A stretch of 43,211 bases of DNA from Bacteroidota bacterium (GCA_030706385.1 JAUZOQ010000021.1:1-43211); one strand, 5' to 3'; shown: positions 1 to 43,211, counted from the stretch's first letter. The notes: generated by a model from the letters alone, not told the origin. A program made the numbers and translations.

Positions 1-1479
1 ACCAAGTGATTTATCGGCAGCTTCCGGCATAATGGCAGCAACATCTTTTCCCGGCTGATACCAGAAGATCAATCCGTCATCATAAGTAATGCCATCTTGC
101 GGATTGAGATGTTCCGAGGTTTTTTCCCGTACCTGAATTGGGATCAGACGGTTCAGACTGCCGCTGACATCTTCCATCCCTTTCATTGCTTCTTTGATCT
201 TTTCATTGGCAAGTTGCAGGATGGAATCGAGGTTCAAGTGCTTAATCTGTGAATGCAATTCCTGCATTTGTACCTGGGATTTCTCTATTGCATACTTCAC
301 AGCTTTATTCGCCTCTTTGAAAATAGAATCAAGATCGATTTTCCTGAGTTCGTTCGTCGCTTCCTGAATCTGGATTTGCGCTTCTTTCATGGCATCCGGT
401 ACAGCCTGTTCAGATTTACTGTTCAGTGAATCTTTGCGGAGGACTTTCTGCATTTTCATGAAGACCATTTTTTTCGGTTTCCCGGGTGCAGAACCAACGC
501 TATCGGTATTGACCATAATATCTATGTTATTCGTACTGTGATTTTCTCCAGTCGAGTCAATTGTGATATTCGTATTGATCAGGATATCCTTGTGAAATAC
601 ATGGTGGCCGGATGTAGAATCGAGATTGCCGATAGTAAGTTTATCGAGATCAGCATCATCGCCACCAACCTGAATGTTGGCAATGTTTACAGCGTCTTCG
701 AGATTGGACGAATTGTCATCATCATTATCGGCATCGTTATGCATCCGATGTTCATTGATCTCCATGCTGCGCATTTTCGTCCCGTCTATATTGCTCGTAA
801 ACTGCATGAGACGTTTATTACCTTTGGAATCGGTAACGATGAGAGGAGCGAAAGAGGGAACATCGGAGGATGTACTTTCTTTATCGCCACCAATGATTAC
901 TCCCCACGATTTCCGTGGAAAGCTAATGGTAAAGACTTTTCCATTCTCATTTTTTTGGGTAAAACTTACGGTGCCATCATCCTTTTTTGAAATGCCCATT
1001 TTCGCATACTTCTCCGGAGCAAGCGTTACCGCCTTGATACCAGTGACCTTCAAAGGTGTCGGTACCGAAGGTGGTAAGGGCGGAATAAGGGGAATAGGAG
1101 GAGTCGGAGGTGTCGGAGGAGTTGGCACATCGTCGCCATTCTCGTTGGGAATGATGAGTAGCTTCTGTGTGGCATTCGGGTTTTCCTTCTGATCAACAAA
1201 CGTTGCTGAAGAAGCTAATGACGGAGTTGATACTTGGGTGGCCGAAGTTCCTGAAGTGCTCGAGATTTGCGGAGATCCGCTCAATGCCAGGTAACCAATG
1301 AATGCTGAGGCAGCGAGTCCGATGGTAGTCATGATAATTCCTTTCGGTGAATAAATGAATGACGCAGGCTGCACTTGTTCTGCCTTACGGAGAAGTTCGC
1401 GGGCATTCTCTTCTGAAATAACAGGCTGTTCCTGCCGTGCTGCGGCAAAAAGATCATCGAGATGTTTATTGCTATTCAT
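1..1479 (-). CDS. Membrane-anchored putative anti-sigma / sigma-operon partner protein (partial, runs off left edge)
   Basis: The frame is open from an ATG at 1479 to base 1 (493 codons, no stop), so the C-terminus is missing. The N-terminal ~45 residues are charged and presumably cytoplasmic. A hydrophobic stretch at about residues 48-65 looks like a single membrane span. It is followed by a Ser/Thr-rich linker and a proline-rich tract of repeated PPT/PPI units at about residues 117-140. The rest, presumably periplasmic, has an Asp/Asn-rich segment and alternating-charge helices rich in Gln, Lys and Glu. The start lies 11 bases after the stop of the ECF sigma gene, which makes the two an operon; that position is typical of anti-sigma factors. 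No canonical zinc-binding anti-sigma (ZAS) motif was recognised, so the anti-sigma role is inferred from context and topology. Confidence 0.72.
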   Translation of the reverse strand, partial: MNSNKHLDDLFAAARQEQPVISEENARELLRKAEQVQPASFIYSPKGIIMTTIGLAASAFIGYLALSGSPQISSTSGTSATQVSTPSLASSATFVDQKENPNATQKLLIIPNENGDDVPTPPTPPTPPIPLIPPLPPSVPTPLKVTGIKAVTLAPEKYAKMGISKKDDGTVSFTQKNENGKVFTISFPRKSWGVIIGGDKESTSSDVPSFAPLIVTDSKGNKRLMQFTSNIDGTKMRSMEINEHRMHNDADNDDDNSSNLEDAVNIANIQVGGDDADLDKLTIGNLDSTSGHHVFHKDILINTNITIDSTGENHSTNNIDIMVNTDSVGSAPGKPKKMVFMKMQKVLRKDSLNSKSEQAVPDAMKEAQIQIQEATNELRKIDLDSIFKEANKAVKYAIEKSQVQMQELHSQIKHLNLDSILQLANEKIKEAMKGMEDVSGSLNRLIPIQVREKTSEHLNPQDGITYDDGLIFWYQPGKDVAAIMPEAADKSLG

Positions 1480-1490
1480 AGGATGTTCCA

Positions 1491-2090
1491 TTATTTCATA
1501 CTTCTTCTAATAGAGGAATTGGCGAAATTGTATCCGGTCTGGCCGATCGATTGCGAAGGTGCCGGAATGACATTTCGCGGTTTCAGATCGGCTCCGAGCA
1601 GCTTTGCAAGTTTTTGCCGGCCTCGCGCAATGCGCGATTTCACTCCGGAGAGACTTCCGCCTTGAATGAGGCGAATCTCCTCGAGCGAAAGCCCGGATAT
1701 CTCGAACATAACGATCGCCTCTCGTTGCGATGCGGGTAATTTCCTCAGCGCAGCATAGAGAAGATCGATCTCCGCACTCAGATCGGGTGCAGGATTCGGA
1801 TCGCGGATCTCAAGAGCAAGCTCGGAATCATAGGCGACTTTCCGTTTATTCCGCCAATGCCATCGTTTATTCAGGCGTGTGGCAGTCGTGAACAGATAGC
1901 TTGAGAAGCTCTTCTCATCGCCGGTGATCGTAGCAAAATGCTCGTAGGTGATCAGTATCGCCTCGCTAACAAGATCGAGAGCGGTTTCCCGGTCCCGGGT
2001 GATTGCGCGGCAATACCTTGCCAATCCGGGTCGGATCGGCTCCAGTAGTTCCAAAAAACGCCGTTGTTCCTCTTCTAAGAGAAAACTCAT
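1491..2090 (-). CDS. ECF-type RNA polymerase sigma factor (sigma-70 family)
   Basis: At 199 residues this is the usual length for an extracytoplasmic-function sigma factor. Region 2 covers roughly residues 20-85 and includes the core-binding and -10 recognition segment around YLFTTATRLNKRWHWRNKR. Region 4 covers about residues 115-165: LPASQREAIVMFE, then a helix-turn-helix in which LSLEEIRLIQGGSLSGVKSR would contact the -35 element. A Pro/Ser/Gln-rich tail of ~30 residues follows region 4 and is longer than usual. The protein would direct RNA polymerase to a stress or envelope regulon. The gene just downstream encodes a single-span membrane protein that probably holds it inactive. No clear Shine-Dalgarno precedes the ATG. 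The family assignment is firm; the regulon is unknown. Confidence 0.93.
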   Translation of the reverse strand: MSFLLEEEQRRFLELLEPIRPGLARYCRAITRDRETALDLVSEAILITYEHFATITGDEKSFSSYLFTTATRLNKRWHWRNKRKVAYDSELALEIRDPNPAPDLSAEIDLLYAALRKLPASQREAIVMFEISGLSLEEIRLIQGGSLSGVKSRIARGRQKLAKLLGADLKPRNVIPAPSQSIGQTGYNFANSSIRRSMK

Positions 2091-2219
2091 GCAGTGTTAT
2101 AAGTAAAAGTAGCCGCGCGGTTACAATGGGTAAGAGACAGAAGGAGGATAAAAGTCGCAGGTGATCAGAACTATGTGACTGCGGGGAGACCGAGATGGGC
2201 GAATCTACGAAATCCCGAT

Positions 2220-2954
2220 CTATTTTCTCCCCACATGCATCGTCACGATACCTGCGGAGAGGTCTTTCCATTCGGTTTGGGAAAAGCCTGCGGTCTGTAG
2301 CATCTTCATGATCTCTTCTCGTTCGGGGAAGCGTTGGATGGAGTCGGGTAGGTATCTGTAGGCCTCAGTATTTCTGGAGATCGTTTTGCCAAGAAGAGGA
2401 AGAATGGCACGGGAGTAAAATGCATAGAGCTGTTTCATCGGAACGGTGCGCGGCTTCGAGAGTTCGAGGTTGACAAAAATGCCTCCAGGCTTTAGGACTC
2501 GGGCGATCTCCTTAAAGGCAACTTCAAGCCGCGTGAAATTTCTTGTCGCAAAACCGATCGTTACGGCATCGAACGTGCCGTCGGGAAATGATAACGCTTC
2601 AACGTCACCTTCTCCGATAGTGATCGATGCTTTGCGCTCGGCGATCTTCTGTTCGAAAATCTCCAGCATGGGTTTTGCAAGATCGATTCCGGTTATCTTC
2701 GCATTTGGTATCTGCCGCAATATTTCAAATGAGAGATCTCCTGTGCCGCAGGCAATATCAAGAATTCGAGGCTCTGCAATTCCGGCTACATGCTTTTTGA
2801 TCAATCCCGCTGCTTTTCGACGCCAGCGATAGTCCATTCCGAAGGAGAGGAAATGATTGAGGAAATCATATCGGCCGGCAATATCCGAGAACATCGTGCG
2901 GACATACGATTTCTTCTCATCGGCAGTCGTGAAATCAAACTGAGTTTCCGGCAT
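2220..2954 (-). CDS. menG: Demethylmenaquinone (ubiquinone/menaquinone biosynthesis) methyltransferase
   Basis: This is a 244-residue class I SAM-dependent methyltransferase of the UbiE/MenG family. It performs the last step of menaquinone synthesis, C-methylation of demethylmenaquinone. Family signatures are visible: the N-terminal MFSDIAGRYDFLNHFLSFGMDYRWRR block (positions 21-46), SAM-binding motif I ILDIACGTGDLS (64-75), and the later blocks VTIGFATRNF and RVLKPGG. The C-terminal YRYLPDSIQRFPEREE region is also typical. Its ATG overlaps the stop of the upstream LD-carboxypeptidase gene as TAATG, so translation is probably coupled. In an FCB-type organism the substrate is most likely demethylmenaquinone rather than a ubiquinone precursor, which is why menG is preferred over ubiE. 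Confidence 0.95.
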   Translation of the reverse strand: MPETQFDFTTADEKKSYVRTMFSDIAGRYDFLNHFLSFGMDYRWRRKAAGLIKKHVAGIAEPRILDIACGTGDLSFEILRQIPNAKITGIDLAKPMLEIFEQKIAERKASITIGEGDVEALSFPDGTFDAVTIGFATRNFTRLEVAFKEIARVLKPGGIFVNLELSKPRTVPMKQLYAFYSRAILPLLGKTISRNTEAYRYLPDSIQRFPEREEIMKMLQTAGFSQTEWKDLSAGIVTMHVGRK

Positions 2955-3889
2955 TACGAAAGTACAGATTCTGTGATCGAAACATGTTTATCGTCAACTC
3001 TCAATTTCGCTCCGTAAGGAATCGTCCACTGTCGCGGAATGTGGCCGAAGGGAAGATTCGAAAGCACGGGGATTCCGAGCTTGCCAAAATAATCACCAAA
3101 TACTTGAGGCACTGTCAATGAAGGCTTTCCTTTCTTCGCTTCGCATTCGGTAAATTGACCGAGCAAGATCGCCTTTGCCGAATCAAGGGCCCCGGCAGCT
3201 TGAAGTTGTGCGAAGTACCGATCGATCCGGTAGGGCTCTTCACCGACATCTTCGAAGAGGAGAATGCGATCATTCAGCGGAGGGACGAAAGGTGTACCCA
3301 TGATGGATGAGAAAACGGTAAGTGTTCCGCCGATCATCCTGCCTTCAACCGGTTCAAATCGCGCCTTGCCCAATAATTTTATTTCTCCGCTAGCAGCAGG
3401 AAGTTTTCCATACGGTTTGTTCGAGGTAATTGATCGCCACATACATTCCTCGGCGAATGGGTCGAAGCCATCCCAGATATCTACTCCGGGCATCGGCCCG
3501 AAGAAGAGCGATTGCAGCCCAGTCTTTTTGAAGATGGCACTGAAGAGAGCAGTGGCATCGCTATAACCGACAAAAATTTTCGGATTGCGTTTGACGAGAT
3601 CGTAATCAACGAAGGGCAGCAAACGGATGGTGCCATATCCGCCTCGAATGAAAAAGATCGCCTTCACTTTTTTATTGGCGATCATTTTATGAAGATCGTC
3701 CAGCCGTTCTTTATCGGAGCCTGCAAGATAGCCGCGTTCACGTTCGATATGCTTACCGAGCAGCACCGTATACCCAAGCTGCTCGAAATATCGAACACTC
3801 TTCGATATCTTTTCGGCAGTTTGCGGAGTACTGGCCGGAGCTATGAATGCAATGGTATCGCCGGAAGTAAGAGCTTTTGCTTTGAGCAT
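2954..3889 (-). CDS. Muramoyltetrapeptide LD-carboxypeptidase (peptidase family S66)
   Basis: This cytoplasmic serine peptidase family removes the terminal D-Ala from muropeptide tetrapeptides during peptidoglycan recycling; the immunity protein MccF belongs to the same family. Evidence: the N-terminal LTSGDTIAFIAPAS block, the FFIRGGYGTIRLLP motif (~79-92), the nucleophile elbow FVGYSDATALF with Ser110, the glutamate block LLFEDVGEEPYRIDR, and a C-terminal His in the segment NLPFGHIPRQWTIPYG. The Ser-Glu-His triad therefore appears complete. An in-frame ATG at 3943 would add 18 residues unlike the family, so the ATG at 3889 was chosen; it gives 311 residues, the usual length. The stop overlaps the menG start (TAATG). 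Cell-wall recycling and quinone synthesis are not obviously linked. Confidence 0.9.
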   Translation of the reverse strand: MLKAKALTSGDTIAFIAPASTPQTAEKISKSVRYFEQLGYTVLLGKHIERERGYLAGSDKERLDDLHKMIANKKVKAIFFIRGGYGTIRLLPFVDYDLVKRNPKIFVGYSDATALFSAIFKKTGLQSLFFGPMPGVDIWDGFDPFAEECMWRSITSNKPYGKLPAASGEIKLLGKARFEPVEGRMIGGTLTVFSSIMGTPFVPPLNDRILLFEDVGEEPYRIDRYFAQLQAAGALDSAKAILLGQFTECEAKKGKPSLTVPQVFGDYFGKLGIPVLSNLPFGHIPRQWTIPYGAKLRVDDKHVSITESVLS

Positions 3890-4020
3890 AAGGTAACGTG
3901 AGTATCCGCCATGATTGTAGCTAAGCGGCAGGACGTAAAACACAGTTTGGTGTAAGATTATCGCAACTCAGGTAGTGGGAATGGGCTGCGGTTTCGGAAA
4001 ATCAGAAACTCCAACCCTCT

Positions 4021-5046
4021 TCAGCCGGCAACTTCAACAGCCGAGGATCTCTTTGCAACGATCGCCTTTAGCTCATGGCCAATTCCGATCATTGTCCGGT
4101 GATCGAGGGGATACTCGAGAACAACATGTAAAAGGCTCAGGAAGTATAATACCTGCAGGCCTATAAAGTAATCGTAGTAGTAGAGACCGAGGGAAGCGAT
4201 CCATAAAATGAAAACAATTGCAAGGCTTTTCTTCGGGATCAGATGCCATTTGATGATCGAAGTTTTCGAAAACCAATTAAGAAAATGGTAGGTGTAACTG
4301 AAAGCTATCAAACGCATGACGATGATGCCCGTGTTCGACGAAAAGAGAATCTCGGCCAATCCCTGAGTATTGAAGCTTACTTTCTGCAATCCAAGAACAT
4401 TCATCAGATCCAGATTCAGCCCTGCGAAATATTGATAGCTCGATTTCACATAGTAGCTTAAGCTTCTATCCATCTGCGGATCGGGAGTGATCGAAAAAAT
4501 GAGAATGGTGCAGATCACGAAGACAACGAGTGAAAGAATCCCCGTTGTGCTCTTATGCCGGAGGGCTCCGTAAAGGATAAAGCAACCGGTAAATATGTAA
4601 ACATGAACAATTGTCGGAATGAGATTGGCAAATACCATTCCGAAAAAATCAAGTCTCGAAAGCAGCACAGAACTTGCTCCGATAACAAGAAGAGCTGCTA
4701 TCTTATGCCAGGTTTTCTTCATCGTCGTCATCGCTAATGCGCCGAAAAAAGCGACGAAGGCGAGGCTGGACATAATTTCGATAAGTCCTGCTCGCTGAGA
4801 ATGCTGATCGAGCGTCAGATAATGAAAGAGTGCGATCGAGCAGCAAAGTGCTGCGAGCATGAGATAGTCATATTTGCCACTCGTAAAATATTTCTTACCG
4901 TGCAGCCAGGGAATCTCCGTAAAATAATGGAGCGGGCCGAGGACGGCGAAGGAAAACAGGAAAAGCTGAAAAGGGAATAGAAATGCCAGAAGGCATGAGA
5001 GAAGCATGAGCCCAATGTTCAGGCCGTCAATGGATCTTGTTGTCAC
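4021..5046 (-). CDS. Polytopic membrane protein with conserved-looking histidine motifs, function unknown
   Basis: This 341-residue protein has about eight to ten hydrophobic segments and no signal peptide distinct from the first span. Histidines and acidic residues cluster at the ends of predicted spans: LHYFTEIPWLH (~38-48), LFHYLTLDQHS (~74-84), VHVYIFTG (~147-154), YHFLNWFSKTSIIKWH (~255-270), and a C-terminal HVVLEYPLDHRTMIGIGHE. Such spacing is typical of integral membrane enzymes that bind metal or haem through His, but no named family was recognised with certainty. Brp/Blh carotenoid dioxygenases have His-rich membrane segments in a broadly similar way; the resemblance is only superficial here. 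The gene stands alone on the minus strand, with an OM barrel gene upstream. Confidence 0.75.
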   Translation of the reverse strand: MTTRSIDGLNIGLMLLSCLLAFLFPFQLFLFSFAVLGPLHYFTEIPWLHGKKYFTSGKYDYLMLAALCCSIALFHYLTLDQHSQRAGLIEIMSSLAFVAFFGALAMTTMKKTWHKIAALLVIGASSVLLSRLDFFGMVFANLIPTIVHVYIFTGCFILYGALRHKSTTGILSLVVFVICTILIFSITPDPQMDRSLSYYVKSSYQYFAGLNLDLMNVLGLQKVSFNTQGLAEILFSSNTGIIVMRLIAFSYTYHFLNWFSKTSIIKWHLIPKKSLAIVFILWIASLGLYYYDYFIGLQVLYFLSLLHVVLEYPLDHRTMIGIGHELKAIVAKRSSAVEVAG

Positions 5047-5127
5047 ACTGAACTAACCGTGGAGAAAGAGCGAAAAGTTCGAAAATGCTATACAATGCGC
5101 TTTCTCTTGTCCATTGCCCATTGATCG

Positions 5128-5715
5128 TTAAAAATTGCCGCCCAAGATGAGATACAATGCACGGAATTGTGTACCGCCGGTACTCTTGAAGAAATCGGTC
5201 AGGCCCCATTCATATTCAAGATCGAACTTCAGGAAGAGCACTCTGACGCCGCCTCCGATTATTGCCGCTGTTCGTGCGAAATTAATATCGTTCTTTGTAA
5301 ATGCCGGTCCCGTGCCTGCTGTGATCTCATCGGTATAGCTGACGAGAAAGGATTCCGAAAGCCCGGCCCGGACTTCAACGTTTACCGGAGCCTCTTCGAA
5401 AACTTTCAATCCTACCTGGAGCGGAACACGAATATAATTCGAACGCATTTTATGATCGGTACCATTATCAAGCTGAAGGGTACTTCCGTATGAGGCAAAT
5501 TCGACTGCCGGTTCGAAGAAGAAATTCGTTCCAAGGCTTCCTCGGACTCCGAGCATATATCCCAGGCTAGAAACAGCATCGCCAAGCGGAGGTACTTTAT
5601 TGAAATAGGCGAAATTTATTCCGCCGATTATTCCGTACTCCATTTGAGCATGCGCTACCGGTGCAATGGATCCGAGGAGTAAGAAGAGTGCTAAAGCGAT
5701 TTTTTTCATAGACAT
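5128..5715 (-). CDS. Outer-membrane beta-barrel protein (PorT/OmpA-barrel-like)
   Basis: The 195-residue protein begins MSMKKIALALFLLLGSIAP, a lysine-led hydrophobic signal peptide ending near AHA. The mature part starts MEYGIIGGINFAYF and shows alternating amphipathic strands with aromatic residues at their ends: GYMLGVRGSLGTNFFFEPAVEF, IRVPLQVGLKVF, VNVEVRAGLSESF, AAIIGGGVRVLFLKFDLEYEWGL. It ends LYLILGGNF, a C-terminal aromatic typical of BAM substrates. This pattern matches the eight-strand 'outer membrane protein beta-barrel' families common in Bacteroidota. Translation could start at either of two nearby ATGs (5715 or 5709). A specific function cannot be assigned. Confidence 0.82.
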   Translation of the reverse strand: MSMKKIALALFLLLGSIAPVAHAQMEYGIIGGINFAYFNKVPPLGDAVSSLGYMLGVRGSLGTNFFFEPAVEFASYGSTLQLDNGTDHKMRSNYIRVPLQVGLKVFEEAPVNVEVRAGLSESFLVSYTDEITAGTGPAFTKNDINFARTAAIIGGGVRVLFLKFDLEYEWGLTDFFKSTGGTQFRALYLILGGNF

Positions 5716-5875
5716 ATACTATTAAATAACCATTAGATTGGGGAAGATACAATCATTGTGCCAAGTTCGGGGGATCAAGAATCGAAAGGGGACTGATTGG
5801 CGAGATTCGACATTGAAACACGAAGAATTAAGCCGAAAGTTCTGGGTTTTCTCCAATTAGCAGGGATGAAAAATG

Positions 5876-5910
5876 AAAAAAGAGGCAAAGACAACAGTCT
5901 TTGCCTCTTT
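5876..5910 (-). terminator. Rho-independent terminator of the lipoprotein gene
   Basis: A perfect 14-bp inverted repeat, AAAGAGGCAAAGAC / GTCTTTGCCTCTTT, with a 4-base loop lies 18 bases past the stop of the 5928-6545 gene. On the minus strand it is followed directly by a T run, the classic intrinsic terminator layout. Confidence 0.88.
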
Positions 5911-5927
5911 CAAATACCATTAGTACG

Positions 5928-6545
5928 CTACTTGATCGTATAGCTAGTCAGCTGTGAAGAGCCGAGACTTCCAAGATCGGCGTCAATGAGGCCGATACCT
6001 TGAGCATAATAATACTCTCCGGTACTTGTTTGCACGACAACACCATTGAAGGTTGAAGAATAATCAAGGTGCACATCGATAACATTCTTGTACGTTTTGC
6101 CCAGAACGATATGTGTCATGCCTTGCTTTGCATTCGTGAAAGCATAGTGCGTCGCCAATCCATTATTCGTGATATCCCATGCCCAGGTAGAGCCGGGAGC
6201 TTCATTGACTCCGATGAACTCTCCGGCGACCGGTTGACCCGAAGGACTGAAGTTGATGTACGTTGTACCGGACTTCCTGACAAATCCTCTGCCGGATGAA
6301 GCCGTGTTATTGATGATCTTCCATGAGTGCCCGTTGAATGTTGTATCACCGACGATTGAAACGGTATAGTCGGCAAAGCCTGTATAATGCCATGATGAAC
6401 CCGTCGAAAGCGGGAAATAGGACGTTGAATCTGTTGCGTTAGACTCTGTACTATTGTTATTAGTCGTAGGCGCAGTTGGGCTGCTGCTGCAACCAACCAA
6501 AAAAGTGAATGCGGCGAGAGCCAGAAGGCGGAATGAATTTTTCAT
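5928..6545 (-). CDS. Secreted lipoprotein, function unknown
   Basis: The 205-residue protein starts MKNSFRLLALAAFTFLVGCSSS, a signal peptide with a lipobox (LVGC) giving the lipidated Cys at about position 19. A low-complexity Ser/Thr/Asn/Pro linker follows, then a beta-rich domain beginning TSYFPLSTGSSWHYTGF. The 'YFPL..G..W.Y' opening followed by short strands is often seen in Bacteroidota surface lipoproteins of unknown role. No catalytic motif was seen. The gene has its own TAnnTTTG element upstream (6577-6584) and its own terminator downstream, so it is probably monocistronic. Confidence 0.82.
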   Translation of the reverse strand: MKNSFRLLALAAFTFLVGCSSSPTAPTTNNNSTESNATDSTSYFPLSTGSSWHYTGFADYTVSIVGDTTFNGHSWKIINNTASSGRGFVRKSGTTYINFSPSGQPVAGEFIGVNEAPGSTWAWDITNNGLATHYAFTNAKQGMTHIVLGKTYKNVIDVHLDYSSTFNGVVVQTSTGEYYYAQGIGLIDADLGSLGSSQLTSYTIK

Positions 6546-6576
6546 GATGTAGTAGAATAAGATGAATAGGAAAGTT

Positions 6577-6584
6577 CAAATATA
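6577..6584 (-). promoter_or_regulatory. Candidate Bacteroidota-type -7 element (TATATTTG)
   Basis: On the minus strand the bases read TATATTTG, an exact match to TAnnTTTG, about 31 bases upstream of the lipoprotein ATG at 6545. A -33 TTG is not clear. Confidence 0.5.
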
Positions 6585-6667
6585 CGATTGAAATCGACGT
6601 TCCACAGTATACTGTGGGATCCGATCACCTTATTCCAGAATCACATCAACTCTATCGAGACGATGCT

Positions 6668-6871
6668 TCACACTGTCGGCGATGTCGGCAAGCCGGCCGC
6701 ACCGATATCGCCGCGCATTTGGCGCTCTTCATCGTCAAGCCTGAGCCCTGGCCTGCTATGACGCAGCTTGTGATCTTCTAACTTACTGATGGAGTTGAAC
6801 TTCTCGCCACAGATGTCGCAAACAAATTCTTCGGTTTCGATAATTGGAGATTCTTTTTCTTTCGTTTCCAT
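6668..6871 (-). CDS. Small C2H2 zinc-finger protein
   Basis: This 67-residue protein (from the ATG at 6871) contains one perfect C2H2 finger: FVCDICGEKFNSISKLEDHK continuing to LRH, i.e. C-x2-C-x12-H-x3-H with C18, C21, H34 and H38 and the hydrophobic F/L core positions in place. An acidic N-terminal segment precedes the finger and a basic/acidic tail (RPGLRLDDEERQMRGD) follows it. Single C2H2 fingers are typical of eukaryotes but occur sparsely in bacteria, for example in the Ros/MucR family and in archaeal or Bacteroidota small proteins. It could bind DNA, RNA or a protein. An ATG at 6892 would add seven residues; the inner start has a TACGACTATG context seen at two other starts in this window. 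It reads divergently from carB. Confidence 0.72.
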   Translation of the reverse strand: METKEKESPIIETEEFVCDICGEKFNSISKLEDHKLRHSRPGLRLDDEERQMRGDIGAAGLPTSPTV

Positions 6872-7037
6872 AGTCGTAATTTGATTTATCATTGTACAAA
6901 AGAGGAGAGTTTACATTCGTGAATTTGGAATGCAATAGTTGTTCCACAGTGAAGCATTTGAATACGTCTAAGGTCTTACAAGTATCTTCTTAATCCCACA
7001 ATCTCCTCAAATCGTGGTTCAGACGGCTCAGTCTCCG

Positions 7038-7045
7038 TAAATTTG
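7038..7045 (+). promoter_or_regulatory. Candidate -7 element (TAAATTTG) for carB
   Basis: TAAATTTG matches TAnnTTTG exactly and ends only 7 bases before the carB ATG at 7053. Transcription would start within a few bases of the start codon, implying an almost leaderless mRNA. The -33 TTG is weak (TGG at about 7015). Confidence 0.5.
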
Positions 7046-7052
7046 CATAACT

Positions 7053-8540
7053 ATGCCGAAACGGACTGATATTAAATCCATACTCATTATTGGCTCGGGA
7101 CCTATTGTCATCGGGCAGGGCTGCGAATTTGATTACTCCGGTGCTCAGGCCTGCAAGGTCCTGCGCCAGGAAGGATACCGGGTGATCCTGATCAATTCCA
7201 ATCCTGCAACGATCATGACCGATCCGGAAATGGCCGATGCTACCTACATCGAGCCGATCACTCCGGAATATATCGAAGCCATTATCGCGAAAGAACGGCC
7301 CGATGCTATCCTCCCAACCATGGGCGGGCAGACGGCGCTGAACGCTGCGATGAAATTGAATGAACTCGGCATTCTCGAGAAGTACGGAGTCGAACTTATC
7401 GGTGCAAAACCCGATGCCATTAAGCGTGCCGAAGATCGCGAAGAATTCTTGGCAACTATGACGGCCATAGGACTCGAAATGGCGCGGGGCGGATTTGTGA
7501 AAACGACGGATGAAGCGATGCAGCTTATCGATTTAGTCGGCTTTCCTGCAATTATCCGTCCAAGCTTCACACTTGGCGGAACAGGCGGCGGCATTGCCTG
7601 GAATCTCGAGGAATTCCGGGACATCGTGCAGAAAGGTTTGGATGCTTCTCCGGTAACGCAAGTGCTGGTCGAAGAATCGGTGATCGGCTGGAAAGAATTT
7701 GAATTGGAAGTGATGCGCGATATGGCCGATAACGTCGTCATCATCTGCTCGATCGAAAATTTCGATCCGATGGGAGTGCATACGGGGGATTCGATCACCG
7801 TGGCTCCGGCACAGACACTCTCGGATAAAGAATATCAGAAGATGCGCGATGCTGCGATCAAGGTTATCCGCGCTATCGGAGTGGATACGGGAGGATCGAA
7901 TATTCAATTTGCCGTTAATCCCGCCGATGGCAGAATGCTCGTCATCGAAATGAATCCGCGCGTATCGCGTTCATCGGCTCTTGCTTCGAAGGCAACAGGT
8001 TTTCCGATCGCAAAGATCGCAGCCAAGCTTGCAGTGGGCTACTCGCTCGATGAAATTCCCAATGACATCACGAAGCTTACACCGTCCTGTTTCGAGCCAA
8101 CGATCGACTATTGTGTTGTAAAAATACCGCGCTGGGATTTCGAGAAGTTCAAGGGTATCGAAGCGACGAGTTCACAACTTGGAGTGCAGATGAAATCCGT
8201 CGGTGAAGTCATGGCCTTCGGCAGAACATTTAAGGAAGCATTCCAAAAAGCAATTCGATCACTCGAGCAAAGCAGATATGGCCTCGGCTCCGATGGCAAG
8301 GATGAGTTCGAGATCGATGAGATGTCCGATGTGGAAAAGATACGCACGATGGAGATCATCCGCGAGCGCCTCGGTCAGCGCCGCAGCGATATGATCTTCA
8401 CGATCCGATATGCAATGAAGCTTGGTATGAGCCGCGAACAGATCTTTGACATTACGAAGATCGACCCCTGGTTTCTCAATCAGTTAGAACAAATCGTCAG
8501 AAGAGAAGGTGAGTTGAGACAGGCCGCAGCGCTTGTCTGA
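7053..8540 (+). CDS. carB: Carbamoyl-phosphate synthase large subunit, N-terminal half (split CarB)
   Basis: The large subunit of carbamoyl-phosphate synthase uses bicarbonate, ATP and ammonia to make carbamoyl phosphate for arginine and pyrimidine synthesis. This 495-residue ORF matches the N-terminal carboxyphosphate synthetic component. It starts [20 protein letters not shown], then [17 protein letters not shown] (PreATP-grasp), the ATP-grasp [16 protein letters not shown] loop, [20 protein letters not shown], the metal-binding [20 protein letters not shown], and the start of the oligomerisation domain to about position 495. A full CarB has about 1,070 residues with a second ATP-grasp half. 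Here a TGA ends the protein within the oligomerisation region, and the following 200 bases do not encode the missing half in any frame I could recognise. Split CarB genes are known in some archaea and in Aquifex, so a partner gene elsewhere is expected. The ORF itself is intact. Confidence 0.92.
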
Positions 8541-8568
8541 ACTCGGATTCGTCGGATTATTGGATCAG

Positions 8569-8592
8569 CCGGATACAGGAACTTCCATCCGG
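8569..8592 (+). terminator. Weak hairpin after carB half-gene
   Basis: CCGGAT and ATCCGG form a 6-bp stem with a 12-base loop, followed by a T-rich tail (taaatttctttct). It may end the carB transcript. The rest of the 8541-8741 gap shows nothing else recognisable. Confidence 0.3.
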
Positions 8593-8741
8593 TAAATTTC
8601 TTTCTATTCTTATGAGGATTCCCACTCATTAACGGGGGCAGCCTTCCGGCGCCTAAGATTAGCGGGAACATACAGAATAATCATCGACTCTGGGAGAACA
8701 TCCCAAAGCACGAAGTTTCAGATTGCACACTGATCTGAGTC

Positions 8742-10517
8742 ATGCGGATCATTAAACTGGTCACTATCTGTCTTGCCGTGGCAATGGTCTTGCCCGGATA
8801 TCTCTTTTGCCAGCTCTCATGGAAGAATATTGGTGGCTTCGGTCCGATCGCCATGATCTATTTTACCGATGAACTTCATGGATTTGTAAGCGTTGGAACT
8901 GCGCCGGGCGGCCCGCATCAGATAGTCCAATTATTCCGAACGACAAATGGCGGTGAAACCTGGCAGGAATGTACGGTAGATAAACTTACTTCGGGATACG
9001 GAATAGCCGATATGTTCATGGAATCCAACGGGCAGGGTTGGGCATGCGGAGGATGCGATGCAGGGTATACGCTTTGGCACACAACGGATGATGGCTTGAC
9101 CTGGAAGACTGTGGGCGCAGCAGATAGAAGATTTGCCGAGGCGATCAAGATGACAAAGGCCGGAATCATCGTCTCCGATTTTTACGAGCAGCACGTTCGA
9201 CTATCAGTCAATGGAGGTGCGAGTTTTTTTGATATCTTCGCGCCGCGAAAGCCGGATGATCTACTTGGTATGGATTTTTCCGACAGTGTACACGGAGTCC
9301 TCGTCGCAAGTTTCCGCACCGATAATCCTTGGTACTACACAACGGACGGAGGTATGAAGTGGGATTCATCGAATATCAGCATACCGGCGTGGACGGTTTA
9401 CGGACAAAAAGGTACTTCTAATTTTTTTGCAGTTCCGGAAGGGTACACGAATAAACCGCCCGTGCCATCGACATGCTATCGCTCTTCAGACTTCGGCAGG
9501 ACATGGAACCCTACTTGTAATTTTGTCTCGGAGATGACAGGATGTATTACCGGCGCAGGTACGGCATTATATACGCAGACGGTCACTCCGCTTGGTGGTA
9601 ACCCCGGAATTTACCGATCGCTCGATAGCGGCAAGACATGGACCTGGCTTGGCGGGCCGAATGGATCCGGAGAGACACGATTCGCAGCTCATACTTCCTC
9701 CTGTCATTACAATGTGATCTATGCTGCAGGGAAGGATCATTTCTTGTATAAAGCCTACGATAGCATCAGCAGCGTGATCACTCCATACTCAAGTTCAGGA
9801 CTTCATGCGTTTGAGCAAGTTCCTGCCAGGATCCACGAACAGGATACGGCGAATGTCAATGTGCTCCTCTCATTTCCGAAAGGCTCACGAGCCATCGGCT
9901 TCATACCGGATGAGATCGAATACTCACTTTCCTTCGATCAGGACGTTGCCTATGCACCACCCGAAGACGGAATACTCCCGCCCGATGGCTGGGCAAGAAC
10001 ATCTGTCGTCTATAGCGGTGATAGTATCCGTGCAGCATTCCGTGATACACTGGGCACTCCGATCTCGGCAACGCAAAGTTTTGGAATAATCTCTGGCTTT
10101 TTTGCACTGCCTCCCATATTACATCCTTCCAAGAATAAGTCGTATGTCACAGTCAGCGGGATCACGCTTCGCAACGAATGCGAGATGGTTACAGCCAGCA
10201 TGGATACAAATCATCAGCTTCTTCGAGAAATTCAAGTGATCGTAGATGAGGCCGGAGTTTCGAATGCTAGTCCGGTGAAGAGGTTATTCATTTTTCCGAA
10301 TCCCGCCAAAGAAGTTGTCAGGATATTCTCTGGAGCAGATGCAGAGCCGCAGTCTGTTCGGGTTTTCGATAATCTTGGAAGGAAGGTGGAGGTAACGGTG
10401 ATTCGCGGATCGAATGATGTTGAGTGTTCGGTCGCTAACCTAAGCCCGGGTACGTATTGGCTCGTTGCGCGATATTCCGATCACACGGAATCGGCGAAAT
10501 TTTCGATCGTTAGATAA
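8742..10517 (+). CDS. Secreted BNR/WD-like repeat protein with T9SS C-terminal sorting domain
   Basis: The 591-residue protein has an N-terminal signal peptide (MRIIKLVTICLAVAMVLPGY, then LFCQ). Residues ~25-330 carry repeats of the BNR/Asp-box or Ycf48-like beta-propeller type, with the typical pattern 'R(T/S)T(N/D)GG.TW' seen as FRTTNGGETW, WHTTDDGLTW, YYTTDGGMKW, YRSSDFGRTW and YRSLDSGKTW. After a middle beta-rich region, a C-terminal domain of about 75 residues begins LFIFPNPAKEVVRIF and ends FSIVR, with the GTYWLVAR strand. This is the type A sorting signal of the type IX secretion system. The protein is therefore probably exported across the outer membrane and anchored or released at the surface. 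Its ligand is unknown. Confidence 0.87.
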   Translation: MRIIKLVTICLAVAMVLPGYLFCQLSWKNIGGFGPIAMIYFTDELHGFVSVGTAPGGPHQIVQLFRTTNGGETWQECTVDKLTSGYGIADMFMESNGQGWACGGCDAGYTLWHTTDDGLTWKTVGAADRRFAEAIKMTKAGIIVSDFYEQHVRLSVNGGASFFDIFAPRKPDDLLGMDFSDSVHGVLVASFRTDNPWYYTTDGGMKWDSSNISIPAWTVYGQKGTSNFFAVPEGYTNKPPVPSTCYRSSDFGRTWNPTCNFVSEMTGCITGAGTALYTQTVTPLGGNPGIYRSLDSGKTWTWLGGPNGSGETRFAAHTSSCHYNVIYAAGKDHFLYKAYDSISSVITPYSSSGLHAFEQVPARIHEQDTANVNVLLSFPKGSRAIGFIPDEIEYSLSFDQDVAYAPPEDGILPPDGWARTSVVYSGDSIRAAFRDTLGTPISATQSFGIISGFFALPPILHPSKNKSYVTVSGITLRNECEMVTASMDTNHQLLREIQVIVDEAGVSNASPVKRLFIFPNPAKEVVRIFSGADAEPQSVRVFDNLGRKVEVTVIRGSNDVECSVANLSPGTYWLVARYSDHTESAKFSIVR

Positions 10518-10598
10518 AAAGACCGAACCGGAACCGCACCAAAGCACGATTCCGGCTGATCTTCTCTTCACCGCATGAGTATGTGTTCACGCGTACAA

Positions 10599-11684
10599 TT
10601 ATTTGCTCGCTTCTCCTTGTGCGACGACGATTACAGATTTAGTGAATTGCTTCCCGGTCACGGGATCTTTGAAAGTCACCTGTACTGCAGTTTCCTTATC
10701 GGTTAAGTGTGCGGCTTTGTCTGTCGGTCGCAACATGAATTCGTACGATGGATCCGAGTCGGCTGTAGCTTTCGGTATTTTCAGCGCCTTCGTCTCGAAA
10801 AATCCGGCAGATTCCACTTCAAGATAATTTGCCGAGACCGGAGTAAAGTAACCTTCAACGCCATAATAGGCTCGGATGGATTGATCCTTGAGTGGGTTGA
10901 TCTTGTCCAGCATCACAACTGCGAACGGAGCAGCAGCAACGGTTGCATGATCGGTGCGCATCGGAAGCCAGACGCTCGATTGATAGGAGCGGAAGTAGAT
11001 ATTGATCTCGATATCCTTGCCTTCGTTCTCGGGCGAACGCGATGTATATTCGGCATACGGTCCGTAGAATGTCCGGAGTTCGCAAACCTTTTCCTTATCG
11101 CATATCCGTACTTCTATCTTATAATCGCCATCGAGATCTTTGTACCTGCCATTGATCTTGAATGGCACATTCGTGTAAGCGGTAGGATATTTATGCTCAT
11201 CTCGTGTCGAGTAGAACGCTGGATCCTCCGGCACGAGAGGGTAGACCTTTACCGTAAACGATCCGATCATCGTATCTGCCGATCCTCCATGGCGCGTCGC
11301 TCCGGCAAGAAAGCGAACGGTATACGTTTTCCCCGTATCGATGGCAAACGGCTTATAGCGCCAGTACCAGACAGAATCCATTCCCCCTATGGCTCCCGGA
11401 CCATCGAGCTTGACGATATTCACACCTTTCGTATATGATGCCTGGAAGTCACTGGTTTTGGCAATACTTCCGGTGACATGAAGTTGGTTCGGCAGATCCA
11501 ATCCGACAAAAGCCTTAAAGACCGGATCCTGCGCATAAACATATATGGGCGTCACTGCAACGATCGGCTCACTAGCGGCAGTTTTTTTCTTATGAAGCTT
11601 CGACTGTGCAAGGCTCGCCGAAGATACTGCGCCTGCGAATAGTAGTGCGATGAACACGAAGCGGAACATTCGATTGAGTTTCAT
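10599..11684 (-). CDS. Secreted beta-rich protein, function unknown
   Basis: The 361-residue protein has a signal peptide MKLNRMFRFVFIALLFAGAV ending near SLAQ, followed by a basic linker KLHKKKT. The mature part has alternating beta segments with several Ig-like strand patterns (YTVRFLAGATRHGGS, FKINGRYKDLDGDYKIEVRI, VQVTFKDPVTGKQFTKSVIV). No transmembrane span or T9SS sorting domain follows. A good Shine-Dalgarno (AAAGGAG) lies 9 bases before the ATG. The lipoprotein gene upstream ends 42 bases away on the same strand, so they may form an operon. The repeated Ig-like layout slightly recalls periplasmic scaffold proteins such as GldM, but there is not enough to name it. Confidence 0.78.
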   Translation of the reverse strand: MKLNRMFRFVFIALLFAGAVSSASLAQSKLHKKKTAASEPIVAVTPIYVYAQDPVFKAFVGLDLPNQLHVTGSIAKTSDFQASYTKGVNIVKLDGPGAIGGMDSVWYWRYKPFAIDTGKTYTVRFLAGATRHGGSADTMIGSFTVKVYPLVPEDPAFYSTRDEHKYPTAYTNVPFKINGRYKDLDGDYKIEVRICDKEKVCELRTFYGPYAEYTSRSPENEGKDIEINIYFRSYQSSVWLPMRTDHATVAAAPFAVVMLDKINPLKDQSIRAYYGVEGYFTPVSANYLEVESAGFFETKALKIPKATADSDPSYEFMLRPTDKAAHLTDKETAVQVTFKDPVTGKQFTKSVIVVAQGEASK

Positions 11685-11726
11685 GATCTTGTTCTCCTTT
11701 CGTTTTCTCCATAGAGATAGAGTGAG

Positions 11727-12488
11727 CTATCGCGATTCGGGATTCACGATCGCATGCAACGAAGTCTTCAAATGTGCTTCGATCGCAGCGGCATTTCTTC
11801 CATCACGCGGATCCATGATCTTGCCCGATACATCTGTGAATGCAGAAACGGTCGAGAAGTTGACGAGTACTTCTTTCGGCAGATCGGTACCCACAGTGAA
11901 TGGTGTATCAAACTCCGCACTTCCAACTCCCTCTTCCGCAGATCGGAACATGAATGGCATCGCAACACCTGAGATCCAGAGATACCCGCGAATGACGATG
12001 GTGGAATTTCCGGACGCGAAAAGTGCCGAATAGAGCGGTCCGAGCGCCAGCGAAAGCGAATCGGCGCGGCCAACAAGCGAGTGAATGGCGAATCGTGCGC
12101 GACGATAAGTCGTCGGATATACAATGCTTTCGCCTATGTACTGCCTGCCGCTTGCATCGAATACAAGAAGAAATTGCGGAGGCCGGATCGAGCTCAATAC
12201 AGGGTTCGGATCGTTTGCCTCATCGGAAATATCGCTGCGAAGCGTGAAATCTGAGGCAGCATAGGCTACACTTGTGACATCAAGAGAATCCACCGTCGAT
12301 AGCGAAGATGGAGTTGATGTTCCAAGGGTCGAATGGATCCTTGCACTATCTAACTCCGTGCGCATGACAACGTTACTGCCACTCGATGTTGGCGATGAAG
12401 GGGATTCTGTACAACTAAAAAGCGATAGAAGGGCGATGCCGCAAAAAACGGCTCGCATCATCGGATAACTTTTCCATGTCTTTTTCAT
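11727..12488 (-). CDS. Secreted lipoprotein, function unknown
   Basis: From the ATG at 12488 the protein has 253 residues and starts MKKTWKSYPMMRAVFCGIAL followed by LSLFSC, a lipobox with Cys26. A low-complexity Ser/Pro/Thr linker (TESPSSPTSSGSN) follows. The remaining ~210 residues are beta-rich with no recognised motif. A start nine residues earlier (12515) is possible, but it would place a second Met and charged residues before the signal peptide. It precedes the 10599-11684 secreted protein on the same strand and probably shares its transcript. Confidence 0.75.
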   Translation of the reverse strand: MKKTWKSYPMMRAVFCGIALLSLFSCTESPSSPTSSGSNVVMRTELDSARIHSTLGTSTPSSLSTVDSLDVTSVAYAASDFTLRSDISDEANDPNPVLSSIRPPQFLLVFDASGRQYIGESIVYPTTYRRARFAIHSLVGRADSLSLALGPLYSALFASGNSTIVIRGYLWISGVAMPFMFRSAEEGVGSAEFDTPFTVGTDLPKEVLVNFSTVSAFTDVSGKIMDPRDGRNAAAIEAHLKTSLHAIVNPESR

Positions 12489-12554
12489 ATGTGTACGTGA
12501 GATAAGTGAACACAACTACCTTCTGTACAAACCTTATGCCAAAGGAGGATTTAA

Positions 12555-12641
12555 ATGACTGCCGGAGACACATATATTATAGAATTCAGAGCCCGGAATT
12601 GTAACAATTCCATTTATGCCGAGGTTATTCCCTTACTATGA
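12555..12641 (+). CDS. Putative 28-codon leader peptide coupled to the downstream BNR gene
   Basis: An AAAGGAGG sequence at 12541-12548 is placed ideally, 6 bases from GGAGG to an ATG at 12555. The frame encodes 28 residues (MTAGDTYIIEFRARNCNNSI, then YAEVIPLL) and ends in a TGA that overlaps the ATG of the BNR protein as ATGA (12638-12641). The strong ribosome site together with the exact 4-base stop/start overlap suggests translational coupling, or a regulatory leader. The peptide shows no run of one amino acid codon that would suggest attenuation. It was not confirmed by any homologue. Confidence 0.45.
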   Translation: MTAGDTYIIEFRARNCNNSIYAEVIPLL

Positions 12642-14773
12642 AATGGCTTGCAGCAATTCTGGTCTCTATCCTGCTGTTTTGCTCGTCTATTCGGGCGCAA
12701 TACTGGCACCAGACGGGCATCCTTCCCGTCCCGCAATTCTCGGACAACGGATTCCTTGACCAAATTGCCATATTTCATCAGGATACGATGTTCGCATTCC
12801 GAGAGTTTTATTTCAGCCAAACGCAGGAAATCTTCTTTTCCGCTAATGGAGGGAAAAGTTGGATCGATACAAAAAATCAAACTCCGTCAACAGGGAAGAC
12901 AGTTATAACCGGAGTCGGTACAATGATCCACGCTCCGGTCTTCGAATCATTCAGTGATTCAGTCGGCATCTACCGATCCGTAAATTTTGGAAAAGATTGG
13001 GTCAAGACATTCGATCGGCAAGTCATAACACTTATCAAAGGGCAGGATGATAATTACTACCTGATCGCATACGATTCAAAGACGGCTTTGGATAAGATCT
13101 TTCGTTCGTCCGATGATGGAAGATCATGGAATGATTTTCTTGATCCTCTCGATCCGATCTCTCAAGTCATTGTTCGAGCCGACCACCGGATCTTTCTGAA
13201 CGCGTATCCACGAATCCTTCGTTCGTCTGATAATGGCGCTTCATGGGATACCGTGTTTTCTCAAGGTGCAGATTTATTGGTTGCCGATGACTCACTCCTG
13301 TATCTCAATAGTTACGATGGAAATTTCTATATTTCCAAATCCGGTGATCCCGATACATGGATCAAGCGATCGGCATCACCATTTACGCATATCTCTATAA
13401 CGGATATTGCAGTTCATCATGGCATCCTACTCATACCGCCGCTGGTCTCTCGTGATACCGGACTTACATGGTCATCATTGCTCATCGATTCATTGTATTC
13501 GACGATAGGTAATCGCAGAAGGGGGATTGGCATCGATTCTTCCGGAACGTGTTTCTACGGAGTTGCCGATTATGTATACAGGTCCATCGATAGCGGAAAA
13601 ACCTGGGGGCGTCGGATTCCCTTAGCTGACGACTCCTATTACGGAAGCTTGCCAATGATCGCCAGCACAGGGAATGATCTGTGGATACTTAATGGGCCTA
13701 TCATTTATCGTTCGAATGATGATGGACTAAATTTTGCGAAAGTTTCCGACTCCCGTTTCCGCTACTTCTCGGCTCTTGGCGCCGGCAGCAATGGCTCCGT
13801 AGTTGTTGCAGGGGAAGACACGGCGAACAAATTTATCATCGGCAAGACTACTGATCAAGGGGCTTCTTGGTCCGTATCTTCACCGGTTGCAACGAATAAC
13901 TCGATCTTCTACGTAGGAGAGCGAGCTCCGGGAAAATTCGTAGCCATAGATGTAAATGGATACTGTAATCACTCGGAAGATAACGGAGTATCATGGAAAG
14001 CCGTGCAAGCGAGCAGTTCGCCCACGGATATTTCTGCTTTCTTTATTGCAGATTCTCTCGATCTCTACGCAGCAGCTCGAGGCGGATTTTTTGTATCACG
14101 AACCGGCGGTCTCTCATGGAAGAGCAATAATACTCCGGAGCCTACGAACACAGCCACTTCCATTGCTTCCGGTCCGGGGGGAGCGATCTTGGCAGTATTC
14201 GATTCCGTTTCGCTGATGCGCTCGACCGATGAAGGTTATAGCTGGCTGCCATGGGGTGATGGAATTCCCAAATGCAGGATCACCGGGATAACTCTTGTAG
14301 CCGATAGCAGCCTTTACGTATCAACGTCGAACGGAGTATACTACCAGGCAGCGGGCGATAACACATGGCTCGAAGCAAATGTCGGCCTGAATGATCCATA
14401 TGTGCTGAACATAACATCATATAACGGTACGACGCTCTTCGTCTCATGTGCGAATACGGAAATCTTTAAGGCGGAGAATGTCGCCGCAGTGAGTTCACGA
14501 AATTCTGATGTCGGAGAAAGCGGAGTTTCCATTTTCCCGAATCCGGTTTCAAACTCTGCAACGTTCCAGTATTCACTTTCGAAACGTGAATACGTCAAGC
14601 TCGAACTCCTCGATCAGATTGGAAGATCGATCCGAACCCTTCGTGAAGCTAAAGAGAATGCGGGAATCTCTACGTTTTTATTTTCAATTTCAGATCTCTC
14701 GCCAGGTATTTATTTTCTGCAGGTGCGCAGCGACACTGGATTCAGGCGATCAAAGTTCATCGTGATCCGGTAG
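12638..14773 (+). CDS. Secreted BNR-repeat protein with T9SS C-terminal sorting domain
   Basis: The 711-residue protein starts MKWLAAILVSILLFCSSIRA (signal peptide) followed by QYWHQTG. The body is a repeated beta-propeller of BNR/sortilin (VPS10-like) type; Asp-box strings include FSANGGKSW, FRSSDDGRSW, LRSSDNGASW, YRSIDSGKTW, GKTTDQGASW, SHSEDNGVSW-like and MRSTDEGYSW. From ~residue 628 the sequence SGVSIFPNPVSNSATFQYSL opens the T9SS sorting domain, with LELLDQIGRSIRTL and SPGIYFLQVRSDTG before the terminal FIVIR. The protein is likely displayed on the cell surface. It is paralogous to the proteins at 8742 and 23321. The 28-codon leader overlaps its start. Confidence 0.88.
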   Translation: MKWLAAILVSILLFCSSIRAQYWHQTGILPVPQFSDNGFLDQIAIFHQDTMFAFREFYFSQTQEIFFSANGGKSWIDTKNQTPSTGKTVITGVGTMIHAPVFESFSDSVGIYRSVNFGKDWVKTFDRQVITLIKGQDDNYYLIAYDSKTALDKIFRSSDDGRSWNDFLDPLDPISQVIVRADHRIFLNAYPRILRSSDNGASWDTVFSQGADLLVADDSLLYLNSYDGNFYISKSGDPDTWIKRSASPFTHISITDIAVHHGILLIPPLVSRDTGLTWSSLLIDSLYSTIGNRRRGIGIDSSGTCFYGVADYVYRSIDSGKTWGRRIPLADDSYYGSLPMIASTGNDLWILNGPIIYRSNDDGLNFAKVSDSRFRYFSALGAGSNGSVVVAGEDTANKFIIGKTTDQGASWSVSSPVATNNSIFYVGERAPGKFVAIDVNGYCNHSEDNGVSWKAVQASSSPTDISAFFIADSLDLYAAARGGFFVSRTGGLSWKSNNTPEPTNTATSIASGPGGAILAVFDSVSLMRSTDEGYSWLPWGDGIPKCRITGITLVADSSLYVSTSNGVYYQAAGDNTWLEANVGLNDPYVLNITSYNGTTLFVSCANTEIFKAENVAAVSSRNSDVGESGVSIFPNPVSNSATFQYSLSKREYVKLELLDQIGRSIRTLREAKENAGISTFLFSISDLSPGIYFLQVRSDTGFRRSKFIVIR

Positions 14774-15070
14774 TTATATTGCTGTGTAGGGGATTAAGTC
14801 CTTGAATTGCCATTATTTAGCTCTTTTGAACTACTTTTGAGTTTTTTCTTCCTCTCTCTCTTTTCTCCGTAGTTTTGCACTAAGAAATACGGTATTTGAA
14901 GTGTTGCCCCCTCCCTTTCTGGCACGTTTGTGCGCAAGTATCGTAGCCACCACTCACATGATAGAGCTATTTTTGCAGTTGTCATGAGGATAAAAATAGT
15001 ACGTATGAATTCTATTACAAAATAAGTCTTGCCTTGCCGGGGTAAGGTGAGACGCATTCCCCCAGACGTT
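14774..15070 (+). other. Intergenic gap of about 300 bases
   Basis: This gap separates two plus-strand genes. It contains a T- and pyrimidine-rich stretch (about 14812-14870) that may end the upstream transcript. I see no gene, convincing promoter or hairpin. The reverse-strand frames here lack any recognisable domain. Confidence 0.5.
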
Positions 15071-16867
15071 ATGCGAATTTGTTTTGCTGTTTTCTTGATC
15101 TCTTTCCTTAGGCTGCAAGTCGGCTTCGCTCAAGATAGCGTGGTGCGGCATCGCCAGCCCGATCCCGGAGAACCTGTTCCTACCTTTTACGAACTTCTCG
15201 ACCAGCAATGGGAATATCTCATGCACGAATATCCCGAATGGGCAACTGATGTCGGCTATCCGGGTCAAAATGGCCGATGGACCGATCTCTCCTTTGATGC
15301 GATCGAACGAAGAAAATCCGATGCGAATGATTTTATTGCAGCGCTTAGGCTCGGCAATCGCAAACAGTATCTTGACGAAGAAGGGAAGTTCGATTACGAT
15401 GTTGCTACTCGCGGAGTGCACGACAACATCGAAGGTTTTTCCTTCCATGATGAATTGCTTCCCATAACTCAAATCTCAGGTGTGCAACAGGATGTTCCCT
15501 ACAACCTCTCGACTCAGCCGCACGAGACGTTGCAAGATTACAACGACATTCTTTCACGAATGCGCGGAGTGCCGCAACTCGTATCGCAGGTGATGGCTCT
15601 CATGAATAAAGGGATTGAGATGCACGTTGTCGAACCGAAGATCACTATGCGCGATGTGCCCGATCAGATCACGAGCCTGCTCACGTCCGATCCGAAGAAC
15701 TCGCCGATCATGAAGGCATTCGTAAAATTCCCTCCTGCAGTCGCCGAGCAGGACAGAACGAAGCTTACAGCAACGGCTCTTCAACTCTACAAGGATAGTA
15801 TCGCACCGGCATTCAAACGATTGCTTGACTATGTAGTTAAAACCTATATTCCGAACTGTCGCGAATCTATTGGCCTAAGCGATCTTCCCGATGGCAGTGA
15901 CTGGTATGCGTACAAGGTGCAGCATCACACGACGACAAATATGAAGCCGAATCAGATATTTGATCTCGGCATGAAGGAAGTCGGGCGCATCCGGAGTGAA
16001 ATGGATTCACTCAGGCAGGTCATTGGCTTCGACGGCGATCTCCGCAAGTTCTTCGAATACATGCGAACCGATCCGAAATTCTTCTACAAAGATTCGGCAT
16101 CGCTCGTCAATGGATATAAAGAGATCGCAGCAAAAGCGAATGCGGCGCTGCCGAAATTATTCGGTAAATTGCCGAAATTAAATTTCGAAGTTGTTCCTGT
16201 TCCGGCGTACTCGCAAAAATCCCAAACGACAGCATATTACAATCAGGGCTCACTGAAGTCAGGACGCCTAGGTCAATATTTCGTCAACACCTACGATCTC
16301 TCTTCCCGTCCGAAATGGGAAATGCAGCCACTAACGCTTCATGAATCGGTACCGGGCCATCATTTGCAGATCTCGCTTGCGCAAGAACAGGAGGAGAGGC
16401 CGGAGCTTCTGAAGAACAGCGACTACACGGCCTTCGTCGAAGGCTGGGCGCTCTATGCAGAATCGCTTGGCTCCGATCTTGGATTTTATACCGATCCGTA
16501 CGATCGCATGGGGCAATTGACGTATGAAATGTGGCGTGCGATACGGCTGGTCCTCGATGTCGGAATTCATTTCAAGGGATGGACTCGCCAGCAAGCTCTG
16601 GATTTCTTTGCCGAGAACTCAGGAAAATCGAAACATGATATCGAAGTAGAAGTCGATCGCTATATCGTCAATCCCGGACAGGCTCTCGCCTATAAGATCG
16701 GTGAACTTCAGATCAAAGAACTTCGCGAATATGCCCGAACGACTTTGGGACCTCAGTTCGATATCCGGGCGTTTCATGACGAACTCCTCAGCGCCGGCGC
16801 ATTGCCACTCGATATTTTGGAACGTCGTATGAAACTTTGGGTCATGCACGAAAGCACAAAGAAATAA
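15071..16867 (+). CDS. Secreted DUF885 family protein (putative metallopeptidase)
   Basis: From the ATG at 15071 it has 598 residues. A signal peptide (MRICFAVFLISFLRLQVGFA) precedes the cleavage region at AQD. The body matches the DUF885 family: N-terminal FYELLDQQWEYLMHEYPEWA with GYPGQNGRWTDLS, and further on LTLHESVPGHHLQISLAQEQ, in which His424, Glu425 and His430/431 (HEXXPGHH) resemble a zinc-peptidase motif. The family's conserved later block YTAFVEGWALYAESLG follows, then a C-terminal block with YIVNPGQALAYKIG. Many DUF885 proteins are secreted or periplasmic and are thought to be peptidases; the substrate is not known. The 14-residue extension from an upstream ATG (15029) was rejected because it precedes a clean signal peptide. 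Confidence 0.86.
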   Translation: MRICFAVFLISFLRLQVGFAQDSVVRHRQPDPGEPVPTFYELLDQQWEYLMHEYPEWATDVGYPGQNGRWTDLSFDAIERRKSDANDFIAALRLGNRKQYLDEEGKFDYDVATRGVHDNIEGFSFHDELLPITQISGVQQDVPYNLSTQPHETLQDYNDILSRMRGVPQLVSQVMALMNKGIEMHVVEPKITMRDVPDQITSLLTSDPKNSPIMKAFVKFPPAVAEQDRTKLTATALQLYKDSIAPAFKRLLDYVVKTYIPNCRESIGLSDLPDGSDWYAYKVQHHTTTNMKPNQIFDLGMKEVGRIRSEMDSLRQVIGFDGDLRKFFEYMRTDPKFFYKDSASLVNGYKEIAAKANAALPKLFGKLPKLNFEVVPVPAYSQKSQTTAYYNQGSLKSGRLGQYFVNTYDLSSRPKWEMQPLTLHESVPGHHLQISLAQEQEERPELLKNSDYTAFVEGWALYAESLGSDLGFYTDPYDRMGQLTYEMWRAIRLVLDVGIHFKGWTRQQALDFFAENSGKSKHDIEVEVDRYIVNPGQALAYKIGELQIKELREYARTTLGPQFDIRAFHDELLSAGALPLDILERRMKLWVMHESTKK

Positions 16868-16885
16868 CGAGTACTCTTTAAGATA

Positions 16886-16919
16886 AAAAAAACCGCTTCG
16901 AGCTCGAAGCGGTTTTTTT
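16886..16919. terminator. Bidirectional intrinsic terminator
   Basis: The palindrome AACCGCTTCGAGCTCGAAGC plus GGTT is flanked by an A run on one side and a T run on the other. It sits between the convergent 15071-16867 and 16954-17280 genes and can end transcripts from either direction. Confidence 0.9.
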
Positions 16920-16953
16920 GTGTGGGCCCCTGCCACGGGGTAAACGCTCGTCT

Positions 16954-17280
16954 TCAATTCGTATGCTCGGTCTCTGTCCGTGCTGCTTTATCATTTGGCA
17001 GTATCGGAGAAGCCGCCGGTTTGGGTAGTGTTGTTGCGCGAGTCTTCTGCGTTGTCGGCGCAGGCTTGGGCATGACTGCATTCGGCTGAAGATGCTTCTC
17101 TGCAACTACTGGAGCAGGCGTTATCGTCGATGCCTGAGGCTTCGGAGTAACGGAAGTGCCGTTTGGAGTTGTGCCAAGAACAACCGGATCAAGTGACTTT
17201 ACCGGTGTTTGAGCACGAGAAGTATTTGCAGCGATACAACTAAGAACGATCGCGCCGGCAATAAGATAATTGATTCTCAT
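16954..17280 (-). CDS. Small secreted proline/threonine-rich protein
   Basis: This 108-residue protein has a signal peptide (MRINYLIAGAIVLSCIAANT, then SRAQ) and a mature region rich in Pro, Thr, Ala and Lys with repeated PKP/APT units (TPKPQASTITPAP, MPKPAPTTQKTRATTLPKPA). It has no globular domain and is probably an extended linker-like or wall-spanning peptide. It follows the large 17300-19351 gene by about 20 bases, has a Shine-Dalgarno (AAGGAAAT) and ends just before the bidirectional terminator; these features indicate co-transcription with that gene. Confidence 0.68.
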   Translation of the reverse strand: MRINYLIAGAIVLSCIAANTSRAQTPVKSLDPVVLGTTPNGTSVTPKPQASTITPAPVVAEKHLQPNAVMPKPAPTTQKTRATTLPKPAASPILPNDKAARTETEHTN

Positions 17281-17299
17281 GTGATATTTCCTTTCTTGG

Positions 17300-19351
17300 T
17301 TAAAATTGACTGATGCTTTGGATAAGCCAGCGATTCAAACCGCCGGCGCCTTCGTAAATAAATGTAATCAGTGCTTCGCCGTTGATCACGACGTTAGCGC
17401 CGCTCATGCAATGGATCCGATTCCCGGGAGTAGCTTCACCCGGATCTTCATTCGAGAATGTCAGTTGAGCCGATCCGCCAACCTTATGAACGATCATTAT
17501 TCTTCCATTGGCAGGATTATTGAAACTAACGATCGTGCCCGCTCCGGTAGGATTAACATTGATGAAGCCTTCCTGTGCATTGGTATTAAGCGTTACTGCT
17601 CCTCCGCCCCAGGCATAGACCAGATTAATAAATCTGATGCCGAGCGAACCGCTGATATCGACCGTTGTGACAGGTGTACTTGCCGGCACCGGCCCCCCGC
17701 CAAAGAATGAACCGAAGCCGGATCTGCCATCCATAAAGCTCCAGGCGTTTGGATCGCTTGCGAAAATAGAGTACGGCGTGTTGGTCTGTGTGCCCAGAGT
17801 AATATCTCCGATATACAAACCATAAGTATTGGTGATCGTACCCGCATTTGAAAGAAGACTCAGCACGTTCAAGAGTTTCAGATTGGTGATCGTTGCAGTC
17901 GATGTATTCTGGAATGCATCACGCAGTCCGGAAAGAGTGAAGATGGTACCCGTGCCTTCGATATCGAGATCGGCATTGAATGCGGCTCCATCCGTCAACG
18001 GTTGATTTGTTTGATAGAACAATTCACCAAGAACTCCGCGTGCATTTCCCAGAGGCGCCGTAGCTGTTGCGTACAATTCCGCACCGCCCCATAATCCATA
18101 GAGACTGGAACTTCCAAGGGAAACGGCATTGGCCGCATCAGCATGCGAATATGTACCAAGGTAAAGTGCAGATGATGCACTCGGAGGCTGAACGACGATC
18201 TGCGCTTCATTGGCAACTGCAGCTCCGGCCGTTATGGCAGATGTTCTCGAAACGATAAGCCCGGCATTGAATCCCGAAGCAAGAGCACCAATCTGCACGT
18301 CGCCGTTTCCCTTCATAAGTATCGGCTGCGTCGGATGATTGTAACGGAATGCTGTGTTCGTGCCTCCCAACGTCAATTGATCGATATCCACACCAATCAA
18401 ATTTGTGATCGTTCCTCCTCCGAGCGACACGGCATCATGCACATGCAAACCTCGGCTATTGGTGATCACGGCCGGATTGGAAATGAAGGTAAGTCCACTA
18501 AGCAGATCGCCATCGGTGACCATGCCCGTATTTGCAAATAGCTCGCCGTAGACACTTTGTGAAGTCGTCACAGCAGATGTGGAAGAAAATTGGTCGACGA
18601 TACCGGTTGCACCGATCATCCTGGTGTTCGGAGCAGTGGCTGATGGATCAACAACTGCAAAGCCTGAATATCCGGCTACGATTCCTATATCGGCAAAGGT
18701 ATTCTTAGCCGTCATAATGCTGCGAATTCCGTAGACATTTGCAAATCCCGAAGCCGTAGGCGCATAGCTGAACTGTCCGTCTATCGCTCCGAGGCTTGTG
18801 ACTCCGTTTGGCGTCAGAGCGCGCGAGACAAATAATGGCTCCGTGACATTGGAAGTGCCAATGCCGATATTCCCGTTTGATCCGATTCGCATGCGTTCGA
18901 GATTATTCGTTCGTAGCACCAGATCCTGTGCATCAGTAGTCCCGAGGAAATTAACGACAGGGTTTGTCCCGCCATTTCCGAGTAGTGACCATCCGGAAGC
19001 CGAACCCCAAAGCGTGCCGTTGTAGATATCCAAAGAATGCGTCGTCGTATTATAGACGATCAATCCTTCCGGCGGAGTGCCGCTGCATACTGAGGCTTCC
19101 TGCAACGCATTCATGCGCGGGACAAGAAAGCCTTTGGTGAGTGATGAGAGATCCAAGAGTGCGCACGAATTCGGAAGAGTCAGGCTATTATTTATCCCGA
19201 TCGATCCGAGTGAATTCGTCATGAAGATATGATTGCCTGCATTGTCATCAAAATCGAATCTCCGGGCTCCAAGCATCCTCTGCCCGTATGCCGGATCGGC
19301 AAGAAGATAGAGAAGTGTCAAGAATAGAAAGGCGAAGTAATTACGTTTCAT
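17300..19351 (-). CDS. Large secreted tail-fibre-like repetitive protein
   Basis: From the ATG at 19351 the protein has 683 residues. It starts with a signal peptide (MKRNYFAFLFLTLLYLLADP, AYGQ). The next block, ALLDLSSLTKGFLVPRMNAL followed by GLIVYNTTTHSLDIYNGTLW, is the conserved N-terminal module of Bacteroidota secreted 'fibre' proteins. Then come repeats with the phage tail-fibre-like phrase MRIGSNGNIGIGTSN and many GAxT/ITN-type beta-helix turns. It ends GGLNRWLIQSISQF without a T9SS domain. A 41-residue upstream extension was rejected because it precedes a clear signal peptide. The start context is TACGACTATG. A role in adhesion is likely but not shown. Confidence 0.8.
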   Translation of the reverse strand: MKRNYFAFLFLTLLYLLADPAYGQRMLGARRFDFDDNAGNHIFMTNSLGSIGINNSLTLPNSCALLDLSSLTKGFLVPRMNALQEASVCSGTPPEGLIVYNTTTHSLDIYNGTLWGSASGWSLLGNGGTNPVVNFLGTTDAQDLVLRTNNLERMRIGSNGNIGIGTSNVTEPLFVSRALTPNGVTSLGAIDGQFSYAPTASGFANVYGIRSIMTAKNTFADIGIVAGYSGFAVVDPSATAPNTRMIGATGIVDQFSSTSAVTTSQSVYGELFANTGMVTDGDLLSGLTFISNPAVITNSRGLHVHDAVSLGGGTITNLIGVDIDQLTLGGTNTAFRYNHPTQPILMKGNGDVQIGALASGFNAGLIVSRTSAITAGAAVANEAQIVVQPPSASSALYLGTYSHADAANAVSLGSSSLYGLWGGAELYATATAPLGNARGVLGELFYQTNQPLTDGAAFNADLDIEGTGTIFTLSGLRDAFQNTSTATITNLKLLNVLSLLSNAGTITNTYGLYIGDITLGTQTNTPYSIFASDPNAWSFMDGRSGFGSFFGGGPVPASTPVTTVDISGSLGIRFINLVYAWGGGAVTLNTNAQEGFINVNPTGAGTIVSFNNPANGRIMIVHKVGGSAQLTFSNEDPGEATPGNRIHCMSGANVVINGEALITFIYEGAGGLNRWLIQSISQF

Positions 19352-19421
19352 AGTCGTATTGAGAATTGAGCAAAGTACGATACAGGGGAAGATCTCTGTG
19401 GGGAAGGATGCTGTGGGACTG

Positions 19422-19429
19422 CAAAAATA
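19422..19429 (-). promoter_or_regulatory. Candidate -7 element (TATTTTTG) for the fibre-like gene
   Basis: On the minus strand this reads TATTTTTG, an exact TAnnTTTG match, about 71 bases upstream of the ATG at 19351. The -33 element is weak. Confidence 0.45.
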
Positions 19430-19543
19430 CGAAAGTTTCTTTGAAATGGTACCATGGAATCGCCGGAAAACCAAGATAGTATCCGATTCGAGCTAAGACC
19501 AAGCAATACTATAGGGTTACGGGGTTCAGCCGATCGAAATCAA

Positions 19544-20047
19544 TCAGAATAATCTCGTAGTTGTGTCCCAATTCAGAGTGACCGTCAGCTTCAGAGATTG
19601 CAGTTTTTCGAGCTTTGCGTATGTCAAGGGAATGCTATATCCCACGTACAAATCGAGCATTCCGAAATACGTAAGACCTACTTCGGGCACGAAGCAAATT
19701 TCATGCGTCCTGAAATTCGTATAATCTGCCAGTCCTATACGCCCACCGAGAATGATGAAATTCGCCTCGTACGAGATCTTTGGTGCTATGAGCAGACTTC
19801 CTTGCGGCGATGTAGAAAATTCAACTGAAGCTCGTGGACCACAGTATCCGTAGTTCGGAACACAAGGACCAACCCAGGTCCCTTCTGATAGCATCGCAGA
19901 TACTTCTCCCGTTGCCCACTCGCTGAACGATGAACCTAATCCCACAATGACATGCTTCGGCCGCGACGAATCTCCGAAGATATTTTGGCAAAAAAGTGAA
20001 CTGGGAGATAGCAGTAAGATGGCGATGAAGATGAAAGAGTATCGCAT
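19544..20047 (-). CDS. Outer-membrane beta-barrel-like secreted protein
   Basis: The 167-residue protein begins with a signal peptide (MRYSFIFIAILLLSPSSLFC, Q). The mature part has amphipathic strands: HVIVGLGSSFSEWATGE, RASVEFSTSPQGSLLIAPKI, FIILGGRIGLADYTNF, EICFVPEVGLTYFGMLDLYV, LKLTVTLNWDTTTRLF, ending in an aromatic residue. It is probably a small OM barrel. The Cys pair in VGPCVPNYGYCGP may form a disulfide. No close neighbour suggests a role; the gene at 20180 on the same strand is a lipoprotein and could share the transcript. Confidence 0.72.
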   Translation of the reverse strand: MRYSFIFIAILLLSPSSLFCQNIFGDSSRPKHVIVGLGSSFSEWATGEVSAMLSEGTWVGPCVPNYGYCGPRASVEFSTSPQGSLLIAPKISYEANFIILGGRIGLADYTNFRTHEICFVPEVGLTYFGMLDLYVGYSIPLTYAKLEKLQSLKLTVTLNWDTTTRLF

Positions 20048-20179
20048 AGCTTTCTTATCGAATACAGTGAAGGCTTTGATATCGATGTTCTGTTATTTAC
20101 CGATAAAAACGGCTTCGAAAGAAAGATGTTACGCGAAGAGGCTTGCTAATTCGATGAGTAATTATTAATCATGGCGACT

Positions 20180-20716
20180 TCATTTCTTCCCAGTGAAAGA
20201 TACGCTGCCGCCGGATAGAGAAAGCAGTTTCTTGTCAGCATTGCACTCGCAAGGAGTTAATGTAGCAGAGAAGGTCGCTCGAAATGTAGAATCAGTTAGG
20301 TCAGTGATTGTCATGGATCCTTGTGGAATACCGGCTTTTCCAGAAACTGCTCCGTAACGAGATCTCACCGTATCGGAGATTATATAATTGTAGCTTACTA
20401 GTACCTGTGCATCAACAATATTCCCGTTCTTGAGAATATAATCACCGATGTCGTATACACCGGGTGATGAGATCTTTGAGAGGAAAATGGAAAGCATTCG
20501 GCCCTGCGCGTCTACTGCGCTAACATTGACGACCTTAAATCCACCAATATCGGTGATCGATCCGGTACATTGTCCTGAATATTGAGTCTGGTCTATCCGA
20601 GCCACGATGACATTTGGCGAAGGGAAAGTATCTGAATTCTCTATGGCCGAATTGCAGCAAATCAACACAAACGATGATAGGCCGATCGAAAGTATTGTGA
20701 GGAAGTATTTCATCAT
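20180..20716 (-). CDS. Lipoprotein resembling DUF6252
   Basis: The 178-residue protein starts MMKYFLTILSIGLSSFVLIC, with Cys residues at a lipobox (LICC). The mature domain has strands typical of the DUF6252-like lipoproteins: ISSPGVYDIGDY, then SMTITDLTDSTFRATFSATL and SVSFTGKK at the end. Function is unknown. The name DUF6252 is a resemblance by pattern and was not tested by a profile search. It lies 38 bases downstream of prfA, so it could be expressed from the same transcript. Confidence 0.68.
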   Translation of the reverse strand: MMKYFLTILSIGLSSFVLICCNSAIENSDTFPSPNVIVARIDQTQYSGQCTGSITDIGGFKVVNVSAVDAQGRMLSIFLSKISSPGVYDIGDYILKNGNIVDAQVLVSYNYIISDTVRSRYGAVSGKAGIPQGSMTITDLTDSTFRATFSATLTPCECNADKKLLSLSGGSVSFTGKK

Positions 20717-20754
20717 AAAGCTATATACACGGAGTGACCTAAAAAGTTGTATCC

Positions 20755-21825
20755 TTAACCCGCCGCTGCAAGTCTTTTTGCCCTATCGGCAATTCGCAAT
20801 TGTTCGATCAAGTCGTCAAGCTCGCCGTCCATAATGGCCGGAAGGTTGTGAAGCGTTAAGCCGATGCGATGATCGGTGACGCGATCTTGGGGAAAGTTGT
20901 ATGTGCGGATCTTCTCCGAACGATCGCCGGAGCCGACCATGGATTTGCGTTCTGCAGAATACTTTGCATCCGCTTCCTCTTTTGCTTTTTCGTACATCCG
21001 GGAGCGGAGGACTTTCATCGCCTTATTCCGATTCTTTAACTGGCTTCGCTCTTCCTGGCAGCTTGCCACGATTCCAGTCGGAAGGTGCGTGATGCGCACG
21101 GCAGTCTCGACCTTATTCACGTTCTGCCCGCCTTTGCCGCCAGAACGGAAAATATCGATGCGCAAGTCGTTTGGATTAATATCGATCTCCACATCTTCGA
21201 CTTCCGGCAGAACGGCAACGCTTGCAGCGCTTGTATGGATGCGGCCCTGCGTTTCCGTTGCAGGAACACGCTGCACACGGTGTACTCCGCCTTCCCATTT
21301 CATCTTGGCATAGACATCTTCGCCTTCGAGCGAAAAAGAAACTTCACGAAACCCTTTCAGACCGGTTTCATTGAAATCGATCGTCTCCATTTTCCATCCT
21401 TGTCGCTCAGCATAGCGCATATACATGCGATAGAGATCGCCTGCGAAAAGAGCGGCTTCATCTCCACCCGTTCCGGCACGAATTTCGATTATGCAATTGC
21501 GGCTATCGTCAGGATCCTGCGGCACGAGAAGATATTTCACTTCTTCGTCGTACTTGGCAAATTCTTCTTCCAGTGAGCGCATCTCGGCTTCGGCCATTTC
21601 GCGCATTTCGGGATCGCGTGTATCCTTCAACACTTCGCGCGCACCGGCAAGATCATCGGTCAACTTTTTGTATTTATGGAATGCCGCTTCGATCGGCAAT
21701 AGCTGCCGACGCTGGCGGGCAAGCAAAGTCATCTTCTTCTGGTCGGGCGCATTTGCCGGATCGGCCAATTGGCGTTCCGTATCAACGAATTTCTCGTGTA
21801 TCGATGTAAGTTTTTCGAGCAGCAT
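20755..21825 (-). CDS. prfA: Peptide chain release factor 1
   Basis: The 356-residue protein is a class I release factor that reads UAA and UAG stop codons and triggers peptide release. Diagnostic motifs are visible. The codon-recognition tripeptide of RF1 is PAT (188-190) in [21 protein letters not shown]2 would have SPF. The universal GGQ is at 232-234 in [19 protein letters not shown]. The N-terminal coiled coil and the C-terminal [20 protein letters not shown] block complete the family. The length is normal and no frameshift is present. It is followed downstream by the DUF6252-like lipoprotein. Confidence 0.97.
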
Positions 21826-21896
21826 ATGAGACTGGGATTTATGGGATTATATAGGATTCCTGAGATTGATTATTATTTAGTTTGATAGAGTAATCC

Positions 21897-22316
21897 CTAC
21901 CCGTGACTTGAGCTATAATTGGAAGGTTTAAATTTCTTATTCGTAAGTCTATGAAACTGCAAACTTTTTGATCCGAAATTAATGAGTAAGCCTGTTCTGA
22001 GATTATATGCTTCAAGATAATTTATCGCTTGAGCAAAATGAATGTCCTCGAGATTAGCTACTGCCTTTAACTCAACGGAAATTCCTGATTCAACAAGAAA
22101 ATCGACACGGCGCGACCCAACCAATTCACTCTGATAGTAGATCGGCATCTCGTGTTCGCGCGAATATGTTAAACCCTGGCTGGACATTTCGATAGCTAAA
22201 CTTCTTTGGTATATTACTTCTTGAAATCCGTTTCCTAGAGTCGAATGCACCTTCATTGCGCATCCGATTATTTTGTGAGTAATTTTCAGTATGTCCTGAA
22301 ATTCGTCCATAATCAA
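21897..22316 (-). CDS. GxxExxY family protein (PD-(D/E)XK nuclease-like fold)
   Basis: This 139-residue protein carries the family signature near its N-terminus, STLGNGFQEVIYQRSLAIEM (GxxExxY), and later VDFLVESGISVELKAVANLE, in which D and ExK are the PD-(D/E)XK nuclease-like residues. The last block YLEAYNLRTGLLINFGSKSL is typical. Members are widespread short proteins in Bacteroidota and are often found near mobile or repeat regions; their physiological role is unsettled. The gene is on the minus strand just upstream of prfA. Two possible starts (22316 and two codons later) do not affect the domain. Confidence 0.9.
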   Translation of the reverse strand: MIMDEFQDILKITHKIIGCAMKVHSTLGNGFQEVIYQRSLAIEMSSQGLTYSREHEMPIYYQSELVGSRRVDFLVESGISVELKAVANLEDIHFAQAINYLEAYNLRTGLLINFGSKSLQFHRLTNKKFKPSNYSSSHG

Positions 22317-22395
22317 TTCGTTAAAATCAATCTAAGGAATCTCACATAATCCCATAAATCCCAGTTCAGAGTTAGCGGGGGAGTAAACGCAGGAG

Positions 22396-22426
22396 TTAGC
22401 GGTAAAAATTCAAGAACTTATCTTTG
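22396..22426 (+). promoter_or_regulatory. Candidate promoter upstream of lipoprotein gene
   Basis: The -7 TATCTTTG at 22419-22426 matches TAnnTTTG. TTA at 22396-22398, 20 bases upstream, is near the -33 position where TTG is expected. The lipoprotein ATG is at 22545. Confidence 0.42.
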
Positions 22427-22544
22427 CGGATAGGATTTTTGCGGAGGTATTCCGGAGTCGAAACTGTTACAGATGCGAACATCGGCATACTCTCTATTGC
22501 ATGAGAAGTCTGATTATGCATACTGCTCACTTTTGTCAAAATCT

Positions 22545-23312
22545 ATGAAAACATCCCACTCCATTATCATTCTGGCTTTGGGGATCCTCGTTCTTTCTTC
22601 CTGTAGCCAGTCAAACTCGCCTATAACGGTTAATAAATCCGCTACCTATTACGGCGAATCGCAGCCGTTCGCAAATGATAGTATTCGCTCGTGGTATAAA
22701 ACCGATGCAAACGGAGCATTGACTTCTATCGGCGTTTCATTTAATCAGGATGCCTTTAGTAAATTGGAAATGGATACCGACGTGATGCTCATGATGAAAC
22801 TGCCGAACGGGATCAACAGTCCTTCCGGTTGGAACTTCGATCATGTTGAAGTCGATTGGGTGCCAAAAGGCGATCCGAAACCAAGCGTCTATGATATCGC
22901 TCATCTCGATGTGCACTTCTTTGGTGTAAGCGAATCCGAACAGATGGATATCGAAGGTGGAGCGGATCTGCTCACAACTAATATGCCAAAGAGTTACCTG
23001 CCTTCAGATTATATGCTCGATGCCGAATCGGAAGCGGGGATGGGAGTGCATGCCTACGACACAACAGGCAAAGAATATCACGGTCAACCGTTCGATCATT
23101 CATTCGTCTACGGTTATTATCACGGCAATCTTTACTTCATGGAGCCGATGGTAGCAAAGACCTATCTCGATTCGAAAACAAACTTCAGTGCAGATATCAA
23201 GCAACCGCAATCATTCCGCTTTCCCGGAGCGTATCCGACAAAATATAACATCCGCTATGACGGATCGGCAAAACAATACACGATCTCGATCGATAACTTC
23301 ATAGTACACTGA
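22545..23312 (+). CDS. Secreted lipoprotein, function unknown
   Basis: From the ATG at 22545 the protein has 255 residues and starts MKTSHSIIILALGILVLSSC, a clean signal peptide with a lipobox (LSSC). The mature region has a globular beta-rich domain with HVEVDWVPKGDPKPSVYDIA, HLDVHFFGVSESEQM and a His/Tyr-rich C-terminal half (FDHSFVYGYYHGNLYFMEPM). Histidines are frequent and could bind metal, but no known motif was recognised. An in-frame upstream ATG (22473) gives a 24-residue extension without a signal-like character. The neighbour at 23321 is convergent. Confidence 0.8.
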   Translation: MKTSHSIIILALGILVLSSCSQSNSPITVNKSATYYGESQPFANDSIRSWYKTDANGALTSIGVSFNQDAFSKLEMDTDVMLMMKLPNGINSPSGWNFDHVEVDWVPKGDPKPSVYDIAHLDVHFFGVSESEQMDIEGGADLLTTNMPKSYLPSDYMLDAESEAGMGVHAYDTTGKEYHGQPFDHSFVYGYYHGNLYFMEPMVAKTYLDSKTNFSADIKQPQSFRFPGAYPTKYNIRYDGSAKQYTISIDNFIVH

Positions 23313-23320
23313 TAAGGAGC

Positions 23321-25513
23321 TTAGCGATTAATGATTAGCTTTTGGGTGATTGTCTTACTTGCAGAAGACAATCGCAGAAAATACATTCCGTTCCAAAGCA
23401 TATTCAGCTCGGTATTCAGCGAGTGTTCACCTGCGTCCTGCCATCCGGATGCAAGAGTCACGAGAGTTCTTCCAATCGCATCACAAAGTTCGAGTCTTGC
23501 ATAACTATCAGAGGGAAGGGAATAGGTTATTGAGGCATCAGTAATGACGGGATTCGCAGAGACATTCAGAGTAGGACGGCTTTGTTCGAATGAACCCAAA
23601 GGGACGGCGTTTACTATACCTTTGCCTATCCAGACTCCTCGGCCAAGCGTGCCGAGATAGGCCGTGCCATCGGGGCCGAAGGCAATAGCGGTCACATCAT
23701 AAAAAGATCGAAGTCCGTCGTTCGCATTATACCATCGCGAACCACCGAACGGGCGATAGATGATTCCGGATTGAAGTGAGCCTCCATAGGAGAGGCCGAA
23801 AATATCTCCATTGGGAGCGGCGAAGAGAGCGGTAATCAGTGCAGAATCGAGTCCTTCATTAGCTACATGCCAATTCAGGCCTTGATCGCTCGAGACGATG
23901 ACTCCGTCATGTGTCGTGCCGGCGTAAACTTCGCCTTTCGAAGTTGCTGCCAAAGAGGATATTGAGGAATTGGTCACAATATTCTTGAATAGGAAAGGAT
24001 CGAGAATATTGATTACGAACTCCCAGGAATCGCCGTTGTTAGTCGAGCGGAAAATATTTTGGCCAGATGCGATGTATAGAATTCCGTCCGGGCCGGAAGT
24101 AATTTCGGTAAGCGGAGCTGCAGGCAATCCGAGAGTATCAGCGACCCACGATTTGCCGAGATCGGAGGAGCGTAGAAGAGCCGGAGATTCTGACGTTAAG
24201 AGAAAAATATTTCCGTTCGGAGTAGTGAGAAGTCGAGGATAAAACGATGTGAATGGGCCCACGGGGAAACCTTCGTGAATGGTATACCAGGACTTTCCTT
24301 TATCGGTAGTTCGGCATACTCGGCTGTTCTCCGATAACGAAGTGTTAAACGTCCCGATAATTCCTCCGCTTGAATCGAGTGTTAGTATCTGGAAATTGCC
24401 GGCATACATGGAATCGACATTCCCAATCAGGGTGGACCAGGTGTTCCCGTGATCGCTTGATGTCGAAAAGGAAGTCGTACCCTGGGCATAGAGCATCCCC
24501 GTCCTATCGACGAGCAAAGTATTAATATCTCCGACCGGTAAGGATATTTCCTCTTCCATTCCTGTAGTTGTGTTATACTTGCAGACTCTATCATATCCGG
24601 ACCAATAGATGTTACCCTTTTGATCGGTAACGAAGTAGGTGTTAATGAGCTGTCTTGCATCAGGGATTGTGATAGCATGCCACGAGCTTCCATAGTCGGT
24701 GGATAGCTGAAAAGAATCCATACTCACAGCTTCTATAAGAACGTCATTCTGAGTCACAATGAGATCGATACCTTTGTTGATCGAATCCCAGGTTACTCCG
24801 TTATCGGTTGAGCGAATCGTGACGCCATTGTAATCATCGGTTGCTGTGGACGCCGTCGCCCTGAGGCAATACAGATCACCGTTAAAGGTACTCTGCATCG
24901 AAAAACAGCTGATCCTGAACGGGAGCGTTGGTCTTGCTTGCCAGGAATCACCATTATCGGCAGAAAGATAGATGACGCTATCTTCAAAACTGAATGAGAT
25001 AAGTTTACCTATCGGAGTGATGGAGAAAAATGTAAAAGGTTTAGGAGCTGGCAACTTCGGCGTGAGATCGCTCCATGTTACGCCGCGATCTGTTGACCGC
25101 CACATAAAGCCTCCTTCTCTTGGATCAACGAGATAGAGAGGGCCTGTATTGGATGCGTACAGTGAGCACGGCGGAATATTCTGGAGAACTGCGATCCAGC
25201 TCTCACCATAATCCTGGGACCGGTAGAGCGTGTAACCAACAAGTAAGAACAGATCATTATTTATCGAAGCTGCCCAGCCATCGGGATAACCTTCAAAAAA
25301 ATCCGGTGTAAGGTTTTTCCAGGAAATTCCACCATCCGTTGAACGCAGGAAGTCTCGCTTTGCATCAAAAATATCGCCGCGCGAATCAATCAGAAGCTCG
25401 GATCGTCCTCCTGAAGGACCGTTCGTTTGACTCCAAAATGCTGACTGCCCGACAGCCGATCCGGCCAGCAAGCTGATAATCGAGAACAAGAAGAGTCTAC
25501 CGTAAGTATGCAT
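23321..25513 (-). CDS. Secreted BNR-repeat protein with T9SS C-terminal sorting domain
   Basis: From the ATG at 25513 this has 730 residues. The signal peptide is MHTYGRLFLFSIISLLAGSA followed by VGQ. Repeated Asp-box strings, each with its strand, run through the body: LRSTDGGISW, YRSQDYGESW, WRSTDRGVTW, IRSTDNGVTW, CRTTDKGKSW, LRSSDLGKSW, FRSTNNGDSW and VSSDQGLNW, marking a beta-propeller or sortilin-like assembly. The C-terminus has a type A sorting domain: LNVSANPVITDASITYSLPS, LELCDAIGRTLVTL, WNGMYFLRLSSASKT, ending KLIINR. It is paralogous to the genes at 8742 and 12638. It is probably surface exposed; the ligand is unknown. Confidence 0.87.
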   Translation of the reverse strand: MHTYGRLFLFSIISLLAGSAVGQSAFWSQTNGPSGGRSELLIDSRGDIFDAKRDFLRSTDGGISWKNLTPDFFEGYPDGWAASINNDLFLLVGYTLYRSQDYGESWIAVLQNIPPCSLYASNTGPLYLVDPREGGFMWRSTDRGVTWSDLTPKLPAPKPFTFFSITPIGKLISFSFEDSVIYLSADNGDSWQARPTLPFRISCFSMQSTFNGDLYCLRATASTATDDYNGVTIRSTDNGVTWDSINKGIDLIVTQNDVLIEAVSMDSFQLSTDYGSSWHAITIPDARQLINTYFVTDQKGNIYWSGYDRVCKYNTTTGMEEEISLPVGDINTLLVDRTGMLYAQGTTSFSTSSDHGNTWSTLIGNVDSMYAGNFQILTLDSSGGIIGTFNTSLSENSRVCRTTDKGKSWYTIHEGFPVGPFTSFYPRLLTTPNGNIFLLTSESPALLRSSDLGKSWVADTLGLPAAPLTEITSGPDGILYIASGQNIFRSTNNGDSWEFVINILDPFLFKNIVTNSSISSLAATSKGEVYAGTTHDGVIVSSDQGLNWHVANEGLDSALITALFAAPNGDIFGLSYGGSLQSGIIYRPFGGSRWYNANDGLRSFYDVTAIAFGPDGTAYLGTLGRGVWIGKGIVNAVPLGSFEQSRPTLNVSANPVITDASITYSLPSDSYARLELCDAIGRTLVTLASGWQDAGEHSLNTELNMLWNGMYFLRLSSASKTITQKLIINR

Positions 25514-25531
25514 GAAGGAATAATGAAATGC

Positions 25532-25539
25532 CAAATATA
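25532..25539 (-). promoter_or_regulatory. Candidate -7 element (TATATTTG) for the BNR gene
   Basis: On the minus strand the bases are TATATTTG, about 18 bases before the ATG at 25513. A matching -33 TTG is about 25 bases upstream (25565-25567, CAA on plus), slightly long. Confidence 0.45.
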
Positions 25540-25582
25540 GAACACAAGCAGGAGTCAGATGTTACAAGATTTTTCCCCTGTT

Positions 25583-26377
25583 TCAGAGTGTAAATCCCAG
25601 CCAGATCGCGATCACGCCGCCCCATAGCGTTGCGACGAAGTTTGTTGCGTTATTTCCTATGAATCGAATTCCGGACCGAAGCACCGCTCCTTCGGCTTTG
25701 ATTTCGGAAATGCTTTCATCAGGTAGTGTGTATTTTGCCTGAATCGTTGCGCCGATCATGCTGTCCAGAAGTGCCCCGGCAGTTCCGGCGATTGTCACGA
25801 CTGGGATGACTTTAATCAAGACAAGACCGCAAAGCGGATCGGTATCCAAGAATCTTATCAATGATAAGAGAGCTATCACCAGCGCTCCGCACACGCTGGC
25901 GCATAGGCCGATCACCGATACTGCTCCCGAAGGTCCGCGATGCGTTGGACGAAATGTGAAGATGTTATAGAATTTTTTCCCGAATCGTGTGCCGATCTCC
26001 GTTGCCCACGTATCGGCCATCGCCGTGGCAAGCGCGCCGAGAAAGAACAGCGTTATTTCTTCGCGCAGATCGTGGCGGAATGCGATGACGATCACTGCTA
26101 GCGCGGGTACAAATCCGTTGGCAAGAACCTGTTTCCAATCTCTTCTCTCACCCTTGGATCTATTTAATCTTCCAAGCAACGAGCCGCTCACAAAAAATGT
26201 CATAAGCAAAACGGCGGCGCTGATGCCGCCGAAGGCAAAGATCACTCCGCCCGTGAGGGCAGCGGCGATCATTCCGGAAACTGAAAGCATGCCGAGCTTG
26301 AAGGCAATGCCTGAAATGGCAAGCGCAGCAAGAAATGCCAACAATACGAACCCCTCAGGGCTTTGGATGAAATTCAT
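25583..26377 (-). CDS. DUF92 family integral membrane protein
   Basis: From the ATG at 26377 the protein has 264 residues and about six to seven hydrophobic spans. The family hallmarks are GALATAMADTWATEIGTRFG, then RPTHRGPSGAVSVIGLCASV and the C-terminal AEGAVLRSGIRFIGNNATNF. DUF92 (TMEM19-like) includes the plant phytyl-phosphate kinase VTE6, so a lipid or prenyl phosphate kinase role is possible, but not established for bacteria. The 15-residue extension from an ATG at 26422 was rejected because it adds a polar stretch before the first hydrophobic segment. Confidence 0.86.
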   Translation of the reverse strand: MNFIQSPEGFVLLAFLAALAISGIAFKLGMLSVSGMIAAALTGGVIFAFGGISAAVLLMTFFVSGSLLGRLNRSKGERRDWKQVLANGFVPALAVIVIAFRHDLREEITLFFLGALATAMADTWATEIGTRFGKKFYNIFTFRPTHRGPSGAVSVIGLCASVCGALVIALLSLIRFLDTDPLCGLVLIKVIPVVTIAGTAGALLDSMIGATIQAKYTLPDESISEIKAEGAVLRSGIRFIGNNATNFVATLWGGVIAIWLGFTL

Positions 26378-26562
26378 TAGTGAATAAGAATCTTGTTGAG
26401 ACCTAACGAAGTGTGTAAGCACTTGTGATCCGCTGCCCGAAAGTCAAACGACATGGGTAGGCCGAATTTCACAGATTAGATCGGCAGAGGATAACGCATC
26501 CGGATCCTGCAATAACAATACTGCACAAACATACGTATAGAAACTCCAAAACCGGGGAATAA

Positions 26563-26593
26563 TTGCCGTTCAAGGGATTCCCCCGTATTTTTG
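26563..26593 (+). promoter_or_regulatory. Bacteroidota-type promoter of the flippase gene
   Basis: TTG (26563-26565) as -33 and TATTTTTG (26586-26593) as -7 are separated by 20 bases, the consensus layout. The ATG is at 26604, only 10 bases past the -7 element, so the expected 5' leader is about six bases. Confidence 0.68.
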
Positions 26594-26603
26594 GGCCAAT
26601 TGC

Positions 26604-28130
26604 ATGCGCAAAGAACTCGCCGCACTCTCAAAAGAAACGCTGATCTACGGAGGCAGCACGGTTATCGTGCGCTTCCTGAATTTTCTGCTCGTTCCGTTTT
26701 ATGTCAATGTTCTTGCTACGACGGCAGAGTATGGTGTTACCGGATCGGTCTATGCCTGGATCGCTTTCCTGAATGTGATCTATCCTCTTGGCTTGGAAGG
26801 TGCGTTCTTCCGCTACGCTTCGCGCGGCGAGGATGAAGTTGCCGATCAAGCGAACGAGCGGAAGCTATTCAGCTCATCGTTCAACATTCTCGCCATCTTC
26901 GGAGTCCTGCTCTCGCTTGCAATCTTCTTCCTGGCTTCCGTGATCGCTCCTCCGATCTTTCACGATCCGAAAATGGATATTACGCCGCAACTTCCGATGT
27001 TCATCCGCGTGATCCGCTATTCTTCGATCATCATGCTCTTCGATAGTCTTTCCGTTCTTCCATTCGCAGCGTTGCGTCTCGAGAGAAAGCCAAAAATATT
27101 CGGATTGATCAAGATCATGAACGTCGTCACAATGCTGGCGCTGAATTTTATCCTGATACTGGGAATGCATACGGGAGTTGAAGGCATATTCATTGCCAAT
27201 ATGATCGCCTCGATACTGACATTTGTTATCCTCATTCCGACATTCTACAAAAAATGGGCGCTGAGTTTTGACCGCGCCGCGATTAGAAGGATGCTTCCGT
27301 TCGGATTAACGAATGTGCCGGCCTATCTTGGAGCAATGATGGTGCAAGTTATCGATCGGCCGATCGTGCAAACGTATCTCGGGCTTGGCGCTGTCGGAGT
27401 CTACCAGGCGAACTACCGAATGGGATTTATCATGATGGTTTTTGTCAGCCTATTCGAATATGCCTGGCGTCCTTTCTTTATGAGGCAGCATAAGACGAAC
27501 GATGCTCAGGCGCGCATTCTCTTTGCCCGCATCTTCACGTACTTCATGCTGATCTCTCTTGTCGCATTTTTGCTGCTGGCATTTTTCCTTCCGTACATCC
27601 TGACAACTCCGATCTTCGGGCGGCAGCTTTTGCCGCTGCGCTATGCCGGAGGGATGTCTATTATTCCTGTCGTCCTCTTTGCCTATATTTTTCAGGGAAT
27701 GTATACGAATTTCATTGCCGGTATATATATAGAAGAGAAGAACAGGTCCTTACCCCTGATCACGGGACTGGGAGCAGCTACGAATATCATCGTGAATGTT
27801 ATCCTCATTCCGATCATGGGAATCATGGGAGCGGCGATCGCAACTCTGGCTGCCTACATCGTGATGGCATTTGCAATTTATCGTGTAGCCCAGAAGGCAT
27901 ATTTTATCGCTTACGACTGGAACCGAGTTGGGCGGCTTTTTCTTATCGTCGGCTTGGCGTATGGCGCCGAACGCTTCATCGTTCTGGAAAATATCATGAC
28001 CGATGCAACATGGCTGTTCCTTCTCCGTCTTGGTCTGACGGGAGTAGCAGTGGTCACTCTTTCATTAACGGGATTCTTTTCCGAACGGGAGATAAAATTC
28101 TTGAAAGAAAAATTACGAATTGCACGATAA
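26604..28130 (+). CDS. Polysaccharide flippase (Wzx/MOP superfamily)
   Basis: The 508-residue protein has about 12-14 hydrophobic spans and no large soluble domain. It belongs to the MOP flippase superfamily, whose Wzx members move undecaprenyl-linked sugar units across the inner membrane for O-antigen or exopolysaccharide assembly. Characteristic segments include YGGSTVIVRFLNFLLVPFYV at the N-terminus, LPFGLTNVPAYLGAMMVQVI near the middle, and YQANYRMGFIMMVFVSLFEY with WRPFFMRQ. No glycosyltransferase gene is next to it in this window, so it is isolated from a polysaccharide cluster here. It has a strong promoter with a very short leader, and a terminator directly behind the stop. Confidence 0.9.
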   Translation: MRKELAALSKETLIYGGSTVIVRFLNFLLVPFYVNVLATTAEYGVTGSVYAWIAFLNVIYPLGLEGAFFRYASRGEDEVADQANERKLFSSSFNILAIFGVLLSLAIFFLASVIAPPIFHDPKMDITPQLPMFIRVIRYSSIIMLFDSLSVLPFAALRLERKPKIFGLIKIMNVVTMLALNFILILGMHTGVEGIFIANMIASILTFVILIPTFYKKWALSFDRAAIRRMLPFGLTNVPAYLGAMMVQVIDRPIVQTYLGLGAVGVYQANYRMGFIMMVFVSLFEYAWRPFFMRQHKTNDAQARILFARIFTYFMLISLVAFLLLAFFLPYILTTPIFGRQLLPLRYAGGMSIIPVVLFAYIFQGMYTNFIAGIYIEEKNRSLPLITGLGAATNIIVNVILIPIMGIMGAAIATLAAYIVMAFAIYRVAQKAYFIAYDWNRVGRLFLIVGLAYGAERFIVLENIMTDATWLFLLRLGLTGVAVVTLSLTGFFSEREIKFLKEKLRIAR

Positions 28131-28157
28131 AAAAAAGCCGGACTTCGCCGGCTTTTT
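28131..28157 (+). terminator. Intrinsic terminator of the flippase gene
   Basis: Starting right after the TAA, an A run and GCCGG pair with CCGGC and a T run around a 6-base loop. The structure can also stop the convergent minus-strand gene. Confidence 0.88.
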
Positions 28158-28178
28158 TCTTTCCCATACATGGCAATC

Positions 28179-28409
28179 TCAAATCCTGTCGAGCTTCAGT
28201 CCTTTAATCGAACCGCCGCTGCTTGAAAGCGATGGGCGGTCGTTGGATACGATCGAAAGCCTATCAAGAACGATCTCGCGCGCAAGCTTTTCAGCATGGA
28301 TCGAATCCGATAGTTCATGATAGAGTTCAGGTCCTGAATGAGCAGGGCTTGAGGGAGCCGACAGAATATTATCTGTGCTGTAGTGAGAAAAGTCGTTACC
28401 GTACTGCAT
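28179..28409 (-). CDS. Small hypothetical protein
   Basis: From the ATG at 28409 the frame encodes 76 residues (MQYGNDFSHYSTDNILSAPS...). It has a polar N-terminal half, a helix-prone centre (LYHELSDSIHAEKLAREIVL) and a Ser/Gly-rich end (LSSSGGSIKGLKLDRI). A longer start at 28466 is possible. It ends near the shared terminator at 28131-28157. The charge pattern of the central helix is somewhat like that of small anti-sigma proteins such as FlgM, but that is too weak to name it. It may be real because the helical pattern is coherent; no family was recognised. Confidence 0.4.
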   Translation of the reverse strand: MQYGNDFSHYSTDNILSAPSSPAHSGPELYHELSDSIHAEKLAREIVLDRLSIVSNDRPSLSSSGGSIKGLKLDRI

Positions 28410-28701
28410 ATGGATGCTCCTTTTTCTGAGGGGATGAAAACGGAAACAATAGGCTAATATAACCACCCGCTCCGAGTATTTGGTTCACCATATCGGCATC
28501 CTAAATTCCTCACGCTATTCTATAAAAAGGAACGATGGTTGTTGTATCGTAAGTCATTACATTCTAATAACTTATAAGCAGGCCATTTCATGCGTAGGAA
28601 TTGAAACCACATTCAAGAAAACGAAAAAAAAGAAGATTTTCTCAGTTTCCAATTAAACCTTCTCTTTCTAAATATCTCAATTATTGTAGACAAAAAAGTT
28701 T

Positions 28702-28816
28702 GTGGCAAAGGGTAAGTCCTTACCACGCCGATTCTTTCGGGGGAAAGAATGCAGGGGCGGCTGAAGATGGATGCAACAATTGGAGCATCCCTCGGAATCC
28801 GCCCTTGTTGTTTTTT
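28702..28816 (+). ncRNA. Candidate structured RNA ending in a terminator-like stem
   Basis: Successive helices are visible on the plus strand. GGTAA/TTACC (28711-28715 with 28720-28724) comes first. Next is a perfect 8-bp ATTCTTTC/GAAAGAAT with a GGGG loop (28731-28750). GGATGC/GCATCC (28769-28790) is nested inside an outer GGGCGG/CCGCCC pair (28755-28760 with 28799-28804), directly followed by TTGTTGTTTTTT. The last 16 bases, CCGCCCTTGTTGTTTT, are repeated exactly at the terminator of the next gene (31452-31467). No named RNA family (6S, SRP, RNase P, tmRNA) was recognised, and no convincing promoter was found just upstream. Confidence 0.35.
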
Positions 28817-28909
28817 GAGCTTCAGAATTTTGCGCAATGCGAACCTCCTATATCGAACTCATTGAGAATAATCCTCTTACAACTTTTCTTCAAAAATATT
28901 CGGAAAAAA

Positions 28910-28941
28910 TTTGGTTTTGGTTGGATAATGTCTTATTTTTG
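28910..28941 (+). promoter_or_regulatory. Bacteroidota-type promoter
   Basis: TTTG (28910-28913) and TATTTTTG (28934-28941) are spaced 20 bases apart, an excellent -33/-7 match. It probably drives the 741-residue protein gene through a leader of about 240 bases. Confidence 0.62.
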
Positions 28942-29184
28942 CGCGCCGATAATCTTCCCCATTATCCGTCCCACATATATTGATCATTAGTTGCTTTCAA
29001 AAAGGGACTTGTCCACAGCTGTCCTTATTCGATCCGGATGTCAGTTAGCTAAAATGTAACGAATTGGTATTCACCAAATAATACACAGAACGTAGTTTAG
29101 TCGAACTCAAGCATCCGAGCGGAGTCCGCCGAAAATCCGAACAAAGAGTAGGCGCCTTATTCATTAATTCTATCATATGTCCAA

Positions 29185-31410
29185 ATGAAAAATGACACGA
29201 CCAGGGTCTTACCGTTAACTCTTGACGGCAAGCCCGAGAAGCCTATCGCCCTTCGGGCATTCCTCTTCGATCGCCAAGGTGCTCTGTTGGAGATAGCCGA
29301 CGTAAAAAATGATCAAGCGTCATTCTCTACGTCGTTTCGCTCCGTGCGCGACGTGCGCGTATTGATCGCACCGGCCGACGAAGGAAATAAAAACATCGAT
29401 TCGATCGAATCGCTGAACCGATATAAACCCTACGAACCTGTATTCTCGATCGGCGAGAAGGGAGTATTGCAAACTCTTCCGATCCCTCAACTCTATTGGT
29501 GCTGGTGGGTCCGCAAACATTGCAGAGTCACCGGAACGGTGAAAAAAACTTTCGACATCAATGGTTTTTCGGAAGTGAAAACGATCTGCGACGTTCGCGT
29601 TCATATTTGTGAAGTCGATCGCATTTCCTGGATCATCTACCGGATTCCCGATTACATTATCGATAAGATCCGGCTCGAGCTGATTGCCCAGCCCGTGCTC
29701 GTGCATCCGATCGGTCCTGACCCCGGTCCGGAATTGATCAGCGAAGCACCGCAGCTTCGCACGCAATTACTATCGAAAAAAACGGCTCCTGCTCACGGGT
29801 TTACTGCAGCGAAATCGGTCCAGTCTGCAAAAGCGCAAGTACCTTCTCACCTCCAGTCACAGCTTCAGAATGCATCGCTTAGCGAAGTTCGAAATATCAT
29901 CATCAAGAATTTCGGTATCCTGCATCCGATCTTCTGTCTGTGGCCATGGTGGTGGCCGTGGTTCTATACGTGCACGGAGATCGCCGTCGTTACGACCGAT
30001 CTGAATGGGCGCTTCGATGTCAATCTCGATTTCTGGGATTGCGCGAACGATCCGATCGATCTCTACTTCTGGGTCGAGTATAATATTGGCGGAGTCTGGA
30101 CAACAGTGTATCATCCTTCGATACCATGCCACACATATTGGAATTTTGCCTGCGGCAGCGATATCACGATATGGCTAACCGATCCGCGCGTTCTCTGGGG
30201 ATGCCATAATGTGCTCGATGGTGAAGTCCTGTGGGTGAAAACTGTCGGCTGGAATACGAGCGTCACACATATCAAACAAATCGATGAGTGGCGACTTCCG
30301 CCGGCATACGGAACAACGGCCTTTGTCGGAGTGCCGAACTTCAATAAGATCGGACTCACTGACGGAAGTTATTACGATAGTCCGAACACGTACGGCGATT
30401 TCCGCCGGCCATTTGGCGGGACGATCAACTTCATCATTCAATTCGGCGATGGCTTTCCGAATAACGGAGGCATGTATTACCGGTGGTCGTACCGGAAGCT
30501 TCGGAATGCACTGCTCAATCCGCAGCTTACAGGATGGTCGCCACTGACGAATGCAATTGCAAAAGGCTATACCTATATTGATGGCATGGGTCACTTCCAG
30601 TCCAATTCGATAGGACTTGGCCCGCTTACCGTCAATGGTGTTGCCAATCTCTTCCGCATTCCCGTTGCGAACTTGCCGGGAGCAAGCGCTCCATTCAACG
30701 TACCCGAGGCTTTCCCGCACTGGGACCAGAATACCGTAACAGCATCATTCGATTCGAGATCGCTTTCCGGAGGCGATGGCCTCTACGAATTCAAACTCGA
30801 AGTCTTCGATAGCAACGGAAATGCTGTTGCCCTTCCGCGCAACGTCTACCAGGTTCCGGATCCAGGTACCTTTGTTCCCTCGATCGATGCTCCGAACGAG
30901 TATCTCAACTTAAGCGGCAGCAATGCGAATTCGTACAAGATGAATATGCGGATCGATAACAACCTTCCTCTTGCCGAGATCTACAAAGTGCAGATCCTGC
31001 AGGGTGGAATCTATGTCGATGCGGCAAGCGATTGCTGCGGATTTGTCAAGTACAATCTTGCCGATATCAATAATCCGAATCTGATCAAGATCACCTTCAA
31101 AGCCTACCATCCGTATAACTTTGCGGATTTCTGGTTCGGCATTCAGAAAGGGACTTGCTACGATCCGGGTCAGCGAGCAGCAACCGATGCTGCTTCGATG
31201 GTTATCGGCAATACGAACGGCTACACGCGCGACGGGTTCTGGCTTTATAGCAAGACCTTCTCGCCTGCAACATTGCTCGGCATCTGCCTTGCCGAAGAAA
31301 AAGCAGCCTTTGCCGAAATGCTGACTGTCGAGCCTCTTTCTACCGACGGTACCTATCAGGCCTATGGCACGATCGGAACGACCGTCGCATTCGCGATCGA
31401 ACCGATCTAA
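29185..31410 (+). CDS. Large unsecreted protein with Trp/Cys clusters, function unknown
   Basis: The 741-residue protein has no signal peptide, membrane span or sorting domain at either end. A tryptophan-rich, Cys-bounded string is at 105-113 (WCWWVRKHC), followed by a carboxypeptidase-regulatory or transthyretin-like Ig fold (~113-170, GTVKKTFDINGFSEVKTICD, VRVHICEVDRISWIIYRIPD). A second cluster CLWPWWWPWF lies at 251-260, followed by TDLNGRFDVNLDF, a second Ig-like unit. The C-terminal part is beta-rich with a cysteine pair (DCCGF). I recall similar 'CxxxxWPW' multi-Ig proteins near contractile injection systems, but none is visible here. It ends just before a strong terminator. Confidence 0.82.
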   Translation: MKNDTTRVLPLTLDGKPEKPIALRAFLFDRQGALLEIADVKNDQASFSTSFRSVRDVRVLIAPADEGNKNIDSIESLNRYKPYEPVFSIGEKGVLQTLPIPQLYWCWWVRKHCRVTGTVKKTFDINGFSEVKTICDVRVHICEVDRISWIIYRIPDYIIDKIRLELIAQPVLVHPIGPDPGPELISEAPQLRTQLLSKKTAPAHGFTAAKSVQSAKAQVPSHLQSQLQNASLSEVRNIIIKNFGILHPIFCLWPWWWPWFYTCTEIAVVTTDLNGRFDVNLDFWDCANDPIDLYFWVEYNIGGVWTTVYHPSIPCHTYWNFACGSDITIWLTDPRVLWGCHNVLDGEVLWVKTVGWNTSVTHIKQIDEWRLPPAYGTTAFVGVPNFNKIGLTDGSYYDSPNTYGDFRRPFGGTINFIIQFGDGFPNNGGMYYRWSYRKLRNALLNPQLTGWSPLTNAIAKGYTYIDGMGHFQSNSIGLGPLTVNGVANLFRIPVANLPGASAPFNVPEAFPHWDQNTVTASFDSRSLSGGDGLYEFKLEVFDSNGNAVALPRNVYQVPDPGTFVPSIDAPNEYLNLSGSNANSYKMNMRIDNNLPLAEIYKVQILQGGIYVDAASDCCGFVKYNLADINNPNLIKITFKAYHPYNFADFWFGIQKGTCYDPGQRAATDAASMVIGNTNGYTRDGFWLYSKTFSPATLLGICLAEEKAAFAEMLTVEPLSTDGTYQAYGTIGTTVAFAIEPI

Positions 31411-31432
31411 TTCGATCACCATATCGGATTTC

Positions 31433-31467
31433 AAGGGCGGCGGAATTCGGGCCGCCCTTGTTGTTTT
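31433..31467 (+). terminator. Intrinsic terminator of the 741-residue protein gene
   Basis: AAGGGCGGC and GCCGCCCTT form a 9-bp stem with a 9-base loop followed by GTTGTTTT. Its 3' half, CCGCCCTTGTTGTTTT, equals the end of the candidate RNA at 28799-28814. Confidence 0.85.
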
Positions 31468-31490
31468 AAATAAATGGATCACGGCCTCTG

Positions 31491-31498
31491 TATCTTTG
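31491..31498 (+). promoter_or_regulatory. Candidate -7 element (TATCTTTG)
   Basis: It matches TAnnTTTG and lies 20 bases before the ATG at 31519. The nearest TTG upstream (31461-31463) is 27 bases away, longer than usual. Confidence 0.42.
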
Positions 31499-31518
31499 CC
31501 TCCGAAAGGAAATCCATC

Positions 31519-32085
31519 ATGAATAAACGGGACACGATCGCCGTAGTTTTTCGAGTCGTTGCTGTCTTCATTTTCTTCATCAGCCTGGCAATCATTCCGA
31601 CCCTGATCTGGGAATGGTCTCTCGGTGAAATTCAATCATCTCTTGGGATGAAGGTCATCAAGACGATTCTTGTCCTCGGCATTCCGGGAATTGTCATTTA
31701 TCTTATCTGGAATCGAAGCGACTGGATCGCCGACAAGATCCTCGCTCCTTTTGGCATGGATGAATTATGGGTAGATGAAACCGATGGAACTGTGGAGAAT
31801 GCTGTTGTTCAGGAATCGACGATCACGCACTTAACGCGCAATGAAATTGAGTCCATCGCATTATCGGTTATCGGAATATTTGTATTTGTGAATGCTCTTC
31901 CGGATTTTCTTGCTCGTCTCATCATTATGCTCACATCCGGGAGTCCGATGTTCGTGTTTCCTACGGACTACAAATACCTGGTCGTGCCGGCCATGAAGTT
32001 AGGCTTCGCCGTTTGGCTTATCTTTCGCGCGAATCATCTGGTATCCTGGCTCGGCCGCTGGCGGGAGTTGCGGATGAAGGATTAG
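31519..32085 (+). CDS. Small integral membrane protein, function unknown
   Basis: From the ATG at 31519 (GAAAGGA upstream as Shine-Dalgarno) the protein has 188 residues and starts MNKRDTIAVVFRVVAVFIFF. Four hydrophobic segments are visible: near the N-terminus, VIKTILVLGIPGIVIYLIW, ALSVIGIFVFVNALPDFLARLI, and LVVPAMKLGFAVWLIF. A soluble stretch between spans 2 and 3 is acidic (DELWVDETDGTVE). No family was recognised. Its stop overlaps the stop of the convergent minus-strand gene by 4 bases (32082-32085). Confidence 0.75.
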   Translation: MNKRDTIAVVFRVVAVFIFFISLAIIPTLIWEWSLGEIQSSLGMKVIKTILVLGIPGIVIYLIWNRSDWIADKILAPFGMDELWVDETDGTVENAVVQESTITHLTRNEIESIALSVIGIFVFVNALPDFLARLIIMLTSGSPMFVFPTDYKYLVVPAMKLGFAVWLIFRANHLVSWLGRWRELRMKD

Positions 32086-32486
32086 ATCACGCTCGTTATC
32101 GGCGCTGCCAGCCGGAAGCTGATCGCGCTCATGCCATTTTCATCCTTGCACTTAAGCAGCGAAAGTCCGACAGTCATATAATCACCCGTTCCATACCTCG
32201 AGTATTTTGCTTCGCGATACGTTGCCTGCTTGAAAGCGAGCAGATACATGAGAAGGGTATTCGTTGCAGTTTGCGGCATCGGATTGACAGAAGTACGAAG
32301 AATGTAGTGATCGTCAGTTGTCGATCCTCCCGGGCATCCACACGGAGTTTCCTCCTCCGGAGCAGTCTGCAAGCTGACTGCAGCAAGAGGTAACGAACCC
32401 GCCGGTTGTAACGGAAATATGGAAGTCAGCGAAGGCACTTCGATCCAGGGATCGGAAGTCGAGTTTCTATAACGTAGTAAAAGCAT
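32082..32486 (-). CDS. Small phage-like protein of unknown function (end of head-gene set)
   Basis: From the ATG at 32486 the protein has 134 residues starting MLLLRYRNSTSDPWIEVPSL. A Cys-rich spacer (CGCPGGSTTDDHYIL) separates two beta-containing parts; the end reads AISFRLAAPITSVI. An extended start at 32594 would add 36 hydrophobic residues encoded by an A/T-rich repeat tract, which is unlikely. It is the last minus-strand gene of the phage-like set and sits where a tail-completion or tail-terminator protein might be, but no specific homology is visible. Its stop overlaps that of the convergent membrane-protein gene. Confidence 0.5.
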   Translation of the reverse strand: MLLLRYRNSTSDPWIEVPSLTSIFPLQPAGSLPLAAVSLQTAPEEETPCGCPGGSTTDDHYILRTSVNPMPQTATNTLLMYLLAFKQATYREAKYSRYGTGDYMTVGLSLLKCKDENGMSAISFRLAAPITSVI

Positions 32487-32490
32487 AGGC

Positions 32491-32535
32491 GAATGTAAAT
32501 ATAAGAATGTAAAATGTAAAATTAAAAATGTAAAA
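32491..32535. repeat. Tandem ATGTAAA-type period-7/8 microrepeat
   Basis: Several copies of ATGTAAA and close variants (AATGTAAA, ATGTAAA, ATTAAA) follow each other just 5' of the ATG of the minus-strand 32082-32486 gene. Confidence 0.65.
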
Positions 32536-32641
32536 GAAAAGGGGAAATCGGTCGATAATTCGGGAAATACTCTGGGGAGAGTTGGTGTTTGCATTCAGAC
32601 ACAGCTCACACTGGCATTTTTTATTCAAAAACCTTACGACT

Positions 32642-33625
32642 ATGAAACAGATCATTATCCTCTGCATGCTTTGCATCGCAATTTCCGTTCATGCTTCCGT
32701 ACCGAAACAGATCTCCGTTCAGGGAGAGCTTCGCGACGGAACCGGTAAACTCGTTACCGGTACTCACGTTCTGAAACTGAAACTCTATACCGATATGACA
32801 GCCGGTACTTTGCTCTACAGTGATGTCGAATCAGTGACACTGGATAACGGCATCTATGTAACCTTTCTTGGCAATCAAATCCCTTTGCCGGATTCTTTAA
32901 CATTTAGTGAGCAGTACTATCTGGGCATTTCAATCGATAATGGCGCCGAAATATCGCCTCGATTGGTACTGACTCCGGTACCGAATGCCATTTACTCGCT
33001 TCGTGCCGGTATTGCCGATAGCCTCAACCCTGCTGCTTCGGCGAATCCGAGCGGTGCGGCCGGCGGCGATCTATCAGGTTCGTATCCGAAGCCCGTTGTT
33101 GCTGCCATTCAATCGCAACCCGTTGCTCCCGGAATTCCGGCAAAAGGACAGACGCTGACCTGGGACGGAACGCAGTGGGCTCCTTCATCGGCAAATACGC
33201 CTGTTGCTTTCAACGTGCTCGGCGGCACATTCCAATCGCTGACTACGGGAGTAAACAATAAGATCGATTTCACCCAGAATTCCAATTCGGGTGCATTCGA
33301 TGATGGCGGCAATTTTTCTCTTGCCAATGATGTGTTCACCGCTCCTTCTGATGGATATTATTATTTTCATGCCATCGTCACCCTCGATACCAGAAGCCAA
33401 GGCGTAATGCAGGTCTATATGTACTTTGCCGTTAATGGCAACACCAGTGCTTACAACCGTTTTTATGATCTCTATAGCGGTTATCCTGCAATGCAGCTTG
33501 GTATGCCTCTGAAGCTTAAGGCCGGCGATCAAGTAAGCTTGCTGGTAAATCCCGATAAGACCGTCACAACCATGGGCGGCAACTCCTACGGAGTTGTTCG
33601 TTTTTCCGGATTCAAGATCAACTGA
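32642..33625 (+). CDS. Secreted protein with C1q-like C-terminal domain (paralogue 1 of 4)
   Basis: From the ATG at 32642 (context TACGACTATG) the protein has 327 residues. A signal peptide starts MKQIIILCMLCIAISVHA. The next block, PKQISVQGELRDGTGKLVTG to TPVPNAIYSLRAGIADSL, is the N-terminal module common in Bacteroidota secreted fibre proteins. A GGDLSGSYPKPVVAAIQSQP phrase, typical of phage tail fibres, links to the C-terminal ~130 residues. There FTAPSDGYYYFHAIVTLD and VSLLVN lead to the closing VVRFSGFKIN, the pattern of a C1q/TNF-like jelly-roll domain. Such domains trimerise and bind ligands. It is separated from the other three paralogues by two phage-like genes on the opposite strand. 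Confidence 0.8.
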   Translation: MKQIIILCMLCIAISVHASVPKQISVQGELRDGTGKLVTGTHVLKLKLYTDMTAGTLLYSDVESVTLDNGIYVTFLGNQIPLPDSLTFSEQYYLGISIDNGAEISPRLVLTPVPNAIYSLRAGIADSLNPAASANPSGAAGGDLSGSYPKPVVAAIQSQPVAPGIPAKGQTLTWDGTQWAPSSANTPVAFNVLGGTFQSLTTGVNNKIDFTQNSNSGAFDDGGNFSLANDVFTAPSDGYYYFHAIVTLDTRSQGVMQVYMYFAVNGNTSAYNRFYDLYSGYPAMQLGMPLKLKAGDQVSLLVNPDKTVTTMGGNSYGVVRFSGFKIN

Positions 33626-33627
33626 TC

Positions 33628-34071
33628 TTAGAATAACGTAAAGACATATTTTCCCGATACGCTGACAACGAACCGAGTATCGCCGAGCATAAGCACCGGT
33701 GCTTTTGTTGTGGTGATCATGGTGCGTTCGATGCGATAGGATTCTCCCGGACTGACGGAAGGCGGAATGTAGAGCGGATCGTTCAGGAATCGCTCGATAA
33801 TATTCGTCATATCGGAATGATTGAGATATGCATTATCAATTCCTCGAAGCGGCAGTGTGTAATACGCTGTCACTACAAACTCCTGTTCACCGGCAGTGGC
33901 TTTTCCGGTGAGATCGAAATGCGTATAGGTTGTCTTGCCAAGATCGAAACTGAAACACGGGAATCCCGATAAGGGAAGTTTCTTCAGATCGAAGTGCTGA
34001 ATGTTCTGCCAGCCTGAATACGTGACAAGCTGCAGAATGCATGAAGTACGAAAATTTTGTTCGCGAGTCAT
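33628..34071 (-). CDS. Phage-like minor structural protein (putative head-tail or tail-completion)
   Basis: The 147-residue protein (MTREQNFRTSCILQLVTYSG...) lies directly downstream of the gp6-like connector gene on the same strand. In HK97-like phages that position is occupied by head-closure or tail-completion proteins. No domain can be named by eye. The strands FVVTAYYTLPLRGI, ESYRIERTMITTTK and DTRFVVSVSGKYVFTLF suggest a small beta-rich protein. It could equally be an unrelated cargo gene. Its stop is three bases from the stop of the convergent C1q gene (33625). Confidence 0.5.
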   Translation of the reverse strand: MTREQNFRTSCILQLVTYSGWQNIQHFDLKKLPLSGFPCFSFDLGKTTYTHFDLTGKATAGEQEFVVTAYYTLPLRGIDNAYLNHSDMTNIIERFLNDPLYIPPSVSPGESYRIERTMITTTKAPVLMLGDTRFVVSVSGKYVFTLF

Positions 34072-34110
34072 AGCATTATATGTTAAGGATTAGAGAACTT
34101 GGCGGGTAGA

Positions 34111-34184
34111 CAGTTTACAGTAAGCAGTTAGCAGAAAGATTATTCCTTGCCTACTGCCTACTGCAAACTGCTTACTGCAAACTC
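34111..34184. repeat. Imperfect 24-bp inverted repeat built of heptamers
   Basis: CAGTTTACAGTAAGCAGTTA followed by GCAG (34111-34134) pairs with CTGCAAACTGCTTACTGCAA plus ACTC (34161-34184); 21 of 24 positions match, with a 26-base spacer. The right arm and spacer show heptamers of the type NNACTGC. It lies upstream of the 34071 start and reaches the stop of the connector gene. Confidence 0.75.
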
Positions 34185-34764
34185 AAACAGCAATCCGCTT
34201 GTACGGCGCCAGCATTTCTTTTTGCCGTGCGCTGAGTTCGATATAGCGGATGCGATCGGAAGTCGTATCGAGCTTATCGGATTCGCTGAAAGCTCCGAGC
34301 CTTCCGCCGCCTTGTTTGGATTCTTCGAAGATGACGGCAGCGATCTCCGTAATGACTTGCTTCACCATTTCCGGACACCGAAGAGTTGTCGGTAGATTAT
34401 AGGTGAGCCGGTGTTCGAAACATCGTTCGAATTTTCTTCCGGCGGTAACGACGAGTATCCCTTTGGCCATCAAAAATGCTTCGGATATATCGACGATCGT
34501 TTCGCTGCCTGAGCTATCATAATATTTCCAACTCAGCAACGCTCCAGCCGGATCATTAAGTCGTTGAACGCGACGGCCGTTGCCGAAGAAAACCTCGGTC
34601 TTCTCCGCACCCGGAGTATAGTCGCGGTCAAGGTAGGTATAGACTCTCTCAGTTGCTGTATCGAGAAGTATTTGGTAGAATGCAAGGATCGTTGTATCGG
34701 TCGTTGAATCCTTGAGGTAATTCTGAAAGTCGCTTAACGCGACAGGAGATGGGTAGGTGGGCAT
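34183..34764 (-). CDS. Phage head-tail connector-like protein (gp6-like)
   Basis: This 193-residue protein (MPTYPSPVALSDFQNYLKDS...) is mostly alpha-helical and resembles the HK97 gp6-type / DNA-packaging 'head-tail connector' family: an N-terminal helix with FYQILLDTATERVYTYLDRD, then a beta-containing centre (VEVFFGNGRRVQRL-like segment) and a helical C-terminal half (CPEMVKQVITEIAAVIFEES). These proteins form the ring under the portal in siphoviruses. Its order after protease and capsid fits a head module. The identification rests on pattern and order rather than on diagnostic residues, and a profile search would settle it. Confidence 0.62.
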   Translation of the reverse strand: MPTYPSPVALSDFQNYLKDSTTDTTILAFYQILLDTATERVYTYLDRDYTPGAEKTEVFFGNGRRVQRLNDPAGALLSWKYYDSSGSETIVDISEAFLMAKGILVVTAGRKFERCFEHRLTYNLPTTLRCPEMVKQVITEIAAVIFEESKQGGGRLGAFSESDKLDTTSDRIRYIELSARQKEMLAPYKRIAV

Positions 34765-34865
34765 AATGTATTATATTGGTTGATTATGAGATTGAGATTC
34801 AGAGTTGCTTGTGATGTAACTTTGGTGTTTTCCGGGCGTTGTTTGTATAAATATATTCTTCATCC

Positions 34866-35825
34866 ATGAAGCGAATATTCGGGCTGCTGCTTTTTTTGCT
34901 TCTTTCCTTCAGTTCTCTTTCTGCGCAGATCCCTAAAGCGATCGGATTTCAGGGCGTCGTTCGCACTCCTAATGATAGTTTCCCGCAAGGGCTGCACTTA
35001 GTATACTATTCACTCTATTCTTCGGCAACTTCGGCAGATCCCGTTTATCTTGAGATACAGAAACCACGGTTGACGGGTGGAGTATTTTCGGGATTGCTCG
35101 GAACGCAGCGGCCGATCCCGGATTCGGTTACTTTCGATAAGCCATACTGGCTGGGCATTTCCGTTGACAACGAGAATGCACTGACACCGCGATTTCAGCT
35201 TACATCGGTACCCTACGCACTCCATGCAACGATGGCCGATGGCCTCGCTCCTGATTTTCAGTTGCCGGCAACACGTATCGGCGTTCCTGTGCCAATCTCC
35301 GGTACTGCTCGCGGAGATCTATCGGGTTCATATCCAGCGCCACTGGTTTCGGGCATTCAATCGAATCCCGTTTTGCCTGAAACTCCGAAAGATGAGGATA
35401 TCCTCTGGTGGAATGGCGCGACATGGAGCCCGCGCCCATCGGCAGTGCACAGCTCCTTCAATATCGTTGCTTCCGATTCGCAATCCTTTGTTAATGATTC
35501 GTTGACGATTGTCAAATTTTCCGGTCAAAAAACGGTTGCTGCATATAATATTGGGGGCAACTTTGACCAGGCATCAAATTCGTTCACCGCACCTGCCGAC
35601 GGATTCTACCATTTTGATGTGTTCTTAATTTTTTCGGAGATTGCATTCGTTACCGTCGGTTTTCAAACTGCGGCATTCCCGATTATTGGTAGTCAGGAAT
35701 TCCAGTCGAACATTATCGAATATCATACTTCCATTCCGCTTCTGCTCGGAGAAAAAGTGCGGCTCTTCGTTAAATCGACGAGGTATTTGAACTCCGCCCG
35801 TTGGAGCGGCTTTAAGATCAATTGA
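34866..35825 (+). CDS. Secreted protein with C1q-like domain (paralogue 2 of 4)
   Basis: The 319-residue protein has the same design as the one at 32642. A signal peptide (MKRIFGLLLFLLLSFSSLSA) precedes PKAIGFQGVVRTPNDSFPQG, SVPYALHATMADG ends the N-terminal module, and the RGDLSGSYPAPLVSGIQSNP linker follows. The C-terminal C1q-like part holds NSFTAPADGFYHFDVFLIFS and ends RWSGFKIN. Its TGA overlaps the ATG of the next gene (TGATG, 35823-35827), so the three genes 34866-37830 form a coupled operon. An A/T-rich promoter-like stretch (GTTGTTTGTATAAATATATT) lies about 20-40 bases upstream. No T9SS signal is present, so export beyond the periplasm, if any, must use another route. Confidence 0.82.
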   Translation: MKRIFGLLLFLLLSFSSLSAQIPKAIGFQGVVRTPNDSFPQGLHLVYYSLYSSATSADPVYLEIQKPRLTGGVFSGLLGTQRPIPDSVTFDKPYWLGISVDNENALTPRFQLTSVPYALHATMADGLAPDFQLPATRIGVPVPISGTARGDLSGSYPAPLVSGIQSNPVLPETPKDEDILWWNGATWSPRPSAVHSSFNIVASDSQSFVNDSLTIVKFSGQKTVAAYNIGGNFDQASNSFTAPADGFYHFDVFLIFSEIAFVTVGFQTAAFPIIGSQEFQSNIIEYHTSIPLLLGEKVRLFVKSTRYLNSARWSGFKIN

Positions 35826-36826
35826 TGTTTTTGAATATGCGCATTATTGCGATTTATATGTTCATGATGGCTTCTGTCAGTTCCGCACTCGGACAGATGC
35901 CTCGTGCTTTTTTTTACCAGGCCGAGATCAGAAATAGCGACGGAAGTCATGTTAAGGATAGCGTGCATTTGGTAACCTTTACTTTGTACGATGCAGCGTC
36001 GGGCGGAAATGTGCTCTTTACTCAAACCGGACAAGAAGCAATTCGAAATGGAATCCTGAGTGCTGCAATCGGCCGGCCAAACCCATTGCCCGATTCTCTC
36101 TTATTCACAAAGCCGTATTATCTTGGGATATCAATTGATACGTATTCCGAAATCCAACCTCGAACTGCGCTTAACTCTGCACCGTATTCGCTGCATTCAG
36201 CGTTAACTCGCAGCCTTACGCAGGATGCTATCATTGCACCGGAAATCCTTCCGAAATTCTTTCCTGCAATTGGCCCGGCCGGCGGAGACCTCATCGGGTC
36301 ATATCCGAGCCCGAAAGTAGTCGCACTGCAATCAAAACCAGTTGCTAATATTTCGCCAACAATAAATAGTGCTCTTCAATGGAATGACAGTGTTTGGACG
36401 CCAACACCATTTCCGGGCCCAGTAGCATTTCATGTATTTGGATCCGGCGAATCGATCCAACAAGTGGGATCGTATTATCCGATTAAATCCTACGATGTTA
36501 ATGATCCATCCTGTTTCAACTACAATAATGATTTTGAGATAAGCCGTGGTACGTTCATTGTTCCGCGATCAGGCATCTATCATTTCGATGCCTATCTGAA
36601 GGGTTTGCCCAATTCACCGGAGCGGATTGCTTTGTCGGTCGATGGGAATGCCAGGAATGTAATGAATTTCATTCAGATCGGTTCTCATACCTGGCAGCAC
36701 GGAGAGTTGGGTCAATGGCAATATAGCGTAACTATTGCGCTTCAGGCCGGTCAGAAGGTACAACTTGTTTACTCACCGGCAATAACTGATCTGCATGCCG
36801 ATTTCTCAGGATTCAGAATTAGATGA
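35825..36826 (+). CDS. Secreted protein with C1q-like domain (paralogue 3 of 4)
   Basis: The ATG at 35825 overlaps the preceding TGA; a further ATG at 35837 also yields a signal peptide (MRIIAIYMFMMASVSSALGQ). The 333-residue product again has the N-terminal module (PRAFFYQAEIRNSDGSHVKD ... SAPYSLHSALTRSL), the GGDLIGSYPSPKVVALQSKP linker and a C1q-like C-terminus (TFIVPRSGIYHFDAYLKGLP ... FSGFRIR). The last residues are conserved among all four paralogues. It has diverged clearly from its neighbours in the middle, which points to an old duplication. Its stop overlaps the next start as ATGA. Confidence 0.8.
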   Translation: MFLNMRIIAIYMFMMASVSSALGQMPRAFFYQAEIRNSDGSHVKDSVHLVTFTLYDAASGGNVLFTQTGQEAIRNGILSAAIGRPNPLPDSLLFTKPYYLGISIDTYSEIQPRTALNSAPYSLHSALTRSLTQDAIIAPEILPKFFPAIGPAGGDLIGSYPSPKVVALQSKPVANISPTINSALQWNDSVWTPTPFPGPVAFHVFGSGESIQQVGSYYPIKSYDVNDPSCFNYNNDFEISRGTFIVPRSGIYHFDAYLKGLPNSPERIALSVDGNARNVMNFIQIGSHTWQHGELGQWQYSVTIALQAGQKVQLVYSPAITDLHADFSGFRIR

Positions 36827-37830
36827 ATACTCAGCGATCAATCATAACACTAATTCTTCTTACGTGCTGCAGTATTGCAAGCGCTCAGATTCCGCGTACG
36901 ATTGAATATCAGGGAAAAGCAGTCCTTCGTAACGGTGATCCGGTCAGTGATGGAATACACTCCCTGATCATTTCCATCTATAATTTACAAGTTGGTGGCG
37001 ATCTTCTTTTTTCCGATAGTCAGCAAGTGCGGACTACCGCCGGATTGTTTTCTACTGCGATTGGCCGCGGGTCTTCGATACCGAATTCGCTTTCGTTCGA
37101 CAGTGTCTATTATGTCGATATTCGTATCGATGGCAGCGCACAACTTGCTCCGCGAACGGCATTTGCTCCGGTGCCTTATTCATTGAATGCCGAGTCTTCG
37201 AGCGGCCTTACACGAAAAGCAGTCATTCCGTCCGATCTTATTCCATTACTCTTCACTTCTGCGGGCTCAGCTCGAGGCGATCTTTCCGGTGCGTATCCGA
37301 ATCCGAACGTCGCAGCCTTGCAGGGTAATCCGATCTCCTCGCGCCAGCCGAAGAATGGAGATTATCTTCAGTGGGATGGAAGCTCCTGGGGGCCGCAAGC
37401 ATTTCCGAATGCTCATGCCTTCCGAGTAAGTGCCGATCTTCGTTTCCACCCGGTGATCTCAAGGCAAGTATTTGCACCTGCGTTTGATTCGATCGGGTCG
37501 ATGAATGAAGGAAACGATTTTTCATTCACTTCCCAGTCCTTTATCGCACCGCAGGACGGATTGTATTCCTTTGAATCTTGGCTCAACGTATCAGCGCCGG
37601 TGGATGGAAATATCCGAATGGAATATGATGTGAACTCCAATCCCGCAAGCTTTCAGGATTATCCGGTCGAATTTGCGAACACTCAAGGGTTAAAGGATTA
37701 TCACTTCACCTCTATGCTCGAACTGAAGAAAGGGGATAAAGTCCAATTTGTCTTCAACCCCCTTATCAGGACGTTCGTGACAAACGTGGAGATTAACGTA
37801 TGCGTCTTCTCTGGTTATCGAGCTGATTGA
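36823..37830 (+). CDS. Secreted protein with C1q-like domain (paralogue 4 of 4)
   Basis: The ATG at 36823 overlaps the stop of the preceding gene (ATGA). The 335-residue protein has a signal peptide (MNTQRSIITLILLTCCSIAS, AQ), the N-terminal module PRTIEYQGKAVLRNGDPVSD to PVPYSLNAESSSGLTRKAV, the linker RGDLSGAYPNPNVAALQGNP and a C1q-like end (SFIAPQDGLYSFESWLNVSA ... VCVFSGYRAD). It ends the operon and is followed by a bidirectional hairpin. Ligand and localisation are unknown; a heterotrimer between paralogues is possible (inference). Confidence 0.8.
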   Translation: MNTQRSIITLILLTCCSIASAQIPRTIEYQGKAVLRNGDPVSDGIHSLIISIYNLQVGGDLLFSDSQQVRTTAGLFSTAIGRGSSIPNSLSFDSVYYVDIRIDGSAQLAPRTAFAPVPYSLNAESSSGLTRKAVIPSDLIPLLFTSAGSARGDLSGAYPNPNVAALQGNPISSRQPKNGDYLQWDGSSWGPQAFPNAHAFRVSADLRFHPVISRQVFAPAFDSIGSMNEGNDFSFTSQSFIAPQDGLYSFESWLNVSAPVDGNIRMEYDVNSNPASFQDYPVEFANTQGLKDYHFTSMLELKKGDKVQFVFNPLIRTFVTNVEINVCVFSGYRAD

Positions 37831-37876
37831 GCTCCATCTCTAAAATTAGCCAAGCTCTCACCCGGCCAAATACAAT

Positions 37877-37910
37877 TGCCGGAGCATTCTCCGCGGCGAA
37901 TGCTCCGGCA
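37877..37910. terminator. Strong hairpin between convergent genes
   Basis: TGCCGGAGCATTC and GAATGCTCCGGCA form a perfect 13-bp stem with an 8-base loop. It sits between the 37830 stop (plus) and the 37916 stop (minus). The flanking T tracts are short, but the stem is strong. Confidence 0.7.
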
Positions 37911-37915
37911 GTTGG

Positions 37916-38134
37916 TTAATTATTCTTCGGCGGATCTGCCAGATGTAGGCCGTGCGCCGATAGGACGGTTGCGATTCCGACAATGATGCTGGCAATGTTC
38001 GAGACTACTGGCGGAAGCCCCGGGATCTGCTCGGCAAGGCCGGCCGCCGTTAAGAGGCCTGTTCCGATTCCGGAAATAGTTTTGAGAACATTGGCTCCGT
38101 TGATCTTGAATAAGGATGAAAAGAATGTATTCAT
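37916..38134 (-). CDS. Holin-like small membrane protein
   Basis: From the ATG at 38134 the protein has 72 residues: MNTFFSSLFKINGANVLKTI..., two hydrophobic segments (ISGIGTGLLTAAGLAEQI and VVSNIASIIVGIATVLSAHG) joined by a short turn, and a polar C-terminus. That is the layout of small phage holins. A longer start (38245) would add residues encoded by the TAGTTGG-type repeats and was rejected. It follows the DUF5675 gene, a pairing often seen in Bacteroidota phages. The function as a holin is inferred from topology and context. Confidence 0.58.
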   Translation of the reverse strand: MNTFFSSLFKINGANVLKTISGIGTGLLTAAGLAEQIPGLPPVVSNIASIIVGIATVLSAHGLHLADPPKNN

Positions 38135-38136
38135 GG

Positions 38137-38211
38137 TGTAGTTTAGTAGTTGGTAGTTTAGTAGTGTGGTAGCTGGTAGCTGGTAGTTTTGGAGTTTGGT
38201 AGTAGGTAGGG
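38137..38211. repeat. Tandem GTAGNTG-type microrepeat
   Basis: About ten degenerate copies of a 7-8 base unit (GTAGTTG, GTAGTTTA, GTAGCTG, GTAGTAG) run immediately 5' of the minus-strand holin-like gene. Confidence 0.7.
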
Positions 38212-38330
38212 TCGAGCGCTGATTCGAAGATATGCTTAGGTGCAATTCGCGTAGTGTGTATAGGAAAATAGCTCACACTGTTGTGAGTGCACGAAAGACA
38301 GATGACTTTCTCTTAAGAGACGATCTCCCG

Positions 38331-38741
38331 CTAACCTTCAGATCGGACGATCTGGATCTTCACAGCGCCATGCTGCAAACCCATTTTCAGTTTCGGAAAG
38401 AAATCATCGAATGCCATTCGCGACTGGCCGATGAAATCGGTCCCTTTCGTCTTACCGAGCAAGATACATCCTTCCGTATTGGCAGCAGTGTTGCCGGGAT
38501 GGATGCGAATGCCATCGAACATCGGAACATTCAGGACATGCGGCATGGGGCGCCCGAAGCGAGTCGAATTATCGATGATTACGCTATACTCGCCATAAGG
38601 AATTGCCGTAGCCTTGGGAATTTTCACTCCTTCGGCTCTGGTCACATCTTCTAAGGTATAACATTCGAATACGTCATCGATATAAAGCGATCCGATCGTG
38701 CTCGTGGCAGAAAATATCTGTCGAATGAGTTTGAGTTGCAT
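38331..38741 (-). CDS. DUF5675 family protein (putative phage cell-wall protein)
   Basis: The 136-residue protein is a DUF5675 member by pattern: MQLKLIRQIFSATSTIGSLY, the motif YTLEDVTRAEG, then PYGEYSVIIDNSTRFGRPMP and IRIHPGNTAANTEGCILLGK. The last motif, with His81 and Cys92, recalls the catalytic His-Cys pair of L,D-transpeptidases (YkuD: HG...S.GC), so activity on peptidoglycan is plausible but unproven. DUF5675 genes occur often in phages and prophages of Bacteroidota. Neighbours are a holin-like gene downstream and the major capsid gene upstream, all on the minus strand. Confidence 0.85.
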   Translation of the reverse strand: MQLKLIRQIFSATSTIGSLYIDDVFECYTLEDVTRAEGVKIPKATAIPYGEYSVIIDNSTRFGRPMPHVLNVPMFDGIRIHPGNTAANTEGCILLGKTKGTDFIGQSRMAFDDFFPKLKMGLQHGAVKIQIVRSEG

Positions 38742-38787
38742 AATGATAAAGTGGAGATGTTAAAGCAATAATGGAAACCGTAACAAT

Positions 38788-38819
38788 TGCAGAGACGCTC
38801 TGCAGCGCGTCTCTGCAAA
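38788..38819. repeat. REP-like palindrome TTGCAGAGACGC / GCGTCTCTGCAA
   Basis: Perfect 12-bp arms (38788-38799 and 38808-38819) enclose an 8-base loop, eight bases past the stop of the capsid gene. The AGAGACGC/GCGTCTCT core resembles dispersed palindromic repeats known from several phyla. It may also act as a hairpin for ending the capsid transcript, although a T tract is missing. Confidence 0.72.
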
Positions 38820-38826
38820 TTAACGA

Positions 38827-40047
38827 TTAACTTGCGCTCGTGCTCAGGATTCCGAGGTAGCCTGGCTGTCCGACTCCGAAGGCAATGCGCTCTGTCATCC
38901 GCAGCATCTGCAAGTCGTTGGTGAAGGCATTGACTCCTTCAGCAGTTGCATCGAAGCTGACACGCACATCCATTCCTCCATGCTGGCCGAGCCAGCATCC
39001 TGCCGTACGCAAATTCCCGAAGATCGCGAATGGAGTCGAGGGATGCGAACTCGTATCGTATGCCGAAATGAGAATGCCATTCGGGATCACCACGATCGGG
39101 AAGCCGCGGAACATCAGGTTTGTCACATTAAGGCCTTGCGCTCCGGCAATATTCGGAACAGCAGAACTTGTGAGGTCCCATAAGTATCGGCTATTCGTAT
39201 CTTTCAACTTCAAGAGATCGGTCAGCGAATTCTGCTCGACGAAAAGCGACGCTCCGCGCTGTTGTGCAGGTGGAAGCGACTGAATAAGCGAAATCAGATC
39301 ATCGAATTTGATATCGGTGAATTTCGTCTTGCCGCTTGTCGATGTTCCGCCGAGATAGGTTGTGACAACTCCCGAAGTATTGAGAATTCCCGTGAATGGA
39401 GATCCCGATCCACGGAAGACTTGCGTATCCTCTTCCTGTGCAAAGACATTGGTGAAGATGCGAACGATCGTATTATAGATATCGATGTTCGCATCGTCCA
39501 ATAATTCATTCGAGATCGGATAGATCGCTGCAAGTTTCTTTGCTGTCAGAGTCAATCTTCCGAATGTTGCTTTCGAAGAGGGAATCGCTGTGTTCTCATC
39601 CGTCCAGGTCACCGAAGGTTTTCCGGCAAGAGTAGAGACGTTCAGGACATTCGATCGCATCGAAACTTGCGCACAATACTTGCGTGCAAATCCGAATTCA
39701 TTGAGGAGGAAGATTACATCGGCAAAGAATTCTTCCGGCACAAGGTAGCCTCCGGCCGAATTTGTCCCTTCGAGCTGTGGCGCAAGGAGCTTGACATATT
39801 CCGGATCATACGTCGATTGGATCGATCGCAGCTCGGAATAATTATTCGCTGCAAGTGCCGAAAAGAAGCGGAAAGTCTTGCGGATCTTCTCGCGCTCAGC
39901 ATTCTTCGGGCTCGAAGCATCAAGCCCTTTCAATGCGGATCTATCCGGAAGTGATTTAATGCGTTTAGTAACAGCTTCATCGATCAGAGAGCGCATCTCG
40001 TCACGATTAGCAGTAAGTGTGTTGGTGTTTTCGTTCATTGTGATCAT
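38827..40047 (-). CDS. Phage major capsid protein, HK97 family
   Basis: This is a 406-residue HK97-fold capsid protein. The N-terminal ~80-100 residues are helical and charged (delta/scaffold region, RDEMRSLIDEAVTKRIKSLP). The capsid domain starts around GTNSAGGYLVPEEFFADVIF and contains AQVSMRSNVLNVSTLAGKPS, KLAAIYPISNELLDDANIDI (spine helix/E-loop region) and the later FGNLRTAGCWLGQHGGMDVR followed by FTNDLQMLRMTERIAFGV. It would be cleaved by the S78 protease encoded just upstream. The length is normal and the frame is intact, so the gene does not look decayed. The start could be at 40047 or at the second ATG (40038). Confidence 0.93.
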   Translation of the reverse strand: MITMNENTNTLTANRDEMRSLIDEAVTKRIKSLPDRSALKGLDASSPKNAEREKIRKTFRFFSALAANNYSELRSIQSTYDPEYVKLLAPQLEGTNSAGGYLVPEEFFADVIFLLNEFGFARKYCAQVSMRSNVLNVSTLAGKPSVTWTDENTAIPSSKATFGRLTLTAKKLAAIYPISNELLDDANIDIYNTIVRIFTNVFAQEEDTQVFRGSGSPFTGILNTSGVVTTYLGGTSTSGKTKFTDIKFDDLISLIQSLPPAQQRGASLFVEQNSLTDLLKLKDTNSRYLWDLTSSAVPNIAGAQGLNVTNLMFRGFPIVVIPNGILISAYDTSSHPSTPFAIFGNLRTAGCWLGQHGGMDVRVSFDATAEGVNAFTNDLQMLRMTERIAFGVGQPGYLGILSTSAS

Positions 40048-40110
40048 AGTGGTTGTTTAGTAAGTGAGTGGTTTTGTTAAATGGGGAAGCTCTTAGCGAA
40101 TAGGCAAGTG

Positions 40111-40141
40111 GACGGATAGACGTATAGACGGATAGACGTAT
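40111..40141. repeat. Octamer array (GACGNATA), left copy
   Basis: GACGGATA GACGTATA GACGGATA GACGTAT: four 8-base units, equal to two 16-base units. The reverse complement, with one difference per 16-mer, recurs at 40763-40794 on the other side of the four-helix-bundle gene. Confidence 0.8.
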
Positions 40142-40228
40142 CGTGGGTAGATGTGAAGCGGATTGATATTCTGACTGAATTGTGATGAGAAGTAAGCGAG
40201 TGATCATGCGAAACGGAGAAGCGTTTAG

Positions 40229-40236
40229 TATATTTG
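40229..40236 (+). promoter_or_regulatory. Candidate -7 element (TATATTTG) for the four-helix-bundle gene
   Basis: It matches TAnnTTTG about 78 bases upstream of the ATG at 40314. No -33 TTG is evident. Confidence 0.4.
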
Positions 40237-40313
40237 CGAGTTGAGGTATAAGCGTGTAAGGTCTAGACGCAAAGTAAAGTATTCGTGTTAACTATTTTCT
40301 AACTTTGACATCA

Positions 40314-40679
40314 ATGAAAAAAATAATTCAGACGTATCGGGATCTTAAGGCATGGAATGAAGCCATGGATCTTGTAGAAGATATCTATAAATTGACAAAG
40401 ACATTGCCGCCGGAAGAGCAGTACGGACTCAAAAGTCAGATCCGCCGATGTGCTGTATCACTTCCTTCAAATATCGCAGAGGGCCACGGCAGAAAGGGTA
40501 ATAAAGAATTCATGCATCACCTCTCGATTGCGAAAGGATCGTTATCCGAATTAGAGACCCAACTCATCTTATGTGTTCGTCTTGAGTATGTTTCCAGAGC
40601 CGATCTAAAGCCCGTCTGGAATCGTGCACAAACTCTTAGCAAGCTCATCTCCGGATTAATCCGCTCGCTCCTGAAATAG
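40314..40679 (+). CDS. Four-helix-bundle protein (S23 / 23S rRNA intervening-sequence family)
   Basis: From the ATG at 40314 it has 121 residues and shows the family pattern: YRDLKAWNEAMDLVEDIYKL, then YGLKSQIRRCAVSLPSNIAE, GHGRKGNKEFMHHLSIAKGS and LSELETQLILCVRLEY. The small basic helical protein occurs encoded in 23S rRNA intervening sequences or freestanding in many Bacteroidota genomes; the DGR accessory protein Avd has the same fold. No rRNA, reverse transcriptase or template/variable repeat is nearby. It is flanked by inverted octamer arrays. It is the only plus-strand gene between the capsid and protease genes. Confidence 0.9.
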   Translation: MKKIIQTYRDLKAWNEAMDLVEDIYKLTKTLPPEEQYGLKSQIRRCAVSLPSNIAEGHGRKGNKEFMHHLSIAKGSLSELETQLILCVRLEYVSRADLKPVWNRAQTLSKLISGLIRSLLK

Positions 40680-40762
40680 TCTCCTCATACAATTGATCGT
40701 CCCTTCCGCGCCCATGAATTGCGCGTTCACTTCTTTGTGTCCAAAATCTAACCCTAAAGCCT

Positions 40763-40838
40763 ATACGTCGATCCGTCTATACGTCGATCCGTCTTTCCCC
40801 TCCATACGCCCATTCGCCAATACCCCCATACGCCCACC
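40763..40838. repeat. Octamer arrays, right copy (inverted) plus CCCATACG run
   Basis: Two exact 16-base units ATACGTCGATCCGTCT (40763-40794) are the inverted counterpart of 40111-40141. A second octamer series of CCCATACG type (CCATACG, CCCATTCG, CCCATACG) extends to the stop of the protease gene at 40839. Confidence 0.78.
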
Positions 40839-41465
40839 TCAAATCATCTCCGCTGCTTCGCCGAGCGTCAGTTCCTTCGAAGCCGGCTCGCCGTCGTCTA
40901 CTGCATACGGATTGCATGGTAGCTCCACTTTCGAGATTTCGATAAGCTCCCATTTCGTGAATCGGTAGCCGCCAAATTCATTCGGCTCCCATTCGATCGG
41001 CCGGAAGCCGATGGAATTGGCAGGAAGATATCCGGCCTTATCCATTTGAAAGATCTTCTCGGCAAATTCGGAAGTCTCAGAAGTTGCGTATTCAGCAAGT
41101 GCATAGAGTGCATCCTGAGTTTTTACAAGCTTCAGGATTTTCCCGAGAGTATGCACCGGCTCTGCAGTCTGGCCGTGCGACCAGAGGAATTGCGGATTGC
41201 GCAGAAAGTTATCCGTGATCGCACCTTCGATGATCATCTCATCGCCGGAACGGTCCGGATCGCTCGTCGCAACTTTCAGCCACTTCATGCGCGATGGAGA
41301 AGAAAAATCTGTCTCTTCGTTTTGTGTGTTCAAGACGGCAAGATCCTTTTGGTTCATTTCATTTTCCGTATCGGCAGCAAGAGTCAAAGTGCCGTTTTTC
41401 AGGAAGATGATCTTTCCGGGTATATTTTTGTATCTGGATTCTAGGTTGTTCTGTGTATTGGTCAT
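40839..41465 (-). CDS. HK97-type prohead protease (peptidase family S78)
   Basis: This 208-residue protein matches the phage prohead maturation protease. The catalytic His is in NPQFLWSHGQ (His97) and the Ser in PANSIGFRPIEWE (Ser151), the expected spacing and motifs for the S78 family. The C-terminal part FTKWELIEISKVELPCNPYA is the conserved end block. The protease cleaves the delta domain of the capsid protein during maturation. Order protease then capsid on the same strand is the classic head-module layout. Upstream, where portal and terminase genes are expected, only unrelated lipoprotein genes on the opposite strand are found. Confidence 0.9.
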   Translation of the reverse strand: MTNTQNNLESRYKNIPGKIIFLKNGTLTLAADTENEMNQKDLAVLNTQNEETDFSSPSRMKWLKVATSDPDRSGDEMIIEGAITDNFLRNPQFLWSHGQTAEPVHTLGKILKLVKTQDALYALAEYATSETSEFAEKIFQMDKAGYLPANSIGFRPIEWEPNEFGGYRFTKWELIEISKVELPCNPYAVDDGEPASKELTLGEAAEMI

Positions 41466-41589
41466 AATGTAGTTGTGAATTAATTAATGATTCTTGATGG
41501 TGAATCGATTAGCGGTAGTATCCTATTTTGTTAAGGAAAAAAGAGTTCTTATGAACGATTTTGGCACGTGCCTATGGCGAACCGGAGAC

Positions 41590-41623
41590 TTTGAAACTAG
41601 TCCGATAATGCTTCGTAATTTCG
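41590..41623 (+). promoter_or_regulatory. Candidate promoter of the lipoprotein array
   Basis: TTTG (41590-41593) as -33 and TAATTTCG (41616-41623) as -7 are 22 bases apart; the -7 has one mismatch to TAnnTTTG. The ATG at 41628 is only four bases past it, so the mRNA may start at the start codon. Confidence 0.5.
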
Positions 41624-41627
41624 GGAG

Positions 41628-42182
41628 ATGAAGCGCATCCTCAGCTCCCTTTTTCTTATGGTTCTGCTCAGTTGCGGACAATCACATGCGCCGCTGGCTA
41701 ATCATGTTGTCGTCCGAATGCGCGACAACTCCACAAAAGATTATTTCTTGCTTGCGATCCATGATAGTTCGCTGATCGTCGCACCATTTGTCAAAGGTGA
41801 ATCGATCGATCTCGGTTCGTTAGTCGGATCTGCAGAATCGATTCCATTTTCATCCATTCGAGTCGTTACACATTCCGAGAAGGCTTCCGGCGATGACGAA
41901 TTCATCGGAGGATTCATCGGCTGTTTCACGGGCGGCACGATCGGCGGCTGCGCCGCAGCCCAAAGTGCGTTTGGTGAAAACTCCGTGCCACCAACACTGC
42001 CGGTGGCAGTGCTCTACATTGCCAGTCCGTTTATTGGAATTGGTGTTGGAGTTCTCATTGCCGATCTCATGGCCGCTGGAAATGAAGAATATTTTCTCGA
42101 TACCAAACCGCAAATCGAAAATTTGCGGCACTTCGCGTATTACTCGAAGCAGGAACCACCACAATTGAAGATTCTTAAATGA
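41628..42182 (+). CDS. Glycine-zipper lipoprotein (paralogue 1)
   Basis: The 184-residue protein starts MKRILSSLFLMVLLSCGQSH, with a lipobox (LLSC). The mature part begins with a beta-rich segment (VVVRMRDNSTKDYFLLAIHD, SSLIVAPFVKGESIDLGSL), typical of all three copies, and carries a Gly-rich region (FIGGFIGCFTGGTIGGCAAA) and a hydrophobic segment (VLYIASPFIGIGVGVLIADL) with GxxxG steps. The C-terminus resumes a polar domain with FLDTKPQIENLRHFAYYSKQ. It is a lipid-anchored protein that may also insert hydrophobic glycine-zipper helices into a membrane. Its TGA overlaps the next ATG (ATGA). Confidence 0.8.
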   Translation: MKRILSSLFLMVLLSCGQSHAPLANHVVVRMRDNSTKDYFLLAIHDSSLIVAPFVKGESIDLGSLVGSAESIPFSSIRVVTHSEKASGDDEFIGGFIGCFTGGTIGGCAAAQSAFGENSVPPTLPVAVLYIASPFIGIGVGVLIADLMAAGNEEYFLDTKPQIENLRHFAYYSKQEPPQLKILK

Positions 42183-42739
42183 AGAAGATCGCTTCGTCGC
42201 TTCTCTTAGTCGTACTGCTAAGCTGCGGCACATCGCAGCCCAATGTGCATAATCGGATCAGCATTCAATTCCGCGACTCAGCCATCGGTGATTTCTTCCT
42301 CCTTTCGGTGCGCGATCATTCAGTTGTTGTCGCTCCGTATGCCAGCGAGTATATTTCCGTTGGTTCACTCATCATTACTGCGAAGAATGTTCCGTTCGAA
42401 AAGATCGAGAAGATCTACTATAAGGGCGATCGTATGCCCGGAAGTATTGTCCTTCCCGCACTCGGAGGTGCTGCGATCGGCGGCTGCGCAACGTGTCATT
42501 ACCAATGCAATATCACCGGCGATGGCGGCGGAATGAGCGCCGATGAAATTCATCGGCAAGAGCGGATTCAACTCTTCGGCCTCGGCGGCGGATTTCTCGC
42601 CGGAGCGCTCCTTGGTTACTTTTTCAACTATCAGGATCAGGAATACTCGCTTACCAGTACGCATGACATCCAGCATCTTCGCAATTTCTACGCGCTATTC
42701 CCGAATAAAGAGCCGTCAGATCTGGAGCAGATAAAATGA
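42179..42739 (+). CDS. Glycine-zipper lipoprotein (paralogue 2)
   Basis: The 186-residue protein starts MKKIASSLLLVVLLSCGTSQ, again with an LLSC lipobox, and repeats the layout of its neighbours: beta-rich ISIQFRDSAIGDFFLLSVRD, SVVVAPYASEYISVGSLIIT, a Gly-rich zone VLPALGGAAIGGCATCHYQC, a hydrophobic GLGGGFLAGALLGYFF segment and a C-terminal polar part (YSLTSTHDIQHLRNFYALFP). Its Cys-His-Cys segment (CATCHYQC) is not shared with copy 1 and might bind metal or haem. It starts 4 bases before the previous stop and ends as ATGA with the third copy. Confidence 0.8.
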   Translation: MKKIASSLLLVVLLSCGTSQPNVHNRISIQFRDSAIGDFFLLSVRDHSVVVAPYASEYISVGSLIITAKNVPFEKIEKIYYKGDRMPGSIVLPALGGAAIGGCATCHYQCNITGDGGGMSADEIHRQERIQLFGLGGGFLAGALLGYFFNYQDQEYSLTSTHDIQHLRNFYALFPNKEPSDLEQIK

Positions 42740-43211
42740 AGAGTATCTTCTATTTTGCTCTTTTGCTTACACTGATCCTCAGTAGTTGCGCCTCGCATCC
42801 GACGCAGACGAACCGGATCAATATTCAGTATACAAATGGGCAAAGTCAAGATGCTATCCTTCTTGCAACCCGGCCGAAAGCTCTGCTCGTCGCTCCGGTG
42901 AATATCGGCGAGTCACGCGATACGCTTTTAGCATCGGCCACAAGTATTCCGATGGATTCGGTCTTTCGTGTTTCCTTCTCTCGAAAGCCCGTGCTCACCG
43001 ATGCAATTCCTGGCGCGCTCTGGGGATTGCCTCTCGGTTTAGTCGCCGGCTATTTCGTTTTTGCAGCGATCGCCCCTCCATTTGGCGGATTGTTTTTCGC
43101 GACATATTGGGTCGCGACTCCAATCATCGGATCCCTCGTCGGCGGAGCGATAGGCTATGCGACCGGAGCGCAGAGCCGGGAATTCGATCCTCACGATTTT
43201 CGCGATTATAT
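42736..43211 (+). CDS. Glycine-zipper lipoprotein (paralogue 3, partial, runs off right edge)
   Basis: The frame opens with ATG at 42736 (overlapping the previous TGA) and stays open to the end of the window, 158 codons plus two bases. It starts MKSIFYFALLLTLILSSCAS with a lipobox (LSSC), then the same beta block (INIQYTNGQSQDAILLATRP, ALLVAPVNIGESRDTLLASA), and a hydrophobic Gly-rich region (ALWGLPLGLVAGYFVF ... GSLVGGAIGYATGAQSREFD). The C-terminus is cut. More copies could follow beyond the window. Confidence 0.78.
   Translation, partial: MKSIFYFALLLTLILSSCASHPTQTNRINIQYTNGQSQDAILLATRPKALLVAPVNIGESRDTLLASATSIPMDSVFRVSFSRKPVLTDAIPGALWGLPLGLVAGYFVFAAIAPPFGGLFFATYWVATPIIGSLVGGAIGYATGAQSREFDPHDFRDY

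Follow-up and report, generated by a model that had tools for sequence, protein, structure and literature searches.

A phage-derived head module inherited throughout a family of Bacteroidota is probably a DNA-packaging system of gene transfer agent type

The window, the whole stretch of 43,211 nucleotides analysed here, is contig C76 of a 161-contig genome of a Bacteroidota bacterium (G000). Its GC content is uniform throughout, and its left part consists of ordinary host genes such as those for a release factor and a carbamoyl-phosphate-synthase-type protein. Further along lie phage-type head genes on the minus strand, interleaved with genes on the plus strand:

32082-32486, minus strand: c11, tail-tube- or neck-like protein (predicted structure, weak; conserved)
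32642-33625, plus strand: C1q-like secreted paralogue 1, accessory (PF00386, E 7e-5)
33628-34071, minus strand: c9, tail-terminator-like neck protein (predicted structure; conserved)
34183-34764, minus strand: gp6-like head-tail connector (phrog_442, E 3e-5)
34866-35825, plus strand: C1q-like secreted paralogue 2, accessory (PF00386, E 4e-3)
35822-36826, plus strand: C1q-like secreted paralogue 3, accessory (PF00386, E 1e-4)
36823-37830, plus strand: C1q-like secreted paralogue 4, accessory (PF00386, E 4e-4)
37916-38137, minus strand: holin-like small membrane ORF (weak assignment, from sequence alone)
38331-38741, minus strand: DUF5675 protein (PF18925, E 4e-33)
38827-40047, minus strand: HK97-fold major capsid protein (PF05065, E 5e-42)
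40305-40679, plus strand: 23S rRNA-IVP four-helix-bundle protein (PF05635, E 2e-39)
40839-41465, minus strand: S78 head-maturation protease (PF04586, E 9e-7)
41628-43211, plus strand: three tandem lipoprotein paralogues, the last running on into contig C21

A preliminary description had named these genes on these strands, and Pfam and PHROG matches bear it out for the capsid, protease, DUF5675 protein and connector as well as for the four C1q-like paralogues and the four-helix-bundle gene on the other strand. The DUF5675 protein is probably lysis-related; searches of Pfam and PHROG with the holin-like ORF gave zero matches. The C1q matches of all four paralogues are weak (E 7e-5 to 4e-3), lying slightly below the Pfam cut-off, and paralogue 4 shares 32-35% identity with paralogues 1-3. 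Full-length C1q-like relatives in this genome are confined to the head-gene cluster (32642-37830), and ten further proteins of the genome have the N-terminal domain alone in common with the paralogues. The 23S rRNA-IVP gene, situated between capsid and protease and far from any rRNA operon, is probably an insertion unrelated to the module.

The preliminary description reported neither terminase nor portal, which is true inside the window, but both are encoded on an overlapping contig and go unseen because contig C76 ends, an assembly artefact. The window's last 62 bases are the first 62 of contig C21 with 2 mismatches, and related lipoprotein genes run across the break. Extension past the contig end, as the description had itself proposed, thus places the start of the portal gene about 1.1 kb and that of the terminase gene about 3.5 kb past the window end:

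C21 1135-2382, minus strand: portal, intact
C21 3579-5111, minus strand: large terminase (TerL)

TerL is followed on C21 by a small ORF and an XRE regulator, and an XRE gene adjoins TerL in several genomes of the family. The Walker motifs and nuclease aspartates of TerL are invariant, as are H97, S151 and E176 of the protease in nine genomes, residues which we take to be catalytic in both proteins. Two more TerL paralogues occur in G000, at 4398-5924 of contig C41 (L064) and at 3-986 of contig C106 (L065), the C41 copy adjoining an AAA_25 ATPase and a D12 DNA methylase in a mobile-element-like arrangement.

Capsid, portal and TerL are present in all ten near-complete genomes of the family (at least 90% complete, at most 5% contaminated). 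The capsid gene is single-copy in the family, extra match rows being pieces of split or interrupted matches, and its product shows 66-86% conservation across relatives; the gp6-like connector has about 50% identity in seven relatives, and c11 is single-copy in nine family genomes. The clusters, roughly 10-20 kb long, share a recurring order of small ORF, TerL, portal, S78 protease, capsid, gp6 connector, c9 and c11. The set previously placed in phage order therefore stands in part, with capsid, protease, connector and the small proteins conserved but DUF5675 and the holin-like ORF outside the conserved genes. Genus g3 adds an SLT lysozyme and a membrane protein to the module, and the latter, considered as a pointer to a second locus, was discarded, being restricted to this genus with one per genome.

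The chromosomal surroundings of the module vary among genera, g3 excepted, and host-type genes lie amid the head genes in the clusters of the family, mostly on the opposite strand. These are C1q proteins in genus g1 and T9SS-type proteins elsewhere; in addition, in both g1 and g2 the gap between portal and protease holds lipoprotein genes of the same family, and a membrane protein gene separates TerL from portal in g3. In G001, a relative from the same genus as G000, the C1q genes directly follow the capsid gene and DUF5675 is absent there. In G008, a protein of 2166 aa that weakly matches a T9SS sorting domain is encoded between capsid and connector on the head-gene strand (L017 1223-7723, minus strand).

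The two small proteins c9 and c11, described earlier as unknown, are present but not featureless, since both are conserved throughout the family and have predicted folds of tail-terminator and tube or neck type (mean pLDDT 82-85), with zero PHROG matches for either. The predicted structure of c9 resembles the tail terminators T5 p142 (TM 0.6) and lambda gpU, and that of c11 is nearest, weakly, to lambda gpV and other tube-fold proteins (E 1e-3, TM 0.3-0.5). Genome-wide searches with three models, for the tape measure (PF10145, PhageMin_Tail), baseplate J and sheath, found none of these family-wide. The preliminary description had named a complete prophage just outside the window as a find that would refute it, and this is half borne out: terminase and portal do lie there, whereas around the examined clusters a tail module was looked for and not recognised. 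The particle could lack a tail or have a short one, or its tail may be encoded elsewhere, the genome-wide search having covered three tail families. Flanking PHROG matches named 'central tail fiber J', 'Hoc-like' and 'major/minor tail' were considered as tail genes and read instead, at group level, as Ig/FN3-type domains of secreted proteins. In G002, sheath and baseplate-J matches lie 9 kb apart on contig C1 (L184 and L120, at about 172.9 and 181.8 kb), not family-wide, and probably belong to a separate contractile injection system. The PHROG matches listed for 65 proteins surrounding the clusters of G002 and G008 include no integrase, and the integrase, replication genes and complete tail of an active temperate phage are unseen in the flanks of these two clusters and in the window.

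Comparison of 7-10 genomes per gene, leaving out G001, revealed zero internal stops, with dN/dS of 0.07-0.27 in the closest pairs; between G000 and G001, open stretches gave 0.04-0.15. The dN/dS comparison across relatives that had been proposed as a check thus yields about 0.04-0.27. Synonymous divergence, rough because the values are near saturation, is alike in capsid, portal and rpoB, dS between G000 and G001 being 1.32 for capsid and 1.22 for rpoB, and between G008 and G007 1.34 for capsid, 1.38 for portal and 1.18 for rpoB. All strongly supported splits are common to the capsid and rpoB trees, which differ at weaker nodes within g3. The module is vertically inherited and co-diversifies with its host, and the earlier suggestion of a domesticated capsid is upheld by the intact frames, purifying selection and vertical inheritance. 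Frameshifted orthologues, which the description had said would speak against its reading, are limited to G001, where a frameshift disrupts the capsid gene, the portal gene is split, a partial second copy being present, and an in-frame stop interrupts TerL, indicating either a lineage that is losing the module or a faulty assembly. The neighbouring protease, XRE and C1q genes of G001 are open (L024, L066).

A single-sequence search at 1e-5 found no capsid in 48 genomes of the class's other families. A capsid-profile search of 294 class genomes gave matches in ten genomes of a second family, f6, and in five others:

L212, 4173-9080: f6 head-module locus
L204, 8130-13229: f6 head-module locus
L205, 7878-13135: f6 head-module locus (further f6 loci likewise)

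The f6 loci examined in detail encode portal, protease, capsid, gp6 connector, a conserved 204-aa protein and an endolysin-like protein, with T9SS-type genes around them, and protease and capsid are fused in several genomes. Three unsaturated comparisons gave dN/dS of 0.04-0.06. A similar but more reduced head module is thus found again in another family of the class, and the IMG/VR contigs L219 and L220 resemble it and place it amid host-type genes. The 204-aa protein was compared with the g3 membrane protein as a possible relative and is unrelated. One f6 locus has a TerL with 54% identity to that of L221, an IMG/VR contig which looks like an ordinary tailed phage. L221 shares with the module of the first family (f1) the order TerL, portal, protease, capsid and connector, but runs on into more genes, probably for a tail as judged by position only, and weak connector similarity is its only link to the f1 module; c9 and c11, compared with its tail proteins, showed zero relation to them.

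No close phage source of capsid, portal, TerL or connector emerged from GenBank phages or IMG/VR: the best deposited matches have about 25-34% identity, none exceeds about 34% across most of the protein's length, and pattern-based IMG/VR scans stayed at or below about 31% by the same measure. The nearest solved structures for the capsid (6tba, 6tb9) and portal (6tba) are, at profile level, those of RcGTA, the alphaproteobacterial type I gene transfer agent (GTA) of Rhodobacter capsulatus. Both systems comprise a host-inherited HK97-type capsid, portal, TerL and neck proteins, though their homology is distant only, and RcGTA carries a complete 49 nm tail (PMC9662315) whereas here terminator- and tube-like proteins alone are recognised and secreted host-type genes are interleaved. 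The TerL proteins of known GTAs share only 14-20% identity among themselves (PMC9662315). BaGTA of Bartonella and BhGTA/VSH-1 of Brachyspira are independently domesticated, vertically inherited sets of phage-derived particle genes (PMC9662315) and in this resemble the present module; they occur in other hosts and their packaging is demonstrated, whereas packaging by the present module is predicted.

The window's capsid genes make up one half of a machine for packaging DNA that has passed down through this family of environmental bacteria, relatives of Ignavibacteria, and has apparently been kept working for a long time. GTAs are defined by particle proteins of caudoviricete descent, mostly vertical inheritance, fully endogenised genes, a caudovirion-like particle with a tail, packaging of mostly random host DNA without all of their own genes being packageable, and delivery of that DNA to other cells (PMC9662315). 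Caudoviricete ancestry is evident here from the capsid, protease, portal, TerL and connector matches and the terminator fold, and endogenised genes from the host-gene setting with no integrase among the matches listed. The module is therefore probably a vertically inherited, host-domesticated DNA-packaging head module of GTA type, since motor, portal, maturable head, neck, selection and host inheritance fit the parts of the definition that sequence can address (PMC9662315). This reading is drawn from the portal and TerL on the adjoining contig, their presence in all ten genomes and the order kept across genera; from purifying selection, synonymous divergence equal to that of rpoB, tree agreement and invariant catalytic residues; and from the distance to deposited phages, the lack of an integrase among the matches listed and the position of RcGTA as nearest solved capsid and portal. 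Against it stand a complete tail found neither around the clusters nor by the three-model search, where studied GTAs are tailed, the broken capsid, portal and TerL in G001, and surroundings that differ between genera outside g3.

The same undetected tail would suit domesticated, DNA-filled heads, tailless or short-tailed, that transfer no genes and serve DNA sequestration, a lysis-linked kin function or the carriage of surface proteins encoded in the cluster. The interleaved secreted and lipoprotein genes, of which one lipoprotein family holds the same position in both g1 and g2, lend this account some weight, but it is unlikely, if worth keeping in mind: the conserved terminator-like and tube-like proteins suggest tail-like attachment, and the lysis-type genes point to release. 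Rather less probable again is a lineage-restricted temperate phage, or a satellite borrowing helper tails, present in all family genomes. The additional TerL paralogues of G000, one of them next to ATPase and DNA methylase genes, the PhageMin_Tail phage gene of G005 and the variable surroundings would accord with such an element, but the capsid is single-copy in every near-complete genome, synonymous divergence and tree follow rpoB, integrase is absent among the matches listed and secreted host-type genes sit between the head genes. The preliminary description had also offered a decayed prophage, which the few phage genes left and the broken genes of G001 might recall; intact frames in the other genomes, dN/dS of about 0.1 and invariant catalytic residues lead us to reject it as very improbable. 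Encapsulin shell proteins have the HK97 fold, but we know of no encapsulin with portal, TerL or maturation protease, and the other earlier proposal, a nanocompartment of capsid and protease alone, which the window by itself would suggest, is scarcely credible and was rejected because an intact portal and a TerL catalytically intact by its motifs, both conserved with the capsid in every near-complete genome, lie just past the contig end.

In the GTA-type module, TerL would dock at the portal of an HK97 procapsid matured by the protease and fill this shell with DNA, after which gp6, c9 (terminator-like) and c11 (tube-like) would close the neck. Particles assembled in this way may be released by lysis genes, DUF5675 and the holin-like ORF here and the SLT lysozyme and membrane protein in g3, and host regulators such as the XRE gene beside TerL could control the process. 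The cargo would be host DNA rather than the module's own genes, and related cells the presumed recipients. It is possible, if well short of likely, that the machine is a stripped-down GTA-like one of motor, head, neck and lysis genes with no true tail, family-wide here and reduced in the second family, whose DNA-filled heads are released by lysis and whose DNA then enters cells by some other means, for example surface receptors or competence.

GTAs have been shown experimentally in alphaproteobacteria, Brachyspira, Desulfovibrio and Methanococcus (PMC11841831), and in the literature searched the pairing of GTAs with Ignavibacteria is absent and none is reported for the phylum. As a caution, a contig end or a prophage caller can conceal a system of this kind. 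A candidate present throughout a family of this phylum, with its reduced and interleaved architecture, would if true mean that domestication is commoner than known, and the module would offer a way to test whether such a particle can dispense with a tail. For the family itself, the module would most likely serve to pack and share pieces of its members' own chromosomes.
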